Positions 1 to 64,000 of a DNA stretch of 64,000 bases are shown here, one piece after another. The notes beneath the pieces were generated by a model. It had not been told where the DNA came from. It worked only from the letters and a program-made list of their open reading frames with translations, and made no database searches. Source of the stretch: Candidatus Peribacteria bacterium (lineage in GTDB: Bacteria > Patescibacteriota > Gracilibacteria > Peribacterales > Peribacteraceae); contig CP082927.1 of NCBI GenBank assembly GCA_023038255.1, positions 758,146 through 822,145 of the forward strand. The letters run 5' to 3'. A program made the translations under genes and the position numbers. How positions within the stretch are numbered: the first letter of the stretch is position 1; every line of letters starts with the position of its first letter.

Positions 1-1
1 C

Positions 2-403
2 TACCTCACCCGTCGCCCCTACGACAAAGCAGCAGGCAGTAGCGGATCACTCGTGTGTATCGGCGGACCGGAGCGTCATTTGCCGGACAGCGCCGAGTAT
101 GACCCGCTCGTCGCTTTCCCCGCAGATATTGAAGAAGAGCTGGACCGCCAGCTCCGCTACAGTTACCACGATCTCCCGCCGCGTGCTGCGAGACTGTTTT
201 TATGGCAGGGATTGATGGGCTACACCCCCAACCAGATCCGCCGTGTGGGATACGAGCCGAAGAACAAGGTGCTCCTCTATAACCTCGGCTGTAACGGCGT
301 CGGTATTCTGCCGTCCATTTACGGCGGCAAGCGCATCATGCAACTCCTCTCGGGAATCGACCTACCGCCGTCCATCTTCGATCCGGCGCTCGGACATCTT
401 TAA
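2..403 (+). CDS. FAD-dependent oxidoreductase (DAO family), C-terminal part
   Basis: The frame is open from base 2, so the gene starts before the window; 133 residues are visible. They match the last part of the next gene closely: both carry a TRRPY block, LWQGLMGYT, an RxGxEPxN block, LLYNLGCNGVGILP and a final PPSIFDP. That block belongs to the FAD-binding part of DAO-type (DadA/glycine oxidase-like) flavoenzymes, which oxidise amines or amino acids using FAD. The stop is 3 nt before the next start, so the two are probably co-transcribed. The N-terminal Rossmann motif is outside the window. Substrate unknown. Confidence 0.8.
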   Translation, partial: YLTRRPYDKAAGSSGSLVCIGGPERHLPDSAEYDPLVAFPADIEEELDRQLRYSYHDLPPRAARLFLWQGLMGYTPNQIRRVGYEPKNKVLLYNLGCNGVGILPSIYGGKRIMQLLSGIDLPPSIFDPALGHL

Positions 404-406
404 TCT

Positions 407-1750
407 ATGCACCCGACACAATCACCCTGGCTGGCACAGCTGAGCGCACGCGAGCCGCATGGTTTGTCACGCGATCCCGATGCAGATGTCGTCATTATCG
501 GTGCGGGTATAGCGGGCATCGCCACGACCTATCAACTCCTGATGCACAGCGACCACAGCGTCATTCTTGTCGATGCAGGACGCATTGCACATGGCGCAAC
601 AGGCCGCAATGCCGGACATGTGGTGAATGAATTCGAACGGCCCATCAGCAACATTATGGAGGTGTTTGGAAAAGACATGGCACTCGATGCCCTGAAAAAC
701 GTGGAATCCGGTTGGGATATTCTGGAGGAAATGCTCTCCATGAGCGGCATACACGACTCCTACGAAGCCTGTGTCAGCTACAACGGCTTTGCAACCATTG
801 ATACGCTGCTGGATAACCTCCGCACCCACGACATCCGCAGTGCAGCGGGCATCATCCATGAACCGATTCTGGTCAAAAATGACCCCGCGATCCTTGCTCA
901 GATTCCAGAGGAACTGATGCCGCACGTGACCCCGGTCCCCCACTCTGCGGTTCTGGAAATCCTGCACACAGATGACACGTCTTTTATCGGCGCCGAAATC
1001 GCACAGATCGCCTGCATGAACAGCGCACTGTTCTGCGAAGATCTGACCACATGGATGCTCCGCAAATTCGCTGATCGTTTCCAGGTGACAGAAGAGACAC
1101 CTGTGACAACTGTTGTCCTCCACTCCTCTTCTGCAGAACTACACACCGCGACTCATCGCCTCACCGCCCGGCATGTCATTCTCTGTACCAATGGCTACAA
1201 AACAGTCCGCATTGAACAGTCCGCTGGCGAACCCATTGACCCCGTCTTTCACGCGATGGTGCAGGGTGTCGCAGGCTATATGACCGGCTACCTGGACGCA
1301 GAGCCTAAACCGGCACAGGCATTCAGCTATTTCCACCCGGAAGAGTACTACATCACCCGTCGGCCGTACGCGCTCAAAAACGGAAGCACCGCGTCGCTCA
1401 CCTGTTTGGGCGGAGGAGATGCCGAGTTACCGGAGAATACCACTTTCGATCCCCTCGCACCGCTTCCTCCGGACGTGGAGCAGGGACTCGCGCACGAAAT
1501 ACTACATGTCTACAATGGCCTTCCGGATACAGCAACGCACACATTCCTCTGGCAGGGTCTGATGGGCTACACCAAAAATACCATCCGTCGCATTGGCTTC
1601 GAGCCACGCAATAACGTGCTCCTCTACAATCTCGGCTGTAACGGCGTCGGCATCCTGCCCTCCGTCTATGGCGGCAAGCGCATCCGGCAGCTTTTGAAAG
1701 GCGACACGCTGCCCCCGAGCATTTTCGATCCCATCAACGGAGATCGTTAA
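407..1750 (+). CDS. FAD-dependent oxidoreductase (DAO/DadA family)
   Basis: A complete 447-residue flavoenzyme of the DAO superfamily. Residues 27-40 form the dinucleotide-binding strand and loop (DVVIIGAGIAGIATT, with GAGIAG at 32-37), followed by the GATGRNAGHV block typical of DadA/SoxA-like oxidoreductases. The C-terminal part (LWQGLMGYT, LYNLGCNGVGILP) closes the FAD site. Family members oxidise secondary or primary amines of amino acids; the substrate cannot be read here. No signal peptide, so it should be cytoplasmic or peripheral. It is a tandem paralogue of the truncated gene just upstream. The start at 407 is the first ATG after that gene's stop and leaves about 27 residues before the Rossmann strand, normal for the family. 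Confidence 0.85.
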   Translation: MHPTQSPWLAQLSAREPHGLSRDPDADVVIIGAGIAGIATTYQLLMHSDHSVILVDAGRIAHGATGRNAGHVVNEFERPISNIMEVFGKDMALDALKNVESGWDILEEMLSMSGIHDSYEACVSYNGFATIDTLLDNLRTHDIRSAAGIIHEPILVKNDPAILAQIPEELMPHVTPVPHSAVLEILHTDDTSFIGAEIAQIACMNSALFCEDLTTWMLRKFADRFQVTEETPVTTVVLHSSSAELHTATHRLTARHVILCTNGYKTVRIEQSAGEPIDPVFHAMVQGVAGYMTGYLDAEPKPAQAFSYFHPEEYYITRRPYALKNGSTASLTCLGGGDAELPENTTFDPLAPLPPDVEQGLAHEILHVYNGLPDTATHTFLWQGLMGYTKNTIRRIGFEPRNNVLLYNLGCNGVGILPSVYGGKRIRQLLKGDTLPPSIFDPINGDR

Positions 1751-1818
1751 GATTTTTTCTTGACCCTCACGCCACGTCAGCCTTTAAGCTGCGTCTGTTT
1801 TCCAATCCCCTTAACCGT

Positions 1819-2574
1819 ATGCCCTACACCGTCCAGCAACTCGCCGACCTCGCCGGCATCAGCGTCCGCACTCTGCATCATTACGATGAGATCGGCTTGC
1901 TGACTCCTATGCGTTCCCCAAAAAACGATTACCGTGCATACGGCGAACCGGAACTCCTGCGCCTGCAGCAGATTCTCTTTTTCCGCGAACTGGAGTTTCC
2001 GCTTGAGGACATAAAAGCGATTCTCGATAAGCCGGAATTCGATGTGGCGATTGCACTGAAGGATCATCGTGAACTCCTGACGCTCAAACAGAAAAGACTC
2101 GGCGATCTTCTGGAAACGATCGATAAGACACTTGCACATGTCACCAAGAAAAAGCCAATGGATGACAAAGACATGTACGGCGGTTTTACCAAAGAAGAAA
2201 TGGAAACGTATGCCGCAGAAGCAAAAGAGCGCTGGGGCAATACCGATGCGTACAAGCAATCCGTTGAACGCACGAAGCATTTCACTAAGGAGGATTACAA
2301 GCGCATTGCAGAGGAAGGCGAAAATCTCATGAAGCGGATCGCCGCGCACATAAAAGACAATCCTGCGAGTGATGACGTACAGAAATTAATCGCCGAGCAC
2401 TTCAATGGTCTGCGCACCTTCTATGAACCGTCGATAGAGCTCTATCGCGGACTTGGAAGCATGTATGTAGATGATGTGCGCTTCCGGAAGTATTTCGAGA
2501 AACATCACAAAGCTCTTCCGGAGTTTATGCGGGATGCGATGCATGTGTATTGTGATGGGCTGGAAGGACAGTAG
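1819..2574 (+). CDS. MerR-family regulator with TipAS-like effector domain
   Basis: 251 residues. Residues 1-70 are a MerR winged helix (YTVQQLADLAGISVRTLHHYDEIGLL, then a KNDYRAY wing), followed by a short coiled dimerisation helix. From about residue 115 (YGGFTKEEMETYAAEAKERWG) to the end the protein matches the TipAS antibiotic-recognition fold, which in TipA and relatives binds thiopeptides or other amphipathic compounds and switches transcription by DNA twisting. It may control its own promoter or the flavoenzymes upstream; no operator was recognised. The start at 1819 gives the standard MerR N-terminus. Confidence 0.88.
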   Translation: MPYTVQQLADLAGISVRTLHHYDEIGLLTPMRSPKNDYRAYGEPELLRLQQILFFRELEFPLEDIKAILDKPEFDVAIALKDHRELLTLKQKRLGDLLETIDKTLAHVTKKKPMDDKDMYGGFTKEEMETYAAEAKERWGNTDAYKQSVERTKHFTKEDYKRIAEEGENLMKRIAAHIKDNPASDDVQKLIAEHFNGLRTFYEPSIELYRGLGSMYVDDVRFRKYFEKHHKALPEFMRDAMHVYCDGLEGQ

Positions 2575-2623
2575 AAGGCACATATACAGAGCGACAATCA
2601 ATCGTGTAAGATTTGTCCGCTCT

Positions 2624-2698
2624 TGGGGAGTCGCCAAGTGGTAAGGCAGGGGCCTTTGAAGCCCCCATTCCATGGTTCGAATCCATGCTCCCCAGCCA
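2624..2698 (+). tRNA. tRNA-Gln (TTG)
   Basis: A full cloverleaf can be folded. The acceptor is TGGGGAG (2624-2630) with CTCCCCA (2688-2694), discriminator G at 2695 and an encoded CCA at 2696-2698. The anticodon arm is GGGGC-CTTTGAA-GCCCC, giving anticodon TTG. The T arm has the loop TTCGAAT. Confidence 0.95.
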
Positions 2699-2869
2699 CT
2701 TTTTGTCTATTCGCTTAAGAAAACAGAAATCCTACATTTAAGTGTGTTTTTTCGATGTGTTCCACATTTTCTGATAAAAGTAGATTATACAAATTTTATA
2801 CAAAAAAGTGACATATTTCTTTGTGTTATACGTCTCTATAGATACAGTTTACGGCGTTCTACACTTTCC

Positions 2870-2897
2870 TTGACAAATTATATTAATAAGGTACATT
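2870..2897 (+). promoter_or_regulatory. Strong promoter for the large surface protein
   Basis: TTGACA (2870-2875), a 16-nt spacer and TACATT (2892-2897) form a near-consensus sigma-70-type promoter. The start codon at 2929 lies 31 nt beyond the -10 box, leaving a pyrimidine-rich leader without a Shine-Dalgarno. The 2699-2869 stretch before it is AT-rich and holds no gene I can support. Confidence 0.75.
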
Positions 2898-2928
2898 AAC
2901 TCCCTTTTGTCCACTCTCCCTCATTTTT

Positions 2929-5900
2929 ATGGTACGGTTCCACTCACTCCTCTCAAGTGCCCCAAAACGGCTCATTGAGCGCATACAGAAGAGCTTAGCC
3001 ATTGTGGCCCTGACGGCGCTCGTTGCAGCGAACGTACAGTTTGAGGTGCAGAAGTTCACCGTCCTGCAGGCAAATGCCCAGGAAGCCACGCAATGTAACG
3101 ACGGTGTGGATAACGACGGTGACGGCATGTTCGACATGGCCGACGCCGGTTGTACAGATATGGGAGATAACAGCGAATTCAATGTGGCTGTGGATACAGG
3201 AAACGACCAGGACCAGGGAGGCATGGATCAGCAGGACAATGGCCAAATGGACGTGATGGTTCCTGCAGCACAGTGTAGCGACACGGTCGACAATGATGGT
3301 GATGGAATGACGGATATGGCCGATGCAGGCTGTACGAGCCCGAATGACAACGATGAGTGGAATTTCATCCAGACTTCGTCTGCAGCGCCTCAGGCCGCTT
3401 GTAGCGACGGCATTGATAACGACGGAGACGGACAAACCGATATGAATGATCCGGGTTGTACAAACCCTGATGATGATAACGAATTCAATCCCCCGGCTTC
3501 ATCTGCAGCCCCTGCAGCATGTAACGACGGAATCGATAACGATAACGATAACCGCGTGGATATGAACGATCCGGGTTGTACCAGCCCGTCTGATAACGAC
3601 GAGTGGAACTTCGTCCCGACATCCTCTGCTACATCGTCCATAATTGTAGTGACGACTTCCCAGTGTAATGACACGGTTGATAACGACGGTGACGGACGCG
3701 TGGACTATCCGGCAGATCCGGGTTGTGCGTCTCCGGCTGATAACGACGAATTCAACATCATCGCTTCTTCCTCATCTGCAACATCCGTCAGACTTCCTCA
3801 ATGCCGCGACTCTGTCGATAACGACGGTGACGGACGTGTGGACTACCCGGCTGACCTTGGTTGTACCGGCCCGAACGACGATGACGAGTTCAATATCTAT
3901 TCTTCGTCTGCAACATCCACAATGAGCCAGGCATCGTCTACAGCCCGCCTCCCACAGTGCCGCGATAGCGTGGATAACGACGGTGACGGACGCGTGGACT
4001 ACCCGGCAGATGCTGGTTGTACCAGCCCGAACGACGATGACGAATTCAACATCTACTCATCTTCTGCACAGTCTTCAACCGCTCGCTTGCCGCAGTGCCG
4101 TGACTCTGTGGATAACGACGGTGACGGACGTGTGGACTACCCGGCAGATGCTGGTTGTACAAACCCTGACGATGATGATGAGTTCAATATCTACTCTTCG
4201 TCTTCCTTTGCGTCTTCTACAGGCCGCCTCCCACAGTGCCGCGATAGCGTGGATAACGACGGTGACGGACGCGTGGACTACCCGGCTGACCTCGGTTGTA
4301 CAAACCCTGACGATGATGATGAGTTCAATATCTACTCTTCGTCTTCCGCAATGTCCTCCGTGGCATCCAGCACGACATCTTCTACGCCAAACAACGGTTC
4401 TGACCTTAGAATCTCCAAGAGCGGCCCGACCACGGTGCTCCGCGGCAATGCTATTGCTTACACACTGACTGTAACAAACGATGGTCCGGCTACAGCGCAG
4501 AACGTGATCGTGACTGATGCCTTCCCGAATGGCTTCATCTACAACGACAACGCATCTGACAGCCGCTGTAACCTCGAAGTTGGCCAGGTCCGCTGTTCCC
4601 TCGGTTCTATGAACGTCGGCACACAGAGCCTCGTTCTCTCCTTCTCTGTTCCGAACATCAATCCTTGCAGCCCGGAGAATGTGTACAACACAGCCTACGT
4701 CAGCATCTCTAACGGTGATACGAACCTGAACAACAATACAAGCAACACTGTGGTAACCAACGTCATCTGTCCGGTTGTGAGTTCGTCTTCCTCATCTGTG
4801 TCCTCTTCCTCTTCCGCTTCTTCCATTCCGGGTAACCCAGACCTCAGCATCACAAAGAGCGGTCCGGCAACAGCAGGCTACAACAGCACAGTTGTCTACA
4901 CGCTCACGGTCACAAACAGTGGCCAGGGCACAGCACAGAACGTGATTGTGACGGACGCCTTCCCGAGCGGATTCATCTACAACGACAGTGCATCTGACTC
5001 GCGCTGTAACCTCGAAGTCGGTCAGGTCCGCTGTTACCTCGGTTCCATGAACCCGGGCTCCCAGAGCATCAGCCTCTCCTTCCAGACACGCAACGTCATG
5101 AATCCGTGTTTCCCGGAGAACGTCTACAACACAGCATACGTCAGCACATCCAGTAATGATGCAAACCTGAATAACCACACGAGCAACACGGTTATCACAA
5201 CGCTGAACTGTCCGAACAGCAGCTCATCCTCAAGCATGTCTTCCTCGTCTTCTTCCACAGCCAATAACACGGTGGACGTTGCGATTACAAAGACTGCCAA
5301 CCCGCAGACTGTCACTGTCGGCGCCTCAACTGTCTTCACGGTCACCGTGACGAATAACGGCCCTGCAGCAGCACAGAACGTGATTGTGACTGATGTCCTG
5401 CCATCCGGCCTGACATTCATCAATGTATTCACGACAAACGGTACGTACGCAAACGGACAGTGGTCCATCGGCACTATGCAGGCTGGCGCAACCGCCCAGA
5501 TGCAGATCGGCGCAACGGTGAACGTTGCCGGCACCGTCATCAATACAGCAACCGTGACATCCGCTAACCCGGACAGCAACCTCGGCAACAACACGGCAAG
5601 CGCGTCTGTCACCGGTATCCAGCAGACACAGACCGGTTGTATCGAAATCCTGAAGCAGACCTACAGCGCAAACGGCAGCCCATTCTCCACCATTGCTCCG
5701 TTCATCTTCAATCTCGACGGAAACAGCATGTCCACCACGAACGATTCCACAGGACACGCCCGCTTCAATAACGTCACGGTTGGTATCCACTCTGTCTCTG
5801 AAGTTGTCGTTCCGGGCTGGACCCTCATGAGCGTCTTCCCGCAGAACGGTACTGTGACGGTGTTTGCATCTGAGAACAACACAAGCTGCTCCACAGTGAC

Positions 5901-7488
5901 CTTCCAGAACAAACTGAACAGTGTGTCTTCCAGCAGCTCTTCTTCCTCTTCTGTCCCGAGCAACAACGCGGACATGGCTATCACCAAGACGGCCAACCCG
6001 TCCACAGTGTCCATCGGCGCACAGACTGTCTTCACGGTCACAGTGCAGAATAACGGTCCGGCAACAGCACAGAACGTGATTGTGACCGATAACCTCCCGT
6101 CCGGCCTCACCTTCGTGAACGTTGTGACGACGAGCGGTACATTCTCAAATGGCCAGTGGAATCTCGGCACTATGAGCGTCGGCGCAAGTGCAACCATGCA
6201 GCTCACCGCTCGCATGAACGTGAACGGTTCCGTGACCAACACAGCAACCGTCACTTCCTCCACACAGGACCCGAACACCGGCAACAACTCCGCAAGCGCA
6301 ACAGTCAGCGGTTCTGCGCAGACGGGTTGTATCGACATCTTCAAGACCGCAACCGACTATAACGGTAACCCGATCTACAACGTACCGAGCTTCACGTTCA
6401 GCCTTGATGGAAACCGCACGACCACGAATAACAGTGCCGGTCATGCACACTTCGACAACGTTCCGTCAGGAACACACACTGTGACCGAGTACGGCATGAA
6501 CGGCTGGAGAATCCAGTCCATCAGCCCGAGTAACGGTCAGGTCACCGTGAACTCCAATGACACCTGTGCCAAGGTCTTCATCCAGAACCGTGAAACACAT
6601 CACGACAACGACCACGAGCGCTTCACAATCAGCAAGACAGACGGACGCTCCACTGTCCGCCCTGGTGACCGCCTGACCTATACAATCACCGTCCGCAACC
6701 AGAGCGGCAACAGCACAACCGCAACCGTCCGCGATATCCTCCCGAACGACCTGCGCATCATCTCCGTTGGCGACAGTGGACGTGTGAACGGCCGCACCGT
6801 TACCTGGAACAACGTACACTTCTCCTCCTTCGATACCCGCACATTCAGACTCACTGTTGAAGTGGAGCATGATGCCCGTGGCACCATCACCAACCGCGCA
6901 GAAGTGAACGGCCGCACCGCGACAGACACTGACTACGTCGATGAAGACGGTACGAGCAACGCAAATCTCGACCTGACCAAGGACGCCAGCACCTACGAAG
7001 TCTTCCCCGGAGGAATGGTGGAGTACACAGTGCGCTTCCGCAATAACAGTGACGACACGCTCAGAAACGTCCGCGTGACAGATATCCTCCCGGCAAATGT
7101 CACCGTGATCGATGACGGCAACGCCGACAACTACAGTAACGGTCGCCTCGTCTGGAACATCGGTAGCCTCAGCCCGAACGCCAGCCGCACCATTCGCTAC
7201 CGCATTACCATCGGCAACAGCTACACCGCCGGACAGTTTGTGAGAAACGACGTTGAAGTCACAGGAGACAACGGCCTCCGCGAACGCGCCTCCGCCGTCG
7301 TCCAGGTGATCGGTGCAGGTAACCTGCCGCAGACAGGATTCGGAGACCTCGCAGGAAGCGTCCTGACCCTCCGCCCAATTACAGGCAGCGCGAATAACAG
7401 CCTGCCCCTCTCCTTCTGGCTCGCTCTCGCGGGTCTGACAACCGGAACAGGAGCAGGATTCCTCCGCAAGTTTATTACAGGAGTCTAA
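2929..7488 (+). CDS. Giant secreted surface protein: acidic repeats, DUF11 and SpaA-like domains, LPQTG tail
   Basis: 1519 residues. An N-terminal signal peptide (basic residues to 21, hydrophobic core 22-40, likely cleavage after ANA at 48-50) sends it out by Sec. Residues 56 to about 480 hold nine copies of a 31-32 residue module with the pattern CxDxxDNDGDGxxD...GC...DxxEFN; the DxDxDG-type spacing suggests calcium binding, and two Cys per module could form a disulphide. Ser-rich linkers separate the modules. Then follow about six DUF11/CARDB-like beta-sandwiches (starting near 489, 634, 780, 1010, 1229, 1344; each with xITKxxxP... and a VTDxLP block) and two SpaA/Cna-B-like domains (near 902 and 1132). 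LPQTG at 1466-1470 is followed by about 20 residues, a membrane helix and basic residues, resembling a sortase sorting signal. Probably a cell-surface stalk or adhesin. Confidence 0.85.
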   Translation: MVRFHSLLSSAPKRLIERIQKSLAIVALTALVAANVQFEVQKFTVLQANAQEATQCNDGVDNDGDGMFDMADAGCTDMGDNSEFNVAVDTGNDQDQGGMDQQDNGQMDVMVPAAQCSDTVDNDGDGMTDMADAGCTSPNDNDEWNFIQTSSAAPQAACSDGIDNDGDGQTDMNDPGCTNPDDDNEFNPPASSAAPAACNDGIDNDNDNRVDMNDPGCTSPSDNDEWNFVPTSSATSSIIVVTTSQCNDTVDNDGDGRVDYPADPGCASPADNDEFNIIASSSSATSVRLPQCRDSVDNDGDGRVDYPADLGCTGPNDDDEFNIYSSSATSTMSQASSTARLPQCRDSVDNDGDGRVDYPADAGCTSPNDDDEFNIYSSSAQSSTARLPQCRDSVDNDGDGRVDYPADAGCTNPDDDDEFNIYSSSSFASSTGRLPQCRDSVDNDGDGRVDYPADLGCTNPDDDDEFNIYSSSSAMSSVASSTTSSTPNNGSDLRISKSGPTTVLRGNAIAYTLTVTNDGPATAQNVIVTDAFPNGFIYNDNASDSRCNLEVGQVRCSLGSMNVGTQSLVLSFSVPNINPCSPENVYNTAYVSISNGDTNLNNNTSNTVVTNVICPVVSSSSSSVSSSSSASSIPGNPDLSITKSGPATAGYNSTVVYTLTVTNSGQGTAQNVIVTDAFPSGFIYNDSASDSRCNLEVGQVRCYLGSMNPGSQSISLSFQTRNVMNPCFPENVYNTAYVSTSSNDANLNNHTSNTVITTLNCPNSSSSSSMSSSSSSTANNTVDVAITKTANPQTVTVGASTVFTVTVTNNGPAAAQNVIVTDVLPSGLTFINVFTTNGTYANGQWSIGTMQAGATAQMQIGATVNVAGTVINTATVTSANPDSNLGNNTASASVTGIQQTQTGCIEILKQTYSANGSPFSTIAPFIFNLDGNSMSTTNDSTGHARFNNVTVGIHSVSEVVVPGWTLMSVFPQNGTVTVFASENNTSCSTVTFQNKLNSVSSSSSSSSSVPSNNADMAITKTANPSTVSIGAQTVFTVTVQNNGPATAQNVIVTDNLPSGLTFVNVVTTSGTFSNGQWNLGTMSVGASATMQLTARMNVNGSVTNTATVTSSTQDPNTGNNSASATVSGSAQTGCIDIFKTATDYNGNPIYNVPSFTFSLDGNRTTTNNSAGHAHFDNVPSGTHTVTEYGMNGWRIQSISPSNGQVTVNSNDTCAKVFIQNRETHHDNDHERFTISKTDGRSTVRPGDRLTYTITVRNQSGNSTTATVRDILPNDLRIISVGDSGRVNGRTVTWNNVHFSSFDTRTFRLTVEVEHDARGTITNRAEVNGRTATDTDYVDEDGTSNANLDLTKDASTYEVFPGGMVEYTVRFRNNSDDTLRNVRVTDILPANVTVIDDGNADNYSNGRLVWNIGSLSPNASRTIRYRITIGNSYTAGQFVRNDVEVTGDNGLRERASAVVQVIGAGNLPQTGFGDLAGSVLTLRPITGSANNSLPLSFWLALAGLTTGTGAGFLRKFITGV
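3661..4336 (+). repeat. Near-identical in-frame direct repeats inside the surface protein gene
   Basis: The last five acidic modules begin at about 3661, 3799, 3955, 4093 and 4234. They share long almost identical DNA blocks, including GATAACGACGGTGACGGACG and GTGGACTACCCGGC. Modules differ mainly at synonymous sites and in the serine linkers. The first four modules (from about 3094) are more diverged. Spacing varies because linker length varies. Such a block can expand or contract by recombination while staying in frame. Confidence 0.9.
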
Positions 7489-7496
7489 AAACAATG

Positions 7497-7543
7497 CACC
7501 CTCTCTTACTGCAGACGATAAAGCGGTGAGAGAGGGTGTTTTT
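7497..7543 (+). terminator. Rho-independent terminator after the surface protein gene
   Basis: CACCCTCTCT (7497-7506) pairs perfectly with AGAGAGGGTG (7529-7538), and the stem can extend a few pairs with one G-T wobble. A TTTTT run follows at 7539. It lies 8 nt after the stop codon. Confidence 0.85.
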
Positions 7544-7942
7544 GTACCACCATGCTTATGGAATCAGGCGCCCCCCCGAGAATCAGAGGCTAAAAATGAA
7601 GAGAAAAATCTGTTGCTAGAAGAATTGGATAGCGCTCTTTCCCCTATTCTCGTAAAAATAAATGCATGGCTCGCGTCATTGGAACATACAACGTATCCCA
7701 TTGAGGAAGAGCCTCAGCAAATTTTTGATATCCGTCTTCTGGTACGGCGAGCGGGATGTGAATTATTTTACGGTGATAACTGTGTACAAATACGCCCTGT
7801 GAAGCAAAAAACAGGAAATTTTTTCACAGTACAACTACGCCGCCAAGGCGACTCAGCAACCGTGTATGCACAAAAACGCATGCCTCTTTTGACAGCGCGA
7901 CCTTATACAGAACCTGATGCGACAGAAAAGCAAAAGGAGTGA
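7526..7942 (+). CDS. Hypothetical protein, start uncertain
   Basis: An open frame of 138 codons that converges on pth. I do not recognise the product. The middle and end look like real protein (LDSALSPILVKINAWLASLE, then DIRLLVRRAGCELFYGDN and alternating beta-like residues), with no membrane segment. The first possible start, GTG at 7526, lies in the 3' arm of the terminator before it, so translation more likely begins downstream, for example at TTG 7613; no in-frame ATG is available near the front. Base composition is more AT-rich than the neighbours. Confidence 0.45.
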   Translation: MREGVFVPPCLWNQAPPRESEAKNEEKNLLLEELDSALSPILVKINAWLASLEHTTYPIEEEPQQIFDIRLLVRRAGCELFYGDNCVQIRPVKQKTGNFFTVQLRRQGDSATVYAQKRMPLLTARPYTEPDATEKQKE

Positions 7943-7948
7943 AACGTA

Positions 7949-8494
7949 TCACAGTTCCATCACATACGTCCGCACCAACTCCTCAATCTCCCCATACACC
8001 TTTTTCAACGCATTATTTTCCTCCCCTGTCATCCCGCTCAACACCCAATTCGCCAAATCCGCTCCAGCCGGCTTCGGCCCGATCCCGATGCGAAGTCGCG
8101 GAAATTCCTCACCAAAGTGTTCAATAATAGACTTCAGTCCATTGTGCGTCCCCGCACTCCCCTTCTTCCGGAATCTGATCGTGCCAAGCGGAATATCAAT
8201 ATCATCACACAGAACAATCACCTGCGTCTTCGGATCCAGTCTGTAAAAATCCACAAGCTTGCGGACAGAAGTTCCAGACAGGTTCATATACGTCACCGGC
8301 TTCACGAGGAGTGCCGGCACAACACCCACGCGCGCTTCCTGAATACACGCATCGTATTTTTCACTCTCTTTCCACTCCCCCTGTCCATACGATTCTGAGA
8401 GCACATCAAGAGCCTGAAACCCCGCATTGTGACGTGTGTTGTCATACTGTTTCCCAGGATTTCCGAGACCGATGAGGAGCAGTGATGGCTTCAT
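7949..8494 (-). CDS. pth: Peptidyl-tRNA hydrolase
   Basis: 181 residues, the normal Pth length. It releases tRNA from peptidyl-tRNA that drops off ribosomes. The family landmarks are visible: LLIGLGNPGKQYDNTRHNAGF at the front with catalytic His22, the KPVTYMNLSG block with Asn71, and CDDIDIPLG with Asp97. GSAGTHNGLKSI and RLRIGIGPKP follow. The frame is open further upstream, but that extension is repeat sequence, so ATG 8494 is chosen; it also has TATCTT exactly 6 nt in front (8501-8506), the pattern found at many starts here. Confidence 0.95.
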   Translation of the reverse strand: MKPSLLLIGLGNPGKQYDNTRHNAGFQALDVLSESYGQGEWKESEKYDACIQEARVGVVPALLVKPVTYMNLSGTSVRKLVDFYRLDPKTQVIVLCDDIDIPLGTIRFRKKGSAGTHNGLKSIIEHFGEEFPRLRIGIGPKPAGADLANWVLSGMTGEENNALKKVYGEIEELVRTYVMEL

Positions 8495-8498
8495 AGGA

Positions 8499-8584
8499 CG
8501 AAGATACAAGAAACAAGCTGCAAGATACAAATAAGATACAACATAGAAAAACCCAATAACCAATTACCAATAACCCATCACCCA
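8499..8584. repeat. Intergenic degenerate word repeat between pth and the next gene
   Basis: Two blocks of short words: AAGATACAA-like words (8499-8541) and CCCAATAACC/CCCATCACCC-like words (about 8551-8584). The second block runs into the stop codon of the minus-strand gene at 8585 and resembles the TTATGGG-type family seen at other 3' ends in this window. Confidence 0.7.
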
Positions 8585-8974
8585 TTAAGACACTCTTGCC
8601 AGCGCAACCATCAACGCATCCCGAAAACCATCCGCATCACGAGATTGCGCCGTCGCCCCGTGTTCATGGGCAAGAACATTCCGCATCTTATGATACTTCC
8701 AGAGCGTCTGGATATTCGGAAAACGGGCACCGCCTTTTTTCAGTTTGTCCGCCGTGTTTCCCTGGAACCCGAGTTCATAGAACAACTGATCCAGAATTTT
8801 ATCGTACTCCAGAATGCGCATGGCAGGATCAGCCGCCTGATTTGTTTTTGCCATCATCGCCTGTATGCGCTTCACACTTGCCTCGCTCAGCTTGCGACCG
8901 TTGCGTGCTTTCCAAATGAGAAAGACAAATCCCGCAATCACAATCAGAACTATGGTGATGATAATTCCCTGCAT
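8585..8974 (-). CDS. Small membrane-anchored protein with HEPN-like motif
   Basis: 129 residues. Residues 2-20 form one membrane helix (GIIITIVLIVIAGFVFLIW), then a short basic stretch and a helical cytoplasmic domain. Near the end of that domain is WKYHKMRNVLAHEHG, in which RNVLAH fits the Rx4-6H signature of HEPN domains, and the preceding LDQLFYELGFQGNTADKL resembles the first helix pair of such domains. HEPN proteins are often RNases or nucleotide-binding helical bundles, but the motif alone is short. It is followed on the same strand by pth. Function unknown. Confidence 0.7.
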   Translation of the reverse strand: MQGIIITIVLIVIAGFVFLIWKARNGRKLSEASVKRIQAMMAKTNQAADPAMRILEYDKILDQLFYELGFQGNTADKLKKGGARFPNIQTLWKYHKMRNVLAHEHGATAQSRDADGFRDALMVALARVS

Positions 8975-8998
8975 AGAATCTCATGAAAAAAAATACAA

Positions 8999-9604
8999 TT
9001 ATTCTTCCTGATCCTGAAGCTGGATCTGCTGGGCAACGAGTGTGGCGAGCAATTCCTGCACCTGCTTGGCATCTTTCATGTTGCGCGAGTGCAGATACGT
9101 TTCCATGTTTTTGAGAACAAGTAATTCAACAGCCTTGGGATTGGTCACAAAATCCAACGACACTGCGGTACCGGTTGAAATCTTCTCGACACTGAGCGTC
9201 CCGAAGCGCAGCAACGTACCCCAAATCCCTTTGATTTCGTAACTGATTCCCTGCAGATCGCTGTAGAGCACACGCGTTGACTGGCGGTGAAACCACCCGA
9301 ACCATGCGATATCAATAATCCCCTGGTCCGTAATCAGCCACGCATCCAGATAGTAATCAAAGAAATTCCGGAGCCACCAGACAAGAACCACGAATGTAAT
9401 AATCGCGACCGCAATATACGCCCCGCGCACCTGCGCCAGCGTCATCAGCCACACGCACAGCAGCACAAAAAGTGTCGGCCAGAAAAGCGCCCGGAATCCT
9501 ATAAGCCAGTGCTTATGCACCACTCGCACAAGGGTTTCATCATCTTCCAGGTGTTTTTTGAAGAGAAACTGATTGATCACTGGGCGATCCGGGAACAAAT
9601 ACAC
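8999..9604 (-). CDS. Membrane protein with bacterial PH-like (YdbS/DUF304) domain
   Basis: About 201 residues from the GTG at 9604. Two adjacent membrane helices (ALFWPTLFVLLCVWLMTLA and AYIAVAIITFVVLVWWL) are followed by a bPH2-like beta domain beginning DAWLITDQGIIDIAWFGWFHRQSTRVLYSDLQGISYE, the usual pattern of YdbS/YdbT-type proteins. The C-terminus is a helical, Gln-rich tail. The frame also extends to an ATG at 9691, but that stretch is Cys-rich, overlaps the lepB start and does not look like protein, so the shorter form is preferred. Role unknown; such proteins are envelope-associated. Confidence 0.7.
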   Translation of the reverse strand: MYLFPDRPVINQFLFKKHLEDDETLVRVVHKHWLIGFRALFWPTLFVLLCVWLMTLAQVRGAYIAVAIITFVVLVWWLRNFFDYYLDAWLITDQGIIDIAWFGWFHRQSTRVLYSDLQGISYEIKGIWGTLLRFGTLSVEKISTGTAVSLDFVTNPKAVELLVLKNMETYLHSRNMKDAKQVQELLATLVAQQIQLQDQEE

Positions 9605-9689
9605 ACACAGTGTAGCGCAGCCGGGCACGATGCAACATTGACCGCCCTTTGCTGTACACGCCGTATCCTCCGCGTTACACTGGATATCC

Positions 9690-10322
9690 ATGGTACGCGA
9701 AGAAAAACAGCACGGGTTATGGTTTCATCTTCTGGATGTTGTCTTCAACATTGTCGTCATTGTGGCGATTGTTGCGGGTATCCGCACCTTTCTCGTCTCC
9801 CCCTTTCAGGTAGAAGGAAGCTCGATGGTCAGCACACTGGAAGACAACGAATATATTGTCATCAACAAACTCGTCTACTTTTTGGGTACCCCGGAACGCG
9901 GTGATATCGTCGTCTTCCGTCCACCCAATGATCCGAAAAAGTACTACGTCAAACGTGTCATCGGACTGCCGGGCGATACGGTTGTCATCCGCGATGGGAA
10001 CGTGTTCCTGAAAACTGCCGGTTCTCAAGCGGAACAGAGACTGGATGAACCGTATCTGGATGCCAGAAACCAGGGAAAGACCTTCCGCCACCCGCCCGGA
10101 CAGGGCGACGGCTCCGAGCAGGATTTTACCGTTCCGGACGATGCCTACTTCGTGATGGGAGATAATCGCCAGGGAAGTCTCGATTCCCGCAGCTTTACCC
10201 TCGAAAACGGGGCTGCAGAGCCGTATGTGACCAGAAGCGATATTAAGGGCCGTGTGTGGTTTGTAGCGCTTCCAGTCAGTAAAATCCACGCCGTCACCCA
10301 CCACAACTACAACCTGGAATAG
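9690..10322 (+). CDS. lepB: Signal peptidase I
   Basis: 210 residues. It cleaves signal peptides from Sec-exported proteins at the outer face of the membrane. One N-terminal membrane helix (about residues 14-32) is followed by the catalytic GSSMVSTL box, with nucleophile Ser45, and YYVKRVIGLPGD, with general-base Lys88. The late GDNRxxSxDSR block (DNRQGSLDSRSF) and a G-rVWFVALP end complete the S26 family set. The box has VST where many enzymes have xPT. TACACT lies 8 nt before the ATG, so the mRNA may have little or no leader. It is probably needed for the surface proteins encoded in this window. Confidence 0.95.
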   Translation: MVREEKQHGLWFHLLDVVFNIVVIVAIVAGIRTFLVSPFQVEGSSMVSTLEDNEYIVINKLVYFLGTPERGDIVVFRPPNDPKKYYVKRVIGLPGDTVVIRDGNVFLKTAGSQAEQRLDEPYLDARNQGKTFRHPPGQGDGSEQDFTVPDDAYFVMGDNRQGSLDSRSFTLENGAAEPYVTRSDIKGRVWFVALPVSKIHAVTHHNYNLE

Positions 10323-10388
10323 GGGTTTTAGCCGCTCAAAGACGCGAAAATGACCTTGCGCCCTGCTCCACTTTGGGTACCATAGAGG

Positions 10389-10408
10389 AGCCCCGAACGG
10401 GGTTTTTT
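10389..10408 (+). terminator. Short hairpin and T-run between lepB and secE
   Basis: CCCC (10391-10394), loop GAAC, GGGG (10399-10402) and six T. The stem is only 4 G-C pairs plus weaker flanking pairs, so it may be a weak terminator or attenuator before secE-nusG. Confidence 0.55.
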
Positions 10409-10427
10409 ACTGAGGCAACTCACTCTT

Positions 10428-10619
10428 ATGAACGCTCTTACAACCTACTTCCGCGACGCACTCGAAGACCTCCGTCAGGTCCGTTGGCCCACCCGCCAGC
10501 AGGCTGTTCGTTTCTCAGGCATCGTGATTGGTTTCACTCTCGCTTGTGCCGTCGTATTCGGTATTCTCGACTTTGTACTCTCTCTGGCCCTGAAAGCCAT
10601 TCTTTCTCTCGCTTCCTAA
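10428..10619 (+). CDS. secE: Preprotein translocase subunit SecE
   Basis: 63 residues, the usual short bacterial SecE. It clamps the SecY channel. The amphipathic helix with the conserved block LEDLRQVRWPTRQQA precedes one membrane helix (FSGIVIGFTLACAVVFGILDFVL). It lies 7 nt before nusG, the common secE-nusG order, which supports the assignment. Confidence 0.95.
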   Translation: MNALTTYFRDALEDLRQVRWPTRQQAVRFSGIVIGFTLACAVVFGILDFVLSLALKAILSLAS

Positions 10620-10626
10620 TTTTCTC

Positions 10627-11172
10627 ATGGCAAAACAAGACCCAAATGCAGGCCGGAACTGGTATGTGGTTCACACCTATGCCGGTTACGAGGATTCTGT
10701 CCGTCAGTCTCTGCTGCAGCGCGTGGAATCATTCCGCATGCAGGACTACATCTTTGATGTGCAGGTTCCGAAGGAGAAGCAGCTTGTTTTCAAAAAAGGC
10801 GATCCGATTGAAGAAGAGCGCAAACTGTTCCCGGGCTACGTGCTCGTGGATATGACTGTAACTGATGAGTCCTGGTATCTGGTCCGCAACACTCCGAACG
10901 TCACCGGTTTCGTCGGTTCCGGAAACATCCCGGTCCCTGTCACCCCGGAAGAATTCGGTGTGATCCAGCGCAGAGTCGGCGAACAGGAAGCCAAATTCAA
11001 GAGCGACTTCCAGGTCGGCGACCTCGTTATTATCTCCGATGGTCCGTTCAAGAACTATGAAGGAAGCGTGGACTCTGTCGATGTGGATAAGGGAAAGCTC
11101 ACGGTGCTCGTTCTCATCTTCGATCGCGAAACACCGGTCGAACTCGACTTTACGCAGGTAAAGAAGAAATAA
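10627..11172 (+). CDS. nusG: Transcription termination/antitermination factor NusG
   Basis: 181 residues. The N-terminal NGN domain starts NWYVVHTYAGYEDSVRQSL and contains LFPGYVLVDM and VRNTPNVTGFVG; the C-terminal KOW domain has FQVGDLVIISDGPFKNYEGSV. NusG binds RNA polymerase and links it to Rho or the ribosome. It follows secE as in most bacteria. The usual next genes rplK-rplA are absent here and a small unknown gene follows instead. Confidence 0.96.
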   Translation: MAKQDPNAGRNWYVVHTYAGYEDSVRQSLLQRVESFRMQDYIFDVQVPKEKQLVFKKGDPIEEERKLFPGYVLVDMTVTDESWYLVRNTPNVTGFVGSGNIPVPVTPEEFGVIQRRVGEQEAKFKSDFQVGDLVIISDGPFKNYEGSVDSVDVDKGKLTVLVLIFDRETPVELDFTQVKKK

Positions 11173-11173
11173 G

Positions 11174-11398
11174 ATGGACCCGACCCACATGGAACTCACG
11201 GCCGAAGAAGTACACGCTGCCCTCAAGGCTGAAGGCATTGCTGTCGTTCCCGGCCTCAAAGCGTTGACAGATGCGGGGCCCAGCAAGATTTTTTCCGGCA
11301 AGAAAGAAGACGGCACTGTCTGGATTGTCCGCAAAACACTTGATGGATTTTTCTTCATTGAATACACACAAAAGAACGCTCCAGGGTGGAATGGGTGA
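11174..11398 (+). CDS. Small hypothetical protein after nusG
   Basis: 74 residues starting 2 nt after the nusG stop, so probably in the same transcript. Helical front (MELTAEEVHAALKAEGIAVV) and a later beta-rich part (EDGTVWIVRKTLDGFFFIEY). No membrane segment and no family I recognise. An internal ATG at MELTAEE (residue 6) is an alternative start. Confidence 0.6.
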   Translation: MDPTHMELTAEEVHAALKAEGIAVVPGLKALTDAGPSKIFSGKKEDGTVWIVRKTLDGFFFIEYTQKNAPGWNG

Positions 11399-11771
11399 TT
11401 ATATGAACATTGAAGTAAAAACAGAATCACCGGACTCTTTTGATGGCACTCATTATATGGTGCTAGCTTTACAGCGTGCCATAACATCCTGCCCCCCTTC
11501 TGCCGCACCGCTTTCTGCAGCAGAAGATGCAGCATGGACTGTAAAAAGCGCAGCACAAACACTCATCATACAGTATTACAGCATCTGTATGGATGCTCTT
11601 CGGGAAAACCCTCAGCATTCACAGGGCATCCTGCATCTTCTGCAAAATGCTTCCGACAGCCTGCCCGCCAACATCAATCCGGTCATACGACAGGAAATAG
11701 AGCGATACAAAAACCTCATCATGACTATTCCACAAGACATTCAGGAGATCCGAGAAGAATGTATCACATGA
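11391..11771 (+). CDS. Small hypothetical helical protein
   Basis: 126 residues from the ATG at 11391, which overlaps the previous gene by 8 nt and has GGTGG just in front; ATG 11403 (MNIEVKTES) is an alternative start. The body is mostly alpha-helical with Ala/Ser-rich segments and no membrane helix or signal peptide. Not recognised. The overlap with the preceding gene suggests translational coupling in a nusG-led operon. Confidence 0.5.
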   Translation: MGDYMNIEVKTESPDSFDGTHYMVLALQRAITSCPPSAAPLSAAEDAAWTVKSAAQTLIIQYYSICMDALRENPQHSQGILHLLQNASDSLPANINPVIRQEIERYKNLIMTIPQDIQEIREECIT

Positions 11772-12004
11772 GTGATATTGATGAATCCGATCTCATGATT
11801 GATGAGCTGGAACAGGCAATGAAAGCGGCAGACAATTGTGGCGGGTTGTGCGCGCACTGGCTCGATCGATGGAATATCTGCCGGACGATGAACATCGCAC
11901 TGATATGTTACAGCGTAGTAGTCACACTCCCGCGCTTCACGAAAACCGGATACCCAATGGGGGCACCCGGTTCAATGTTCGTTGTGTTGTCGAGGAGCGT
12001 CTAG
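11759..12004 (+). pseudogene. Possible frame-disrupted small gene
   Basis: A frame begins at ATG 11759 or at the ATGA overlap at 11768 with the preceding stop, encoding MSDIDESDLMIDELEQAMKA, plausible protein. After about 11835 that frame becomes Cys/Trp-rich and unlikely, while the frame one base back reads better (RSMEYLPDDEHRTDMLQRSS, then NRIPNGGTRFNVRC) and runs past 12001 into the 3' end of the opposite-strand gene. A one-base indel near 11790-11840 would explain this. It could instead be two unrelated short frames. Confidence 0.35.
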
Positions 12005-12798
12005 CGGTGCGCAGGGTAAAACTCCTGCAACCTGTCCCATCCCAGCACATGCAAGTGGTGCTGGCCCGGAAACAGTTTGTAAAATTCATTTCCCAGTCGC
12101 CACACGTTGCGTTTGGCCTCGTAGATGGCACTTGCATCCCTGGACGGATGCACCGTTTTCACGACATAGTCGAGATTCTGGATCGCGGCTTCGATGGCCT
12201 TATTCCAGGCTTCGGCTCCTCCCATCCCCAACTGGCGTCCGCGTTCTTCCCAGACGAAGGACATGTAATGCGCTACCCGGACACCGACTTCCATTGCCGC
12301 CCCTTGGGCAGTATTGAAATAGTTGGTCGATTGGCTCTTCGCTGAGCCGAAGGCAAAAAATCTCGACCTCCATATCAAGAACGAGCGCCAAAATCGTTCC
12401 ATACAATTGGAATGTTGTGTGTTGGTTGATAATTCATAGACATCCATCCATTCTCTGCAGAAGGTAGTATAATGATAGGCCGGATCGACGTGGATCGTAT
12501 GCGCCTGTGCCATGACGCGGCAGATTTCTGCTGTCTTAAGGCCGGCGGCGGCCTGAGGAATACAGCGGGTAAAGCATGTAAAATAGCTGTCCGGTGTATC
12601 GATCGCATTTGACAGAAGATGATCGAGAATGGCCTGATTGAATTCATCTTCAGTCGTAGCAACTTTCTCAGCAGCCGGCTGAAAGTTAAGGAACAAGCTG
12701 CCTGCCCTGTTGTAATCGCTGTGATCTGGTCCTCCTTTTTTGATTGCAGCATCGAAACTGTCGGTCCACGGTTTGTGAAAGAGTTGTTGTTCTGCCAT
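12001..12798 (-). CDS. Hypothetical protein, possibly horizontally acquired
   Basis: 265 residues; the ATG at 12798 is chosen because AGGAG lies 6-10 nt before it. No signal peptide or membrane helix; many aromatic residues and His/Cys (for example HVDPAYHYTTFCREWMDVYE). I recognise no family. It differs from its neighbours in having a clear Shine-Dalgarno, an approximately 80-nt leader and its own TTGACA-type promoter in an AT-rich spacer. The DNA near 12336-12351 holds a GGCTC-6-GAGCC palindrome inside the coding region. Confidence 0.65.
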   Translation of the reverse strand: MAEQQLFHKPWTDSFDAAIKKGGPDHSDYNRAGSLFLNFQPAAEKVATTEDEFNQAILDHLLSNAIDTPDSYFTCFTRCIPQAAAGLKTAEICRVMAQAHTIHVDPAYHYTTFCREWMDVYELSTNTQHSNCMERFWRSFLIWRSRFFAFGSAKSQSTNYFNTAQGAAMEVGVRVAHYMSFVWEERGRQLGMGGAEAWNKAIEAAIQNLDYVVKTVHPSRDASAIYEAKRNVWRLGNEFYKLFPGQHHLHVLGWDRLQEFYPAHR

Positions 12799-12885
12799 AG
12801 AAACGCTCCTGATGATGTGAATGACCACACAACGAACGGGGCACAGCCCGTCATTCTGTGACCGGATGGGCTATGTTCAGTCTAA

Positions 12886-12911
12886 AGTATACTTAATATG
12901 TAAATTGTCAA
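12886..12911 (-). promoter_or_regulatory. Promoter upstream of the 12001-12798 gene
   Basis: On the minus strand TTGACA (12906-12911) precedes TATACT (12886-12891) with a short 14-nt spacer. AGTACTTA and TAAGTATACT around it form an imperfect inverted repeat that could be an operator. Confidence 0.45.
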
Positions 12912-12942
12912 ATAAGTACTCTATACCTCAGAGAATAGGTAA

Positions 12943-14250
12943 TTAAGACTGTTTGCGGATGGACTGAGGCAACATCAGCGCCAAGCCGACAAACGATATC
13001 CCCTGCCCCGCCAAAAATCCGACAGGGATCGCGGCAATTCCCAGATACGGCGCGGCATACCATGCAACGGCAATCGCAATGCAGCCATTCAGCACGCTGA
13101 AGATGGCCGGCGTTCCTGTCACATGCAGCGAATAGAACGCGCGCAGATACAAATGATTCAGACTTTCAAACGGCACCGCAAATGCGTAGAAAAGAAGTGC
13201 CAGTGCAAACACCTCATGCACATCCTGCAGATGCACAAGTCGTTCCGCAATCGGCGTGGCAAACACCAGAATAACGGATGCGGGAATCGTGAGGATGAGT
13301 GTCCAGAACACGCCTTTTTTCATATACAGCCAGAACCGCGGCCACTCTTTTTTAGCCGCAGCCTCGCTCAAATGTGCAAAGGCGGATTGTGCGAGTGCAA
13401 TGCCAATGACGCCCACAACAAATGATTCGAAATTGCGGGCATTGCTGTTGATGGTGATAGAACCTGCCGGCATGCGTGACGCAACCGTATCGAAGAGCAG
13501 AAGCTGTAACTGAAGAGCGGCAAGGGCGAGCATGCGCGGCACCATCAGCCAGCCCATCGTGGTGAGATCTTTGTGCCAGGTGCAGAAAATCGGCTTATAG
13601 CCTGTCAGAATCGCTCCAATCAAACGGATGATGACGTAGACGGCTGCACCGATCATGGTTCCAAGCATCGGGCCGAGTCCTCCGTAGTACGGCGTCAGGA
13701 AGATGGTTCCAGCGATTGTTCCTGCGGTGTAGAGAATGGGCGTAACACCGTAGATCCAGTACCGCTTATGGACATTCAGATACTGACCAAGTGCGTTCCC
13801 GAACACGAACAGGAAGTTGGTGACCAGTGCGAGCCGGCCAAAGAGGATATAGAGCTGTAATGATTCTCCTTCAAACGCGACCATGTGTGGCGCGATATAC
13901 GGGAAGAAGAGTGCAAGAATGAGTGCAAGGACTCCAAACACCGAGGATCCGACGAACATCACGCTGGAAAGCAACGCAGATTCCTGTGAGCCTTCCCCCT
14001 TGGCCGTATGCCGTGCGAGCATGGGAAGGAGAACAGTGGAGATGCCGGACATGATGGCGATCTGAAACAGAAGATCGCTCGGGCGGAAGCTTGCGATGTA
14101 CACGTCGACTGTATCGAGTCCCGGGAATGTCTGGTTGAGAAGTCTGTCACGTACAAGGCCCATCACCGACGCAAGCGCCTGTGTGAGCGCCAATGAAAAC
14201 GCACCGCCCAGTAAACGATGCTGATGAAGTTGCGACAAAAAACGTGACAT
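12943..14250 (-). CDS. murJ: Lipid II flippase MurJ (MviN family)
   Basis: 435 residues, a polytopic membrane protein of the MOP superfamily that moves lipid-linked peptidoglycan precursor outward. The start shows the family pattern (GAFSLALTQALASVMGLVRDRLLNQTFPG, then DVYIASFRPSDLLFQI) and about 12 hydrophobic segments follow. It is shorter than the 500 or so residues common elsewhere, lacking part of the C-terminal helices. TATGAT (14257-14262) stands exactly 6 nt before the ATG, suggesting a leaderless transcript. It fits with murC and ftsZ/ftsA in this window. Confidence 0.88.
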   Translation of the reverse strand: MSRFLSQLHQHRLLGGAFSLALTQALASVMGLVRDRLLNQTFPGLDTVDVYIASFRPSDLLFQIAIMSGISTVLLPMLARHTAKGEGSQESALLSSVMFVGSSVFGVLALILALFFPYIAPHMVAFEGESLQLYILFGRLALVTNFLFVFGNALGQYLNVHKRYWIYGVTPILYTAGTIAGTIFLTPYYGGLGPMLGTMIGAAVYVIIRLIGAILTGYKPIFCTWHKDLTTMGWLMVPRMLALAALQLQLLLFDTVASRMPAGSITINSNARNFESFVVGVIGIALAQSAFAHLSEAAAKKEWPRFWLYMKKGVFWTLILTIPASVILVFATPIAERLVHLQDVHEVFALALLFYAFAVPFESLNHLYLRAFYSLHVTGTPAIFSVLNGCIAIAVAWYAAPYLGIAAIPVGFLAGQGISFVGLALMLPQSIRKQS

Positions 14251-14316
14251 GCAGAGATCATAGCATGTTGAGCGCGAGTTTCATCTGCTATACTGCAGGC
14301 CTCCTCCCCTTTCGCT

Positions 14317-15717
14317 ATGCAGTACACTAATCTCTCCACCCGCTTTCTTCTGACAGCTGCTCTTCTTGGCTCCAGTCTTCTGGCTGCCACAAGCGCGTCT
14401 GCAGACGAAAGTTCTGTGTCATCCTCGCCCTCTTTGTCATCCTTGTCTTCTATTGCAACAGACTGGCTGCAAGTGGAAAGCGGAACCGGCATCAATATTC
14501 TTCCGGGAGAAGGAACCATTATCATTGAACAGAAAAACGGCTCCGGCGCAGGCACACTCGGTTCCTGGACTATGATCCAGCCGGACAACAAGCAGATCAG
14601 AGGATCTGGTGCGGTGCAGACGCTCAATAACACATCGGCGGGAACGTATACCGTCTTCACCCATCTGCCGACCGGCGCGAGCGCAACGATCCGCATTTAC
14701 CGCAATAACGAATCTGAAAGCGTTCTTCCGAAGCAGCAGACATCACTCGTGCTCAGAAACGGCGACATCATCCGCGTAGTCATTCACTACACCATTACAC
14801 GATCCGGCATGGTTGCAGTGGATAGTGATCCAATCGGCATGACTTTCACACTTAAAGGACCGAACAATACTGTCTATACCGGCACGACCCCCACATCATT
14901 CACGGGTGTCGCTGAAGGCCAGTACCAGGTGCTCTATGATTCCATTAAAGGCTGTAATATCCCGACATCAAAGAGTTTGCGCCTGGAAGCAGGGAGCCGC
15001 GTATCGTTCACGACGTATATTGCCTGCCCCATGGCGGACAAAATGCGCGAACGCCAGACAGTTCAGGTAAGTGACAAAAACTCCATCACGATCGGCACAG
15101 GTCTGGATGCCATTGTCATCCGCGATGTCACACCGGACGCATGGTTTTCCACGTACGTCGCAAACGTCGTGAAGTACGGCATCCTTGCCGGATACAAAGA
15201 TGCAAACGGCAACGCAACCGGACAGTTCGGTCCGGGAAACAATGTGAATATCGCGGAACTTGCAAAAGCTGCTCACAAAATTGCCGGCATCAGCGCCGAC
15301 GCATTTACAAACGTCAATCCGGAGAACGTTGCCGCACAGGGACAGTGGTTCTCCCCCTTTATTGCCTCCGCAGAAAGCCGCGGCTGGACCATCTACAATT
15401 CTGCAACCATCGATCCCTCCCGTCCTGCCACACGCGGCGAAGTGCTCGTCACATTGCTCCAGGCTCTCGATAAAAAACTCGACTGGCAGAAAGGCACACT
15501 CTTCACAGATGTGACTGCACGCACACCGTATGCCGCAGCAATCGAAACAGCGACAGCGGCAAAAGTTGTCGAAGGTCGCACCGATGCCGATGGAAATGAT
15601 CTGCATCTCTTTGGCCCTCTCGATCCGATCAACCGTGCAGAACTCTCAAAAGTTCTCAGCCGCATGATTGATATTTATAAAACGACATCGTCTTCCTCCA
15701 GTAAATCAACCAAGTAA
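14317..15717 (+). CDS. S-layer homology (SLH) domain surface protein
   Basis: 466 residues. A Sec signal peptide (FLLTAALLGSSLLAATSASA, cut near residue 30) is followed by a Ser-rich linker, beta-rich domains to about residue 240, then SLH repeats from about 270 to 450: WFSTYVANVVKYGILAGYKD...FGPGNNVNIAELAKAA, a second with WFSPFIASAESRGWTIY...RPATRGEVLVTLL, and a third with YAAAIETATAAKVVEGRTD...FGPLDPINRAELSKVL. SLH repeats bind pyruvylated wall polymer. A CsaB-like enzyme is encoded at 27883-28842. TATACT at about 14288 is a likely -10. The 3' end overlaps murC by 12 nt, tail to tail. Confidence 0.9.
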   Translation: MQYTNLSTRFLLTAALLGSSLLAATSASADESSVSSSPSLSSLSSIATDWLQVESGTGINILPGEGTIIIEQKNGSGAGTLGSWTMIQPDNKQIRGSGAVQTLNNTSAGTYTVFTHLPTGASATIRIYRNNESESVLPKQQTSLVLRNGDIIRVVIHYTITRSGMVAVDSDPIGMTFTLKGPNNTVYTGTTPTSFTGVAEGQYQVLYDSIKGCNIPTSKSLRLEAGSRVSFTTYIACPMADKMRERQTVQVSDKNSITIGTGLDAIVIRDVTPDAWFSTYVANVVKYGILAGYKDANGNATGQFGPGNNVNIAELAKAAHKIAGISADAFTNVNPENVAAQGQWFSPFIASAESRGWTIYNSATIDPSRPATRGEVLVTLLQALDKKLDWQKGTLFTDVTARTPYAAAIETATAAKVVEGRTDADGNDLHLFGPLDPINRAELSKVLSRMIDIYKTTSSSSSKSTK

Positions 15718-16983
15718 ACGATCCGACAACTGCGTGATATCCCCTGCGCCCATGGTGATGAGTACATCGCCTGGTTGCAGGATATCTGCGTGCAGCATGT
15801 TTTCCGTCTCTGCCAGTGACTGACCATTGATCGCATCGACGCCGCTGTTCTCTGCAATGTCATTCACAAATGTATCGACATCGACCGTTCCGCTTTCAAT
15901 ATCGCTGCGTGCGACATAAATATTCGGAATGATCACCAAGTCTGCATCGAAAAATGCATCGGTGAATTCCAGGTAAAGTTTTTTTGTGCGGTCATGCGTG
16001 TGCGGCTGGAACACACAGACAATGCGGCGATCTCCATACGCTTCGCGCATCGCATTCAGTGTTGCGCGGATTTCAACCGGATGATGTCCGTAATCATCAA
16101 TCAGGGTGATGCCATTTTCCATCTCCCCTTTCACTTCCATGCGCCGCCACGTTCCTGCAAACGTAGAGAGACTGTTATGCGCAACGTTCGCATCGATCTT
16201 TAGCTGATCTGCAAGCGCAAGAGCGAGCCGTGCATTCTGCCGCATGTGCTCACCGGGCGTTGCGAGTTGCACGAGCGGGAATTGATCAGCATCAATCATG
16301 GTGCGACCGGAGGCGGATGCAACAGCCACACAATCAGGATCTTCACCATGTGTGATGACTGAACCATCAGCAGGAAGTTGTGTGAGAAAATCCACAAAGG
16401 CTTTTCTATATTCTTCGAGTGATCCATACGCATCGAAATGATCGCCATCGACATTGGTCATCAGAACAATCGACGGATTGATGAACAGAAATGACCGGCG
16501 GTACTCGCACGCTTCCACCACAAAAAAATCACTCGCCCCCTTTCGCCAGTTACGGCCGCTCAGTTCGCGCATTTTTGTCCCGACCACCACACTCGGATCT
16601 TTTCCGAGATCAATCAGCATTTTTGCGACCATCGCTGTCGTCGATGATTTTCCATGTGTGCCGCAGACTGCAATCACCGTGTGTCCGCTCACCAGTTCTC
16701 CGAGTGCTGCAAAATACGACAGGGATTTTATACCGAGCTCTGCAGCTTTTACGCGCTCCGGTGCATCTGCAGGAATGGCTTCGGAAAAAACAAAGAGATC
16801 CGTATCGTCAGACAACCCCGATCCGTCCTGTGTGAGATGAACGGCAATCCCCTGTGAACGCAGATCTTCAAGCAGCGCACTATCCGAACGATCGCTTCCA
16901 GACACTGTGTGACCGGACGCCGCCTGCAGCGCCGCATAAGCACTTAATCCAATACCTCCGATGCCGCTGCAATAGATCTTCAT
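15706..16983 (-). CDS. murC: UDP-N-acetylmuramate--L-alanine ligase
   Basis: 425 residues. It adds L-alanine to UDP-MurNAc in peptidoglycan synthesis, using ATP. The N-terminal Rossmann part (CSGIGGIGLSAYAALQAASG and SGSDRSDS) is typical of MurC. The ATP loop GTHGKSST is at residues 108-115, followed by the central VEACEYRRSF and DGDHFDAYGS segments and DDYGHHPVEI in the last part. TAAACT (16990-16995) lies exactly 6 nt before the ATG. It is divergent from the FtsB/DivIC-like gene. Confidence 0.96.
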   Translation of the reverse strand: MKIYCSGIGGIGLSAYAALQAASGHTVSGSDRSDSALLEDLRSQGIAVHLTQDGSGLSDDTDLFVFSEAIPADAPERVKAAELGIKSLSYFAALGELVSGHTVIAVCGTHGKSSTTAMVAKMLIDLGKDPSVVVGTKMRELSGRNWRKGASDFFVVEACEYRRSFLFINPSIVLMTNVDGDHFDAYGSLEEYRKAFVDFLTQLPADGSVITHGEDPDCVAVASASGRTMIDADQFPLVQLATPGEHMRQNARLALALADQLKIDANVAHNSLSTFAGTWRRMEVKGEMENGITLIDDYGHHPVEIRATLNAMREAYGDRRIVCVFQPHTHDRTKKLYLEFTDAFFDADLVIIPNIYVARSDIESGTVDVDTFVNDIAENSGVDAINGQSLAETENMLHADILQPGDVLITMGAGDITQLSDRLLG

Positions 16984-16989
16984 GCAAAC

Positions 16990-17033
16990 AGTTTACTGGA
17001 GCATGGCACGGATGTCTCGCATTCAGGTAGGAT
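16990..17033. promoter_or_regulatory. Divergent leaderless-type promoters of murC and the FtsB-like gene
   Basis: On the minus strand TAAACT (16990-16995) ends 6 nt before the murC ATG, with GAGACA about 17 nt upstream as a possible -35. On the plus strand TAGGAT (17028-17033) ends 6 nt before the ATG at 17040. Both predict transcription starting at or next to the start codon. The whole intergenic region is only 56 nt. Confidence 0.6.
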
Positions 17034-17039
17034 AAGCAC

Positions 17040-17510
17040 ATGCCCTATAGAAGTGATTCCGAGCCTGTCAGCAAGCAGCTGACCATCGTGATCGGCCTGA
17101 CCGTCGTCGGTTTCATGGCATTCGGACTCGCGCTGTCTTTTTACCGCAATATTCTGTTTGAACAGACGTTGCAGGATATGCAGAACGACAACGACAAAAT
17201 CGCGATGAATATCCAGCAGGGCTATCGGGATCTGGAGTATTACCAGTCCGAGCAGTACAAAGATAAATTTGCCAAAGAAAACCTCAATAGACTGAATCCG
17301 AACGAAAAAATGATGATTATTTCAACGCCCTACACAGATCCCGCTCTTGCCGATATTGATACCACTCTTCTCGACAAAGAACGTCAGCAAGCCGCCTATT
17401 TTGAGCTTTTGGGCCAGATGCCGGTCGTAGAACACTGGAATCTGTTCCTGTTCCATAAAGACCGGATTGAGGTACTGCAGCGGGCGGTATTACAGGAAGC
17501 TCAAAAGTAA
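17040..17510 (+). CDS. FtsB/DivIC-like septum formation protein
   Basis: 156 residues. One membrane helix (TIVIGLTVVGFMAFGLALSFY, about residues 14-35) is followed by a periplasm-side helix rich in Gln/Asp/Asn (QDMQNDNDKIAMNIQQGYRDLEYY) that suits a coiled coil, then a helical C-terminal domain. This topology is that of FtsB/FtsL/DivIC proteins, which hold the divisome together. Sequence similarity is weak, so the family is an inference supported by the divergent murC and the presence of ftsZ and ftsA. Confidence 0.6.
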   Translation: MPYRSDSEPVSKQLTIVIGLTVVGFMAFGLALSFYRNILFEQTLQDMQNDNDKIAMNIQQGYRDLEYYQSEQYKDKFAKENLNRLNPNEKMMIISTPYTDPALADIDTTLLDKERQQAAYFELLGQMPVVEHWNLFLFHKDRIEVLQRAVLQEAQK

Positions 17511-17515
17511 GATTC

Positions 17516-17543
17516 TTGCTTCCAGATCAATAATCTGTAGAAT
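17516..17543 (+). promoter_or_regulatory. Promoter of tRNA-fMet
   Basis: TTGCTT (17516-17521), 16-nt spacer, TAGAAT (17538-17543); the tRNA begins 14 nt later. Confidence 0.65.
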
Positions 17544-17555
17544 TCCCAAGCTTTG

Positions 17556-17633
<78 letters not shown>

Positions 17634-17640
17634 ATAAAAT

Positions 17641-17654
17641 AGCCCAAAAGGGCT
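17641..17654. terminator. Small hairpin after tRNA-fMet
   Basis: AGCCC-AAAA-GGGCT (17641-17654) in an A/T-rich context. There is no strong T-run on the plus strand, so terminator activity is uncertain. Confidence 0.35.
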
Positions 17655-17664
17655 AAAATACTCC

Positions 17665-17692
17665 TTGCAAGTACCCTCTTTTTCTGTAAAAT
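17665..17692 (+). promoter_or_regulatory. Promoter of rpmA
   Basis: TTGCAA (17665-17670), 16-nt spacer, TAAAAT (17687-17692). The rpmA ATG is only 9 nt beyond, so the mRNA would begin within about 2-3 nt of the start codon. Confidence 0.75.
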
Positions 17693-17701
17693 CTCCGCAC
17701 T

Positions 17702-17986
17702 ATGGCACACAAGAAAGCCGGTGGCACCACCAGTAACGGCCGAGACTCTGAGGCGAAACGCCGTGGCGTAAAGCGCTTCGGTAGCGAATCTGTACGCGCA
17801 GGCGAGGTTCTCGTGCGCCAGAAGGGATATTGGTACCGCCCAGGAAACAACGTGCATGTGGGAAAGGACTGGACGATCCATGCGTCTGTTGATGGAAAAG
17901 TGAAGTTCACCAAAATGAAGCGTGTGTCTTTCACAGGTTCCCAGGCATGGGCAACGGTCATCCACGTGGAACCGACAGCTGCGTAA
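17702..17986 (+). CDS. rpmA: 50S ribosomal protein L27
   Basis: 94 residues. The family start [20 protein letters not shown] is intact, followed by [18 protein letters not shown] and a beta-barrel body. L27 lies near the peptidyl transferase centre. There is no N-terminal extension needing cleavage as in Firmicutes. rplU (L21), the usual neighbour, is not adjacent; tRNA-fMet precedes it instead. Confidence 0.97.
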
Positions 17987-18039
17987 GTGCAGTGACTCTG
18001 TCTTTTCCTCGCTGTATTTCTCTGTAGTATAGCTTTTGT

Positions 18040-18741
18040 ATGTTTGATGTAAGCGGACCAGAATCGTACAGCCCCGATGAAGGCGGCGAAGGCGGAACCG
18101 GCAAGGTGTCCGAGGGCATTTCCGAACAAGCCAAAGAACAGTTTGCGGCAGCCCAGGCCGCCATGCAGCAAATCCGCAAAGAGGAAAAGAAAGCCAAAAA
18201 GCGTGACGACGGCGTCGCCCAGATGATTTTGCAGTTCCTGAACGACACACAGCGCACACACCTCGCAACGCTTATCGCCAGACTTGTTGCTATCAACTGC
18301 CCATCCCCGTTTATTCTCGCCATCCTCTCTCTCATCAGTGAGGGCTGTCGCACCGTTGTTGCGGATTACCTGAAGGAAAAGCAGATCGCGATCGACGCTT
18401 CCACTTCAAACAATACAGACATCATGAGCTCGACCGGTCTTGATGCTGCCCACAATGTTGCACTCACCGAATGGATCATGCGGATGGAAACCGTACTTTC
18501 GACCGATCCGGACACCATTCTCGATACCCTGATAGTCGAAAACAACAATATCGACGGAACCGTTCTTCAGCTCACCACCTTTGTGCTGCAGACATTCCTG
18601 GCAGATCACCAGAAAAACGCGAGCTTCGAGAATCTGCAGACACTCTCTATCGGCGTTTTGCAGGGGCTGTTCACACCGTACATGCAGGCACGCATGGACC
18701 GGATGATTGAGAATCAGCCGAAAGAGGATGTAGACGATTAA
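18040..18741 (+). CDS. Hypothetical helical cytoplasmic protein
   Basis: 233 residues, not recognised. An acidic Gly-rich start (residues 1-25) is followed by a coiled, Ala/Gln/Lys-rich helix (SEQAKEQFAAAQAAMQQIRK, EEKKAKKR) and a long helical domain. A moderately hydrophobic stretch (PSPFILAILSLISEGC) is probably buried rather than membrane. It ends with an acidic tail. TATAGC lies 6 nt and TAGTAT 9 nt before the ATG, again implying little leader. It follows rpmA but seems to have its own promoter. Confidence 0.75.
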   Translation: MFDVSGPESYSPDEGGEGGTGKVSEGISEQAKEQFAAAQAAMQQIRKEEKKAKKRDDGVAQMILQFLNDTQRTHLATLIARLVAINCPSPFILAILSLISEGCRTVVADYLKEKQIAIDASTSNNTDIMSSTGLDAAHNVALTEWIMRMETVLSTDPDTILDTLIVENNNIDGTVLQLTTFVLQTFLADHQKNASFENLQTLSIGVLQGLFTPYMQARMDRMIENQPKEDVDD

Positions 18742-18852
18742 TAAAAAACACTCCCTATCGAAATCGCCTATCACCATTTTGCGAAACCAAAAAACAATAT
18801 GTTGTGTAGGGTCGTAAAAGAAAAAACGCCGATGAGCAGTAATGACATACTT

Positions 18853-18881
18853 CATGCTTCGAGTGTCCTCAGCATGACACG
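18853..18881 (-). repeat. Dispersed 29-nt repeat abutting the lepA stop codon
   Basis: This 29-nt sequence occurs again as an exact inverted copy at 58819-58847 after dut. It contains CATGCT and AGCATG arms, so it can fold. Read on the lepA strand it starts at the base right after the TAA stop. Confidence 0.9.
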
Positions 18882-20696
18882 TTACCGCTTTAAGACGCTC
18901 AAAAATGCTTCCTGCGTCAGTGTCACCTTTCCCATTTTCTTCATACGCTTCTTTCCCTTTTTCTGCTTCTCCAAAAGCTTCTTCTTGCGAGACACATCTC
19001 CTCCATACAGGTAACCGGTCACATCTTTGCGCATCGCCCCCACCGTCTCACGCGCCACAACTTTTCCACCAATAGCCGCCTGAATTGCGATTTCAAACAT
19101 TTCCTTTGGAAGCACCTCTTTTAATTTCTTGCAGACAATCATACCGACGTCATGTCCTTCACTTCTGTGGACAATTGTGGAGAGGGCATCAGCAGGTTCT
19201 CCAAGGAGGAGAATCTGCAATTTCACCAGATCCCCTGCTCTGTAGCCAAGCGGCTCGTAGCTCATGGAACCGTATCCTTCGGTTGATGATTTCAGCTTAT
19301 CGAAGAAATCGAGCACGATAGTCTGGAGCGGCACATCAAACCGGAGCAGGCAGCGGCCGGCGTCCAAATATTCGAGTGTGTGGTAAATACCGCGACGATC
19401 CTGAATAAGTGTCATCACCGTTCCGACATCTTCACTGCGGCAGACGATTTCCAGCTGCACCCACGGTTCACGCACTTCTTCAATGTAGGCGGGATCCGGG
19501 AAATCTGCGGGGTTGCTGATACTTGCAACCTGCGGTTCATCGTCTTTGAGCAAACTGGCGCGGACAATCGCTGCAGCCTGTTTGACGTTCAGTTTTACTT
19601 CATAGCGCACGCTAGGCGCCGTCACGATCAGGTCACAATCATACTCACGCTCCAGACGCTCCTGAATAATATCGAGGTGCAGAAGTCCGAGAAATCCGCA
19701 GCGGAAACCGTTTCCGAGTGCGGCGTTCTGTTCCGGCTCGCTGGTCAAAGCGGAATCATTGAGGGACAACTTCTCAATCGCATCACGGAGATCCGGATAT
19801 TGGTCCGCTTCAGACGGGTAGAGGCCGGCAAACACCATCGGCTGGACTTGTTTGTAACCGGGCAGCTGCTGCAGATGCGGTGCAGACCCGATTGTATCTC
19901 CCACTCGCACCTGACGGACATCTTTCAATCCTGTCACCACGTACCCGATCTGTCCTTCGACCAGCTGATCATCGGGAATGAATTTAGGCGAAAAGAAGCC
20001 GACTTCCTGAATCGGGAAACTGCTTTTTGTTCCGAGGAAATGCGCTTGTGTGCCCGCCTTGAGCATTCCTTCAATCACACGGACATAGGCGACGACACCA
20101 CGATACGGATCAACAACAGCATCGAAAATAAGCGCGCGGGTGGTATCGCGGTTGGCCGGCAGAACGGGAGGCGGAATGCGGTCGATGACGGCCTGCAGCA
20201 CTTCAAGAACACCTGTTCCCTCTTTTGCAGAAATCCGGAGAATATCCTCTTTGCTGCATCCAAGCAGCTTCACCACTTCCTCGCTCACGCGCTCGGGGTC
20301 TGCAGCGGGCAGATCGAGTTTGTTCAGCACGGGAATAATTTTAAGGTCATGCTCCATGGCCATCATCAGCACAGCAATCGTCTGCGCCTGGATTCCCTGC
20401 GATGCATCCACAAGCAAAATGGCACCTTCACACGCAGCAAGTGATCTGCTGACTTCGTAGCGGAAGTCGGTGTGACCGGGTGTATCAATCAGGTTGAGCT
20501 GCACGCCGTTATATTCCATACGCACCGGCGTGAGTTTGATGGTAATGCCGCGTTCACGCTCCAGTTCCATCATGTCGAGGGTCTGTTCTTTCATTTCACG
20601 CTTCTGCAGCGTTCCGGTTTTTTCAATCATGCGGTCGCTCAGTGTCGACTTGCCGTGATCGATATGCGCAATGATGCAGAAGTTTCGGATGTCCAT
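18882..20696 (-). CDS. lepA: Elongation factor 4 (LepA)
   Basis: 604 residues, full length. The GTPase front has AHIDHGKST (residues 10-18), the switch region with GITIKL, DTPGHTDF and NKLDLP; EF-G-like domains and the LepA-specific C-terminal domain (GYGSMSYEPLGYRAGDLVKL, later KKLLEKQKKGKKRMK) follow. It back-translocates or rescues stalled ribosomes under stress. Normally co-located with lepB, here it stands apart. Confidence 0.97.
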   Translation of the reverse strand: MDIRNFCIIAHIDHGKSTLSDRMIEKTGTLQKREMKEQTLDMMELERERGITIKLTPVRMEYNGVQLNLIDTPGHTDFRYEVSRSLAACEGAILLVDASQGIQAQTIAVLMMAMEHDLKIIPVLNKLDLPAADPERVSEEVVKLLGCSKEDILRISAKEGTGVLEVLQAVIDRIPPPVLPANRDTTRALIFDAVVDPYRGVVAYVRVIEGMLKAGTQAHFLGTKSSFPIQEVGFFSPKFIPDDQLVEGQIGYVVTGLKDVRQVRVGDTIGSAPHLQQLPGYKQVQPMVFAGLYPSEADQYPDLRDAIEKLSLNDSALTSEPEQNAALGNGFRCGFLGLLHLDIIQERLEREYDCDLIVTAPSVRYEVKLNVKQAAAIVRASLLKDDEPQVASISNPADFPDPAYIEEVREPWVQLEIVCRSEDVGTVMTLIQDRRGIYHTLEYLDAGRCLLRFDVPLQTIVLDFFDKLKSSTEGYGSMSYEPLGYRAGDLVKLQILLLGEPADALSTIVHRSEGHDVGMIVCKKLKEVLPKEMFEIAIQAAIGGKVVARETVGAMRKDVTGYLYGGDVSRKKKLLEKQKKGKKRMKKMGKVTLTQEAFLSVLKR

Positions 20697-20790
20697 ACAG
20701 AAGAATCAGGGGCTGGAAAGAGGAGCCCGACGCGGAAAAGAATAGCCGAAACCAGCAGAAAAGACCATGCTCACCAACCGCCGATATCAC

Positions 20791-23700
20791 TTATTTTTTC
20801 AGGCGGTTTGCCTTTTCCAGGGCATCAAGCGGGACAGCAAAGCGGCGGGCATCATCCGGATGGGCTTTCATCCACTCCTCATACGGGATACTGCGGGAAA
20901 TGCTGTTTTGCGGAACATCGTAGACTCTTTTCCCCCGCTCAAGCATACGCGGCATGATGGTCGATATTTCGCTGATGCGCCATTTGTTCCGGTCAGGAGA
21001 ATTGCCATACACAAGGAAGCATTCCACACGGATGAAACTCGAATATTCCACAGAACGCATAACCAAACAATCGGCGTACATGGAATGGACGAATTCTTTG
21101 TTCTGCTCCAGACGTTTCAGCATGTTAATGTTTTCCTCTGCAAACACTCCACGCTGCTCAAATGCCAAAGGCACACTGATCCGCAACTGTTCAAGCACGG
21201 ATGCAGGCAATGGTTTGATGGTCGTTTCCTTCAGCGACCGCTCCATGAGAAAATCACTCATACGTGTGTACACACCCTCCAGATCCTCATAGGTCGCGCG
21301 CTCTCCGGACGCAGCACGCGCTGTAAAAGGTTGCAGCACACGATCAAGCTCACGACCATGGAAATACGCAGCATTCAAGCGGACAAATGTTTTAAGCTTA
21401 TTGAGATCCTCCGTCTGCTCGTCCGTGTGTGATTCTGCGAGATTCAGCCACTGGAAGAAGCTCTGCGTATCGACAAAGGGAACACTCTCAATCACCTTCT
21501 CTGCATAGTCACGGTTTTCCAGAGCGCTGTGTGTCGAGGAACTGATCGCACGCTGGCGTCTGTTGCGATACGCAATTTCCTCCACGAGGCCACGTTCGAC
21601 CTGTGGGGTGACAGGCATTTTTTCGCCACGGATATCCCCGAGCCATTGTGTGCGACCGGTCTCCGGCGGATAGATCCCGAGATGACGGTAAATACTCACA
21701 GATTTTGCGACCTGCTGTGCGAGTGATTTATATTCTTCCCACAAAGGCAGAAGATCGCTGTCGCCGGCAATGGTACGTGATCCGACAGCCCCTCCTTCCA
21801 TATAGGTCCGGATATGACTCAGAGGTCCGCTTCCCAGCGCATTCCCGAGGACGCGGTCGTTGCGCAGGTCCCCGGTATCACTCGTCGCAAGATCCAGCGC
21901 ATTCAGATCCGCTTTTGATTGGATGAGGCCTTTTTGCGCAAGCCCGTACCAGAACGCCTTATCATCTTCGATCGCCTTTAGACGGGAAACCTGAGCGTAC
22001 AAACGCACGCTCATGCGCTCTCCCCAGAGCAGAGGATCTGTGATCTTCTCTTCTTCCCAGAGCTTCTTCCTGATGGGATTCTTTTCGGCAGCAATAGCGG
22101 CATCGACACGTCCGTTCCATGCATCGACCGTTTGATAATAGGATTGATCGAGAACACCTTTCTCATAATCAGGAAGGACACTCTGACGCTTGAAGAAGCT
22201 ATCCATATCCTGCTCCGGATTCAGCGTCACAAGTCCCATCGCCTCAACGGTCTCATACCCCTGTCCGAATGCCGCATCAGCACCGATGAATCCGAGTGCG
22301 GTCATCACCTCCTGTTTCAGTGGAGAATCGGGCCAGAGCTTGGTATCTGCCCAGGTGCTCAGGTCATTGATCTTTTCAGATGCGACAAACGCCAGAATCA
22401 GAGCCACGACAATTTTCACATACGGCACGCCAGGGGTTTTCAGTCCGATCCCCATTCGCGTCAGCATGCTGCCCACCGCTTTGTTACTGAGTCCGCTAAG
22501 CGCGATAAACGACCCGAACTGCACACATGCCTTCAGTTTGTCATCCGATGTATGCATATAATATGCCCAGAGGAGAACCGTTGCCGGGCTTTCGATCGTC
22601 ATCAGCTCAGACCAGAAAGCCGGCCCGATGGGAGACTTGTTGAGAGTGCGGAGCACCGAACCGAGCGATTCCACCGGAATACCTTTGGCTGCAAGCTTCA
22701 GCGACACATCTTTCCAGCCATTGATAATCTTCAGACGCGCCGCAGGCGAAAACAACCGGAGATCTTTTGCGTCCAGTCCAAACAGTTTGTCCGGCCAGCC
22801 GATCGCGCTTTCAAGCACTTCCTCCCCAAGTTCGTTCACCGCAATACCCATATAGAGCGCCCAGGACGAGACCGCCGACGGACGTTCCAGCACTTTCTGT
22901 TCATAGACCTCGCGCTTCATGATGTAACCCACTACTTTGTCTTTCAATGAATCCGTAAAACCATGCAACAGGAAGAGTGGGAGTTTCCGGGACATTTCGA
23001 GACGCGCACGTTCAATCTCTTCATACGCAGTCTGCACAGTGGCATCTGTTTTATTTTCCTGCTTCTTTGCATCCTGCGGCCGTGGCAACGGAGCGATAAT
23101 ATCTGCCAGGAATTGCTGGATTTCCTCATCGGTCATATCTGGCGGAAAACCGAATTCCGCTTTGAAGCGCTCTTTGCCAAATGTTTTGCAGGCAGCTTCA
23201 TACTTTCGTGCATCCTCTAGATACTCAGCAATACGCGTACGGACAGCTTCTGCATCGACAGATGCAGCTTCCTCTGGTGTCCCGATGGCAGCACCGATCT
23301 CCGCAGCAAGCTCACGCCACTCCCCTTCCAGACGCTGCTGCCAGACGTTCAGCTCCACCGGCTCTTCACGCGGAAGACGCGGCGGTCCTGCGAGAATGGT
23401 CCGGACGTCATCCGCAGGAACAGTGAGTGCGGCGGAAGCGGCATTGATTGACATCTTTTCAAGCGCCTGATGTTCCAGACGGTACTGCTGAAGATCTTTG
23501 CTATACGCTGTCAGTAGATCGAGAATCAGTTTTGCGCGCTGCAATGCAGTACCAGGATTGCTCTTTGCAAGTTCCCGAAGCACTACAAGTGACCGTTCCG
23601 TGTCTCCACGCGGGTCCGCCGTGAGTTTTTTCCATTCTCCCGATAACCGGTTCCGCTCTGCTATGTCTTTGCTCTTTGCCGGGACAAATGCAGGAGGAAA

Positions 23701-23847
23701 TGCGGGAGGTTCGATAGCGCTGCTGACATCGCGGATCTGCTTTTCAATCCCCAGAAATTCCGGCTGCAACGCCTCTTTCTCCCGGGAAGCGGCTGGCTTC
23801 TCGGCAGGAGCAGATGCCGCAGAGGGTTTTTCTGTAAGAGGACTCAT
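20791..23847 (-). CDS. Giant unknown protein (1018 residues), last gene of a four-gene operon
   Basis: 1018 residues, not recognised. No signal peptide. The first 70 residues are Ala/Pro/Glu-rich and probably disordered; helical regions with coiled-coil-like charge patterns follow. A central hydrophobic part includes FGSFIALSGLSNKAVGSML and YVKIVVALILAFVASEKI, which could be a membrane hairpin. The C-terminal 400 residues look globular. It begins 21 nt after the 940-residue gene and likely shares its transcript. Possible large membrane-associated scaffold; function unknown. Confidence 0.85.
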   Translation of the reverse strand: MSPLTEKPSAASAPAEKPAASREKEALQPEFLGIEKQIRDVSSAIEPPAFPPAFVPAKSKDIAERNRLSGEWKKLTADPRGDTERSLVVLRELAKSNPGTALQRAKLILDLLTAYSKDLQQYRLEHQALEKMSINAASAALTVPADDVRTILAGPPRLPREEPVELNVWQQRLEGEWRELAAEIGAAIGTPEEAASVDAEAVRTRIAEYLEDARKYEAACKTFGKERFKAEFGFPPDMTDEEIQQFLADIIAPLPRPQDAKKQENKTDATVQTAYEEIERARLEMSRKLPLFLLHGFTDSLKDKVVGYIMKREVYEQKVLERPSAVSSWALYMGIAVNELGEEVLESAIGWPDKLFGLDAKDLRLFSPAARLKIINGWKDVSLKLAAKGIPVESLGSVLRTLNKSPIGPAFWSELMTIESPATVLLWAYYMHTSDDKLKACVQFGSFIALSGLSNKAVGSMLTRMGIGLKTPGVPYVKIVVALILAFVASEKINDLSTWADTKLWPDSPLKQEVMTALGFIGADAAFGQGYETVEAMGLVTLNPEQDMDSFFKRQSVLPDYEKGVLDQSYYQTVDAWNGRVDAAIAAEKNPIRKKLWEEEKITDPLLWGERMSVRLYAQVSRLKAIEDDKAFWYGLAQKGLIQSKADLNALDLATSDTGDLRNDRVLGNALGSGPLSHIRTYMEGGAVGSRTIAGDSDLLPLWEEYKSLAQQVAKSVSIYRHLGIYPPETGRTQWLGDIRGEKMPVTPQVERGLVEEIAYRNRRQRAISSSTHSALENRDYAEKVIESVPFVDTQSFFQWLNLAESHTDEQTEDLNKLKTFVRLNAAYFHGRELDRVLQPFTARAASGERATYEDLEGVYTRMSDFLMERSLKETTIKPLPASVLEQLRISVPLAFEQRGVFAEENINMLKRLEQNKEFVHSMYADCLVMRSVEYSSFIRVECFLVYGNSPDRNKWRISEISTIMPRMLERGKRVYDVPQNSISRSIPYEEWMKAHPDDARRFAVPLDALEKANRLKK

Positions 23848-23868
23848 GCGAACGTTTGACGTATATGT

Positions 23869-26691
23869 TTATTTTCTGAGCTTCAGGCGGATTTCTGTTT
23901 CCAATTCCGCAGATGACTTTGTTTTGCCATCGGATTCGAGCGTAATGCCAAGTTTCCCTGCAAGCGCCTGGGCGTCAGACTCAGAAAGCGTCTTGGATTC
24001 CAGCAACCGCAGATCCTCTGTGGAGAGATTCACCTGCGCCGCAGATTCCGGAAGACTGACATTGGACGATGTATCAAAACTCTTCGGGTTAGCTGGGTTT
24101 CCTTCGAAAGCAGGTTTGGCTGTGCCGCGAAGCACTCTGTTGATGGATGCCTGTGCATCTGCTTCCGACTGTTCGATGGACTGGAGCGCCCTCTGCACTG
24201 CCGCCTCATCTCCCGGCGCAACGGCCAGCAGTTTACGGGTGACGTCATCAATGTCGGTATACATCTGCAATCCCAGCATTTTCTGTGCCCAGGTTGTCGC
24301 GCTACCGGGTTTTGTATAGATCGCTTTTGCGAGCGTATCCAGCGTTTCCCCTCTGTTAATCAGGAATGTTCGCGCCAAACGGATACTTCTGATGCGACTC
24401 GGCAATCTGTAGACGAAGCTCGTGCGGCCTTCGTATTGAGACCGGACTTCGCGCTGCATGTTTTCGAGCTGAGCCATGGTCAGATTCGGATTGTTTTGCT
24501 GGAGAGTGCGGAGCAACGGACCGAGATCTTTCTGCAGCGCAAATGTTCGAATGTGCGGCAGGATCATGCGACTTGCGTACTGCAGATCGACAGCGCCGGC
24601 ACCCATTTGTGACGCTTTCCATGCCGCAGCCACACCACCTGCGGTTGCAATGGCACCCATCACGGACCAGAACAAAGGATCTTTTCCCCAGGCGCGGATA
24701 GCAGATTTCAACCATCCTTCTCCCTGGCCAAATCCTTTTTCCTGGAGCGTCAGGAGCACGTCCTGCATGTCTTCCATCTGCTTCTCACTGAGTCCGTACT
24801 TACTGAGAAGGCTGGCAACTTCCAGGCTCTTGCTTCTGGCAGCCATCGTGAGTTCGGACGACATGGCACCGGTCCACTCTTCCGCAAGCGGCGCATAGCC
24901 GTTTTTGAGGAGTGACAGTACTTTCAGGCGCAACGCAAACGTTCCGACTCCTTTCCCGGTCATCTCTCCGGACTTCAGAATGTAATACAGTTCAAACGCA
25001 TCTTTCACGGTCATATTCCCACCAAGAATAATGTCTTTCAGGGCAGCATCTGTCTTCGGTCCGATCTCGCCGATCAGCTGATCACTGAACCATTCGGTCA
25101 GACCGGTCGACTGGTTCTGCAGTGCATCACGGCAGATTTTGTACGTCTCTTCCGTCTGCGACTCCGTACAGATGGTGCGCAGAATATGGCGCTGTTCATC
25201 CAGAAGGTTTTCCTGGATCACCGGGTCTTCGCGCTCTTTTTTCATATGAGAGACTTTCAGTCCGGCGTGTTTGCGCAGCATAAATTCCTCGACGGTCTGC
25301 ACATCAATAATGTACTGCTTCTGCTCATACTCATTCATGACATCAGACAGAGTCGCCTGCGGATTTGCCTTGCGGGCCTGTTGCAGTTTCTGACCATACG
25401 TCGATGCCGGAATAAGCACCTGCTGTACAGATGCCTTATCCTTCTTTTCTTCAATCGTCTGCTTCACAATCCCCTCAAAACTGTCCATGCTGAGCTTTCC
25501 ACCCGACTGAATAAAACTATCGGCAAGCTTGAGCACCGTTGATTCATTGCCGGCAAGCTCCAGCGCTTCCGTAATAGTCAGACTTTCTACCGGCACAGAT
25601 GCTCCTCTTGCAGCATTCTCAATAGCGGACTGATATTTTCCGATGTACCGCAGAATGAGCTTGGCAGCTGCTGTGTATTCCGGATGATTGTCTGCAGAAT
25701 ATCCACACTCTTTCAGAAAGCGCGTCACAACCGCCTCTCCTGCGGCACTGCGCAGCGAATCGCCTTCTGCTTCAGCAATCGCTGTATACGAGAGCGCCGT
25801 ATCGACAGACAGACGCTTCTGCAGAGCAATGGTCAAAAGGAAATTCGCATCCCCGGCAATACGGGACGGACTCAGTCCGAGGTTTTCTTTCCGGGCGATG
25901 GTGTGCTGCATGGGCAGTGCGACTTTTTCCATATAGGACAAAAGCGCACTCTCACGCGCATTGAGCGGAACGAGGTTGGAAAGGAAGTTCGGAATCTCAT
26001 CCTGATTATTCACTGCATCCTTTGCCGTCATGGCTTTATTGTCGGCCGTACGGCGATACTTCTTCAAAAACTCCGAGCGCTGGGCAAGATACACCGCAAG
26101 ATCGCGGCGCATGGTCACGCGCAGGTTTTCCTCCCCTTTATTCAGCGCATCCAGATATGGCTTTGCTTTCACGGCACTCTCAAATTTGAACGGAGCAAGT
26201 TTATTATGAATCATATCCTTTTTCGTTTTCTCATTGCGGATCGTTACATTCTGCAGAGCAGCGTCAACTGTGGGATCCGGCACCGTTTTATCTGCATTCC
26301 TGTTATGTGTGTTGTTGTAGTCGACAATCTCCTGCAGAAGTTTTTTGGGGCCCATCTCATTGCGCATGAGGAGCTCAATATGCTTGATGACCGTGCGCTG
26401 GGATTCTGCGACCTGCTGACGTTCTGCATAAAATTTTGGGGCCTGCAAACCAAGATCTCTCGGAAGATCCACACGGGGCAACGGCTCCAATGCTACTTTC
26501 ACGGCATTTTTCATCTCCGCTTCCCAGGTAGCCTGTTCCAGACTGTCCGGTTTTTTCGAGAGAAGAAGAAAGCTCGTCCCTTTGTCCTGCAGAGCAGCAC
26601 GTTCTGACTGAAGCAGCTCTGGAGTCGCACCGGGACTCTTCTGCGCTGTCTCGGAGCGGCTGGACGGTGATTCTTTGTGTGTGTTTTGCAT
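23869..26691 (-). CDS. Giant unknown protein (940 residues) with a C-terminal membrane segment
   Basis: 940 residues from ATG 26691; a longer frame to 26736 would overlap the upstream gene by 32 nt. The N-terminal 600 residues are hydrophilic and helical, with segments such as LEKQ/QEK-rich coils. A Gly/Ala-rich hydrophobic stretch (SVMGAIATAGGVAAAWKASQ) around residue 690 could cross the membrane. Near residue 790 RGETLDTLAKAIY resembles the start of a LysM motif, but this is too short to assign. Not recognised. Its size, layout and operon position match the 1018-residue neighbour. Confidence 0.85.
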   Translation of the reverse strand: MQNTHKESPSSRSETAQKSPGATPELLQSERAALQDKGTSFLLLSKKPDSLEQATWEAEMKNAVKVALEPLPRVDLPRDLGLQAPKFYAERQQVAESQRTVIKHIELLMRNEMGPKKLLQEIVDYNNTHNRNADKTVPDPTVDAALQNVTIRNEKTKKDMIHNKLAPFKFESAVKAKPYLDALNKGEENLRVTMRRDLAVYLAQRSEFLKKYRRTADNKAMTAKDAVNNQDEIPNFLSNLVPLNARESALLSYMEKVALPMQHTIARKENLGLSPSRIAGDANFLLTIALQKRLSVDTALSYTAIAEAEGDSLRSAAGEAVVTRFLKECGYSADNHPEYTAAAKLILRYIGKYQSAIENAARGASVPVESLTITEALELAGNESTVLKLADSFIQSGGKLSMDSFEGIVKQTIEEKKDKASVQQVLIPASTYGQKLQQARKANPQATLSDVMNEYEQKQYIIDVQTVEEFMLRKHAGLKVSHMKKEREDPVIQENLLDEQRHILRTICTESQTEETYKICRDALQNQSTGLTEWFSDQLIGEIGPKTDAALKDIILGGNMTVKDAFELYYILKSGEMTGKGVGTFALRLKVLSLLKNGYAPLAEEWTGAMSSELTMAARSKSLEVASLLSKYGLSEKQMEDMQDVLLTLQEKGFGQGEGWLKSAIRAWGKDPLFWSVMGAIATAGGVAAAWKASQMGAGAVDLQYASRMILPHIRTFALQKDLGPLLRTLQQNNPNLTMAQLENMQREVRSQYEGRTSFVYRLPSRIRSIRLARTFLINRGETLDTLAKAIYTKPGSATTWAQKMLGLQMYTDIDDVTRKLLAVAPGDEAAVQRALQSIEQSEADAQASINRVLRGTAKPAFEGNPANPKSFDTSSNVSLPESAAQVNLSTEDLRLLESKTLSESDAQALAGKLGITLESDGKTKSSAELETEIRLKLRK

Positions 26692-26704
26692 AGTCAGAAG
26701 TGGG

Positions 26705-27439
26705 TTATGGCATGTCCGGTAGCGCATCCGGCGCAATGGGTTTCATGGCGGAATTGGCGGCATTATTCACCTCATCAAGGACACCTGAATAGTCCGGCGT
26801 GGGAGCCATTTCCGGTACAGACGGCACAGGTGATCCACCAGTAGCGCCACCCGGGAATGCATCTTTGAGAGCCTTCACTCCTTCTGCAGCCTTGTCTCCG
26901 AGCTCGCCAGCCTTCTCCCCGATCGCTCCTGCAGCTTCTCTGGCAGTTTCTGCTGCAGCGGCAACTTTGTCGCCCATAAACCATTGCATGACAACGTTTT
27001 TAAACTGGTTGTAGAGAGGTGCACCGTAGCCGCTTGCATAGAGCGCAAGACCGCCAAGACCGATCACAACTGCAGCAGTGGTCCACGGATTTCTTTTGAT
27101 TGTCTTCCAAATGCGTCCCGGAACGCTCTTCACATATTCCCAGGTATTCCATTTCTTTTTGATTTCCACCTGACGTGCGACAGACTTCAGATCCAGATAC
27201 ACCCCCTCCGCCTGATTCTCCAGATCCGGACGCTTTGTACGAAGCATTTCTTTGATAGATGGCATCAGATTCGCTCTGCCGTTCACCGCCGTCTCCGCTT
27301 CGTTCAGATAATCCTCATTCAGGCGTTCCTGTAAACTTCTGTGTAAGGTGAGGAGCTCTTTCGGCGGAAGCGTCAGAGGCTTTTCAATGGTCTGTGCACG
27401 GGAGTGAAACCGTTCGATACCAGATTCAAAAGGTGTCAT
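26705..27439 (-). CDS. Unknown protein with one membrane helix
   Basis: 244 residues from ATG 27439; the upstream gene's TAA ends 1 nt before it. Helical cytoplasmic part (residues 1-110), a basic stretch (GRIWKTIKRNPW), one membrane helix (TTAAVVIGLGGLALYASGYG), then an Ala/Glu/Gly-rich amphipathic helix (AAAAETAREAAGAIGEKAGE) and a Pro-rich tail. The likely topology is cytoplasm-in with a 100-residue external tail. Not recognised. Second gene of the operon. Confidence 0.75.
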   Translation of the reverse strand: MTPFESGIERFHSRAQTIEKPLTLPPKELLTLHRSLQERLNEDYLNEAETAVNGRANLMPSIKEMLRTKRPDLENQAEGVYLDLKSVARQVEIKKKWNTWEYVKSVPGRIWKTIKRNPWTTAAVVIGLGGLALYASGYGAPLYNQFKNVVMQWFMGDKVAAAAETAREAAGAIGEKAGELGDKAAEGVKALKDAFPGGATGGSPVPSVPEMAPTPDYSGVLDEVNNAANSAMKPIAPDALPDMP

Positions 27440-27440
27440 G

Positions 27441-27848
27441 TTAGTGATTGGTAACGGAGGAATTAAGTTCGAGATGTTTGTGACGGATTTCGCTGAGAAC
27501 TGCGAGCAGCTCCACATCGTCATCAGCAGATATGTCCGAGAGAACTGACTGGATCATGGCGTCCGTTCCGTGTGCGCCAAGGACGAAGAATAGTTCCGAC
27601 TGCACATCCGGAGAAAGCATGTCGAAAGAAATCAATTCCGGCTTTTCGCCGTTCACAATCCGCTCTGCAAGATTCCGCATTTCCGGGTGGAAGGTGAAAT
27701 CTGCCAGTGAGTAGCGGATCTGCAGTTCGGAGAGCGTCTCATACGACGTACCGGTCTCTTCGACAACAGTCCATCCTTCACGCAAAGATTCCGGAAGAAG
27801 ATTGTACCGTTCCTGTTCTGAATGTGTGAGGTAAATGGTTGTGTGCAT
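27441..27848 (-). CDS. Small acidic unknown protein leading the giant-protein operon
   Basis: 135 residues from ATG 27848; the longer frame upstream runs through the promoter and is rejected. Acidic and helical, ending with ISADDDVELLAVLSEIRHKH. No membrane segment. Not recognised. An excellent promoter (27858-27886) stands 9 nt before the ATG, so this gene defines the 5' end of the four-gene transcript. Confidence 0.7.
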   Translation of the reverse strand: MHTTIYLTHSEQERYNLLPESLREGWTVVEETGTSYETLSELQIRYSLADFTFHPEMRNLAERIVNGEKPELISFDMLSPDVQSELFFVLGAHGTDAMIQSVLSDISADDDVELLAVLSEIRHKHLELNSSVTNH

Positions 27849-27857
27849 ATGGCTATT

Positions 27858-27886
27858 ATTATAGCATTTTTGCCGGCATTGCTCAA
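27858..27886 (-). promoter_or_regulatory. Promoter of the giant-protein operon
   Basis: On the minus strand TTGAGC (27881-27886), 17-nt spacer, TATAAT (27858-27863), then 9 nt to the ATG. One of the best sigma-70-like matches in the window. It overlaps the last 4 nt of the csaB-like gene. Confidence 0.8.
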
Positions 27887-28842
27887 TGTAAACGCATTGC
27901 AGCAGCCAGAGCATCATGACCATTTTTTACCTGACTGAGCAGTGCAGCGGTCGCATCCGGCATCTCTGTATATTTTTGGACCTGCGATAACTTGTCTCCC
28001 GGCTCCTGCGGCAGAACGATTTGCGGTGTACCGGCGGCCAGTGCGGCCAGTGCGCCATGAAAACGTTGTGTCAGAACGAGTGATGACCCCCCGACTGCAT
28101 GCATGAGGTCATCGAGAGTCCGGACTGGGACCACAGTAGACGGCATAGTGAGACTGGTTTGCAATGATTGAGCAGTCGCTTGTTCAGGTGATGAATCCGG
28201 CTGCATCAGGAGGACATTGACGGTATCGATTTCCGGGTGTTTTTTGATGCATTCAAGAGCGGTTTTTTGCAGCAATTCCGACGAGTTATGACGGGGAATT
28301 ATGGTGAACAATTTTTTAGTATTTCTGGAGTACTTTTTCTCTACCATTAGAGAAAAAACAGGGTCAAAAGTTTGAACTAATTTTGTACTCAATTTCCAGG
28401 ATTCCACCCGCTGGAAAGACTCAAGGTCCCGGACGGAAATAAAGACTGCCCGGCGTGCAGTCCAGCGACTCAGCCACTCCCCCATCCGGGTCTTGTATGG
28501 ACCCATTCCCTGGAAGGCTAAAAACACCGGTGTCCGGAAAAAAAGCGCTGTGGCCGCATGCAGACTCCAGATGACACAGGCAACAACAGATTCAATGTCC
28601 GTAAAGAGTGATCCACCACCAAACACCAGTCCATCCGCCCCTGCAATGGCCCGGACAGTCTTCCACCAGGGAGTGAAGAACAAAGACCGGATTCCCGCAG
28701 GTAGACGCGGTAACTCCCCTTTTTTCGGATGTGCTGAAAGAACAACCCAATCGATATCAGGAAAAGACGTCAAAAAGTACTCTTTGAGAGCTTCATCGCC
28801 CAAATTCGCTACGCCGTAATTTCCGACCAGCACAAAACGCAT
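27883..28842 (-). CDS. csaB: Polysaccharide pyruvyl transferase (CsaB-like)
   Basis: 319 residues from ATG 28842, which gives the family start MRFVLVGNYGVANLGDEAL. Other landmarks: LVFGGGSLFTDIES, FLAFQGMGPYKT, SVRDLES and LTQRFHGALAALAAGTPQIV. Enzymes of this family move pyruvate from phosphoenolpyruvate to a sugar; CsaB pyruvylates secondary wall polymer so that SLH domains can bind. A SLH protein is encoded at 14317-15717, supporting that role, though other pyruvylated glycans are possible. TACCAT (28849-28854) is exactly 6 nt before the ATG. Confidence 0.85.
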   Translation of the reverse strand: MRFVLVGNYGVANLGDEALKEYFLTSFPDIDWVVLSAHPKKGELPRLPAGIRSLFFTPWWKTVRAIAGADGLVFGGGSLFTDIESVVACVIWSLHAATALFFRTPVFLAFQGMGPYKTRMGEWLSRWTARRAVFISVRDLESFQRVESWKLSTKLVQTFDPVFSLMVEKKYSRNTKKLFTIIPRHNSSELLQKTALECIKKHPEIDTVNVLLMQPDSSPEQATAQSLQTSLTMPSTVVPVRTLDDLMHAVGGSSLVLTQRFHGALAALAAGTPQIVLPQEPGDKLSQVQKYTEMPDATAALLSQVKNGHDALAAAMRLH

Positions 28843-28940
28843 AAGGGCATGGTAAAGCACAAATCCTAAATTCAAAATCCGAATACAATAAAAATACCAA
28901 ACTCAAGAAAGACGAGAATGTAGCATTCCGAATCGTAACT

Positions 28941-29459
28941 TTAGGCTGCAGGCTCTTCTACTGCTGGAGCATCCTCAGCCTTTACCTCAGCGACTGGCGC
29001 TTCAACAGCTTCGGTTGCCGGCATCATCACTTCTTCCATCACTTCAGGAGACGCAATCTCTGCCTCTTCAGGAACAGCAAGAGGGGCAACGGCGAATTCT
29101 CCTTCTGTCGTGAAACGCTCAAGCATGCGGGCTGCCTTTCCTGTACGACCACGCATGAAGAACAGTTTGGCGCGGCGGGTCTTGGCAACTTTCTTGACTT
29201 CAATTTTGTCGATAACCGGGGAATGCAAAGCAAACACTTTCTCCACTCCAATACCGGATACGATCTTGCGGACCGTAAAGGATCTGTCTGTCGGGACATG
29301 GCCCTTGTGCACATTGATCACAAGCCCTTCGAAGATCTGAACGCGCTCTTTGCCTCCTTCCTGGATCTTCTCGTGTACACGGACGGTGTAACCCGGGAGA
29401 ATGTCCGGAACGGCGCGAACGAATGATTTAGCCTGTGCTTGGATGATGTGTGAGCTCAT
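28941..29459 (-). CDS. rplS: 50S ribosomal protein L19 with acidic C-terminal extension
   Basis: 172 residues. Residues 10-115 are L19 (PGYTVRVHEKIQEGGKERVQIFEG, SFTVRKIVSGIGVEKVFALHSP, KIEVKKVAKTRRAKLFFMR). The remaining 55 residues or so form an Ala/Glu/Val/Pro-rich tail not present in the usual 115-residue L19. Such acidic, probably disordered tails occur on ribosomal proteins in some CPR lineages; the role is unknown. It makes an intersubunit bridge in the ribosome. Confidence 0.95.
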   Translation of the reverse strand: MSSHIIQAQAKSFVRAVPDILPGYTVRVHEKIQEGGKERVQIFEGLVINVHKGHVPTDRSFTVRKIVSGIGVEKVFALHSPVIDKIEVKKVAKTRRAKLFFMRGRTGKAARMLERFTTEGEFAVAPLAVPEEAEIASPEVMEEVMMPATEAVEAPVAEVKAEDAPAVEEPAA

Positions 29460-29532
29460 AAAAGGTAGCGGTAGCCTACAGAGGGAGTTGTCGGCTGTAA
29501 AGAGTGTTTTTAAGGCTTATTCAAGAGATAGC

Positions 29533-30120
29533 TTACGCCTGCGCTTCCTCAATCTGCTTTTGCAGCGTATTCAAAACAATCAAATGGCGCGGATCATTGA
29601 GAATTTCAAGGACAAACCGGTCTTTCAGGCTCAGGCGATAGAGGAAATCGGCCTCAGAGAAAATGGAGTATTTCACGTATTTCATCTGTGGATCCTGGGC
29701 CAGGAGTGCCTCCAGAATTTCCTTTTTTACATCACCAACAAGCAAAAGATCGACTTTGCTTTCTGTACCGCACAGATTTCCAGCCAAAAGCACGAGTTTA
29801 ACGTTCGGAAGGGTCTTGAGACTGGTGACAAACGGGCTTTCCCCCTGCACAGCCTTGCTAAAGAGGCTCCGGAGGTCGTTATAGAGCACAAATTCAGTAT
29901 CAATGCGGTAATACTTCTTTCTATTCTTATGTCTGGCCTTTACCAGTCCGACGCGACGCAGGTTTTCCAGCTCACGGCGAATGGAGTTGATCTGCTCATT
30001 CAGCAGGCGGGTCAGTTCACGGATGAAGTACTCCTCTTCCGGGTGCAACAAAAAGGTCGACAATAACTTCACGCGAGTTTGCGAGCTGAAAAGCGCCTTT
30101 AATACGGAAGCTGAAGACAT
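29533..30120 (-). CDS. Winged-helix regulator with nucleotidyltransferase-like C-domain
   Basis: 195 residues from ATG 30120 (a GTG two codons earlier is possible). Residues 5-75 form an ArsR-like winged helix (LFSSQTRVKLLSTFLLHPEEEYFIRELTRLL, then INSIRRELENLRRVGLV). The rest (VKLVLLAGNLCGTESKVDLLLVGDV) resembles the minimal nucleotidyltransferase fold seen in putative transcriptional regulators with a GSxxxG...DL motif, here degenerate (AGNLCGTESKVDLL). A TTGCAC-18-TACTGT promoter lies just upstream. Target genes unknown. Confidence 0.75.
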   Translation of the reverse strand: MSSASVLKALFSSQTRVKLLSTFLLHPEEEYFIRELTRLLNEQINSIRRELENLRRVGLVKARHKNRKKYYRIDTEFVLYNDLRSLFSKAVQGESPFVTSLKTLPNVKLVLLAGNLCGTESKVDLLLVGDVKKEILEALLAQDPQMKYVKYSIFSEADFLYRLSLKDRFVLEILNDPRHLIVLNTLQKQIEEAQA

Positions 30121-30334
30121 GTTCACAAACAGTATTCAGGATTGTAGGGAGAGTGCAAGAAAAGTACTCAATGTTGTGTATAGTATTTGTATACAATTAA
30201 TATGGCTTATTTAAGCCAAAAAATACGTATTTTACCTTTTAGCAAAAACACCATTGAACACAATTTATACTCGCATTTCCTGAGTTTTCATGGTCTGGCA
30301 ACATTTCCACAATCATGGAGGAGTATACAAATCA

Positions 30335-30363
30335 TTGAAGAAAGTCAGAAAAAATGCTACAAT
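30335..30363 (+). promoter_or_regulatory. Promoter of the VirB6-like gene
   Basis: TTGAAG (30335-30340), 17-nt spacer, TACAAT (30358-30363), then 7 nt to ATG 30371. This supports a leaderless start at 30371 and argues against upstream ATGs in the same frame, which lie inside or before the promoter. Confidence 0.75.
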
Positions 30364-30370
30364 GATGGGA

Positions 30371-32146
30371 ATGCCATCACACAAAAATAATCATCGGTTC
30401 GCCTGGCTGTTTCTCGTTTTTTTGGCGGTTTTTTTCCTGCCGGATAATGCTTTCGCACAGGTAGCGGGCGGCGGTGCAACACTCCCGACAGGGATTGAAG
30501 CAACCATTGCAACCATGGTCTCCAAGATGATCGGGTTTATGAACATCCTGATTTGGATTCTGTTTATTTTCCTGAACTTCGTCTTAGATCCGCAGTTTAT
30601 TTTCGATCTGGATAACGGGGAATTCATGGCTGTGCTCAATCAGATCTGGCAGCTCTCCCGCGATCTGATGAATGTCGGGTTTGCACTTATGCTTGTGGGA
30701 ACCGCGATTTATACCATCGTGACCGCTAATAAAGAGTTCGTTACCCAGCATGCGAAGAAATTTATTATGGCGATTGTGCTCGTGAACTTCTCGTGGTTCT
30801 TCCCGCGTGTGATCATCGACATTGCAAACGTCACTACAGCAACCATCTACGGCATCCCCTCTTTATTGATGGACGGAAGCATTTCGAATACGTGTCAGTA
30901 CAAATCGAGTTCCGCAGAGCACCCTGCCTGTACACCGGCCTCAGAATCGACTGTAGAGGCTCCTATATACAACTGTAAATGCCGCGTGGTGACAAATGTG
31001 GATATGTTTATGGACGCAACAGAAGCGGCATCACACACAAAAGCAGATGGTTGGGATTGTCAGGGCGACCTTCTCTGCGTACAGACAAAACCGTGGGCCC
31101 CCAATCTGGTGTCCGGCCATTCGGCTGTGCTGAACGGACTCATCATGAACCATGCGCACCTGCAAACCATGGCAACGGTTCCGGCGGTGAAAAACAGCGA
31201 CAGCATCGCGGAGATGACACAATTCCTCATTGTAGAAGGCATTATTGTTATCATTCATATTGCACTCTTCTTTCCGCTGCTTGCGATGTTCGTCGCATTC
31301 GTCATCCGCATCCCGATCCTCTGGCTGACGATTCCGTTCATGCCGTTTATTTTCCTGAACTATGTGATGTCTGAAAATGAACTCACCGGTATGACCAAGA
31401 AAATCTGGGAGCATTTCCTGAAGGCAGCATTCCTGCCGGCCATGGTTGCTGTTCCGCTCGCTGTTGGCTTCATCCTGGTCAATGCCGGCGCACAACTCTC
31501 CCCCAGTCCGATTGCAGGTATCAAAATCCGCCTTCTGGATGGCGTCAGTAACTACTGGCAGCTTCTCTGGTGGATAATGACACTCGGCGTGTTCTGGGTC
31601 GGTACATTCACGGTTCTTGAGAACGCAGGCGGTCTGTACGCCAAGGTGGCAAGCAGCATCAAGAGCTACGGTGAGGCATGGGGCAAGGTCGCACTCAAAG
31701 CTCCGCTCTCCGTTCCCCTGCCTGGTGTGGGCATGACGCCGCTGAGTATGTTGCGCGCTGTTCATCCGCGTACTATTGATGCGAAGATCAGCGGTGACGA
31801 AGGACTCGCAGGATATGCGAAATATCTGGATGACGTGGCAAAGGGAAATGCAACTATTGATCCCGCCGAGAAGTTTGCGAAGGGTCCTGACGATCAGCTG
31901 ACGCAGCTCCACAAAGATCTTGAGAAGCTTGAAGCGGATTTGAGAGCCAACAAACTGGCAGGCAATGACCCCCTCAAGAAACAGGAGCTCCTGGATGCAT
32001 TCAAGCAGAAAAACGGCGTGGACCTGAGCGGAGACACCGGCAGGAAGCTTGATGACTTTGTGAAGCAGTTGAAGCAGAACGGCGTAAATACCAACAAACA
32101 GGATCGTAACTTCGAACAGCGCGCCACAAATATCAACCAAATCTAA
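30371..32146 (+). CDS. VirB6/TrbL-like polytopic membrane protein
   Basis: 591 residues from the promoter-defined ATG. A signal-type front (FAWLFLVFLAVFFLPDNAFA) is cut or anchored near residue 30. Membrane helices follow at about 45-70, 95-120, 130-155, then a 120-residue external Cys-rich loop (CKCRVV, DCQGDLLCV), and four more helices at about 310-430 (IIVIIHIALFFPLLAMFVAF, ILWLTIPFMPFIFLNYV). The C-terminal 130 residues are charged and helical. The layout resembles the VirB6/TrbL component found next to pilus or secretion genes in CPR bacteria; no VirB4 or other partner is in the window. The next gene is 5 nt away. Confidence 0.6.
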   Translation: MPSHKNNHRFAWLFLVFLAVFFLPDNAFAQVAGGGATLPTGIEATIATMVSKMIGFMNILIWILFIFLNFVLDPQFIFDLDNGEFMAVLNQIWQLSRDLMNVGFALMLVGTAIYTIVTANKEFVTQHAKKFIMAIVLVNFSWFFPRVIIDIANVTTATIYGIPSLLMDGSISNTCQYKSSSAEHPACTPASESTVEAPIYNCKCRVVTNVDMFMDATEAASHTKADGWDCQGDLLCVQTKPWAPNLVSGHSAVLNGLIMNHAHLQTMATVPAVKNSDSIAEMTQFLIVEGIIVIIHIALFFPLLAMFVAFVIRIPILWLTIPFMPFIFLNYVMSENELTGMTKKIWEHFLKAAFLPAMVAVPLAVGFILVNAGAQLSPSPIAGIKIRLLDGVSNYWQLLWWIMTLGVFWVGTFTVLENAGGLYAKVASSIKSYGEAWGKVALKAPLSVPLPGVGMTPLSMLRAVHPRTIDAKISGDEGLAGYAKYLDDVAKGNATIDPAEKFAKGPDDQLTQLHKDLEKLEADLRANKLAGNDPLKKQELLDAFKQKNGVDLSGDTGRKLDDFVKQLKQNGVNTNKQDRNFEQRATNINQI

Positions 32147-32151
32147 TCGCA

Positions 32152-33387
32152 ATGACTCAGAATAATTCTCCAGAAGCGGCACAGGAAGATGTGTCTGCAA
32201 ACAGTGAGACCAAAAACAATCTCAGTGAGCTGCAGGATGCCACCATGGAAAAAATCGCGTTGGATACAGCAGACAAAGCAAACGACCAGGAATGGATTCA
32301 GGAGCAGTACAACAAGAAAGGCAATGCATTCCCGAAGCAGATGAAGCTGGTGGCAGACAGAATGGTTGCAAATCTTCAGCGCACGGAATGGGAATCGCGT
32401 ATGGACATGGCATTCGAGGAGCAGCCGCAGATGCAGTCCAGTCTGAAGTCGATTGTGAAAAAACTCGAAATGGATGTACCGGATACCGAAACCGGTCACT
32501 CACCCTCACATCCGTATCTGGCAAACCATCCGATCTATGTGAAGGGATGGGATCAGGTGGCTGTGCCCCAGTACCGTATGACGCGCGATATCTACTATGA
32601 TATTGATTTCCTGAAACAGGCGCTGCGCATCAAAGGCATCGGACACAATCAGGCAGCGGTCATTCAGGAGCTTCTCGCGTGTCTGGAACGCTATGCCGAG
32701 CACGACGCAGGCCGTCTGGCAAAAGAGCTCATCACCAAAAAACAGACAAACAGCTACACATCGCGCGCCATCAATAAGATGGGCAAAATCACGCTGGCAC
32801 TGGGCTTTGGAGCGGCCACACTCATCGCCGGCACATTGGGTGCTGTCCATATGTACAACAACGGTAAAAAATCGAAAGGAAGCGAAATGATCCCGGCATT
32901 GGGATTTGCAGGCCTCACGATCTTTATTGCCAATCCGTCACTCGCAAAATCCCTCATCGGCAATCAGAAAGAGGGGGCATTGAGAGAACTGCAGAAGTCT
33001 GTGAACAAGCCTGCATTTAAATCTGCAGCCAAGAAATACGATCTGCATGGTGAACCGGGAGAAAACATTGCCACTGTCATGCGCTCGCCTGATGAAGACA
33101 TGCGTGCAAAAATTGACCGCTGCATTCAGGGAACCGCAACCGAAGACGATGTGTCGTCTCTCACAACAGAGGTGGCAAAGTCTGCACTGCCACAGGAACA
33201 GGAAAACATCCGTGCATTCTGGAAAGATGCCGAGTCTGTCGCTGCTATCTCGACCGTCCGTCAGACGCGTGATAAAGATGCCATCGACGTGGAAAATGAC
33301 TTCCTGCGCCTCGGGATGGGCAAATTCTACCGCAAGGCAAAGGATCTGGAAGAAGAGTACAAGACAAACAACGAGATGATCGCCTGA
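32152..33387 (+). CDS. Unknown protein, co-transcribed with the VirB6-like gene
   Basis: 411 residues, not recognised. The N-terminal 200 residues are hydrophilic and helical. Two hydrophobic stretches around residues 215-260 (KITLALGFGAATLIAGTLGAV and MIPALGFAGLTIFIANPSLA) could form a membrane hairpin; the C-terminal 150 residues are charged and helical. This layout (long cytoplasmic helical part around one or two membrane segments) is like the proteins of the 20.8-27.9 kb operon. Start 5 nt after the previous stop. Confidence 0.75.
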   Translation: MTQNNSPEAAQEDVSANSETKNNLSELQDATMEKIALDTADKANDQEWIQEQYNKKGNAFPKQMKLVADRMVANLQRTEWESRMDMAFEEQPQMQSSLKSIVKKLEMDVPDTETGHSPSHPYLANHPIYVKGWDQVAVPQYRMTRDIYYDIDFLKQALRIKGIGHNQAAVIQELLACLERYAEHDAGRLAKELITKKQTNSYTSRAINKMGKITLALGFGAATLIAGTLGAVHMYNNGKKSKGSEMIPALGFAGLTIFIANPSLAKSLIGNQKEGALRELQKSVNKPAFKSAAKKYDLHGEPGENIATVMRSPDEDMRAKIDRCIQGTATEDDVSSLTTEVAKSALPQEQENIRAFWKDAESVAAISTVRQTRDKDAIDVENDFLRLGMGKFYRKAKDLEEEYKTNNEMIA

Positions 33388-33408
33388 GAATCAGGATGCA
33401 GCGATGCG

Positions 33409-35706
33409 TCAGTCCTCTTTTTTCTTAAACTCGCGGTTAAAGACTTCGAGGATATCGCCGGTTTCGACAGGAATGGTGCAATCGACACGCATACCGCATT
33501 CGCTGTCTGCTTTGGCTTCCTTGATGTCTGTATCCACGCGCTTGAGCGAGAGGATGCGGCCGGTTCCCACGACTTCCCTGTCATCACCACGGAGCAGGCG
33601 GAATGGCACGCGCTTCACGACACCGTCTGTGACGCGGCCACCGATAATCTGCTCGGATTTCTGTGTGAGGAAGACGCCCTTCACTTCCAGGTGTCCGAGA
33701 ATCTTCTCCTGTTCTTCCGGAATAAGCAGTCCTTCAAGGAGAGCAGAGACATCGTCGAGGAGAGCGTAGATGACATCGTACTGCTTGATTTTCACGTTCT
33801 CACGCTCAGCAGTGCGCTGCACGGCACCCGGAACCGGAGCGCGGAAGGACATCAGCAGAGCCTGGCTGGCGCTGGCCATCATTACATCATTTTCTGAGAC
33901 GGCACCAATCGCGCCGTGAATCACTTTGACGGTCACCTTATCCGTTCCCTGCTTGGAGAGCGCTGCTTCGAGCGCTTCAAGCGACCCCTGCGCATCCGCT
34001 TTGAGGACAATTTTGAGCTGCTGAAGCTTGCCTTCATGCAGCATGCTCACCAGATCCCCCATCGCTTTGCGCTGCACACCACCGGACTGTTCCATCATTT
34101 TCTTCAGGAGATCGCGCGCTTCACGCTCGGAGCCGACTGCCTGGAGAATGTCGCCGACACTGGGAAGCTCCGCAAACCCGGAGAGACGAACCGGACCCGA
34201 TGGCGGAATAGCGTCGAGACGCTTGCCGGCTGCATCAGTCATGCTGCGCACTTTTCCCATCGTACGGCCACAGACGAAGGAATCACCCACACGGAGTGTT
34301 CCGGTGTTGACGATGATGGTTGCGAGCGGACCGTGCGAAGTATCGAGATTGCTTTCGATGATGGTACCGATTGCCGCACGCTTCGGGTTTGCCTTGAACT
34401 CCGCAATTTCCGCAACGAGCACAATGGTATCAAGCAGTGCATCGATGCCCATTTTGGTCACCGCAGAACACGGGATAAACGGCACTGTTCCTCCCCACTC
34501 TTCCGGCTGCAAACCATGAGCCGCAATTTCACCCTTCACACGCTCCGGATCGGCGTTCGGGCGATCCATTTTGTTGATAGCAACAATAATAGGCACGCCC
34601 GCTTCTTTCGCATGGTTGATAGCTTCAACCGTTGTTTCCTTCACCCCTTCTTCTGCAGACACCACGAGGATCGCGATATCTGTCACCTGTGATCCACGGG
34701 CACGCATAGCGGTAAACGCCTGGTGGCCCGGTGTATCAAGGAAGGTGATCTGCTTGCCGTCGTGTGTCACCTGATACGCACCGATATGCTGTGTGATACC
34801 ACCGGATTCGCCGGAGACGACGTCTGTTTTGCGGATAGCATCAAGAATAGAGGTCTTTCCGTGGTCCACATGTCCCATCACCACCACAATCGGCGGACGT
34901 GGAACGAGGTTTTCCGGTTCATCCTTAATCAGTTCACGGAGATCTTTGCTGACGAGATCTTCCACTTTTGCCGCACTCTCTTCACGCTCAACAGTCACGC
35001 CAAGCTCGGAGGCAATAATGGATGCTGTATCAAAATCGATCGACTGGGTGATGGTTGCCATCACACCGTTTTTCATGAGGGCGCTGATGACAGCGGGAAC
35101 CTGCACACCCGCTTTTTCTGCGAATTCCTTCACAGTAATCTGCACAGGCAGTTGCACGGGGCCGGTCTTCTTTTTGATCTGCTGCTGGTTTGCGGCTGAA
35201 TTTCTTTTGCGTGCAAGAGCTGCCGCCTCACGCTCCTCGCGTTCGCGTTCATCTTTCTCCTCTTTGGAAATCTGGAGTTCTGCAGCCTGCTTTTGAATGG
35301 CGGACTTGGGAACATCATCAAGAGTCAGCTTGCGGAGCACATGCACGTCATCCATTTTTCTACCGGTTGCTGCGGCGTTCAGCGGCGATGCAATACGGAT
35401 GTTTGCCGACACCGGGGCTGCCGGCTTGGCTTCTTCAGTTGTAGCGTCATTTCCCGTTTCCCCTTCCTCGTCTTCCCCCTCTTCTTTGTCTTCCTTCTCT
35501 TCCTCACCGTCATCACTCATACCTGCAAGTGCATCAAAATCAACAGGGATGTTATGTTTGCGCGCAATATAACGAATGATACCGATGGCCAGATTATCCG
35601 GAACCTCACGGTCTGTCGGTTTGATACCAAACTCAACGGTCAAAAGCTCCTTACGAAGCTGCTGTCCAGTCATACCCAATGTTTTAGCCACCTGTACGAG
35701 GCGCAT
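33409..35706 (-). CDS. infB: Translation initiation factor IF-2
   Basis: 765 residues. An IF2_N module (residues 1-50), a Glu/Asp-rich linker (66-95), a second IF2_N-like part (about 185-240), then the GTPase with GHVDHGKT at 278-285, [15 protein letters not shown] and NKMDRP. Domains II, C1 and C2 follow, the last with [17 protein letters not shown] and a closing [10 protein letters not shown]. It brings initiator tRNA to the 30S subunit. If leaderless mRNAs are common here, IF-2 and the start-site factors would be of special interest. Confidence 0.97.
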
Positions 35707-35780
35707 AGAAATTAGCGGGGAAAGGCCGGTTTTATCTTAACAGAGCTTCTGCTCAAGAGAAAGCTATTGAGGGCATGAAT

Positions 35781-35876
35781 TGGTTATGGGTAATGGGTTA
35801 TGAGTTATGAGGAGAAGTAAAAAAAGATATTCCAAAATCCCCATAACCCATAACCGGTCACTCATAACCCGTTACT
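35781..35876. repeat. Inverted word repeat between infB and the DHH gene
   Basis: Words of the TTATGGG type on the plus strand (35781-35815) face complementary CCCATAACCC-type words (35839-35876), so the spacer can fold into a long imperfect hairpin. The second arm includes the stop codon of the minus-strand DHH gene. Confidence 0.8.
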
Positions 35877-37224
35877 GCGTAATATCCTGCACAATATCCC
35901 TCTCACTCACCGCAACTGCACTTGTTCCTCCGACTGCCTTCATGACATCCACTCCTTTCTCCGGAGCAGGAACAGGCAATGAGACAGAGACAACGGTCTC
36001 AGACTTGGGAATGTCTTTGGAAACGGCAACTGCCGGGCTCTTTTCCTCCTGCATATCATTCTCCTTTTGCAGCATGTGCATACCGTCTTTCAGTTTCTGG
36101 ATAGATTCCACAACGGCCAGCTGGAAATTATCAAACGACTTCACGCGGAAGCCGGATGCTCTCGCATGTCCGCCACCACCGAACGTTCTGCCGGCCAGCT
36201 GACTGCAATCGATTGCCGCAGACGACCGCATACTCGCTTTCAGCCCGCCTTCCTCCATTTCCGTGAAGAGAACGTAGACATCGGCATCGGGAATAGTGGA
36301 GATCAGTTCATCGAGAATGCCCTGCGTCTCTTTACTGGATGCATCCATTTCCGCGAGATCTTCTTTGCTGACAGATGACCAGACGATGCGGGATGCAGGA
36401 TCGATTTGAATGCGGTTGAGTGCGCGCCCCCAGATTTTGAGCGTGGAAAGCGGTTTGGTTTTATAAATATGCTGGATGATTTCCTGCTGACGCGCGCCTT
36501 TTTCGAGCAGCTCTGCTGCCACTTCAAGGGAACGCGGCGTCGTATTCGGATTCTGGAAACTGCGTGTATCGGTAATGAGACCTGTCAGAAGCAATGTTGC
36601 GAGATCCGGTGTAATTTTCTCTTTCCACTGCGGCACCTGCATGAACCAGCTGTAGAGCACTTCTGTGGCTGACGCTGCCGTCGGGTCAATGAGCTGCAGA
36701 TGTCCGAACTGTGTATTGGAAATGTGATGGTCGATATTCAGAATCGGCACTTCGGAGAAGAGATCGATGTGATCGGTATACAGCGACCCGAGCAATGCAA
36801 GATCGGCGGTATCGACAATAACAATGAGATCGTACTTCGGATCCCCTTCTGACAAACTGATCTGCTGCGGGCGGATCGTTCCTTTCTTCGGCACGACAAT
36901 AATATTCACGCGATGGTCTTCGACGGTGTAGCGAAGCTTGTCGATTTCTGCGCCTTCGTCGAGGTTGATGGTCACCACGAAGTCCTTGTTTTCTTTCACC
37001 TCCTGCTCAAATTTCTCAAATCCCGGGAGGAAGCTCAGAGAATCCGGTTTCACATCCGGACAAATGACTGTCACGTCTTTCCCCATGGCAGAGAAAATCT
37101 GATAACACGCAAGAGCGCTTGAGAGACCGTCCGGGTCAACGTTGGCATGCGGACTGATCAGAATACGCTGATGCTGCTCGATTGCCTGAAGGGCTGCCTG
37201 TATGGATTGCGGGTTGAGAGCCAT
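35872..37224 (-). CDS. nrnA: DHH-family phosphoesterase (NrnA-like)
   Basis: 450 residues. The DHH part has HANVDPDGLSSALA (Asp residues bind metal), VIVDTAD and NIDHHISNTQFG, the DHH motif. The DHHA1 part ends with GGGGHARASGFRV. Such enzymes degrade short RNA fragments (nanoRNA), pAp or cyclic dinucleotides. The last 90 residues form a low-complexity Val/Ser/Pro/Glu tail not found in the usual 320-residue NrnA. It neighbours infB as in many bacteria. A TTGCAA-17-TACAAT promoter lies upstream; the leader is about 50 nt. Confidence 0.9.
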   Translation of the reverse strand: MALNPQSIQAALQAIEQHQRILISPHANVDPDGLSSALACYQIFSAMGKDVTVICPDVKPDSLSFLPGFEKFEQEVKENKDFVVTINLDEGAEIDKLRYTVEDHRVNIIVVPKKGTIRPQQISLSEGDPKYDLIVIVDTADLALLGSLYTDHIDLFSEVPILNIDHHISNTQFGHLQLIDPTAASATEVLYSWFMQVPQWKEKITPDLATLLLTGLITDTRSFQNPNTTPRSLEVAAELLEKGARQQEIIQHIYKTKPLSTLKIWGRALNRIQIDPASRIVWSSVSKEDLAEMDASSKETQGILDELISTIPDADVYVLFTEMEEGGLKASMRSSAAIDCSQLAGRTFGGGGHARASGFRVKSFDNFQLAVVESIQKLKDGMHMLQKENDMQEEKSPAVAVSKDIPKSETVVSVSLPVPAPEKGVDVMKAVGGTSAVAVSERDIVQDITQ

Positions 37225-37279
37225 AAGGGTTGAAAGTCTATTCTGCTATTCCCTGAGCGTAGTTGAAGGGTAACATGTT

Positions 37280-37308
37280 ATTGTAACATACTTTTGATAA
37301 TATTGCAA
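37280..37308 (-). promoter_or_regulatory. Promoter of the DHH phosphoesterase gene
   Basis: On the minus strand TTGCAA (37303-37308), 17-nt spacer, TACAAT (37280-37285). The leader contains CCCTGAGCGTAGTTGAAGGG (37251-37270), a small palindrome of a kind often dispersed in bacterial spacers. Confidence 0.75.
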
Positions 37309-37381
37309 ATATGCAGCATATTCCGAAAAAGGAGTCACTATACTGCGAGAAACGGCAATAGGCAAGGTTAAAGAGACTCTC

Positions 37382-38944
37382 TTAACAAGGAATTTCGACG
37401 CACGGAGAGAGTTTCTTGTTCAAACCGGTGTGTTCATTGATGGTCATATCTGTCAGCTCAAGGAGCTGCGGGTGCAGTTCTGAGTCGTTATAGGAGATTT
37501 TATAGATCTCCGGAAGCAGCGGATTGATGGCTTCCTGCAGTGTCAGACTCTTGCTGAGTTCCACCAGACGCTGCCAGCTTTCGGCGTCATCATACAGACA
37601 CAGATCCAGGCCGTTTGCGAGGGCGATTTGGTCGCCATGTCGGATGAAGGCAATCGTAAGACCGTCACAGATTTCTTTCGTCTGCGCGCGGGCACAACAT
37701 TCAATACTGCGGTAATTTCCGAAATCAACGTTCATGCGGATGTACGCATTTTTCATCAGCGTGAGATAGTTCACCTGGTTAAATCCCCCCAGACACTTGA
37801 GTCCGTAATAGAAGCTCAGCGTCATGAAGTTCAGCAGCAGACTCGGAATGAGTTCGCCACGCATAAGTGCATCGTGGATTGCTTCCGGCTGAAGTTCGAC
37901 AGAGAATGATTCATCCTGCGTCACGAGTCTGTTCCCCTTCCGCCAGAGCTGCTGATTCAATTTTTCACCGGCAGGGAGCGCCCAGAACAGATACGTGCCC
38001 ATCTGATCTTTGCGGGAGAATGACCCGAAAATCCCTTCGAAGTAATCATTCACAAACGACTCGTAGTTCGGATCAAACAGGATGTGATGAATAACGGTAT
38101 CCTGATTCAGATGAAATTTCGTCAGCAGACGGATGACCACTTCCTCCTGATCCAGATACACGAGCTTCGGCAGCTTCACCCCGCTTGCACCGAAAAATTT
38201 GCTCCAGAGGTGGAAGTTCGTCTTTGCCACCTGGTCACTGTAGTGCTTGCATGCAAGCACAGACGGCTGATTGTAGATTTCTTCAATAAGATCGTGGATC
38301 TTGTCCCCTATCGCCTTATCCACATCACCGTTCTGCACTTTTTCCCGAAGCTGCTTCTGGATCTTCACAATCTCTTCCGCCATATACGGACGGAAATGGT
38401 GCACTGAACTGGAGTGCGCGTTACTCGGCAGAAAAGCGAGCTTATGTGTCTGCAATGCCCCTTTTGTCGCAGAGCTGAACAGAAGACCGCGCGGGAAAGA
38501 GGAATTGCCGAGCGAGATATTTGTGCACGGGAGATCAATAATATACTGGAGCGACGGGTCCTGATGCCCATGTTCGGTAAGGGCCGTCAGGAGATTGGAG
38601 TTCACGAAGAACGGATGTGTGACCGGCCCGACGTGGTCCGCGGTCGACACGAAATAGTACTGCCTGAGCTGTTTTACAACTCCGTCAGCCACCTCCATAC
38701 CAAAGCGTTCGTTCGCAAATTCGTGCAGCACAGACAGACATTCATCCTGACGCTGGATAATGGGCGGGTTCAGATTTACATCCACATAATCATTCGCGTA
38801 ATCAAAAAGCGCTCGTTCACCGTGTTTGCGAAGCACCTCATTCAAGACCGGACGGCGCGCACCGACTGCATGTTGCAGCGCGGCCAGTTTCTCTTCAAAT
38901 GTGGAATACGATACCGGGGGAACCGGTGTAGACGCAGAGTCCAT
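37382..38944 (-). CDS. Unknown 520-residue protein
   Basis: 520 residues, not recognised. No signal peptide or membrane helix. Globular-looking with many Leu, His and Tyr (for example NPPIIQRQDECLSVLHEFAN, YYFVSTADHVGPVTHPFFVN, HFHL-like segments). Five Cys in the last 120 residues include SIECCARAQTKEICDG. Presumably a soluble enzyme. It stands alone between the nrnA promoter region and tRNA-Pro. Confidence 0.75.
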   Translation of the reverse strand: MDSASTPVPPVSYSTFEEKLAALQHAVGARRPVLNEVLRKHGERALFDYANDYVDVNLNPPIIQRQDECLSVLHEFANERFGMEVADGVVKQLRQYYFVSTADHVGPVTHPFFVNSNLLTALTEHGHQDPSLQYIIDLPCTNISLGNSSFPRGLLFSSATKGALQTHKLAFLPSNAHSSSVHHFRPYMAEEIVKIQKQLREKVQNGDVDKAIGDKIHDLIEEIYNQPSVLACKHYSDQVAKTNFHLWSKFFGASGVKLPKLVYLDQEEVVIRLLTKFHLNQDTVIHHILFDPNYESFVNDYFEGIFGSFSRKDQMGTYLFWALPAGEKLNQQLWRKGNRLVTQDESFSVELQPEAIHDALMRGELIPSLLLNFMTLSFYYGLKCLGGFNQVNYLTLMKNAYIRMNVDFGNYRSIECCARAQTKEICDGLTIAFIRHGDQIALANGLDLCLYDDAESWQRLVELSKSLTLQEAINPLLPEIYKISYNDSELHPQLLELTDMTINEHTGLNKKLSPCVEIPC

Positions 38945-39084
38945 AGAATGGGTGGCAACCTAGTCTTTTTTCTGAGATTTGCAAGGGTCTCAGAAACAAC
39001 TCCCGGCTGATTTCACATAAAGTGGTAACAATCGCCATTTTTCCCTATGATCCCCCCGCCTCCGTGCAACTACGGCGGGCAAGC

Positions 39085-39103
39085 CGGGATGTAGCTCAGT
39101 TGG
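39085..39103 (+). repeat. Truncated copy of the tRNA-Pro 5' end
   Basis: Nineteen bases (CGGGATGTAGCTCAGTTGG) identical to the first 19 of tRNA-Pro at 39181, followed by unrelated sequence. GTCCGC-CCTA-GCGGAC (39109-39124) forms a perfect hairpin just after it. Preceded by CTACGGCGGGCAAGC (39070-39084), which recurs with one change at 52679-52693 near tRNA-Val. Confidence 0.85.
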
Positions 39104-39180
39104 GTTGAGTCCGCCCTAGCGGACGAACAATCAAACAATCGCCACGCTCCGGATCAGATTATCATTATTGGCATAAACCT

Positions 39181-39257
39181 CGGGATGTAGCTCAGTTGGC
39201 TAGAGCGTGTGCATGGGGTGCACAAGGCCGCAGGTTCGAGTCCTGTCATCCCGACCA
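39181..39257 (+). tRNA. tRNA-Pro (GGG)
   Basis: Acceptor CGGGATG (39181-39187) pairs with CATCCCG; discriminator A and encoded CCA (39255-39257). The anticodon arm TGTGC-ATGGGGT-GCACA gives GGG. T loop TTCGAGT is standard. Confidence 0.93.
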
Positions 39258-39464
39258 ACCTTCTTCTCTCTCCGATATAAAAGAAGCAATTGTGATTACT
39301 GAAAATGAGATACCCGAGACCATTCGGGGTGGGGAAACCGATTTTTTCATTTTGCATGATCATAATCGCGTCCGCCTTTGAAGCGGTGGTGGCTGCAGAA
39401 CGTTCGGTAGCTTTTATTTGCCAGAGAATGAGCAAATTTGAGTGTTTTGATGTGTATGGAATAA

Positions 39465-39492
39465 TTGACAAAATTAGTATTTAGTCTATAGT
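39465..39492 (+). promoter_or_regulatory. Promoter of pepD
   Basis: TTGACA (39465-39470), 16-nt spacer, TATAGT (39487-39492). The leader is about 70 nt and has AAGGGA 7-12 nt before the ATG, unlike the leaderless-type starts elsewhere. From 39258 to 39464 I see no gene. Confidence 0.8.
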
Positions 39493-39567
39493 CATAGAGG
39501 CTCTTTTCACAACATTGGTTGGGAAATTGTAAGCCATTTCGAAAACACGCAATGAAGGGAAGAACAC

Positions 39568-41034
39568 ATGTCCACGACACTGCAGCAGGTCCCCGTTTTG
39601 AACGATGCATTCTTTGGTTTGGAACCACAGACTGTCCTCGCACATTTCAGCGAGATTCTCAAAATCCCGCGCCGGTCGCACGAGGAAGATCAGATGGTTG
39701 CCTACATTCAACGGTGGGCAGATAGCTACGGCTACACTTGGAAAGTCGACGATCACAAGAACATCGTCGTCTTTGTGCCCGCAACGACAACCTGCACCCA
39801 TCTCGAGCCAATCTGTTACCAGGCGCATACCGATATGGTGTGTGTCGGAGACACACATTGGCCCATCGAGATCGAAATTCGCGACGGCTGGGTTGGTACT
39901 TTGGGTCGAACACAGACGCTCGGCGCCGACAACGGTCTCGGGTGTGCGATGATGATGGCTTTGGCTGAAGAGGAAAATCATGGACCGCTTGAGTTGCTGT
40001 TTACGTCTGACGAGGAAGATGACTTCAGTGGCTGTGAACACTTCGACCGGAACTTTTTTGGTTTGAAGGCACGTTACCTGGTGAATCTCGATACACCGCA
40101 CTTCGGCAGAATCACGATCGCCAGCGCCGGGTTCCGGTATCTGGAATCGACACTGCAGATCACCCGTACTGCACCCGTTGCAGGAAAGGTGTTCATGATT
40201 GAAATCGAGAAAATGCCAGGCGGACACAGCGGTGAAGATGTGCATCAGTACCGGGGTAATGCCCTGAAGCTGATGGGACAGGTTCTGTCGCGACTGCCAA
40301 AGGGTTGGAAACTGATCGACATCGAAGGTGGTGAAAAAGGAAACAGCATCCCACAAGCCAGCATGGCGACAATCCTATTGCCAGATGGTGTGAGTGCTGA
40401 TTTCCAGGCTACAACGGATGCAGCCATGTACTCGAAAGAAATTCTGCGCTGTGCAGAGATGCAATTTGACATCACACCGATTTCAAGTCACAAACAGCCG
40501 ATGGCAGACGAATGTCAGGACCAGATCGTTTCATTGCTCCTGCGGCTGCCAAACGGCGTGAAGGCAATGAGCTACGAACTGGAAGAATTGCCAGAGCTCA
40601 GCACCACTCCATCGCTCCTGCAAATCAAAGCCGGCGATATCCTCTGGATGAAGCAGCAGATTCGCGGTGCGACGGACAATATGATCGACGAGTTGGCAAC
40701 AAGCCTGCAGACCATCTACCAAAAACACGGTTTCACTTCAGGAAAGAAAGGCAGCGGGCGCAGCTGGATTCAGAACAAGGAGCATCGGCTCATCAAGTCC
40801 ATTCAAGCCGCATTCGCGGCAACGGATTACGAAGGAATTCTCTCAGGAAACCACGGCGCCATTGAGCCCGGGGCCCTGTGTGGAGATCCGGCAAATCCGG
40901 CATTCGATGCCGCAGGAAGCTTCGGCGTTTGGATCAAGTACGAACACAAGGAAACCGAGCAATTCTCGCTCGTCGCCCTTGAGAAGACATGGAACGTCGT
41001 GAAGTACTTGGCCAGTAATCCTCTGTCGGTCTAA
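39568..41034 (+). CDS. pepD: Aminoacyl-histidine dipeptidase (M20 family)
   Basis: 488 residues, the length of PepD. It hydrolyses dipeptides such as carnosine using two zinc ions. Metal-site blocks: CYQAHTDMV (His87, Asp89), LGADNGLGCA (Asp121), LFTSDEEDDFSG (catalytic Glu149 and ligand Glu150), LVNLDT, and late HGAIEPG. The lid domain contains KMPGGHSGEDVH. No signal peptide. It has a clear Shine-Dalgarno, a long leader and its own terminator, a stand-alone cassette that may have been acquired by transfer. Confidence 0.93.
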   Translation: MSTTLQQVPVLNDAFFGLEPQTVLAHFSEILKIPRRSHEEDQMVAYIQRWADSYGYTWKVDDHKNIVVFVPATTTCTHLEPICYQAHTDMVCVGDTHWPIEIEIRDGWVGTLGRTQTLGADNGLGCAMMMALAEEENHGPLELLFTSDEEDDFSGCEHFDRNFFGLKARYLVNLDTPHFGRITIASAGFRYLESTLQITRTAPVAGKVFMIEIEKMPGGHSGEDVHQYRGNALKLMGQVLSRLPKGWKLIDIEGGEKGNSIPQASMATILLPDGVSADFQATTDAAMYSKEILRCAEMQFDITPISSHKQPMADECQDQIVSLLLRLPNGVKAMSYELEELPELSTTPSLLQIKAGDILWMKQQIRGATDNMIDELATSLQTIYQKHGFTSGKKGSGRSWIQNKEHRLIKSIQAAFAATDYEGILSGNHGAIEPGALCGDPANPAFDAAGSFGVWIKYEHKETEQFSLVALEKTWNVVKYLASNPLSV

Positions 41035-41097
41035 TCAATTCCCAATCACAAAAATGAGACGCTATTAGCATCTCAAGAATCACCGAAAGGAGTCCCC

Positions 41098-41125
41098 AGC
41101 CCCGTCTAACCGACGGGGCTCTTTT
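41098..41125 (+). terminator. Terminator of pepD
   Basis: AGCCCCGTC (41098-41106), loop TAACC, GACGGGGCT (41112-41120), then CTTTT. It lies between the convergent pepD and eno and may serve both. Confidence 0.85.
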
Positions 41126-41134
41126 AAAATCTCT

Positions 41135-42400
41135 TTAAAACGGCGACACATACCGCGCTCCCCCATCCAACTCTTCTTCAATTCTCAGGAGCTCGTTATA
41201 TTTGCAGATGCGGTCCGTACGGGAGAGGGATCCGGTTTTGATCTGTCCGGTCTTCAAACCGACAGCGAGATGCGCGATAAACGTATCTTCAGTCTCTCCG
41301 CTTCTATGACTCGAAATAGCGTTCCAGCCGTTCTTCTGCGCCATCTGGATAGCATCGACGGTCTCGGACACTGTTCCGATCTGGTTTACTTTAATAAGCA
41401 CGGCGTTGGCTGCTTTCTGATCCAAAGCTTTCTGGATGCGCTGCGTGTTTGTGACGAGCAGGTCATCTCCGACAAGCTGCACGCGGTCGCCAAGGGCTGT
41501 GACCATTGCCTGGAATCCCTCCCAGTCGTCTTCGCTGTGACTGTCTTCAATGCTGACAATCGGGAACTGGTTCACGAGATCAACGTAGTACTGTGTGAGT
41601 TCCTGTGATGTCAGCTGCTTGCCGTCGAGCGTATAGACGCCGTCTTTGTAGAATTCAGAAGCAGCACAATCGATCGCGAGTTTTACCTTTCCTTCGTACC
41701 CCGCTTCTTTGATTGCTTCCATCAGAATGGCAAATGCTGCAGCACCGTTCTCCAGATGAGGGGCAAAGCCGCCTTCATCCCCTACTGCGGTCACGTATCC
41801 GCGATCTTTCAGAATTTTCTTGAGGATATGAAACACTTCCGTACCGGCGCGAAGCGCATCAGTGAATCGATCGAATCCAACCGGAACAATCATACATTCC
41901 TGGAAACTCAGTCCGCTGTCTGCGTGTGCGCCGCCATTCAGGACATTCATCAGCGGAACCGGGAGCAATGTTGCATCGGAGACATCAAACTGTTCTGCGA
42001 GCGACACGTACAAAGGCTTTTTGTCTGATGCAGCGCGTGCGCGGCAGACAGCCATCGAGACGCCAAGAATGGCGTTGGCACCGAAGCGTGCTTTGTTTGG
42101 CGTGCCATCAAGGTCAATGAGCATCTGGTCCACGGTGCGCTGATCGGCAACCTGAACGCCGTTCAGTGCGGTCGCAATCTCCCCATTCACATGGCCCACA
42201 GCCTTCAGCACAGACTTTCCGCCATAGACAGCTTTGTCGCCGTCGCGGAGTTCGAGTGCTTCATGCGAACCGGTCGATGCTCCGGATGGAACAGCGGCGC
42301 GGCCGAAGGAGCCATCGGAAAGCGTGCAATCGACTTCGACAGTCGGGTTGCCGCGAGAATCAATAATCTGACGTGCGTGGAGGTGGGTGATGGTAGGCAT
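41135..42400 (-). CDS. eno: Enolase
   Basis: 421 residues. It converts 2-phosphoglycerate to phosphoenolpyruvate, needed for glycolysis and also as pyruvyl donor for a CsaB enzyme. Landmarks: ARQIIDSRGNPTVEVD, VPSGASTGSHEALELRDGD, NVLNGGAHADSGLSFQECMI, VGDEGGFAP, SIEDSHSEDDWEGF, VGDDLLVTN, IKVNQIGTVSE and SHRSGETEDTFIAHLAV. CATACT (42407-42412) ends 6 nt before the ATG and lies at the edge of a repeat block. Confidence 0.97.
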   Translation of the reverse strand: MPTITHLHARQIIDSRGNPTVEVDCTLSDGSFGRAAVPSGASTGSHEALELRDGDKAVYGGKSVLKAVGHVNGEIATALNGVQVADQRTVDQMLIDLDGTPNKARFGANAILGVSMAVCRARAASDKKPLYVSLAEQFDVSDATLLPVPLMNVLNGGAHADSGLSFQECMIVPVGFDRFTDALRAGTEVFHILKKILKDRGYVTAVGDEGGFAPHLENGAAAFAILMEAIKEAGYEGKVKLAIDCAASEFYKDGVYTLDGKQLTSQELTQYYVDLVNQFPIVSIEDSHSEDDWEGFQAMVTALGDRVQLVGDDLLVTNTQRIQKALDQKAANAVLIKVNQIGTVSETVDAIQMAQKNGWNAISSHRSGETEDTFIAHLAVGLKTGQIKTGSLSRTDRICKYNELLRIEEELDGGARYVSPF

Positions 42401-42410
42401 GGAACGAGTA

Positions 42411-42510
42411 TGAATGAAGAATGAAGAATTGAGAATGGAGAATTAGGCTACATGAAAAATGAAAAGAAAATTCCATCATTCTCAACCCTCAATTCTCAAC
42501 CCTCAATTTT
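42411..42510. repeat. Inverted word repeat between eno and the next gene
   Basis: GAATGAAGAATTGAGAATGG-like words (42411-42445) face complementary CTCAACCCTCAATTCTCAAC words (42478-42510). The minus-strand gene at 42489 ends inside the second arm, so its last residues (LRVEN) are encoded by the repeat. Confidence 0.8.
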
Positions 42511-43346
42511 GCCCGATGATGCAAAAGCGCACTATAAACGGCAATCATGATGAGCAAGAAAACCCCGATATCCGGTCCGGAAGACGGCAGATGTGGCGGA
42601 TTCTTGATGCCTGGTTTTGTGGGAATCATGGCGATCTGCGAGCTGCTGCCACCGGAAATGAGTACGCCTTCAAGCGCTCCGGAAACGGTCATCGGTTCGT
42701 TTTCCAATGCGAGCAGACGCTCTTTTCTGCGCTCCTGACGACGAAGGGCAGCGCGCCACTTTTCCTCGTTTTCATCCAAAGACGGATCGAGATTACTGAC
42801 AGAAGACGATGAAATGTTTCCGGCAATAATCATGCCAGATCCGGTAGATGACGACGATCCATTGAAGATCGATGCAATCTGCTCCGGCCACTGAAAGCGC
42901 TCACCACTCAAACCAAACACGAGAAGCAGTAGCAAAAGACCACCTAAAAGCAGGGACCGCTGACGGCGCTGACGGATCACCGAAAAACAGAACCAGAAGA
43001 GTGCTGCAAACGCGAGGATGACAATCGGCAGAGACCATCCCCAGACAAAAATAGCTGAGAGAATAAGAAGAGACGGCAAAACGAAGCCGACAATCTGCAG
43101 GAAGAGCCACAGGAGCAAAATGCCCGCAGGCAAAAAATGCAGCATGCGGAATGCGTAGTCCGCGCGCCTCTCACGAAAGAGCGGATACAGCGAAAGCGGG
43201 TACGCAATGGTAAGCACAAACAGGATTCCCCATGCGAGCGCCGGGGCACTCATCATCTGCAAAATCGCGCACGCAATGCCTGTCACGAGAACCGCGCAGC
43301 CAAGAAAGAAAACAAGCCAGGTCTCTGTGGAATGCTTGAGTGGCAT
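42489..43346 (-). CDS. Unknown membrane protein with sorting-signal-like tail
   Basis: 285 residues. Four or five membrane helices in the first 150 residues, then a Ser-rich external stretch and a charged coil (KWRAALRRQERRKERLLALE). The tail is LPSSGPDIGVFLLIMIAVYSALLHHRAK: LPSSG, a membrane helix and basic residues, resembling an LPxTG-type sorting signal but after other membrane helices. Not recognised. The final five residues come from an intergenic repeat, suggesting the original stop was lost. Confidence 0.7.
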   Translation of the reverse strand: MPLKHSTETWLVFFLGCAVLVTGIACAILQMMSAPALAWGILFVLTIAYPLSLYPLFRERRADYAFRMLHFLPAGILLLWLFLQIVGFVLPSLLILSAIFVWGWSLPIVILAFAALFWFCFSVIRQRRQRSLLLGGLLLLLLVFGLSGERFQWPEQIASIFNGSSSSTGSGMIIAGNISSSSVSNLDPSLDENEEKWRAALRRQERRKERLLALENEPMTVSGALEGVLISGGSSSQIAMIPTKPGIKNPPHLPSSGPDIGVFLLIMIAVYSALLHHRAKLRVEN

Positions 43347-43400
43347 AGCGGATAATAGTGATGGACAATGGGTTTGGTGTCAATTTTTCTATATACCTAG

Positions 43401-43480
43401 AAGTTACAGGTTTAAAAGTAAAAAGTTTAAACGTTCACTAAAAATAACCTTTAAACTTTCAAACATTTAAACGTTTTAAC
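43401..43480. repeat. Inverted word repeat downstream of corA
   Basis: GTTTAAACG/AGTTTAAA-type words in two facing blocks (43408-43435 and 43446-43480). The block begins 5 nt after the corA stop on the minus strand. Different words from those at other loci but the same layout. Confidence 0.75.
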
Positions 43481-43485
43481 TCTCA

Positions 43486-44400
43486 TCACAGCCACTTCTT
43501 CCAGGCAAAATACCCGAAGAATCCGCCGACCATAATAAGCATGCTGATGACGATGATGTAGAACACTTCCGGATTCTGCTGATGCGGAATGGGCACGTTC
43601 ATACCGTAAATACTGGTGAGCACGGTGAGCGGCAGCATCGTCACGGAAAAGGTCGTGAGAATGCGGATGACAGAGTTCGTTTTGTGACTGAGCCACGATT
43701 CGTGCGTGTCCTGCAGCGCCTCACTCATTTCCTTTGCGGTATCAAGAAGCGACCACTGGCGTTCGACGGCGTCGTGGATGTCGTCGAAGTAGACTTCGAG
43801 TTCCTGCGGGATGATCTTCTTGTTCTTGTGCGGGAGCAGTGTGATGACCGAACGCTGCGGGAAGAGAATGCTGCGCATGGTGATGATATTGCGCTTGAGC
43901 GTCAGGATATCGCGGAGGATGTTGATCTGGCCTTCCTCGTTTTCAAACAGTTCGACCTCAATGCGGCGGAGATCCTTCATGATGCGCTCAATCAGCACGA
44001 AACCGTTATCAAACAGTGCGTCCATCAGTTTATACAGGAAGAACCCTGTCCCCTGCTGGAAATACTGAGAGCGGAGCGTGCGGGAATCTTTGAGCGTCTG
44101 CCAGAGGCTTTCCATCAGATCCAGACGCCCTTCGTGCAATGTCACCAGGAAGTCTTTGCCGATAAACACATCGAGCTCTTCTTTGATGATGCGACCGGAT
44201 GACTTGATGGGAATGTGAAACACGCAGAACAGATAGTTGTCGTATGCTTCGATTTTCGGGCGCTCATTCTGGCTCATGCAGTCTTCAATATCGAGCTTGT
44301 GAAAATCGTATTTTTTCTGCAATTCCTCAAGCGCGTCCTGGTCAAACGTGGACGAGTTGTACCACGTGATGCCGTCGACGGTTAAGGTCTGCATGCTCAT
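43486..44400 (-). CDS. corA: CorA-like Mg2+/divalent cation transporter
   Basis: 304 residues. A long cytoplasmic N-terminal funnel with helical stalk ends in two membrane helices (VTMLPLTVLTSIYGMN region and VFYIIVISMLIMVGGFFGYF). The selectivity motif YGMN is at 265-268 and the C-terminus is basic (AWKKWL). CorA channels import Mg2+. The ATG overlaps the preceding gene's stop (ATGA), so it is the last gene of an lgt-led operon. Confidence 0.92.
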   Translation of the reverse strand: MSMQTLTVDGITWYNSSTFDQDALEELQKKYDFHKLDIEDCMSQNERPKIEAYDNYLFCVFHIPIKSSGRIIKEELDVFIGKDFLVTLHEGRLDLMESLWQTLKDSRTLRSQYFQQGTGFFLYKLMDALFDNGFVLIERIMKDLRRIEVELFENEEGQINILRDILTLKRNIITMRSILFPQRSVITLLPHKNKKIIPQELEVYFDDIHDAVERQWSLLDTAKEMSEALQDTHESWLSHKTNSVIRILTTFSVTMLPLTVLTSIYGMNVPIPHQQNPEVFYIIVISMLIMVGGFFGYFAWKKWL

Positions 44401-44813
44401 TTGCGCTTTCTGGGAAGATACTTGGAACGCGGGTCATGTGTGACTTTTGTCGGGAGCACTTCGTAGTGGCGTGCGCGGAAGAGGCGGAACTGGAGCGTGA
44501 TGTAGAGCACTGCAAGAATTGCCCAGACCAACCACCAGACACGCATGGAGACAAACTGGATCTGCTCCACACGGGAAACGACAAGAATGAGTCCGACAAA
44601 CCCGAACCAGAACGAAGCGGTTGGCCAGGTGCGGCTGAGTTTACGCGTGACAGCGTTCGACATTTTCTTGCGCCAGACAGAGAGAGCAACCGCTCCAGCC
44701 ATCAGAAGAATACAGAGAACGAGCAGGGCCACAGACTTCGGGCTGCTGTAATCCGCGTTAGCAGGATTCGGATAGAACAAAAACGAGAAAACCTGGAAGA
44801 GGAAGGTATTCAT
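44397..44813 (-). CDS. Small membrane protein in the lgt-corA operon
   Basis: 138 residues with four hydrophobic segments (for example VALLVLCILLMAGAVALSVW and FWFGFVGLILVVS). Basic C-terminus (SKYLPRKRK). Not recognised. It overlaps corA by 4 nt and the upstream gene by 4 nt, implying tight co-translation. Confidence 0.75.
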   Translation of the reverse strand: MNTFLFQVFSFLFYPNPANADYSSPKSVALLVLCILLMAGAVALSVWRKKMSNAVTRKLSRTWPTASFWFGFVGLILVVSRVEQIQFVSMRVWWLVWAILAVLYITLQFRLFRARHYEVLPTKVTHDPRSKYLPRKRK

Positions 44814-45313
44814 AAACCAAGATGGGAATGAGTATCAGAGTGATCGTGATGATGGTGACCATGTTTCTTTATATCTTCGTCGTTCTTCTCTTCTTTCTCT
44901 TCATCTTCCTTGTCATCTTTGTCATCCTCGTCTTCTTCGTCTTCTTCGTCCTCCTCGTCCTCCTCGTCATCCTCGTCATCCTTCTCACCAACCCCCACTT
45001 CAATCTGGGACGGCGCTTCTGTTGCGACAAGTGTGAGGATCATCGCCTCCAGTTCACGCTCCTTGATCGTGCGGGCCGGACGGATCAGCAGGTAAATCAG
45101 AAATCCGATAATCGGAAATACCGTCACAATCACAATACAGGCAAACTGGTACCAGAAAGACCGTGTGCGCAGCAGAATGTCGCGCAGTGCAAAAAACAGC
45201 AGAAAGAGAACCAGTGCTGCCAGAAGAATCAGTCCACCCTGTCCCAGGCGCAATCCCGGATTCTCCATGATATACGCGGTAAAAGGAGCCAGGGAAAGAG
45301 AAAGAGAAGACAT
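44810..45313 (-). CDS. Membrane protein with acidic and His-rich tail
   Basis: 167 residues. Three hydrophobic segments; the last two with FPIIGFLIYLLIRPARTI match the PLDc_N-type pair found in several small membrane proteins. From about residue 108 the tail is almost purely Asp/Glu/Lys for 40 residues and then HGHHHHDHSDTHSH. Such a tail can bind divalent metal ions. Two genes from corA in the same operon, so a role in cation handling is possible. The membrane part is in a known general family; the tail is not. Confidence 0.75.
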   Translation of the reverse strand: MSSLSLSLAPFTAYIMENPGLRLGQGGLILLAALVLFLLFFALRDILLRTRSFWYQFACIVIVTVFPIIGFLIYLLIRPARTIKERELEAMILTLVATEAPSQIEVGVGEKDDEDDEEDEEDEEDEEDEDDKDDKEDEEKEEKNDEDIKKHGHHHHDHSDTHSHLGL

Positions 45314-45331
45314 ACGGAGATTATGGAAATG

Positions 45332-46267
45332 TCACAGATGCGGATGTCTGCGCCTGTGCACGGTAACGTACACGACGGCAGCCAGGAGCGCCAGTATGGC
45401 AATGAGCTGACTGAAGCGTAATTCAAACGAACTGAGGCCCAGCCAGGAGCGCAAAAACAGGTATCCGGCAGTCAGAACCATGCCAATTCCTTCGCAGATT
45501 ATCGCGATTTTCGGGGTGATTTTCTGTTTTTCGGCAAGAACCGTAAAGACCCCCAGACTGACGAATGCGAGGAAGAGCAGTGTGAAATCCAGCCGCGTCG
45601 CAAACACAGGAATACTGAAATCCCCGCGGAAATATTCAAGGAAGAACGTGACGACAGATGCAACGAGAATGCCGGCCAGTGTTTCCGCTCCGGCACGCTT
45701 GGCATGCTTGCGGACGATCAGGAGCAGGAATGTCAGGAAGAAGTAGAAGAGCGCATAGTAGAGCTGTACCGGATGCACCGGCACCGCGAAGCGCACGTTT
45801 GATGCGTCGTACGTCACACCCCACCACCAGTCTGTCGGTGTACCGTACGCCTGTCCCGCTGCAAAGCGACCGAGCCAGTTAAAGGAAAGCCCGAAACAGG
45901 TTGCAGGCAACAGCACATCGAGCCACTGCAGGAAGGTTGTGCGGGATGTCCCGCGTGCCAGGTAGAGCACTGCTGCAATACCGGCAGCTGCACCGAGGAA
46001 ACTGAAGTTTCCGTCATGCAGGAAGAAAATACGGAACGGATCATCCGCACGAAGATAAATGCGATACTGCTCCACCACTGCAAACAAACGCCCGCCGACA
46101 ACTGCTCCGAGCAGATGCCACCAGCCGTTATCCTTAAAATGCTGGAGTGAGAGTCCTGCACTCTGCGCCAACCGGAAAAAGAATTCAGACGACAGCCAGA
46201 GCCCGACCAGCAAAAACACCAGGTGTGTCCAGATGATAAACGGGCCGATCTGGATGGCTTCGAACAT
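45332..46267 (-). CDS. lgt: Prolipoprotein diacylglyceryl transferase-like protein
   Basis: 311 residues, polytopic (7-8 helices). Lgt moves diacylglycerol from phosphatidylglycerol to the lipobox Cys. Family marks: GAVVGGRLFAVVEQY, HDGNFSFLGAAAGI, FGLSFNWLGRFAAGQAYGTPTDWWWG and VPVHPVQLYYALFYFF. Some key positions (for example the usual R in GRxGNF) are altered to RFAAG, so it may be a divergent Lgt. TACCTT (46274-46279) ends 6 nt before the ATG. First gene of the operon to corA. Confidence 0.85.
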   Translation of the reverse strand: MFEAIQIGPFIIWTHLVFLLVGLWLSSEFFFRLAQSAGLSLQHFKDNGWWHLLGAVVGGRLFAVVEQYRIYLRADDPFRIFFLHDGNFSFLGAAAGIAAVLYLARGTSRTTFLQWLDVLLPATCFGLSFNWLGRFAAGQAYGTPTDWWWGVTYDASNVRFAVPVHPVQLYYALFYFFLTFLLLIVRKHAKRAGAETLAGILVASVVTFFLEYFRGDFSIPVFATRLDFTLLFLAFVSLGVFTVLAEKQKITPKIAIICEGIGMVLTAGYLFLRSWLGLSSFELRFSQLIAILALLAAVVYVTVHRRRHPHL

Positions 46268-46320
46268 AGTACTAAGGTAACAGAGAACGCCCTCATCGGA
46301 AATGATACAATCTTCATTCG

Positions 46321-46392
46321 AGTTATGAATCAGGAATTATGAATTATGGCACATTTGACTATGCATAACTCATAATTCATACATCATAATTC
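46321..46392. repeat. Inverted word repeat downstream of thrS
   Basis: GAATTATGAATTATG-like words (46321-46350) face CATAACTCATAATTCATA-like words (46363-46392). It lies just after the thrS stop, in the same layout as the other 3' word repeats but with its own words. Confidence 0.8.
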
Positions 46393-46397
46393 CTTCA

Positions 46398-48200
46398 TCA
46401 TCCGATAGATAACTCTAACTTCCTCGAAGCAACATCATTGGTCACCGATGCAATGAACTCGTCGACCGCGACGGTCACCTGCTGCTTGGTTCTGATGTTA
46501 CGAACGGTCACGCTGTTCTCCGCAATTTCACGGTCACCGATGACGAGTAAGTACGGAATGCGCTGCGTCTCACCGTCGCGGATGCGCTTGCCAAGAGATT
46601 CGTCGGAGTTCATGTAGTCGATGCGGATTTTCTTCTCCAGAAGCTTCATGCCAAGGTCAGACGCAAATTGCTCATGCGTGGATGCGACCGGCAGGATGGC
46701 AACCTGGACAGGGGCAACCCACAGCGGGAAATGTCCGGCGTGGTGCTCGATGAAAATCGAGAGGAAACGCTCGATGGCACCCATCACGGCACAGTGGATC
46801 ATGACAATACGCTCCTTCTCCCCGCTCTCGTTAATGCAGAAGAGATCAAACCGCTCCGGCATGTTGATGTCGAGCTGGATGGTTGCAACCTGCCACTCAC
46901 GGCCGATGGAGTCTTTGGTGATGAAGTCGACCTTCGGTCCGTAGAATGCCGCTTCACCCGGCGCTTCGATGTACTTTACGCCACGCTCCTTTGCGATGCT
47001 GCGGATAGCATTTTCGGCTTTGTTCCAGACCTCCGGCGTCCCGAGATATTTCTCGAAGTGTTCAGGATCGTGAAGGGACAGGCGGACCTGCAGCTCGTTG
47101 AAACCGGTTGTCTTGTAGAAGGTATCGATAATGTCCCACACGCGCAGGAATTCTTCTTCTACCTGGCTCTGGCGGCAGAACACGTGTGCATCGTCCTGGG
47201 TGATGCTGCGGACGCGGGACAGACCATGCAACTCCCCTGTCTGTTCGTCGCGGTACACCATCGTGGTTTCTGTGTAGCGCTGGGGCAAATCCTTATAGCT
47301 GCGCTGCTTGTGTGCATAAATCTGCGTGTGGTGCGGACAGTTCATCGGCTTCATCGCAAATTCGTGCTCGTCACGGGTCTGAATGCGGAAAAGGTCATCT
47401 TTGAATTTTGCCCAGTGACCGGATGTTTCGTAGAGTTCTTTCTTGGTGATGTGCGGGATAGTGACTTTCATGTAGCCCTTGGCTTCGCGCAGTTCCCAGA
47501 CGAACGCATCGAGCGTGTTGCGCATCAGTGTGCCGCGCGGTGTCCAGAGCGGAAGACCCGGACCGACGAGATCGCTGAAGGTGAAGAGATCCATTTCCTT
47601 CCCGAGTTTGCGGTGATCACGCTTCTTGGCTTCTTCCATCTGCGCGAGGTATGCATCGAGCTCTTCTTTGGACCCGAACGCTGCCACGTAAATACGTGTG
47701 AGCTGTTCGCGCTTTTCGTCGCCTCTCCAGTACGCACCGGCAAGGGTTGTGAGCTTGAATCCATCCACAGGAATCTCTTTGAGGTTCTCGACGTGTCCGC
47801 CGCGGCAGAGATCCACGTACGCATCTTCCCCTTTGAGGTTCACGTTCGTGTAGTTTGTGACCATCTCCACGTTTTCGTTCTTCACGAGGTCTTCAATCAT
47901 TTCCACTTTGAACCGCTGGTTTTTCTCTTTCCAGAACGCAGTTGCATCTTTCACAGGGAGTTCATCACGACGGAAGGTCTGACCCTGGTAGATGATCTTC
48001 TTCATTTCCTTCTCAATCGCCGGAAAATCGGCATCGGTAATAGGAGTTGTGAAAAGGAAGTCAAAATAACAGCCGGTCTCAATAGCAGGACCAATGGCGC
48101 GCTCAGTGCCGGGCCACAGGTTTTCGACGGCCTGGGCAAGGACATGGGCCAGAGAATGGCGCATGGACGCGAGTTCTTCGGGTGTGGAGAAAGTGGACAT
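46398..48200 (-). CDS. thrS: Threonyl-tRNA synthetase lacking the TGS domain
   Basis: 600 residues from ATG 48200; TATAGT (48207-48212) ends 6 nt before it. The protein begins in the editing domain (MRHSLAHVLAQAVENLWPG, AIGPAIETGCYFDF), so the N-terminal TGS domain of E. coli-type enzymes is missing. The catalytic core is complete: PLWTPRGTLMRNTL, KPMNCPHHTQIYA (zinc Cys), YRDEQTGELHGLSRVRSITQDDAHVFC, and FIEHHAGHFPLWVAPVQVAILPV. Anticodon-binding domain at the end. Confidence 0.96.
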   Translation of the reverse strand: MSTFSTPEELASMRHSLAHVLAQAVENLWPGTERAIGPAIETGCYFDFLFTTPITDADFPAIEKEMKKIIYQGQTFRRDELPVKDATAFWKEKNQRFKVEMIEDLVKNENVEMVTNYTNVNLKGEDAYVDLCRGGHVENLKEIPVDGFKLTTLAGAYWRGDEKREQLTRIYVAAFGSKEELDAYLAQMEEAKKRDHRKLGKEMDLFTFSDLVGPGLPLWTPRGTLMRNTLDAFVWELREAKGYMKVTIPHITKKELYETSGHWAKFKDDLFRIQTRDEHEFAMKPMNCPHHTQIYAHKQRSYKDLPQRYTETTMVYRDEQTGELHGLSRVRSITQDDAHVFCRQSQVEEEFLRVWDIIDTFYKTTGFNELQVRLSLHDPEHFEKYLGTPEVWNKAENAIRSIAKERGVKYIEAPGEAAFYGPKVDFITKDSIGREWQVATIQLDINMPERFDLFCINESGEKERIVMIHCAVMGAIERFLSIFIEHHAGHFPLWVAPVQVAILPVASTHEQFASDLGMKLLEKKIRIDYMNSDESLGKRIRDGETQRIPYLLVIGDREIAENSVTVRNIRTKQQVTVAVDEFIASVTNDVASRKLELSIG

Positions 48201-48293
48201 GGCGGAACTATACAGGATTACAGCCCAAATTACAGAGTACGCAAAAGCGGAAACCATCCCTGGTTTCCGCTCGTGTCGCTTTCTGTGTTCTTC

Positions 48294-48806
48294 TTATTTG
48301 GGAATAAGCTTGTAGCCCAGGGATGAGTCTGCACTGTCTACAGGAACAATTTTCATTCTGCAGCCGGGGGGCAAAGTCTGATCTTTCAGCTCCCGGAAAA
48401 CGAACTCGTATTTGGGAGGAATGACTGCAGTGCTAACCGGTTCTGCAAAATAGAGCAGCATATGTCTCTTTCCATCAGAATCCATGGAGTGGCCCTGATA
48501 GAAGAACTTGAGAAACCGTGTCGTTTTACTCCAGTAGTGTTGCCTCAGTTGCTCGACCGCCTCGATCTCCAGATTTCTCCCCTTATAATAGGAAGAAAAG
48601 CGAAGACCCCAGACGCGCTGGGAAGGAGTGTCGATAATAATCTCCAGCTCCACATTTTTCTCGGTTTTCGCAATCATGGGCTTCATGAACGGAATGTGGA
48701 GAGCAAGATCTTTTCCATGCACTGACAATACATACAGCAGGAGCAATACAAGAACGACATCAATACCCTTCCAATTTTTTAGCCAGACCGATTTTGAATG
48801 AGACAT
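48294..48806 (-). CDS. Unknown protein with one N-terminal membrane helix
   Basis: 170 residues. Short basic start, one helix (GIDVVLVLLLLYVLSVHG), then a mostly beta external or cytoplasmic domain (VELEIIIDTPSQRVWGLRFS, MLLYFAEPVSTAVIPPKYEF). Not recognised. Strong GGAGAGGGG Shine-Dalgarno and own TTGCCA-17-TATGGT promoter, unlike most neighbours. Confidence 0.7.
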   Translation of the reverse strand: MSHSKSVWLKNWKGIDVVLVLLLLYVLSVHGKDLALHIPFMKPMIAKTEKNVELEIIIDTPSQRVWGLRFSSYYKGRNLEIEAVEQLRQHYWSKTTRFLKFFYQGHSMDSDGKRHMLLYFAEPVSTAVIPPKYEFVFRELKDQTLPPGCRMKIVPVDSADSSLGYKLIPK

Positions 48807-48853
48807 TTCCCCTCTCCTTTTCTCTGCCGGTGAATGTAAAAAGCGACTTGTAT

Positions 48854-48882
48854 ACCATACAACTATTTTATTTATATGGCAA
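48854..48882 (-). promoter_or_regulatory. Promoter of the 48294-48806 gene
   Basis: On the minus strand TTGCCA (48877-48882), 17-nt spacer, TATGGT (48854-48859). It abuts the stop of the SemiSWEET gene. Confidence 0.65.
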
Positions 48883-49140
48883 TCACGCGTACTTTCGCTT
48901 CAAAACCAGCTGCCAGATCGCAATAACGATTGCTGTGTAGTTACAGATCATCATGGGAAGCGCCCCGAGTAAGGTTCCGTACACACTCCAGAGAGTGCAG
49001 TTCACCAGATACGCCCAGAGCATCACCACAGAGACATCGCCCATGTGTTTGGTGCGCATAGCACGGACAAGCTGCGGTGCCATCAAAAATGTACCGACAA
49101 GGGCTGCCATATAGCCGATCACTTCCGTAAAGATGTTCAT
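48883..49140 (-). CDS. SemiSWEET-type (PQ-loop) transporter
   Basis: 85 residues, three membrane helices, the size of bacterial SemiSWEETs, which work as dimers moving sugars. PQ motif in FLMAPQLVRAMRTKHMGDVS and a helix-3 Asn in MICNYTAIVIAIWQLVLK. ATG overlaps the dnaA stop (ATGA), so it is translated with dnaA, an unusual partner. Confidence 0.88.
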   Translation of the reverse strand: MNIFTEVIGYMAALVGTFLMAPQLVRAMRTKHMGDVSVVMLWAYLVNCTLWSVYGTLLGALPMMICNYTAIVIAIWQLVLKRKYA

Positions 49141-50600
49141 ACGAAATCCAGTTCCTTTTCGATCGCCCGGACTTCACGGAGTAACTGTGGATCGTTCTGC
49201 AGTTTGCTTTCGATTTTCTCAACAGCGTTCATGACCGTTGTGTGATCGCGGCCTTCGAAGACTTCACCAATGCGGACGTAGCTCATACGCAGATACTTCT
49301 TCAGGAGATGCATGGCAATCTGGCGCGGCACAAGAATCTCGCGGACGCGGGACTGACCGATCATGTCCTGCACGGATACCGAGTAATAGCGGGATACTCC
49401 CTCCATCACATCCTGGAACGTGGCGTTGCGGCGGGGCTGGGTTTCAAACCCGATGTCCTCTTCCGGTCCGTGGTGCGGATCTTTGTTGAGCTTCCGCATG
49501 ATGTCGGCGATGCTCTTGATGGTCGGCATGCGCTGCTCAAGTTCGTACTGAGCAACGGCCTGCATCAGGATTCCTTCGAGTTCACGAATGTTTTTGGTGG
49601 CATGTTCGGCAATAAACTGCAGCACACCCATATCCATAAAAAGTTCGTACTCCTTGGTTTTTTCGACGAGGATCGCGAGGCGTGTTTCATAATCCGGGAG
49701 CGACACATCAGCAATCATGCCGCGCTCGAAGCGGGAGATGAGACGATCCTCCAGCTGCAGTTCCTGCGGCGGACGGTCGGCGGAAAGAATGACCTGCTTC
49801 CGCTCTTCGTAGAGTGCATTGAACGTGTGGAAGAATTCTTCCTGCATACGCTCTTTGTTGGCAAGGAACTGGACGTCGTCGATAATCAGCACATCGACTA
49901 AGCGGTAGCGGCGGCGGAACTGTTCCCAGCGCTGGTTCATCACGGTTTCAATCACCTGGTTCGCAAAATCTTCGGTCGTCGTGTAGACGACAGTCGCGGA
50001 CGGACGCTCTTTAAGGATCGCGTTACCGGTTGCCTGCAGCAAATGTGTCTTACCGAGTCCGACACCTCCGTAGAGGAAGAGCGGATTATACTTTCCGCCC
50101 GGTTCCGTCGCGACAGCCTGACAGGCTGCATACGCCAGACGATTGTTGGAACCGACGATGAAATTTTCCATCGTATAGCGCGGGTTCAGAATTTTGCTGA
50201 CAATCCCCTCCGCAAGCTTCACTTCCTGACGTCCGGGGAGCTTGCGCTTCTTTTGATCCGGGAATGCCTCAATGAGGTTGAATGTCCGGGCAGGATCATC
50301 TTTCAATGCCCCATCGACCTGATACACAATCTGTTTCACATCCGGCTGCAACTCCTGCACCACGCTGAGCGTGATTGCGCGGTAATGCTCCAAGTGCCAG
50401 TTAAGCGACATCGGAAGCGGCAGGCCCACCACCATGGTCCCCTCTTCAAAGCCGAGGATCGCTGTATCACGGAACCACGTGATGAACTGGCTCCGGGGAA
50501 TTTTGGGTTCAATGCGCTTGAGCACCTCGAGCCACAAATCGCGGTTCGATGCATCAGCAGCGGTTGACGCCGGACTAACGGAAGAGACGGACGACGTCAT
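49137..50600 (-). CDS. dnaA: Chromosomal replication initiator DnaA
   Basis: 487 residues from ATG 50600. Domain I (WLEVLKRIEPKIPRSQFITWF), linker, AAA+ domain with Walker A GGVGLGKT (178-185), Walker B VLIIDDVQF and the sensor region, and domain IV with the DNA-binding signature GRDHTTVMNAVEKIE. It opens the origin by binding DnaA boxes. The start overlaps the rseP end by 26 nt, so it is expressed from the rseP promoter or one inside rseP. Confidence 0.97.
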   Translation of the reverse strand: MTSSVSSVSPASTAADASNRDLWLEVLKRIEPKIPRSQFITWFRDTAILGFEEGTMVVGLPLPMSLNWHLEHYRAITLSVVQELQPDVKQIVYQVDGALKDDPARTFNLIEAFPDQKKRKLPGRQEVKLAEGIVSKILNPRYTMENFIVGSNNRLAYAACQAVATEPGGKYNPLFLYGGVGLGKTHLLQATGNAILKERPSATVVYTTTEDFANQVIETVMNQRWEQFRRRYRLVDVLIIDDVQFLANKERMQEEFFHTFNALYEERKQVILSADRPPQELQLEDRLISRFERGMIADVSLPDYETRLAILVEKTKEYELFMDMGVLQFIAEHATKNIRELEGILMQAVAQYELEQRMPTIKSIADIMRKLNKDPHHGPEEDIGFETQPRRNATFQDVMEGVSRYYSVSVQDMIGQSRVREILVPRQIAMHLLKKYLRMSYVRIGEVFEGRDHTTVMNAVEKIESKLQNDPQLLREVRAIEKELDFV

Positions 50601-51681
50601 AAAGGGTGACAATGAGGATGACAAGAAGGAGGACACCGAAACCGACAGTGTTGGTCAGAATTTCAATACGGCGTTTGCCGGGTTTCACAAACAGTTCTGC
50701 AAGTGTGAAGACCAAGCGGCCTCCGTCGAGCGCAGGGAACGGCAACACGTTGAGGATCGCGAGGCTCAAGCTGAGAAGGGCCACCAGGCGCAGATACACC
50801 ATGAAACCGTGCTCCACAGACTGATACGTCAGCTGAGCAATGCCGACAATACCCGTGACGCCTTCCGGCACGGTGCCGCGCTGCGCGAGGGATGAAAAGA
50901 GCGTACCGATGCCGATAATAGTTTGCTTCGTGACGACACTTGTTTCACGGATAGAAAGCCACGCGGCATCAAGCGGATTGCGGTTCGGTGCAGAGAGTTC
51001 CTGCGTGAACGAACGAAGCACCACGCCCGTCTTTCCTTCATCCACCGGAACCGTCATGGTCCGCTGCGTCTGATCTTCACCCTGTGTGTACGCATAGATG
51101 ACTTGTGACTTTCCCTGTTGTGCCGCGATCACATCTTCCGGCTTGGAGACAGGCTGTCCGTCCACAGACAGAAGGACCGCACCTTCCGGCACACCAACTT
51201 CGGATGCTGTTCCACCGGTCAGCACATCATCAACAAGGACAGCAAGCTTCAAGTGAATATCGCCGCGTGCTGCAGCCGCTTCCATGTCATCGAGAGACAG
51301 ATACGTCGGAATCCATTTTCCAAACGAGAAACCGAAGAAGAAAATGACGAGTGCAAGAATGAAGTTCATCGCGACACCGGCAAGCAGAATGCCGCAACGG
51401 GCCGGGATGCCTGCATACACGAAACTTCCTTTCGCTGCCTTCGCACCGTCGTCACCGTTCTCTCCTTTCAGTCGCACAAATCCTCCGAACGGAATCCAGT
51501 TGAGCGTGAAGTCTGTCCCCTGCCAGCGGAAGAGCGTCATGCCGCGTGGCGGCAATCCGAATCCGAATTCTTCAACTACAACTCCTGCACGACGTGCGGC
51601 GATAAAATGACCGAACTCATGAATGAGAATGAGTCCCGTAATCAGGAAGAAAAATGCCAGGGCAGACACGACAAGTAACAT
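50575..51681 (-). CDS. rseP: Site-2 (RseP-type) intramembrane metalloprotease
   Basis: 368 residues from ATG 51681. HEFGH at 21-25 in the first membrane helix binds zinc; a PDZ domain lies in the middle (ASEVGVPEGAVLLSVDGQPV); FPALDGGRLVF near the end supplies the third ligand. Such enzymes cut membrane-bound anti-sigma factors or signal-peptide remnants. It is the promoter-proximal gene of the rseP-dnaA-SemiSWEET operon. TACGAT (51691-51696) ends 9 nt before the ATG. Confidence 0.93.
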   Translation of the reverse strand: MLLVVSALAFFFLITGLILIHEFGHFIAARRAGVVVEEFGFGLPPRGMTLFRWQGTDFTLNWIPFGGFVRLKGENGDDGAKAAKGSFVYAGIPARCGILLAGVAMNFILALVIFFFGFSFGKWIPTYLSLDDMEAAAARGDIHLKLAVLVDDVLTGGTASEVGVPEGAVLLSVDGQPVSKPEDVIAAQQGKSQVIYAYTQGEDQTQRTMTVPVDEGKTGVVLRSFTQELSAPNRNPLDAAWLSIRETSVVTKQTIIGIGTLFSSLAQRGTVPEGVTGIVGIAQLTYQSVEHGFMVYLRLVALLSLSLAILNVLPFPALDGGRLVFTLAELFVKPGKRRIEILTNTVGFGVLLLVILIVTLYDVVRLFR

Positions 51682-51705
51682 AGGACATGCATCGTAGCGA
51701 GAACC

Positions 51706-51731
51706 TGTGGAAAACGTAAAAGTTTTCCACA
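51706..51731. promoter_or_regulatory. Perfect palindrome with DnaA-box-like arms upstream of rseP-dnaA
   Basis: TGTGGAAAAC (51706-51715), 6-nt centre, GTTTTCCACA (51722-51731). Each arm contains TTTTCCACA, one base from the DnaA box TTATCCACA. It lies 25-50 nt before the rseP start and overlaps the predicted promoter region, suggesting DnaA autoregulation or part of an origin. Confidence 0.55.
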
Positions 51732-51828
51732 ACTTCGGGTGGAGCATGAGGGGTGATCATGTCGAAAAAATACAAAGTAAGATGGAGTGTACTTGGCGAG
51801 TACAAAAAGTTTTCAAAAAAAATCCAAA

Positions 51829-51861
51829 CCCCATAACCCATAACCAATTACCCATAACCCG
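51829..51861 (-). repeat. 33-nt TTATGGG-type element after comF
   Basis: Read on the minus strand it begins 2 nt after the comF stop. It matches the element at 63710-63742 in 32 of 33 positions and the 5' half of the 35839 block exactly over 17 nt. Confidence 0.9.
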
Positions 51862-51863
51862 TC

Positions 51864-52505
51864 TCAACCCTTCGCCATCACCAGCGCCTCGACGCAGTCC
51901 ACTCCCGCCATCTTCAACACTTCTGCGCATGCATCGAGTGTCGAACCAGTTGTCGCAACATCATCAATAAGAATCACGCGCTCCGGAAGATGTGATGTCG
52001 TCACGGCAAACGCATTGCGCATCGCTTCGTGTCGCTCCTCATGCGACCGGTGCGCCTGATGCCCGGTTGCACGTCTGCGTTTCAGAAGTGGTGAGACTTT
52101 GCAGTGACGCTCTTCACCAAGAATCTGCGCGAGCACATCCGACTGGTTGAACCCGCGTTCAAATGTGCGCGTCCAATGAAGCGGCACCGGACACAGGACC
52201 GTCTCCCCTGTCATCTCCATCATCTCCGATGCCTCCAGAAGAATTGCCCCAAGTTCCTGCGCATAGGATTTCTGCCTGTCATATTTGAACCGGTGCACCG
52301 CAGAACGCAGAAGTGGTGACGCCTCATAGGAGCCCGCTGCCACAATGCGGTCCAGAAACAGTAACCCCGATGCCCGCAATTCTTCGGCCTCCACCCGCAC
52401 CGGAAACGACACCAGCGCCTCGAATTCCTTCTCTGTCATATGCATCCCCTCCTCTCCCTCCAGAGAGACCCGTGGGAACAGGAGATCAAGAAAACGGTTA
52501 AACAT
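51864..52505 (-). CDS. comF: ComF-family phosphoribosyltransferase-like protein
   Basis: 213 residues from ATG 52505; TACGCT (52512-52517) ends 6 nt before it. The PRTase signature is VILIDDVATTGSTLDACAEVL near the end, preceded by KYDRQKSYA, CPVPLHWTRTFERGFNQS and KRRRATGHQAHRS, all usual for ComF. The N-terminal Cys4 zinc finger of classical ComF is replaced by a Glu-rich segment. ComF acts in DNA uptake in some bacteria; here the role is only inferred. Confidence 0.9.
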   Translation of the reverse strand: MFNRFLDLLFPRVSLEGEEGMHMTEKEFEALVSFPVRVEAEELRASGLLFLDRIVAAGSYEASPLLRSAVHRFKYDRQKSYAQELGAILLEASEMMEMTGETVLCPVPLHWTRTFERGFNQSDVLAQILGEERHCKVSPLLKRRRATGHQAHRSHEERHEAMRNAFAVTTSHLPERVILIDDVATTGSTLDACAEVLKMAGVDCVEALVMAKG

Positions 52506-52646
52506 GCCCCTAGCGTAGAATATTCCCATGAAAGCGTCTTGTGGCGCACAGAGAGAATTGGTACCCTGCTTGGGCTTTTGAGGACTGAGAAGCCTTCGGG
52601 AGCTGTTCTACAGAGACGTAGAACACCGATACATTTTCACATCCCC

Positions 52647-52658
52647 GGGCAATTAGCT
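52647..52658 (+). repeat. Truncated copy of the tRNA-Val 5' end
   Basis: GGGCAATTAGCT is identical to the first 12 bases of tRNA-Val at 52727 (13 with the preceding C). Between them lies a GC-rich palindromic segment including CTACGGCGGACAAGC (52679-52693), shared with the tRNA-Pro region. A hairpin TGTTCTAC/GTAGAACA sits upstream at 52604-52625. Confidence 0.75.
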
Positions 52659-52726
52659 TCCACCTTCGCTCCCCGGAGCTACGGCGGACAAGCAGCTGCC
52701 ACCCCTAAAATCATCGTGTTACATTC

Positions 52727-52803
52727 GGGCAATTAGCTCAGCTGGTTAGAGCGTCACATTGACATTGTGAAGGTCGTTGGTTCGAGTCCAATATTGCCCA
52801 CCA
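52727..52803 (+). tRNA. tRNA-Val (GAC)
   Basis: Acceptor GGGCAAT (52727-52733) pairs with ATTGCCC (52793-52799), discriminator A, encoded CCA (52801-52803). The anticodon arm TCACA-TTGACAT-TGTGA gives GAC. Confidence 0.94.
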
Positions 52804-52853
52804 TTGTGTCAACATAGAATCCTTCTTTGTTATTTCTTCTACGCAACATTCTC

Positions 52854-53255
52854 ATGCCTACCAACATCTACATCTCCCTGCCAGTCAAAGATGCACAAAA
52901 GTCAGTCGCGTTTTACGAAGCACTCGGCTACAAGAGCAACCCCGATTTTTCAGATGAAACAACGGGAAGCATCGCAATCAGCGACGTGATTACTGTGATG
53001 CTGGCGTCGCATGAAAAATTCCAGGAGATCTCCCCAAAGCCTATCAGTGATGCAACAAAATTTTGCCAGGTGCTTCTCAGCCTGACATGCGAAAGCCGTG
53101 AAGAGGTTGATGCATTGGTTTCGAAAGCAGTCGCTGCCGGCGGCACACAGGCACATGAACCTGAGGACTACGGTTTTATGTATCAGAGCGGCTTCTATGA
53201 CCTCGACGGACACGGCTGGGGGCTGACATGGATGAATCCGGGTAGCGCTCAGTAA
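52854..53255 (+). CDS. VOC/glyoxalase-family protein
   Basis: 133 residues from ATG 52854. Two beta-alpha-beta-beta-beta halves: IYISLPVKDAQKSVAFYEALGY at the front and GFYDLDGHGWGLTWM at the end, the usual pattern of bleomycin-resistance/glyoxalase-like proteins (PhnB/YdeM-type). Metal ligands are not all obvious. Substrate unknown. TACGCA ends 8 nt before the ATG. Confidence 0.88.
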   Translation: MPTNIYISLPVKDAQKSVAFYEALGYKSNPDFSDETTGSIAISDVITVMLASHEKFQEISPKPISDATKFCQVLLSLTCESREEVDALVSKAVAAGGTQAHEPEDYGFMYQSGFYDLDGHGWGLTWMNPGSAQ

Positions 53256-53264
53256 GAATCACCA

Positions 53265-54095
53265 TCAGCGTACCACCCCATACCGCACCGGACGCCAACT
53301 GAAGAGATACTGTGCAAACGCCTGCAGGCGCTCTGCAATCGTGCGGCGATCTGAGGTGAAGATGGTAGCGCGCCTGTCATTGATGCCACGGATCTCACCG
53401 AGTTCTGTGAGCTTGTGAAAGAGTTGCGATCCTTCGCAGTAGTTACTGTCGATGTCGTAGCCACCGACGCGAAGCGCCGCCTCGCGACGGAAGAAGGAAT
53501 TTGCTTCGGATACATTCAGGAGCCAGTATCGCCCCTGCACACTGCGCCACGCGCTGTGCAGCTGCAGACACACCTGATGCATATACGATGAAGACAGCGC
53601 ACGCATCCACCCGAATCCTGCAACAAGTGACGGATTGTCTTTGCAGGTCTGCGCAATGGTTTCCAGCCAACGGCGATGATGCAGAGTATCGGCGTCTGTT
53701 GTCACAATGATCTCCCCTTTTGCTTTCAGCAGTCCGATCTGCCGTGCGCGCCCGATGCCGGCACGTTGTTCGTGAATGACACGGAATCCGCAGCGGCGCG
53801 CGAGACGCTCTGTCTCCCCTCCTTTCTGTTCACCGTTCACCACGATAATACATTCTGCATCGAGGAACGACTGCTCCGCGAGTGAACGAAGCGTTGCCAG
53901 AAGATACTGGCCTTCACGATGGGCAGGAACGACCACGGAAATATACGGATGATCTGTGCGTCCGCGGTTCTGCATGAGTGCACGAATGAAGGTGCATTTT
54001 CTGATGACCTCTTCCTGTGTAAACGTTCCGACACCGAAGCGTTCGAGCTCCAGAATACGGGGTGGAATACCGATGATGGAGTGGAAAATCTTCAT
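53265..54095 (-). CDS. Glycosyltransferase family 2
   Basis: 276 residues. GT-A fold: YISVVVPAHREGQYLLATLRSL, the NGE/ERLARRCGFRVIHEQRAGIGRARQIG segment, metal-binding TTDADTLHH and acceptor part NSFFRREAALRVGGYD. It transfers a sugar from a nucleotide sugar, probably for surface glycans. No membrane helix of its own. It lies 14 nt after the alpha/beta hydrolase gene in the same direction. Confidence 0.88.
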   Translation of the reverse strand: MKIFHSIIGIPPRILELERFGVGTFTQEEVIRKCTFIRALMQNRGRTDHPYISVVVPAHREGQYLLATLRSLAEQSFLDAECIIVVNGEQKGGETERLARRCGFRVIHEQRAGIGRARQIGLLKAKGEIIVTTDADTLHHRRWLETIAQTCKDNPSLVAGFGWMRALSSSYMHQVCLQLHSAWRSVQGRYWLLNVSEANSFFRREAALRVGGYDIDSNYCEGSQLFHKLTELGEIRGINDRRATIFTSDRRTIAERLQAFAQYLFSWRPVRYGVVR

Positions 54096-54109
54096 AGAAA
54101 AACGGAGAA

Positions 54110-55072
54110 TCAGGCAAAATGCAAAACGGGATACGACGCAGAGGAATGCAATTCCTGTGACGTTGACTCATTGAATGTCGGCGCGTCTTCCCAGACAGCA
54201 GACACGCGGCTGAGAATCGATTCCACTTTTGTGAGGAATGTCATATGACCGCCCGGAAACAGGACGACCTGTGTACGATGAATATGCTTTGCAAGATTGC
54301 GTGCAATGGACCATGGAACGAGCGGATCATTTTTGCCGTGCCAGAAAAACACGCGCTTTTCTTTCGGGAAATCAGAGGGTGCAAATCCCCAGTGAAAAAA
54401 AAGCCGGGCTTCCTGCAGAAGCCCCTGTACACCGTTGGCCTGAAGGAAAACGTCTTTGTAATCATTCCATAACACTTTTTTCACAGTGTCCTGCGGCACC
54501 ATGAGTCCCGGTTCCAGCAGAGACGATGTATTCACGAGCCACTGATACAACCACTGCGGCCGGAACTTGCAGACGGTAAAGACAATGCGCAGGAGTGATC
54601 CCGTAATCCACGGATAGTCATTGCATCCCGACAAAAAATAGCGGCGGAACCAGTGCATGGATTGCAGATTACGAATCACATTGAGTGGCCCGATACATCC
54701 GGCGACTCCAGTGAGCTGAGTACGCTCCGGCATCGCGTATGAACACGCCAATGCAAAACAGCCACCGGACGACACCCCGATGAAGGCAGCTCTCTCCACA
54801 TCGAGTGCATCCAGCAAATATCTGATGTCTTCTGCATAATCCGTCATCGACGGAAATACATGCGGAGTGGATTGCCCGATTCCCGGCCGGTTTGGCGCAA
54901 TAATCCGCAAACCAAGATCGCGCCCGCAGGTATCAGCCAGAGCTGCCTGGTGGCAGGAGCCGAGAAAGCCGTGAAAATACACAACGGTTTTGCCATGCGG
55001 GTCACCATACGCTGCATATTCGAGCATTCGGTTGTCAGGGAGCCGGAGGAGATACGTTTCGGAAGCGGACAT
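54110..55072 (-). CDS. Alpha/beta hydrolase
   Basis: 320 residues. Oxyanion-hole segment VVYFHGFLGS, NRPGIGQST, nucleophile elbow GVSSGGCFALA (GxSxG), acid in HGKNDPLVP and His in PGGHMTFL. These are the catalytic triad sites of the fold. Substrate not predictable. No signal peptide. Probably an operon with the GT2. Confidence 0.9.
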   Translation of the reverse strand: MSASETYLLRLPDNRMLEYAAYGDPHGKTVVYFHGFLGSCHQAALADTCGRDLGLRIIAPNRPGIGQSTPHVFPSMTDYAEDIRYLLDALDVERAAFIGVSSGGCFALACSYAMPERTQLTGVAGCIGPLNVIRNLQSMHWFRRYFLSGCNDYPWITGSLLRIVFTVCKFRPQWLYQWLVNTSSLLEPGLMVPQDTVKKVLWNDYKDVFLQANGVQGLLQEARLFFHWGFAPSDFPKEKRVFFWHGKNDPLVPWSIARNLAKHIHRTQVVLFPGGHMTFLTKVESILSRVSAVWEDAPTFNESTSQELHSSASYPVLHFA

Positions 55073-55204
55073 GGAAAATGTGAGGTATCTGCCTATGTAG
55101 ACAGGCTTCCGCAGCCAAAATGACCGGCTTTCTTGAGTAAATAAATATTTATAAAATATTACTGATAATTAGCAACCCCAGCCCGAGGCAGAAAGTGCCG
55201 TTTT

Positions 55205-55240
55205 TTGCTATAATAAGAGGATTTATTCACACACAAACAT
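55205..55240 (+). promoter_or_regulatory. Conserved promoter and leader of the 55241 gene
   Basis: TATAAT (55209-55214) sits in a block GCTATAATAAGAGGA...ATTCACAC that is shared, with few changes, with the leader of the gene at 63098. The leader is about 26 nt; AGAGG is too far from the ATG to be a normal Shine-Dalgarno. Confidence 0.7.
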
Positions 55241-55738
55241 ATGACAGACGTCTCACCATCCGTCCCGCTGGAACAGCAGACCACGCTCACCTCGTGGCAG
55301 GCACCGGTTCTCCCAAGACATGAACGCACGAAACAGTGGTACATCGTCGGTGGAGTTGCTGTTCTGATTGGAGCAGTGTACGGCATTCTGACTGGCTCCT
55401 GGCCGTTCACGATTGTGATTCTTCTGTGTGGCGCCATGTACTACCTGATGCGCGATCATGTGCCGCCACTCAAAACAATGACACTCACCACAGGAGGTGT
55501 CCTTCTCGAGAAGTCATTCACACGCTGGGAAGATCTCGCGGGATTCTGGATTCTTGAGACCCCGGGCTATACAGAAATTCATTTCGTTCCGAAAGCAAAA
55601 CGCAGCTCCGACATTCTGATCCAGACAAACGGACAGGATCTCACACAATTGCGCATGCTGATCGGACCGTATATTTCGGAGTTAAAAGATAAAAAGGAGA
55701 GTTTACTTGACGCTTTAGTCCGTACCGCTAAACTGTAA
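55241..55738 (+). CDS. Small membrane protein with beta domain
   Basis: 165 residues. Two membrane helices (WYIVGGVAVLIGAVYGIL and FTIVILLCGAMYYLM) are followed by a beta-rich C-domain (MTLTTGGVLLEKSFTRWEDLAGFWIL, TEIHFVPKAKRSSDILI), a layout like a bPH domain. It is a type common in CPR genomes. No known function. It ends directly before the 856-residue gene (TAAATG). Confidence 0.75.
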   Translation: MTDVSPSVPLEQQTTLTSWQAPVLPRHERTKQWYIVGGVAVLIGAVYGILTGSWPFTIVILLCGAMYYLMRDHVPPLKTMTLTTGGVLLEKSFTRWEDLAGFWILETPGYTEIHFVPKAKRSSDILIQTNGQDLTQLRMLIGPYISELKDKKESLLDALVRTAKL

Positions 55739-58309
55739 ATGTTGCCGACGCGAAAGCTCTGGCACAACGCAACCAAACGGACCCCCGAACGGGAGGCCCG
55801 TCTTCTGTCGTTTGCAGAAGATCAGAATCAGAAAAAAGATGATGCTGTTGTTGAAAACAAAGATGCAGATGTGACAGACAAAGACATGGAGGCAGCGGTA
55901 AACAAAGGCACCGTTCTCCCGACGCCGGAACCGGAGAAGACTGTAAAAAAAGGAACGGAAGAAACAAAGGACCAGGTCGGCAAGCTCATGAACGATAAAG
56001 AAAAACAGAAAATGGAAAAGGAAATCATGACGCAGAAATTTGAGGCCATCATCAAAAAAGCGACCGAGAACAGCCAGAGACTGGGTGATCTGAAGACGCG
56101 CATGTCTGATCCGGCTGTGCTTGAAAAAATCGAGAAGTTCTGCCCTCCGGATCAGGTACTCCGCTGGAAGTCTGACCTCAAACTCATTAACCGTGAAGCG
56201 TTTAACACGACCAAAGAAAAAGATTTTGCGACAGCTCTCCAGACATTCTGGAGCGGTGAAGTTGCGCCGCATGATTTTCTGGTCCAGCAGGAAGATTACA
56301 TGAAAACGCTCCCGTATGGTTTCCATGATATTGGTGCAGCAATCGGAAGTCTGACAACCATTCAGGAGGATCAAACCGCCTATCCCCTCACAGAAGAAGA
56401 AGCTGCATCGCAAAGCAGGCCGTATACAGCAACAACAAAAGATGAATGGTTCCTGCTGAATGAATCAGACAGAATCGTCACCATTCAGCGACTCATGCAA
56501 CACGTTCAGGTTGAGGACTGGATGAGCTCCAGAATGAATACGTACGATCAGATGGAGAAATACCTGAAGCAGCAGGAAGACCATGTCGATAAGGTGGAAA
56601 AGCAGATCAAGAAAATTGATGCTGACGCAAAAATTGAAGAACTGGATGCAGATGGCGGCTTTGCACAGATGTTCCATGCCATCCGCTGGGTATCCATCAA
56701 CGATTATCTGAACGGTGTTAGCAAGTACTGGAACGCCGTGAAATCCACCTGGGAAACGCGCGGTGACCGTATCAGTGCGGGTGTCGCGAGAAATATCGGT
56801 CTCGCGATGAAACCGTTCGACATCTTCCCCTTCTACGGACAGGAAGTGGATACCATCCTCGGACAACAGCTCGATGCCAAAGACGGCGAGGAAGAAAAGG
56901 GCATGAAAGAGACACTGGCCGATAACCACGCCAACTGGGAAACAGTCTTCGGAGAAGGTGGTGTGTTCGATATCTGGCGCAAGAAAAATAACCCGAACAA
57001 ACTGCGCGGTATTCTTTCGTGGGCTGCTGAACGCGGCTTCCTCTACGACATTGATGATGATCTGGATAACCATGATCACCCGATTTACGGCGTTCCGGTT
57101 GCCGATATCTGTTCCGACTGGGCCGGTGACGACGCGAAGATTTCCAACTACTTCATCAAGCTGCGTGGTGATAACTCCCACGGACGTGACCACGAAAAGA
57201 AACACGGTCACGACATGGAAAACGACATTGAAAACGTGCCCCGCTTTATCCGTCTTGTGGAACACGAAATGGATGAACATAACCTCTGGGCAGCTGCGGG
57301 TATTGCAGAACGTGCGATGGAACGCGGTCTCGATGGAGCCGTTGCCGCATGGCTCTTTACAACCATTATGTCGAAGCTGCGTGAATATCCGACTCTCCGC
57401 AGAAATACACCGGTCTCCTTCTTCGATATTATCGGTAAATTGAGTATGTATAACACGGCCTTCACAATGGGTTGGGCGAAGAGATACCGTCGTGAACTCA
57501 AGCAATGGGCACTATCCGGAGATCCCAACGGTGCACCCGACGAAAGCATTCTGGATAAAACTGCCATGAAGTACTTCAACATTATTGAGAAAGATATTCT
57601 GGCAAAAGATCCTTCAATTAATGCCAATAGTCACTCCGGTAAACAGCGTCTCAACGAAGTGCTTGCGAGAGTGCTGGCGGGTGGAATTATTGAGTTGCCG
57701 GGAGGTCATATCAATATTTTCGAATCACGGTTCAAGGAATACCGGAAAATGGCGAAAGACACCTTCGCATCTGCTGCAAATCCGCATAAAGAAGATCCGG
57801 ACTTCGCTATTGAAGACACAGAAAAAACGATGCTCCCGGAAGTTACTTTCAAAGAAATTCTTGCCTATACATCCACACGTGAATTCAAAGAGGAAAAATG
57901 GGTTATGCCATTCCTCAGTAACCTCATTTCCATGGAGGAACGTCTCGGAAAAATTCCATCTCTTAGGGACGCACATGCAAACTATTGCGCAGAAATCAGT
58001 GAAAAAATGAACCTGCACTTCTCGTCCTTTATGAAAGACGGCCAGGCCACAAAGCAGCTCTATACCATGGACACCCGCACAGGAAAGCCTGCTCTCGCCA
58101 GCCTTGTTGCAGCAGGATTGCTAAGTTGGAACGTCATGCAAAATGCAAACCCGGAAATCGTGAAACTCCTCACAGAACAGCTTCAGAAATTCTTCAAACC
58201 GTTCTATATGAAGACTGTGGCAGGAGGTGGTGATAAGCCTGTGGCTCTGAAAGACACCCCCATCGCTCCAGCGAAGGCTCCCGAAAAATCCACGACAACA
58301 GGCGCCTGA
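55739..58309 (+). CDS. Giant unknown cytoplasmic protein (856 residues)
   Basis: 856 residues, not recognised. A charged, disordered N-terminus (Lys/Asp/Glu/Asn-rich to about residue 90) is followed by coiled-coil-like helices (MEKYLKQQEDHVDKVEKQIKK) and a long globular part with many Trp and His (ELDADGGFAQMFHAIRWVSI, KKHGHDMENDIENVPRFIRL). No signal peptide or obvious membrane helix. Ends in an Ala/Pro/Lys tail. It shares size, composition and an N-terminal charged linker with the 20.8-27.9 kb proteins, but no alignment is claimed. Confidence 0.8.
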   Translation: MLPTRKLWHNATKRTPEREARLLSFAEDQNQKKDDAVVENKDADVTDKDMEAAVNKGTVLPTPEPEKTVKKGTEETKDQVGKLMNDKEKQKMEKEIMTQKFEAIIKKATENSQRLGDLKTRMSDPAVLEKIEKFCPPDQVLRWKSDLKLINREAFNTTKEKDFATALQTFWSGEVAPHDFLVQQEDYMKTLPYGFHDIGAAIGSLTTIQEDQTAYPLTEEEAASQSRPYTATTKDEWFLLNESDRIVTIQRLMQHVQVEDWMSSRMNTYDQMEKYLKQQEDHVDKVEKQIKKIDADAKIEELDADGGFAQMFHAIRWVSINDYLNGVSKYWNAVKSTWETRGDRISAGVARNIGLAMKPFDIFPFYGQEVDTILGQQLDAKDGEEEKGMKETLADNHANWETVFGEGGVFDIWRKKNNPNKLRGILSWAAERGFLYDIDDDLDNHDHPIYGVPVADICSDWAGDDAKISNYFIKLRGDNSHGRDHEKKHGHDMENDIENVPRFIRLVEHEMDEHNLWAAAGIAERAMERGLDGAVAAWLFTTIMSKLREYPTLRRNTPVSFFDIIGKLSMYNTAFTMGWAKRYRRELKQWALSGDPNGAPDESILDKTAMKYFNIIEKDILAKDPSINANSHSGKQRLNEVLARVLAGGIIELPGGHINIFESRFKEYRKMAKDTFASAANPHKEDPDFAIEDTEKTMLPEVTFKEILAYTSTREFKEEKWVMPFLSNLISMEERLGKIPSLRDAHANYCAEISEKMNLHFSSFMKDGQATKQLYTMDTRTGKPALASLVAAGLLSWNVMQNANPEIVKLLTEQLQKFFKPFYMKTVAGGGDKPVALKDTPIAPAKAPEKSTTTGA

Positions 58310-58326
58310 TGCGGTAGGCTGCGTGC

Positions 58327-58770
58327 ATGCACATCTCCATCAAACGCCTCGACACCACTCTCCCTCTTCCCAAATACGAATCCGCAGGCGCTGTGGGATT
58401 TGATCTGGTGACCCGCGAAACAACGGTGATAGAACCCGGAAAGATCGCGCTGGTGCCGGGAAATGTCATTGTGAAAGTGCCCGAAGGATACGCGCTGTTT
58501 CTGATCGCTCGCTCGTCATTGCCACGCAAAAAAGGACTCGTCTGCCCGCATGGCATTGGCGTGATTGACCAGGATTATCATGGAGATGAAGATGAGCTCA
58601 AAGTGCAGGTGCAGAACATCACGGATGCGCCGGTCACCGTCGAACGCGGCGAACGCATTGCGCAGGGTATTTTTGTGAAGGTGGAAACGGCGATCTGGGA
58701 GGAAGTAGATTCCCATGGAGCGGAGACAAGAGGTGGGTTTGGGTCGACGGGGCACGCCGTGTCACACTGA
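58327..58770 (+). CDS. dut: dUTPase
   Basis: 147 residues. It hydrolyses dUTP to dUMP. The five motifs are visible: motif 1 SAGAVGFDLVT, motif 2 ARSSLPRKKG, motif 3 GIGVIDQDYHGDEDE, motif 4 RIAQGIF, motif 5 RGGFGSTG. TAGGCT (58315-58320) ends 6 nt before the ATG. The last residues HAVSH are encoded by the start of a spacer repeat, so the native end may have been GSTG. Confidence 0.93.
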   Translation: MHISIKRLDTTLPLPKYESAGAVGFDLVTRETTVIEPGKIALVPGNVIVKVPEGYALFLIARSSLPRKKGLVCPHGIGVIDQDYHGDEDELKVQVQNITDAPVTVERGERIAQGIFVKVETAIWEEVDSHGAETRGGFGSTGHAVSH

Positions 58771-59111
58771 GCTCGCGAGCCAGCCGTAGCTTCAGCGAAA
58801 GTTGGTCGAAGGGTGTTCCGTGTCATGCTGAGGACACTCGAAGCATGGGCCTGTTCTTTCTTGTCTGCCCGACAAGAAAGAACCAAAGAAACGCACCGGC
58901 ACCAAACGCCTCTCCACCTGCCGCAACACCCCTCCTTGGTGCCGGGGGCCACCCCTTGTGCCTCTTAGACTGTGAGGTCTATCACGACGCGGCTTCATTT
59001 TCACTTCGTGAAAATGTTTCTGGTGGAACTTCTTTTTATTGATACCCGAAACTCCCCTCTCCGGCGGCGTGTGGGCAGCTCGGAGGGGGGCGGGGAGGCA
59101 AAATGCCAGAA
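58771..59111. repeat. Hairpin-dense 341-nt spacer between dut and ftsZ
   Basis: No gene is supported. It holds the 29-nt repeat (58819-58847), GTTCTTTCTTGTC/GACAAGAAAGAAC (58853-58865 with 58871-58883, 5-nt loop), CCGGCACCAA with TTGGTGCCGG, CATTTTCAC-TTC-GTGAAAATG, and a CTCCCCTCTCCG...GGAGGGGGGCGGGGAG arm pair with long G-runs. Probably a cluster of palindromic repeats. Confidence 0.75.
58819..58847 (+). repeat. Dispersed 29-nt repeat, second copy
   Basis: Exact inverted match of 18853-18881. It lies 49 nt after the dut stop in the same orientation relative to the gene before it as the lepA copy. A related partial copy (58758-58771, 12 of 14 bases) overlaps the dut stop itself. Confidence 0.9.
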
Positions 59112-60359
59112 TTATTTGCTAATCGGCTTGCGCATGAACGCCGGGACTTCCAATTCCTCCTCATTCAACTGCGGAGCGCTGGACTTCATAGGCTCAAGTT
59201 TGTCGTCTTTGAAACCCGGGGCGCGGTCTGTCATAGGTGCGGAGGGTCCGGCTGCCTTTGTCAGGTAGCGCTGTGCAGGAGTTGCAAATGACGGCGTGGA
59301 CTGGCTTTCTGCAGGATCGAAGCCTGTGGCAATCACCGTACACTTCACTTGACCTGTGTAGTTTTCGTCAATGACAGCTCCGAAGATGATCGTTGCTTCC
59401 GGTGCTGCGGTTTCGGTAATGATGCGTGCAGCCTCGTCCACTTCGAACATGCTGAGGTCATTTCCACCGGTAATGTTAAAGAGGATACCCTTTGCGCCGC
59501 TGATACTGAGATCAAGAAGCGGGCTGTCGATGGCAGCGCGGGCAGCTTCTGCAGCGCGGCTGTCGCCGGTTCCGTATCCGATACCCATGAGGGTGGTTCC
59601 ACCGTCCTGCATGATCGTGCGGACGTCGGCGAAGTCGACGTTCACAAGACCGTGCTGGGTGATGAGGCTGGAGATACCTTCAATGGCATGCTGGAGCACT
59701 TCATCGACCACTTCGAATGCTTCGGTCAGCGGCGTTGTCTTGTCGATAATCGAGAGGATTTTGTCGTTCGGGATGGTGATGAGTGTGTCGACTTTTCCCT
59801 TCAGGTTCTCGAGGGCCTCTTCTGCATTCTTGCGGCGCTTGAGACCTTCAAAGCTGAACGGCTTGGTGACGACTCCCACCGTGAGGATTCCCATGCTGCG
59901 GGCAAGCTCGGCAATGATACCGATGCTTCCTGTTCCCGTTCCTCCTCCGAGACCCGCTGTAATAAAGAGCATGTCTGTTCCTTCGAGAGCAGCTTTGATT
60001 TCCTCCAGGCTTTCCTGAGCGGCGCTCTTTCCAATCTCCGGGTTTGCACCGGCACCAAGACCACGGGTTGTCCCGCGTCCGATCGTGATTTTCTTGCCAG
60101 CCGGGTTGTGGTAAATGGCCTGAATATCGGTATTGACGGCAATAAACTCAACACCCTGCACTTTTCCCGTCACCATGCGTGCAACGGCGTTTGAGCCGGC
60201 ACCTCCGGTTCCAAGAACGCGGATGAGGGCACCGGGCAATGCGTCAGGGCGCACTTCGCGCGACATTGCTGCTGGATCTGCGGGATCCGGCACGGCGCCT
60301 GCGCGGCCGGGCTGTGCTCCTTTTTGGCCGGAGAAGAGGGAGCGGAATGTATCTGACAT
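59112..60359 (-). CDS. ftsZ: Cell division protein FtsZ
   Basis: 415 residues. Tubulin-like GTPase that forms the division ring. GGAGSNAV (52-59), tubulin signature GGGTGTGS (138-145), NVDFADVRTIM for the T7 loop, and a C-terminal peptide LEVPAFMRKP that binds FtsA. A Pro/Ala-rich 45-residue N-terminal extension is longer than usual. Downstream of ftsA by 41 nt, as expected. Confidence 0.97.
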   Translation of the reverse strand: MSDTFRSLFSGQKGAQPGRAGAVPDPADPAAMSREVRPDALPGALIRVLGTGGAGSNAVARMVTGKVQGVEFIAVNTDIQAIYHNPAGKKITIGRGTTRGLGAGANPEIGKSAAQESLEEIKAALEGTDMLFITAGLGGGTGTGSIGIIAELARSMGILTVGVVTKPFSFEGLKRRKNAEEALENLKGKVDTLITIPNDKILSIIDKTTPLTEAFEVVDEVLQHAIEGISSLITQHGLVNVDFADVRTIMQDGGTTLMGIGYGTGDSRAAEAARAAIDSPLLDLSISGAKGILFNITGGNDLSMFEVDEAARIITETAAPEATIIFGAVIDENYTGQVKCTVIATGFDPAESQSTPSFATPAQRYLTKAAGPSAPMTDRAPGFKDDKLEPMKSSAPQLNEEELEVPAFMRKPISK

Positions 60360-60400
60360 GGGGAGATGGGGAAAAGAAGATGGGAGAAAAGGAAAAAGTT

Positions 60401-61633
60401 TTACGGGAGAAGACTCTTGAACCAGGAACCGACCTGGGCAGCAACGCGCTTCATCTGGAAGTTTCCAGCGGAAGACATACCGTCTCCTTCACGGAGTCCC
60501 CAGATAAGGGTACCGAGAGACGTTGCGTAGGCAGGATCGTCGACTTTCTCAATGACACCACCGATATCAACCGGGAAGCCCATCTGGACCGGCAGCCCGA
60601 GAACATCGCGGGCGAGGTCGAGCACGCCAGGAGCTTTCACTGCTGCACCCGTGAGCACAGCACCAGCCGGCAACATGCCGCTGCGTCCGAGGCGGACGAG
60701 TTCTGCTTTCACCAGAGAGAAAATTTCGTAGTAGCGTGCCTGCATGATCTCAGCCATATAACGCTTGCTAACTGTCTGTGTGTCGACGCGGGAGATGGAC
60801 GAAAGATCGATCGTGTCGCGCTCGTTAATCTCCTGCGGCAGCACAGATCCGAATTCAATTTTGATGCGCTCAGCGGTATCGACCGACGTACGGAGTCCGA
60901 TGGCAATATCGTTTGTCACCATCTCACCCGCAACCGGAAGTCCGATGGAGTGCAGGATGGTTCCCTCTTCAAACACGGCAACGCTGGTGCAACCGGCACC
61001 GACGTCAATGACCACAACCCCGAGTTCCTTCTGACGCTTGCTAAGCGTTGCTTCTGCAGCGGCAATAGTGGACGGGACAAGAGCGTCGATATCCACTCCG
61101 GCCTGGGAGATGCACTTTTCAAGGTTCTTCACATGCTGGACATGACCGGTGATGATATGCGCTTCCACCTCGAGGCGGATGCCTGTCATACCAACCGGAT
61201 TCTTGATGCCGCGCTGTTCGTCGACCGCGTACGCTTTTGGTTCAATGTGCAGAATGCGGCGGTTTGGCGGAATACTGACAGCCTGAGCCGCTTCAAGAAC
61301 GCGGGCAACGTCATCCATCGTGATTTCGGAGCCGGAAATGGCAATGACGCCACGGCTATCGAAGGACTCGATGTGCGATCCGCTCATGCCGACAAACACA
61401 TGGTTCACCGGCACGCCGGCCATGCGCTCAGCATCTTCCAGGGAAGAGATGATGTTGTGGATGAGTTCTTCGACATCAATGACCTGACCCTTGCGGATAC
61501 CCATGGACGGAGAGACACCGACACCGATGACATTCGGCACACCCTGTTCCTGGCCACCTTCGGTAATGGCAACAACTGTACGAATTTTTGAACTGCCAAT
61601 ATCAAGACTGGCGAGCACGCGTTCCTTGGGCAT
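60401..61633 (-). CDS. ftsA: Cell division protein FtsA
   Basis: 410 residues from ATG 61633. Actin-like: ASLDIGSSKIRTVVA (phosphate 1), 1C subdomain, VVVIDVGAGCTSVAVFEEGT (phosphate 2), GAVLTGAAVKAPGV (adenosine motif), and a C-terminal amphipathic, basic end (QMKRVAAQVGSWFKSLL) fit to hold the membrane. It anchors FtsZ. Order ftsA-ftsZ is standard. Confidence 0.95.
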   Translation of the reverse strand: MPKERVLASLDIGSSKIRTVVAITEGGQEQGVPNVIGVGVSPSMGIRKGQVIDVEELIHNIISSLEDAERMAGVPVNHVFVGMSGSHIESFDSRGVIAISGSEITMDDVARVLEAAQAVSIPPNRRILHIEPKAYAVDEQRGIKNPVGMTGIRLEVEAHIITGHVQHVKNLEKCISQAGVDIDALVPSTIAAAEATLSKRQKELGVVVIDVGAGCTSVAVFEEGTILHSIGLPVAGEMVTNDIAIGLRTSVDTAERIKIEFGSVLPQEINERDTIDLSSISRVDTQTVSKRYMAEIMQARYYEIFSLVKAELVRLGRSGMLPAGAVLTGAAVKAPGVLDLARDVLGLPVQMGFPVDIGGVIEKVDDPAYATSLGTLIWGLREGDGMSSAGNFQMKRVAAQVGSWFKSLLP

Positions 61634-61991
61634 AAGAGTGAAGGAAAGAAAAGAAGTCAAAACACCTCTGAAACATCACCGAAACAATGGTCCCAAGTGT
61701 ACGGATGCAACGGAGAACAGCGCAAGAGCGAACGACTACGTTTCGTACTCGAACTGCTGATGACTGAACACAACGCGTATACAAATATTTTGGCCTGTAC
61801 TAGGTCTGAACCTACAAATGTATTCAATCAAAAAGTAGGCGAAAAATAAATGTGCACATTCTGTGAACATAACAAAAGATGACAATCGGATTTTCAACCA
61901 GATTTTTTCTGAAAATACATACACGAAAAAATGACTCACATCAGCCACACAGAAGATTTACACCTCTCCCATCCGGCAAAAACGAAATGCT
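61634..61991. other. 358-nt spacer between ftsA and the exonuclease
   Basis: No gene is supported; short open frames here are random. A weak minus-strand promoter for ftsAZ is seen: TTGCGC (61720-61725), 18-nt spacer, TACACT (61696-61701). A small hairpin TAGGT-CTGA-ACCTA (about 61801-61814) and an AT-rich stretch fill the rest. Confidence 0.5.
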
Positions 61992-62960
61992 CTAAAAAAG
62001 CGCCAACTGATCGTCTGCTTTCGGCTCATCTGATGCCGGGTTTTCACTGAAAATATCAGACACTGCGTAGTACGCAGTCTGCCCGAACGGTGTCTGCAGG
62101 AACTCGCGGAAACGCCTCGTCAGCATGGTGAAATTCACAAGCTTGAAGAAGGCCAGGATGGGATCAGCGGAGAGTCCTTGCACGCGGATCTCCTCAAACG
62201 ATGCAGCGAGTGGAATATCACAAATCAGAAGTGCCATATGCTGGCAGAAAAAAGCCTGTTCCTTGTCTGCTTCCAGCTTCGCGCGCACAGCAGGACGGAT
62301 CTCTGCAAGATTCTCGTACACCGCTTCGAGCGTCTGGTATTTCTGGAGCAGCTCTGCAGCCGTTTTCGGGCCGATGCCCTTCACGCCGGGCAGGTTATCC
62401 GACGCATCGCCCACCAGTCCTTTGTATGCAGGAACCTGATCGGGTCGGATACCGTACTTGGCCTCTATTTCTTTGGGGCCCAGATATTCCGCATTCAGGT
62501 AGCCGCTGTGGGGAATCGCAATGTGGACCTTGTCTGTGGCAAGCTGGAAGGCATCGCGGTCACCGGTCACAATCGTCACTTTCATTCCCTTTTCTTCTCC
62601 GGCTTTTGCGTAGGTGCAGAGCAGATCATCCGCCTCATATCTTTTATTGCTGATGTGTTTGATGCCCATCGCATCCACCAGCTGCATGACGCGCGGAATC
62701 TGGCTGTAGAAATCGTCCGGCGTTTCGGCACGACCATCTTTATAGGTCTCATTTTCCTCGTGACGGAAGGTCTCCTCACCGGCATCGAAACATACGAGGA
62801 GATGGGTCGGCTCCTCTTTTTTAAGGATATGCAGCAGCATGGATGCCATCCCAAACACCGTATTCACCTGTTCCCCCTGCGGTGTGCTGAGAGTTCGCGG
62901 AATAGCCCAGTACGCGCGGTACATGAGGTGGTGGCCATCAATAAGGACTAAATGTTCTAT
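61992..62960 (-). CDS. 5'-3' exonuclease (PolI N-terminal domain type), likely ATA start
   Basis: 322 residues if started at ATA 62960. The conserved family front HLVLIDGHHLMYRAYWAIP lies partly before the first ATG (62924), and no ATG, GTG or TTG occurs between the in-frame stop and it; ATA is the only start-like codon and has TAGGAT exactly 6 nt in front. Further motifs: CFDAGEETFRHE, YEADDLLCTYA, VTGDRDAFQL, YKGLVGDASDNLPGVKGIGPKTA (helix-hairpin-helix). It removes RNA primers and flaps. A stand-alone protein, not fused to polymerase. The tail ADDQLALF resembles a clamp-binding QLxLF motif. Confidence 0.88.
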   Translation of the reverse strand: MEHLVLIDGHHLMYRAYWAIPRTLSTPQGEQVNTVFGMASMLLHILKKEEPTHLLVCFDAGEETFRHEENETYKDGRAETPDDFYSQIPRVMQLVDAMGIKHISNKRYEADDLLCTYAKAGEEKGMKVTIVTGDRDAFQLATDKVHIAIPHSGYLNAEYLGPKEIEAKYGIRPDQVPAYKGLVGDASDNLPGVKGIGPKTAAELLQKYQTLEAVYENLAEIRPAVRAKLEADKEQAFFCQHMALLICDIPLAASFEEIRVQGLSADPILAFFKLVNFTMLTRRFREFLQTPFGQTAYYAVSDIFSENPASDEPKADDQLALF

Positions 62961-63056
62961 AGGCCTATCCTACCCATAAAACCTGCAAAGAAACATATAG
63001 TAAGACGTACTATTTTATGTTTTTTACAAGACCAGCAGACTTTCCGGAAATCGTGT

Positions 63057-63097
63057 TTTTCGCTATAATGAGAGGAAACATTCACACCAAAACACCC
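63057..63097 (+). promoter_or_regulatory. Conserved promoter and leader of the 63098 gene
   Basis: TATAAT (63064-63069) in a block very like that at 55205-55240, with AGAGGA and ATTCACAC at the same distances. The -35 is poor in both. Confidence 0.7.
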
Positions 63098-63709
63098 ATG
63101 ACAAATCTGTCCCCTGCCACCGATACCGCTATTGCGAAGAAATACGCAATGGATTCGCTCGAGCTGAAAGCGCAGAACAAAGTGGCGCTGCAGGAAGAAC
63201 TGGGCTGGACCCCCGAGCCGAAGCGCGCGATGGTGTGTCTCCCGACTGGAATGAGTGAAAAGCTGGGCGGCAATTTATTGAAGGAATTGATCCCGGGACT
63301 GCTCGCTCTGCCGATTGAAATTGTGATTCTCGGAAAAGGCTCTGCAGAATTCGGCGCGTTCCTCACAGACATTGCAAAGGAACACAGTCACCGCATTGCG
63401 ATTGTCCCGAACGACGAAAAGCACATCCGCAAAATGTTTGCCGCTGCGGACATGGCTCTCTTCCTGAGCGACGCAACAGGAATGCCGGAGCTCGAGGCAG
63501 CCCTCTGCTACGGCACAATCCCCCTCTGCCCGATAACCAAGAGCATCAAGGCTTACGACCCGAACCAGGAAAGTGGTGAGGGATTTTTGTATGAAAAGCA
63601 GACGGTATGGCATGCCTATGGTGCGATTGTCCGTGCGCTCGAAACCTTCCGCTTCCCATACGACTGGAAGACGATTCAGAAGTCATGCATGGAACGGACT
63701 TCGAAGTGA
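63098..63709 (+). CDS. Glycogen-synthase-like C-terminal GT-B domain protein
   Basis: 203 residues from ATG 63098. It corresponds to the nucleotide-sugar-binding half of GT5 synthases: NKVALQEELGWTPEPKRA, LPTGMSEKLGGNLL (place of RLxxQKG), IEIVILGKGSAEFGAFL, KMFAAADMALFLSDATGMPE and LEAALCYGTIPLCPITKSI. The N-terminal acceptor half is missing, and the key RxxxQK residues are altered, so it may not synthesise glycogen. Its leader is shared with the 55241 gene. Confidence 0.7.
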   Translation: MTNLSPATDTAIAKKYAMDSLELKAQNKVALQEELGWTPEPKRAMVCLPTGMSEKLGGNLLKELIPGLLALPIEIVILGKGSAEFGAFLTDIAKEHSHRIAIVPNDEKHIRKMFAAADMALFLSDATGMPELEAALCYGTIPLCPITKSIKAYDPNQESGEGFLYEKQTVWHAYGAIVRALETFRFPYDWKTIQKSCMERTSK

Positions 63710-63742
63710 CGGGTTATGGGTTATTGGTTATGGGTTATGGGG
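63710..63742 (+). repeat. 33-nt TTATGGG-type element after the GT5-like gene
   Basis: It starts with the base directly after the TGA stop (63707-63709). One mismatch to the copy at 51829-51861. Confidence 0.9.
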
Positions 63743-63763
63743 ATTTGTTGATATAGTTTTTTC

Positions 63764-64000
63764 ATGCGGTTTAGTGCATCTGTGATCACCGGTTCTGGTA
63801 GAGGAAAAGGGATGGGGACGCCGACTCTCAACCTTGATTTAGCTGATGTTCCGGGCGATCTGAAAGAAGGGATTTATGCATGCAAAGTGATCATTAATAA
63901 TGCGATCTACGATGCTGCCATGCATTACGGGCCGCGCCCTGTTCATAAAGATACGGCTTCCTGCGAAGTACATCTGCTTGATGAAACGATGAGCGATGCC
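63764..64000 (+). CDS. Riboflavin kinase, stand-alone, cut by the window end
   Basis: 79 codons visible. The front SASVITGSGRGKGMGTPTLN matches the flavokinase ATP/riboflavin-binding block (GxGxGRxxGxPTxN), then GIYACKVIINN, GPRPVHKD and EVHLLDE. It converts riboflavin to FMN. In most bacteria this domain is fused behind an FAD synthetase domain (RibF); here it begins at its own ATG with TATAGT (63752-63757) exactly 6 nt before. FMN/FAD supply would serve the flavoenzymes at the other end of the window. Confidence 0.85.
   Translation, partial: MRFSASVITGSGRGKGMGTPTLNLDLADVPGDLKEGIYACKVIINNAIYDAAMHYGPRPVHKDTASCEVHLLDETMSDA

Follow-up and report, generated by a model that had tools for sequence, protein, structure and literature searches.

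A four-gene operon upstream of lepA

The window analysed in this study, a stretch of 64,000 nucleotides, belongs to the closed genome of a member of the Peribacteria comprising 1,239,242 bases (about 1.24 Mb). On its minus strand, it contains four consecutive genes, termed P1 to P4, which encode proteins of 135, 244, 940 and 1018 residues (P1, 27441..27848; P2, 26705..27439; P3, 23869..26691; P4, 20791..23847). The intergenic gaps measure 1, 13 and 21 nucleotides, and the group is separated by 34 nucleotides from the gene upstream and by 94 nucleotides from lepA. The four genes form a real operon, whose coordinates, sizes and tight spacing had been correctly described in the initial annotation, as had the giant size of two of its products, with giants of relatives reaching up to 3052 residues. 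On the upstream side, the operon is flanked by rplS and a conserved gene for a CsaB-like polysaccharide pyruvyl transferase (PSpyr, 27883..28875, minus strand; Pfam PF04230, E 2.6e-24), which is found in 19 of 20 loci at the lepA site, and on the downstream side by the conserved lepA (EF4; 18882..20696, minus strand). The genes divIC and murC are also located among its neighbours. With a G+C content of 0.51–0.54, the operon is similar to its surroundings, and its origin as a foreign island was rejected on this basis.

Several other genes of the window are recorded here as separate observations. Across rplS, at 30290-33387 on the plus strand, a polytopic T4SS-like protein of 618 residues (VirB6-like by eye), which is conserved near the lepA site, is followed by a protein of 411 residues that contains one hydrophobic segment and for which BLAST detects no relative in the loci compared; no family model recognises either of the two. 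Also on the plus strand, a membrane protein of 165 residues (PrgI-like by eye) precedes a protein of 856 residues without a match in NCBIfam (55241-58309), and an exported protein of 466 residues, S-layer (SLH)-like by eye, is encoded at 14317-15717, in the same region as the gene of the CsaB-like pyruvyl transferase.

The promoter initially proposed to drive the operon, a TG-extended TTGAGC-17-TATAAT (27858..27886, minus strand), ends 9 nucleotides before the ATG of P1. It is the best of 9 promoter matches in a scan of 12 kb, where shuffled sequences give 8.3, and the match by itself thus proves little. Stronger support for the proposal comes from a comparison across the upstream regions of P1, whose copies are related and hence do not constitute independent trials: a promoter match of at least 9/12 is found in 27 of 47 regions compared to 2.75% of random segments, and the −10 hexamer ends 6–15 nucleotides before the ATG, most commonly at 8, in 27 of 46 copies compared to 2.0% of random positions. 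On the basis of this comparison, a chance origin of the promoter was rejected. The same placement of the hexamer is found in 1–3 copies each of lepA, rplS, murC and other neighbouring genes and in 10 of 21 copies of PSpyr. Because of the conserved −10 box just before its start, P1 is probably the head of the operon, and the geometry of this box, if the usual spacing of sigma-70 promoters applies, suggests that its mRNA is leaderless. The proximity of a −10 box to the start of PSpyr (window 27849-28935) is an observation in its own right, according to which leaderless starts may be common in the lineage.

A constant pair of proteins followed by a variable giant

The distribution of the family was followed by its marker gene P1, whose profile matches 55 of 74 genomes of the order. 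A version of this profile with 45 rows detects P1 in 34 of the 44 searched genomes of the family and in none of 198 genomes from other families of the class, and the CM module of the giants described below is likewise confined, with one marginal match outside (E 5e-4). The cassette is Peribacteria-restricted and has so far been found in one family only.

In all 45 testable copies of P1, which are those whose downstream DNA is long enough, P1 is followed by a gene for a homologue of P2 at a distance of −50 to +41 nucleotides, as judged by an iterated profile that is built on only 45 proteins and whose weakest members lean on position too. In most copies, a giant of 791–3052 residues follows P2. 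The P1-P2 pair is constant and the giant is variable. At the lepA site, a giant directly precedes lepA in 17 of 20 loci, and the other three (L091, L093 and L097) have kept P1 and P2 without a giant. The P2 of one of these loci (L097:3472-4326) contains an extra C-terminal domain, which appears ExbD/TolR-like by eye and is not supported by Pfam. The trio of P1, P2 and giant is also found at sites other than that of lepA (L067, L068, L070, L075, L077, L078, L083, L088 and L095). L113/G001 shows the full four-gene order of the window again, with P1, P2, an N-type giant, P4, P4' and gyrA in succession, and an N-type giant preceding a P4-type giant is also observed in L022, L024 and L066. The gene order, which the initial annotation had proposed to check, is hence conserved in relatives, and neither of the two findings that it had named as incompatible with its view, homology to a known family or an unconserved order, was obtained. 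A second conserved site of giants (L028, G000:C1:1010000-1029000; L020; L023; L026) is characterized by an HPF-like gene, a PKD-like membrane protein, an ATP-grasp-like gene and proS as neighbours, as assigned by eye; the giants at this site come after proteins of 340–439 residues, and no P1 was seen there. In the window's genome, L028 contains a second P3-type giant of 1482 residues.

The initial claim that none of the four proteins can be recognised was borne out, with no credible match of P1–P4 in Pfam, NCBIfam, PHROGs and PADLOC, where only sub-threshold or unsupported scraps were obtained, and no significant match to PDB sequences for profiles of P1 and of the P3 core, P4 core, CM and N_A modules. 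Searches against Pfam with 45 P1s, with the P2s and with 11 giants from relatives were equally devoid of credible matches, and no relative of P3 or P4 was detected in viral contigs.

P1 is an acidic protein (pI 4.5 in the window, family mean 4.9), for which a model of good quality was obtained from three sequences (pLDDT 88.2, pTM 0.81). The protein is predicted to adopt a small alpha/beta fold, in which two short strands are combined with a pair of long helices at the C-terminus. The best Foldseek match has an E-value of 0.27, and VIA-align gives its best match with the C-terminal helical part of GCPII (Z 6.5, rmsd 3.1 over 84 residues), in the range of common arrangements; the fold matches look like such common helical arrangements, and none is convincing. 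P2 is predicted to be bitopic, with a helical N-terminal part, a single transmembrane segment (residues 122–140; 27020..27076, minus strand) and a Pro/Gly-rich tail. The charge flanking this segment amounts to +3.5 on the preceding and −1.0 on the following side, with the basic flank preceding it in 40 of 45 P2s, thus predicting an N-terminus inside and a tail of about 76 residues outside the cell. The similarity of P2 to DUF883/YqjD, a group of membrane-anchored ribosome-binding proteins, reaches 14.4 bits and stays below the Pfam cut-off of 27. Proteins in which P2 is fused to a giant, which would provide a Rosetta-stone link, were looked for and none were found.

Modules, topology and polymorphism of the giants

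In a single-linkage analysis, 53 giants make up one component that is held together by shared modules, which does not amount to homology of all giants along their full length. The modules include the core of P3 (24286..26067, minus strand), which has eight members and occurs in 8 of 74 genomes, the core of P4 (21505..23400, minus strand), with 10 member proteins in 9 of 74 genomes, NN plus N_A, CM with its motif ADRxFLxxAPAWLLAKI, and CT. Comparisons between module profiles with hhalign revealed no homology, and a kinship of P3 and P4 is thus not demonstrated. The giants are poor in cysteine (0.3%), and no DNA repeat array was found apart from two trivial two-copy hits. An AlphaFold2 model of P4 based on six sequences is poor (pLDDT 57.7, pTM 0.30) and appears mostly helical with a beta-rich C-terminal part (residues 890–985; 20893..21180, minus strand), and fold searches with this low-confidence model gave nothing usable.

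Central hydrophobic segments, as proposed in the initial annotation, are clear in P2 and P4 (residues 471–489; 22381..22437, minus strand) and marginal in P3, the first and N-type giant of the operon (residues 673–691; 24619..24675, minus strand; Kyte-Doolittle mean 1.46). Giants contain hydrophobic segments that come in pairs and enclose a basic loop, and most carry no signal peptide, with a signal-like stretch near the start of the L113 giant recognised by eye. P2 is likely to be associated with the membrane, and the giants probably are as well. In 21 of 22 N-type giants, the stretch behind the hydrophobic segment is basic, with a charge of −0.8 on the N-terminal and +4.8 on the C-terminal flank. 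By the positive-inside rule, these reversed charges place the N-terminal part of about 600 residues outside, which is hard to reconcile with ordinary Sec insertion in proteins that mostly lack a signal peptide. Given this conflict, the membrane segments of the giants may be misread; alternatively, it would be resolved if the giants were inserted monotopically, exported in an unusual way or inserted into another membrane.

The giants are polymorphic. Among lepA-site loci, identity to the window amounts to 75.5% for lepA, 73.5% for the ArsR-like protein, 62% for rplS, 60% for murC, 48% for PSpyr and 31% for P1, and BLAST detects the P2, P3 and P4 of the window in no more than 3, 1 and 1 of the 20 loci, respectively. 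Sister species contain different and often mosaic giants at the same lepA locus, and some species carry several copies of the cassette per genome. In genus g29, where lepA is 81–93% identical, the giants share 23–29% in eight of ten pairs and 40% in one. A common giant of 85% identity was found in the pair G028/G064, where its dS of 0.66 is lower than the values of 1.10–1.40 in rplS, PSpyr, P1, lepA and g233; within the giant, dS decreases to 0.26–0.46 in codons 121–600 compared to 0.5–1.16 in other parts, and it ranges between 1.1 and 2.0 along lepA. From the lower dS of the giant than of its neighbours in this single pair, with values near 1 being imprecise, we infer that giants or parts of them have probably been exchanged between lineages. 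Where alleles are shared, dN/dS values of 0.14 and 0.07 indicate purifying selection and no decay, in line with the initial expectation that these proteins probably matter.

Interpretation as a proposed contact cassette

The replacement of giants in sister species agrees poorly with a conserved housekeeping scaffold and fits better to a role in recognition, attachment or conflict. Of the membrane-bound scaffold or secretion/attachment machine considered in the initial annotation, which had not foreseen giants that are polymorphic, mosaic and replaced at a fixed locus, attachment thus fits better than a conserved scaffold, and a role in secretion is conceivable. We assign a probability of roughly 0.45 to the proposal that P1–P4 constitute a Peribacteria-restricted, polymorphic, envelope-anchored contact cassette. 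P1 would serve as small acidic cytosolic partner or chaperone and P2 as single-pass anchor, with its N-terminal part inside and its Pro/Gly-rich tail outside, and both would form the constant platform. The giants, P3 and P4 in the window and often one fused giant elsewhere, would be mosaics of interchangeable modules that are held at the membrane by their hydrophobic segments. The cassette, which keeps a fixed position flanked by housekeeping genes, would have its giants replaced or recombined between lineages, and its variable part would most likely contact something that itself varies, such as competitors, phages or the cells of a partner or host. In this proposal, we infer the membrane topology, the assembly of P1, P2 and giant into a complex, their exposure at the surface and their role in contact; neither P1–P4 nor the giants were found to have a domain, fold or partner that links them to adhesion, secretion or defence. 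The flank charges of the giants in respect to Sec insertion, the poor model of P4 and the loci L091, L093 and L097, which are devoid of a giant, argue against an envelope-anchored contact function.

Alternatively, P2 could anchor a scaffold or cytoskeleton-like assembly at the cytoplasmic face, where helical giants would lie against the inner leaflet, held by monotopic hydrophobic segments that basic residues flank, and where rapid divergence would reflect the low constraint on helical spacers. The predicted helicity of P4, the scarcity of signal peptides, the basic residues behind the hydrophobic segment of N-type giants and the presence of divIC and murC nearby would be consistent with such an assembly, but we regard it as unlikely in light of sister species that have retained P1 and P2 but whose giants at this site show no similarity that could be detected, the exchange of a giant indicated in one pair and the absence of a giant from the lepA site in some genomes. 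Quite improbable is a cassette for defence against phages or mobile elements with membrane-bound giant effectors that would be diversified by phage pressure. Its polymorphism at a fixed chromosomal site, lateral exchange and the multiple copies in some genomes would suit such a function, and the sole match to known anti-phage systems in PADLOC relates P3 to AbiEii (E 3e-4, 18 bits), but this weak match spans 67 residues and is not supported by any other library, no nuclease, NTPase, NADase or other effector domain was found, and no neighbouring defence gene was recognised. At least as improbable is an export system with P1 as chaperone, P2 as docking protein and the giants as secreted effectors whose hydrophobic hairpins with basic loops would enter the membrane of a target cell, which would agree with a small acidic protein encoded directly upstream, the rarity of signal peptides, the paired hydrophobic segments and the polymorphism, but the cassette shows no link to a secretion ATPase, channel or needle, and the T4SS-like membrane protein encoded across rplS is unrecognised by any family model.

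The proposed contact cassette differs from known systems in several respects. Giant repeat adhesins of the Bap/SiiE type contain long arrays of repeated Ig-like domains, whereas the giants described here have no such array and P4 is predicted to be largely helical. In polymorphic toxin systems, an immunity gene is found directly downstream, whereas at the lepA site the conserved lepA comes next. These systems comprise large polymorphic proteins that are diversified by recombination, with variability residing in the C-terminal toxin domain (PMC3482391). They combine this variable part with a constant N-terminal part for trafficking, whereas N-type and C-type modules are both replaced in the giants; whole giants vary, and no toxin domain was detected with Pfam in P1–P4 or 11 giants from relatives. 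Among CPR bacteria, very large membrane-associated proteins with a proposed role in host contact were described in Vampirococcus lugosii (PMC8080830). Latter resemble the giants in being very large and membrane-linked, but carry WD40, PKD, DUF11, integrin or fibronectin domains, none of which were found by Pfam in P1–P4 or the 11 giants, and no P1-P2 pair was seen in the available passages of that report. The large cysteine-rich exported proteins described in Peribacteria (PMC4736985) stem from the same class of bacteria and are also without assigned function, but mostly contain signal peptides, whereas the giants are cysteine-poor and mostly lack them. An enrichment of huge proteins without COG assignment was reported for Peregrinibacteria (PMC11573180), in a survey that concerns proteins above 5000 residues and in whose available passages no operon or cassette was seen. 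Among open-licence papers, we found no description of a cassette composed of P1, P2 and a giant.

It is possible, although doubtful, that P1, P2 and the giants represent a class of cell-contact apparatus that has not been described before and is limited to Peribacteria. Two constant proteins would serve as a membrane platform to display or deliver interchangeable giant helical proteins, and the locus would bear the record of an arms race of these bacteria with their hosts, competitors or phages. How CPR bacteria contact, recognise and exploit other cells is largely obscure, and functional assignments are lacking for many of their genes. A variable gene that can be read against fixed neighbours offers a route to recognition genes in uncultured lineages, and P1 provides a specific marker for the cassette. 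If its role in contact were true, the cassette would name concrete proteins for localisation in Peribacteria.

Follow-up and report, generated by a model that had tools for sequence, protein, structure and literature searches.

How do spacers behind unrelated genes come to consist of short degenerate words on one arm and their complements on the other, and do such inverted word arrays serve the genes that they follow? The question arises from four spacers in a 64,000-nt stretch of contig CP082927.1 (hereafter the window) of a Candidatus Peribacteria bacterium, whose genome is complete at 1.24 Mb in one contig. The original prediction, made from the letters of the window, held that each locus has a word of its own placed beside a stop codon, that some process makes or maintains inverted arrays instead of copying a single sequence, and that the hairpins could act as terminators without T-runs.

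The predicted layout is present in all four spacers, each of which folds better than its shuffled versions (z -2.74 to -6.52; Table 1). Their position beside stop codons is likewise confirmed. The stem begins 2 nt past the stop of the DHH gene, 4 nt past that of corA and 5 nt past that of thrS. In the fourth spacer, at 42.4 kb, arrays at 42412-42443 and 42478-42508 contain the words GAATTGAG/GGTTGAG and GAATGAA/GAATGGA, and the second array runs into the end of ORF 42489-43346. The expected lack of T-runs holds for the thrS loop and for the sequence past the stems, where there is no U-tail, and fails elsewhere: in the sense direction the loops of the DHH (35.8 kb) and corA (43.4 kb) hairpins contain T7 and T5, respectively, and TTTTCTTTTCATTTTT occupies the centre of the 42.4 kb hairpin.

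Table 1. Word arrays in the window. Fold z refers to the upstream gene's strand.
Feature	Position	Strand	Folded span	Fold z	Shuffles as good (of 200)	Array score
Inverted word array between ORF 42489-43346 and enolase (41135-42400)	42411..42510	-	42405-42515	-4.10	0	
Inverted array of 8-base words (GTTTAAAC type), 3' of corA	43401..43480	-	43395-43485	-2.74	2	
Inverted array of GAATTATG words, 3' of thrS	46320..46401	-	46315-46400	-4.55	0	
Inverted array of GGTTATG words, 3' of DHH gene (35872-37224)	35779..35876	-	35775-35880	-6.52	0	
Unpaired arrays (GGTTATT/GGTGATG, then CTTGTAT words) occupying spacer	8501..8585	-				23
Single GGTTATG array past stop codon, then T-run	51819..51860	-				
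Single GGTTATG array beginning at stop codon (TGACG, then GGTTATG), T-run 17 nt beyond	63706..63741	+				

Word arrays were counted in the window plus 20 stretches of the same genome (464 kb in all), using a score cut-off of at least 12. Intergenic arrays numbered 31, compared to 0.2 expected after shuffling, a density slightly inflated by the choice of stretches, which were picked partly to include five already-matched places. Period 7 accounts for 24 of these 31 arrays. They lie in 75.8 kb of spacer, and 16 arrays at the same cut-off were found in 382 kb of coding sequence. Lag 7 is also the commonest in genomes G011, G004 and G034; in G019, 9-base arrays equal or exceed those of lag 7 in number. 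Ordinary hairpins followed by U-runs occur in the genome as well, many of them between convergent genes, and because they exist alongside the word arrays we treat the latter as a class of their own.

A survey of 686 spacers of 40-260 nt from 11 genomes detected 130 hairpins scoring at least 26 (27 in shuffled spacers) and 36 scoring at least 36 (none in shuffles). Word arms were present in 27 of the 130: 18 in same-strand spacers, 8 in divergent spacers, an assignment that depends on the gene caller's uncertain start codons, and 1 in a convergent spacer. The 42.4 kb spacer falls outside these 27, as its array overlaps an ORF end and the spacer is cut there.

The idea that each locus has its own word did not survive the genome-wide search. 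GGTTATG clusters number 43 in this genome, where GGTTAT.GGTTAT matches 66 times and its reversed control 4 times; the GAATTGAG/GAATGAAG stretch at 42.4 kb also matches four further places, at 84-97%. Runs of three GGTTAT words were found 22 times here and, among 192 genomes searched, in only three others. Exactly four words were found in 52 of 61 aligned GGTTATG arrays, a count of which only the upper limit is informative since the search required four. Within these arrays the words are not equivalent: exact GGTTATG stands at word positions 1-4 in 39, 13, 37 and 32 of the 61, and TGA or TAA falls inside words 1-4 in 7, 25, 10 and 3. None of 5000 permutations matched the positional pattern of the second word. 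Blocks, beyond words alone, therefore have common descent, and copying of whole four-word blocks does occur within this genome.

This positional structure is what a dispersed mobile family might leave behind, with palindromes or four-word blocks copied, in a REP- or MITE-like manner, by a putative transposase. A GGAAT...T5 motif past 10 of the 61 GGTTATG arrays (0.0035 of background windows) and the presence or absence of hairpins between congeners point the same way. However, the Y1 (RAYT) transposase domain PF01797 is absent from this genome (0/1; controls 5/14), a search that was not systematic recognised no constant ends or target duplications, and the vocabulary varies by genus, with word lengths of 7 to 9 at one site. 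We consider a mobile family an unlikely source of the arrays.

Other repeats were encountered during these searches. GGTTATG arrays also lie within long ORFs (L031:16183-16211, L039:13716-13745, L123 and L115), and 6 of 10 such arrays are oriented so that the words contain no stop codon. Genome G128 contains 13 matches to the reversed control pattern (TATTGGNTATTGGNTATTGG), apparently reflecting another heptamer vocabulary. A separate hairpin family, GTCA(C/T)NCTGAG...CTCAGNATGAC, occupies spacers in several genomes of the class (L034:13172-13255, L041:16945-17074, L198 and L199).

Word hairpins in same-strand spacers are tied to the upstream gene. All 18 begin at most 11 nt from its stop codon, where 7.0 would be expected and none of 20000 simulations gave as many; the other end of 3 of them is at most 11 nt from the following gene. 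Other long hairpins follow the same trend more weakly, with 29 of 51 at the upstream stop compared to 15.0 expected. When the folded region was widened, 9 of the 18 stems reached more than 10 nt further into the upstream ORF. Because pairing immediately outside the original stem is at background level, we judged this extension to be chance; it nevertheless means that the boundary of the stems at the stop codon is less well defined than the count of 18 alone would suggest. A proposal that stems abut start codons in divergent spacers was dropped owing to the uncertain start codons of the simple gene caller. The words themselves are also positioned and oriented. GGTTATG begins two bases past the stop codon at 8 loci, and in 26 of the 35 intergenic clusters the G-rich strand points outward from the closest gene edge (in loci not used to notice the rule, 14 of 20, a borderline result).

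Stems placed at stop codons would be expected if long hairpins were selected as transcript-end signals, forming or protecting mRNA 3' ends without Rho; only pairing would then matter, so words could turn over. None of the 39 genomes in the class sample (this one and 38 relatives) yielded the Rho RNA-binding domain (PF07497), compared to 9 of 14 controls; Rho is also absent from cyanobacteria (PMC13289151). Loading of Rho on the C-rich arm was dropped as a candidate because Rho was not detected. In further agreement with transcript-end signals, 12 of the 19 arrays that point away from a stop codon are followed by a T-run of at least 5 (background 0.14) and 3 by an A-run (background 0.16), and for the 20 arrays that point away from a start codon the numbers are 5 and 9. 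These counts take both arms of a hairpin and so are not independent between rows. The recurrence of hairpins after thrS, described below, also favours such signals.

Several results argue in the other direction. No U-tail follows the stem in any of the 27 word hairpins from the 11 genomes, and on the sense strand of same-strand spacers G-T mismatches are not in excess over A-C mismatches (43 vs 32, p 0.25). The lack of a U-tail and of an RNA-level pairing signature led us to reject an ordinary intrinsic terminator, and the suggestion of terminators without T-runs is not supported. T-runs were found in the loops of 4 of the 18 same-strand word hairpins, all in this genome, and A-runs in none. 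Word hairpins also occur in the 8 spacers called divergent, and gain and loss between congeners is fast. A role at transcript ends is possible; that selection for such a role accounts for the arrays we regard as doubtful. Stems that proved to set transcript ends would reveal how a lineage in which Rho was not detected delimits its transcripts.

To follow the same spacers across genera, we used 18 of 30 thrS loci, 17 of 30 DHH loci and 6 of 13 corA loci, leaving out those at contig ends, those of other families or paralogs and those with in-frame stops. A hairpin was called when the best z was -3.2 or lower; the thrS spacer of G013 just missed this value and is not counted. By this measure a hairpin follows thrS in 9 of 18 genomes, corA in 3 of 6 and the DHH gene in 2 of 17, compared to 1 of 123 coding controls. 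The words differ from genome to genome. In the corA spacer they are 8 bases long here, 7 in G009 and 9 in G003. For thrS, the two arms of a genome's own hairpin have a mean identity of 0.81, compared to 0.54 for arms from different genomes and 0.53 for shuffled arms. Since arms match within and not between genomes, both arms acquire new words over long times. This agreement speaks for the part of the original prediction that posited a process making inverted arrays; its other part, that no single sequence is copied, is contradicted by the four-word blocks. In another Peribacteria record (L024), which contains a 74% match to the corA protein, the enolase spacer also carries an inverted array, with different words, and the thrS spacer is about 15 nt long and without an array.

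It should also be noted that in three genomes of the same class (G033, G035 and G031) the thrS and DHH genes have several TGA codons in frame, a pattern also found in lineages where TGA encodes an amino acid.

Shorter times were covered by congeneric pairs with 75-86% DNA identity over aligned stretches (G013/G175, at 72%, was left out). Across 55 syntenic-spacer comparisons, among which a few spacers are counted twice because G193 was compared with two partners, a word hairpin was present in at least one partner in 16. Two of these were shared and 14 were found in one partner only, the latter number being inflated since a partner hairpin that is weaker or differently worded was scored as absent. 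With a looser filter and reversed pairs left out, 15 hairpins were shared, 21 (21/36) were in one partner only and 23 spacers had a hairpin in neither.

The shared hairpins indicate how the arms change. In the clearest, that of G012/G117, the loop is near-identical, one arm reads (TGCAAAA)4 in one genome and (GGGAAAT)4 in the other, and the opposite arm differs by one lost word. The hairpin shared by G193 and G134 has substitutions scattered on both arms and has lost words; in one spacer of this pair the roughly 100 nt beside the block are near-identical and the block has different words. In the hairpin shared by G197 and G122, which is not in the counts based on 16 hairpins, each arm has undergone minor changes of its own. 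No instance of the two arms changing together step by step appeared in the congeneric pairs inspected, in which informative cases were few, nor was fold-back copying itself observed. Judged from these alignments, the congener pattern is one of block turnover and slippage.

These comparisons bear most directly on the notion of a dedicated process that generates inverted word arrays and holds the two arms in agreement. The match of arms within but not between genomes, and the existence of genome vocabularies, are what such a process would produce. The result that had been named beforehand as evidence to the contrary was seen in one close pair (G012/G117), where mainly one arm changed, and in G193/G134 the scattered changes affect both arms. 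Whole blocks are gained or lost between congeners, and only 21 of the 61 GGTTATG arrays could be paired with a partner array. A dedicated writing process is thus very unlikely. Also very unlikely is a reading in which each lineage has a putative templated writer, telomerase- or reverse-transcriptase-like, that adds lineage-specific words of 7-9 bases to DNA ends at gene boundaries, so that two joined ends make an inverted array with G-words outward. It would fit the genome vocabularies, the constant word length per array, the four-word blocks and the outward polarity.

Similar repeats are known from other bacteria, and the literature searched, mostly without subscription papers, yielded no description of such arrays in this phylum. 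The STRR heptamers of cyanobacteria are hairpin-capable 7-base repeats in operon spacers whose function is given as unknown (PMC2670836, citing Mazel 1990). The arrays described here share the 7-base period, the spacer location and the capacity to form hairpins, and differ in belonging to a distant phylum, in their words and in including 8- and 9-base words (PMC2670836). GGGAATC and GGGGA(C/T)T repeats of Xanthomonas and Nostoc are closer still in layout: they have period 7, are intergenic, prefer about four units, form some inverted pairs and vary in length and sequence between close species, and their G-strand (Rehm et al.) lies sense close after stops and antisense close before starts (PMC4692102). 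The period, the intergenic location, the inverted pairs and the variation between close species have counterparts here, and the four-unit preference and outward polarity may have. The GGGAATC class is G-rich and forms G-quadruplexes in vitro (PMC4692102), whereas many vocabularies in our genomes are not G-rich and most lack GGG tracts. TAACTGA repeats of marine Beggiatoaceae are also heptamer arrays that abut gene edges, and close Cyanothece strains differ in 7-step indels; these repeats, however, consist of one word, mostly before start codons, with hardly any inverted pairs (PMC4679880). REP elements and canonical intrinsic terminators are likewise hairpins near transcript ends (PMC13289151); here there is no U-tail and no RAYT gene, and words replace one conserved palindrome.

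We therefore file the word arrays under the heptameric STRR-type class, whose period and intergenic excess they display and whose four-unit preference and polarity may fit. Inverted word hairpins of 7-9 letters are real and common in this group; they resemble the heptamer repeats known from cyanobacteria and Xanthomonas more than a new kind of system. The reading that we prefer, with a probability of roughly 0.55, is that they are STRR-like, fast-turnover palindromic repeats tolerated past stop codons, probably carried as 3'-UTR hairpins. It is supported by period 7, the intergenic excess, the shared vocabulary and the atypical second word of the four-word block, by the stem at the stop codon, the different words at orthologous sites and the presence of hairpins in one congener only, and by the one-arm word replacement in G012/G117 and the absence of a sense-strand pairing asymmetry. 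Some observations fit it less well: hairpins after thrS recur in 9 of 18 genera, above what tolerance alone would lead one to expect; the loop T-runs of this genome are oriented with the upstream gene, which hints at an RNA role; and neither the spread of one block to 43 clusters nor the G-strand polarity is explained by slippage.

For STRR-like repeats we envisage the following course. Words would arise and be homogenised through replication slippage, and blocks would be copied or re-created at new places. The second arm would come from fold-back (template-switch) copying; template switching is known to generate and to correct inverted repeats in DNA (PMC8794818), although the arm-to-arm correction described there was not seen in the close pairs inspected. 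Blocks would last mainly at sites that tolerate insertions well, downstream of a stop codon and ahead of the region that controls the following gene. Once transcribed, a block would become a long 3'-UTR or inter-cistron hairpin and may slow 3'-5' RNA decay, a putative effect that would be incidental or only sometimes put to use.

These results extend a poorly understood repeat class, known from cyanobacteria, Xanthomonas and Beggiatoaceae, to bacteria with tiny genomes and no detected Rho. The comparative set, in which one spacer is followed across many genera and through congeneric pairs, separates the turnover of words from the gain and loss of whole blocks.

Two further features of the window were recorded. 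Rfam matched four tRNAs in the window and no further family; the 5' part of the tRNA at 39181 (39181-39254) recurs as a fragment some 90 bases upstream (39088-39115). Within ORF 44810-45313, positions 44886-44987 have a strong 9-base periodicity and encode an acidic stretch.
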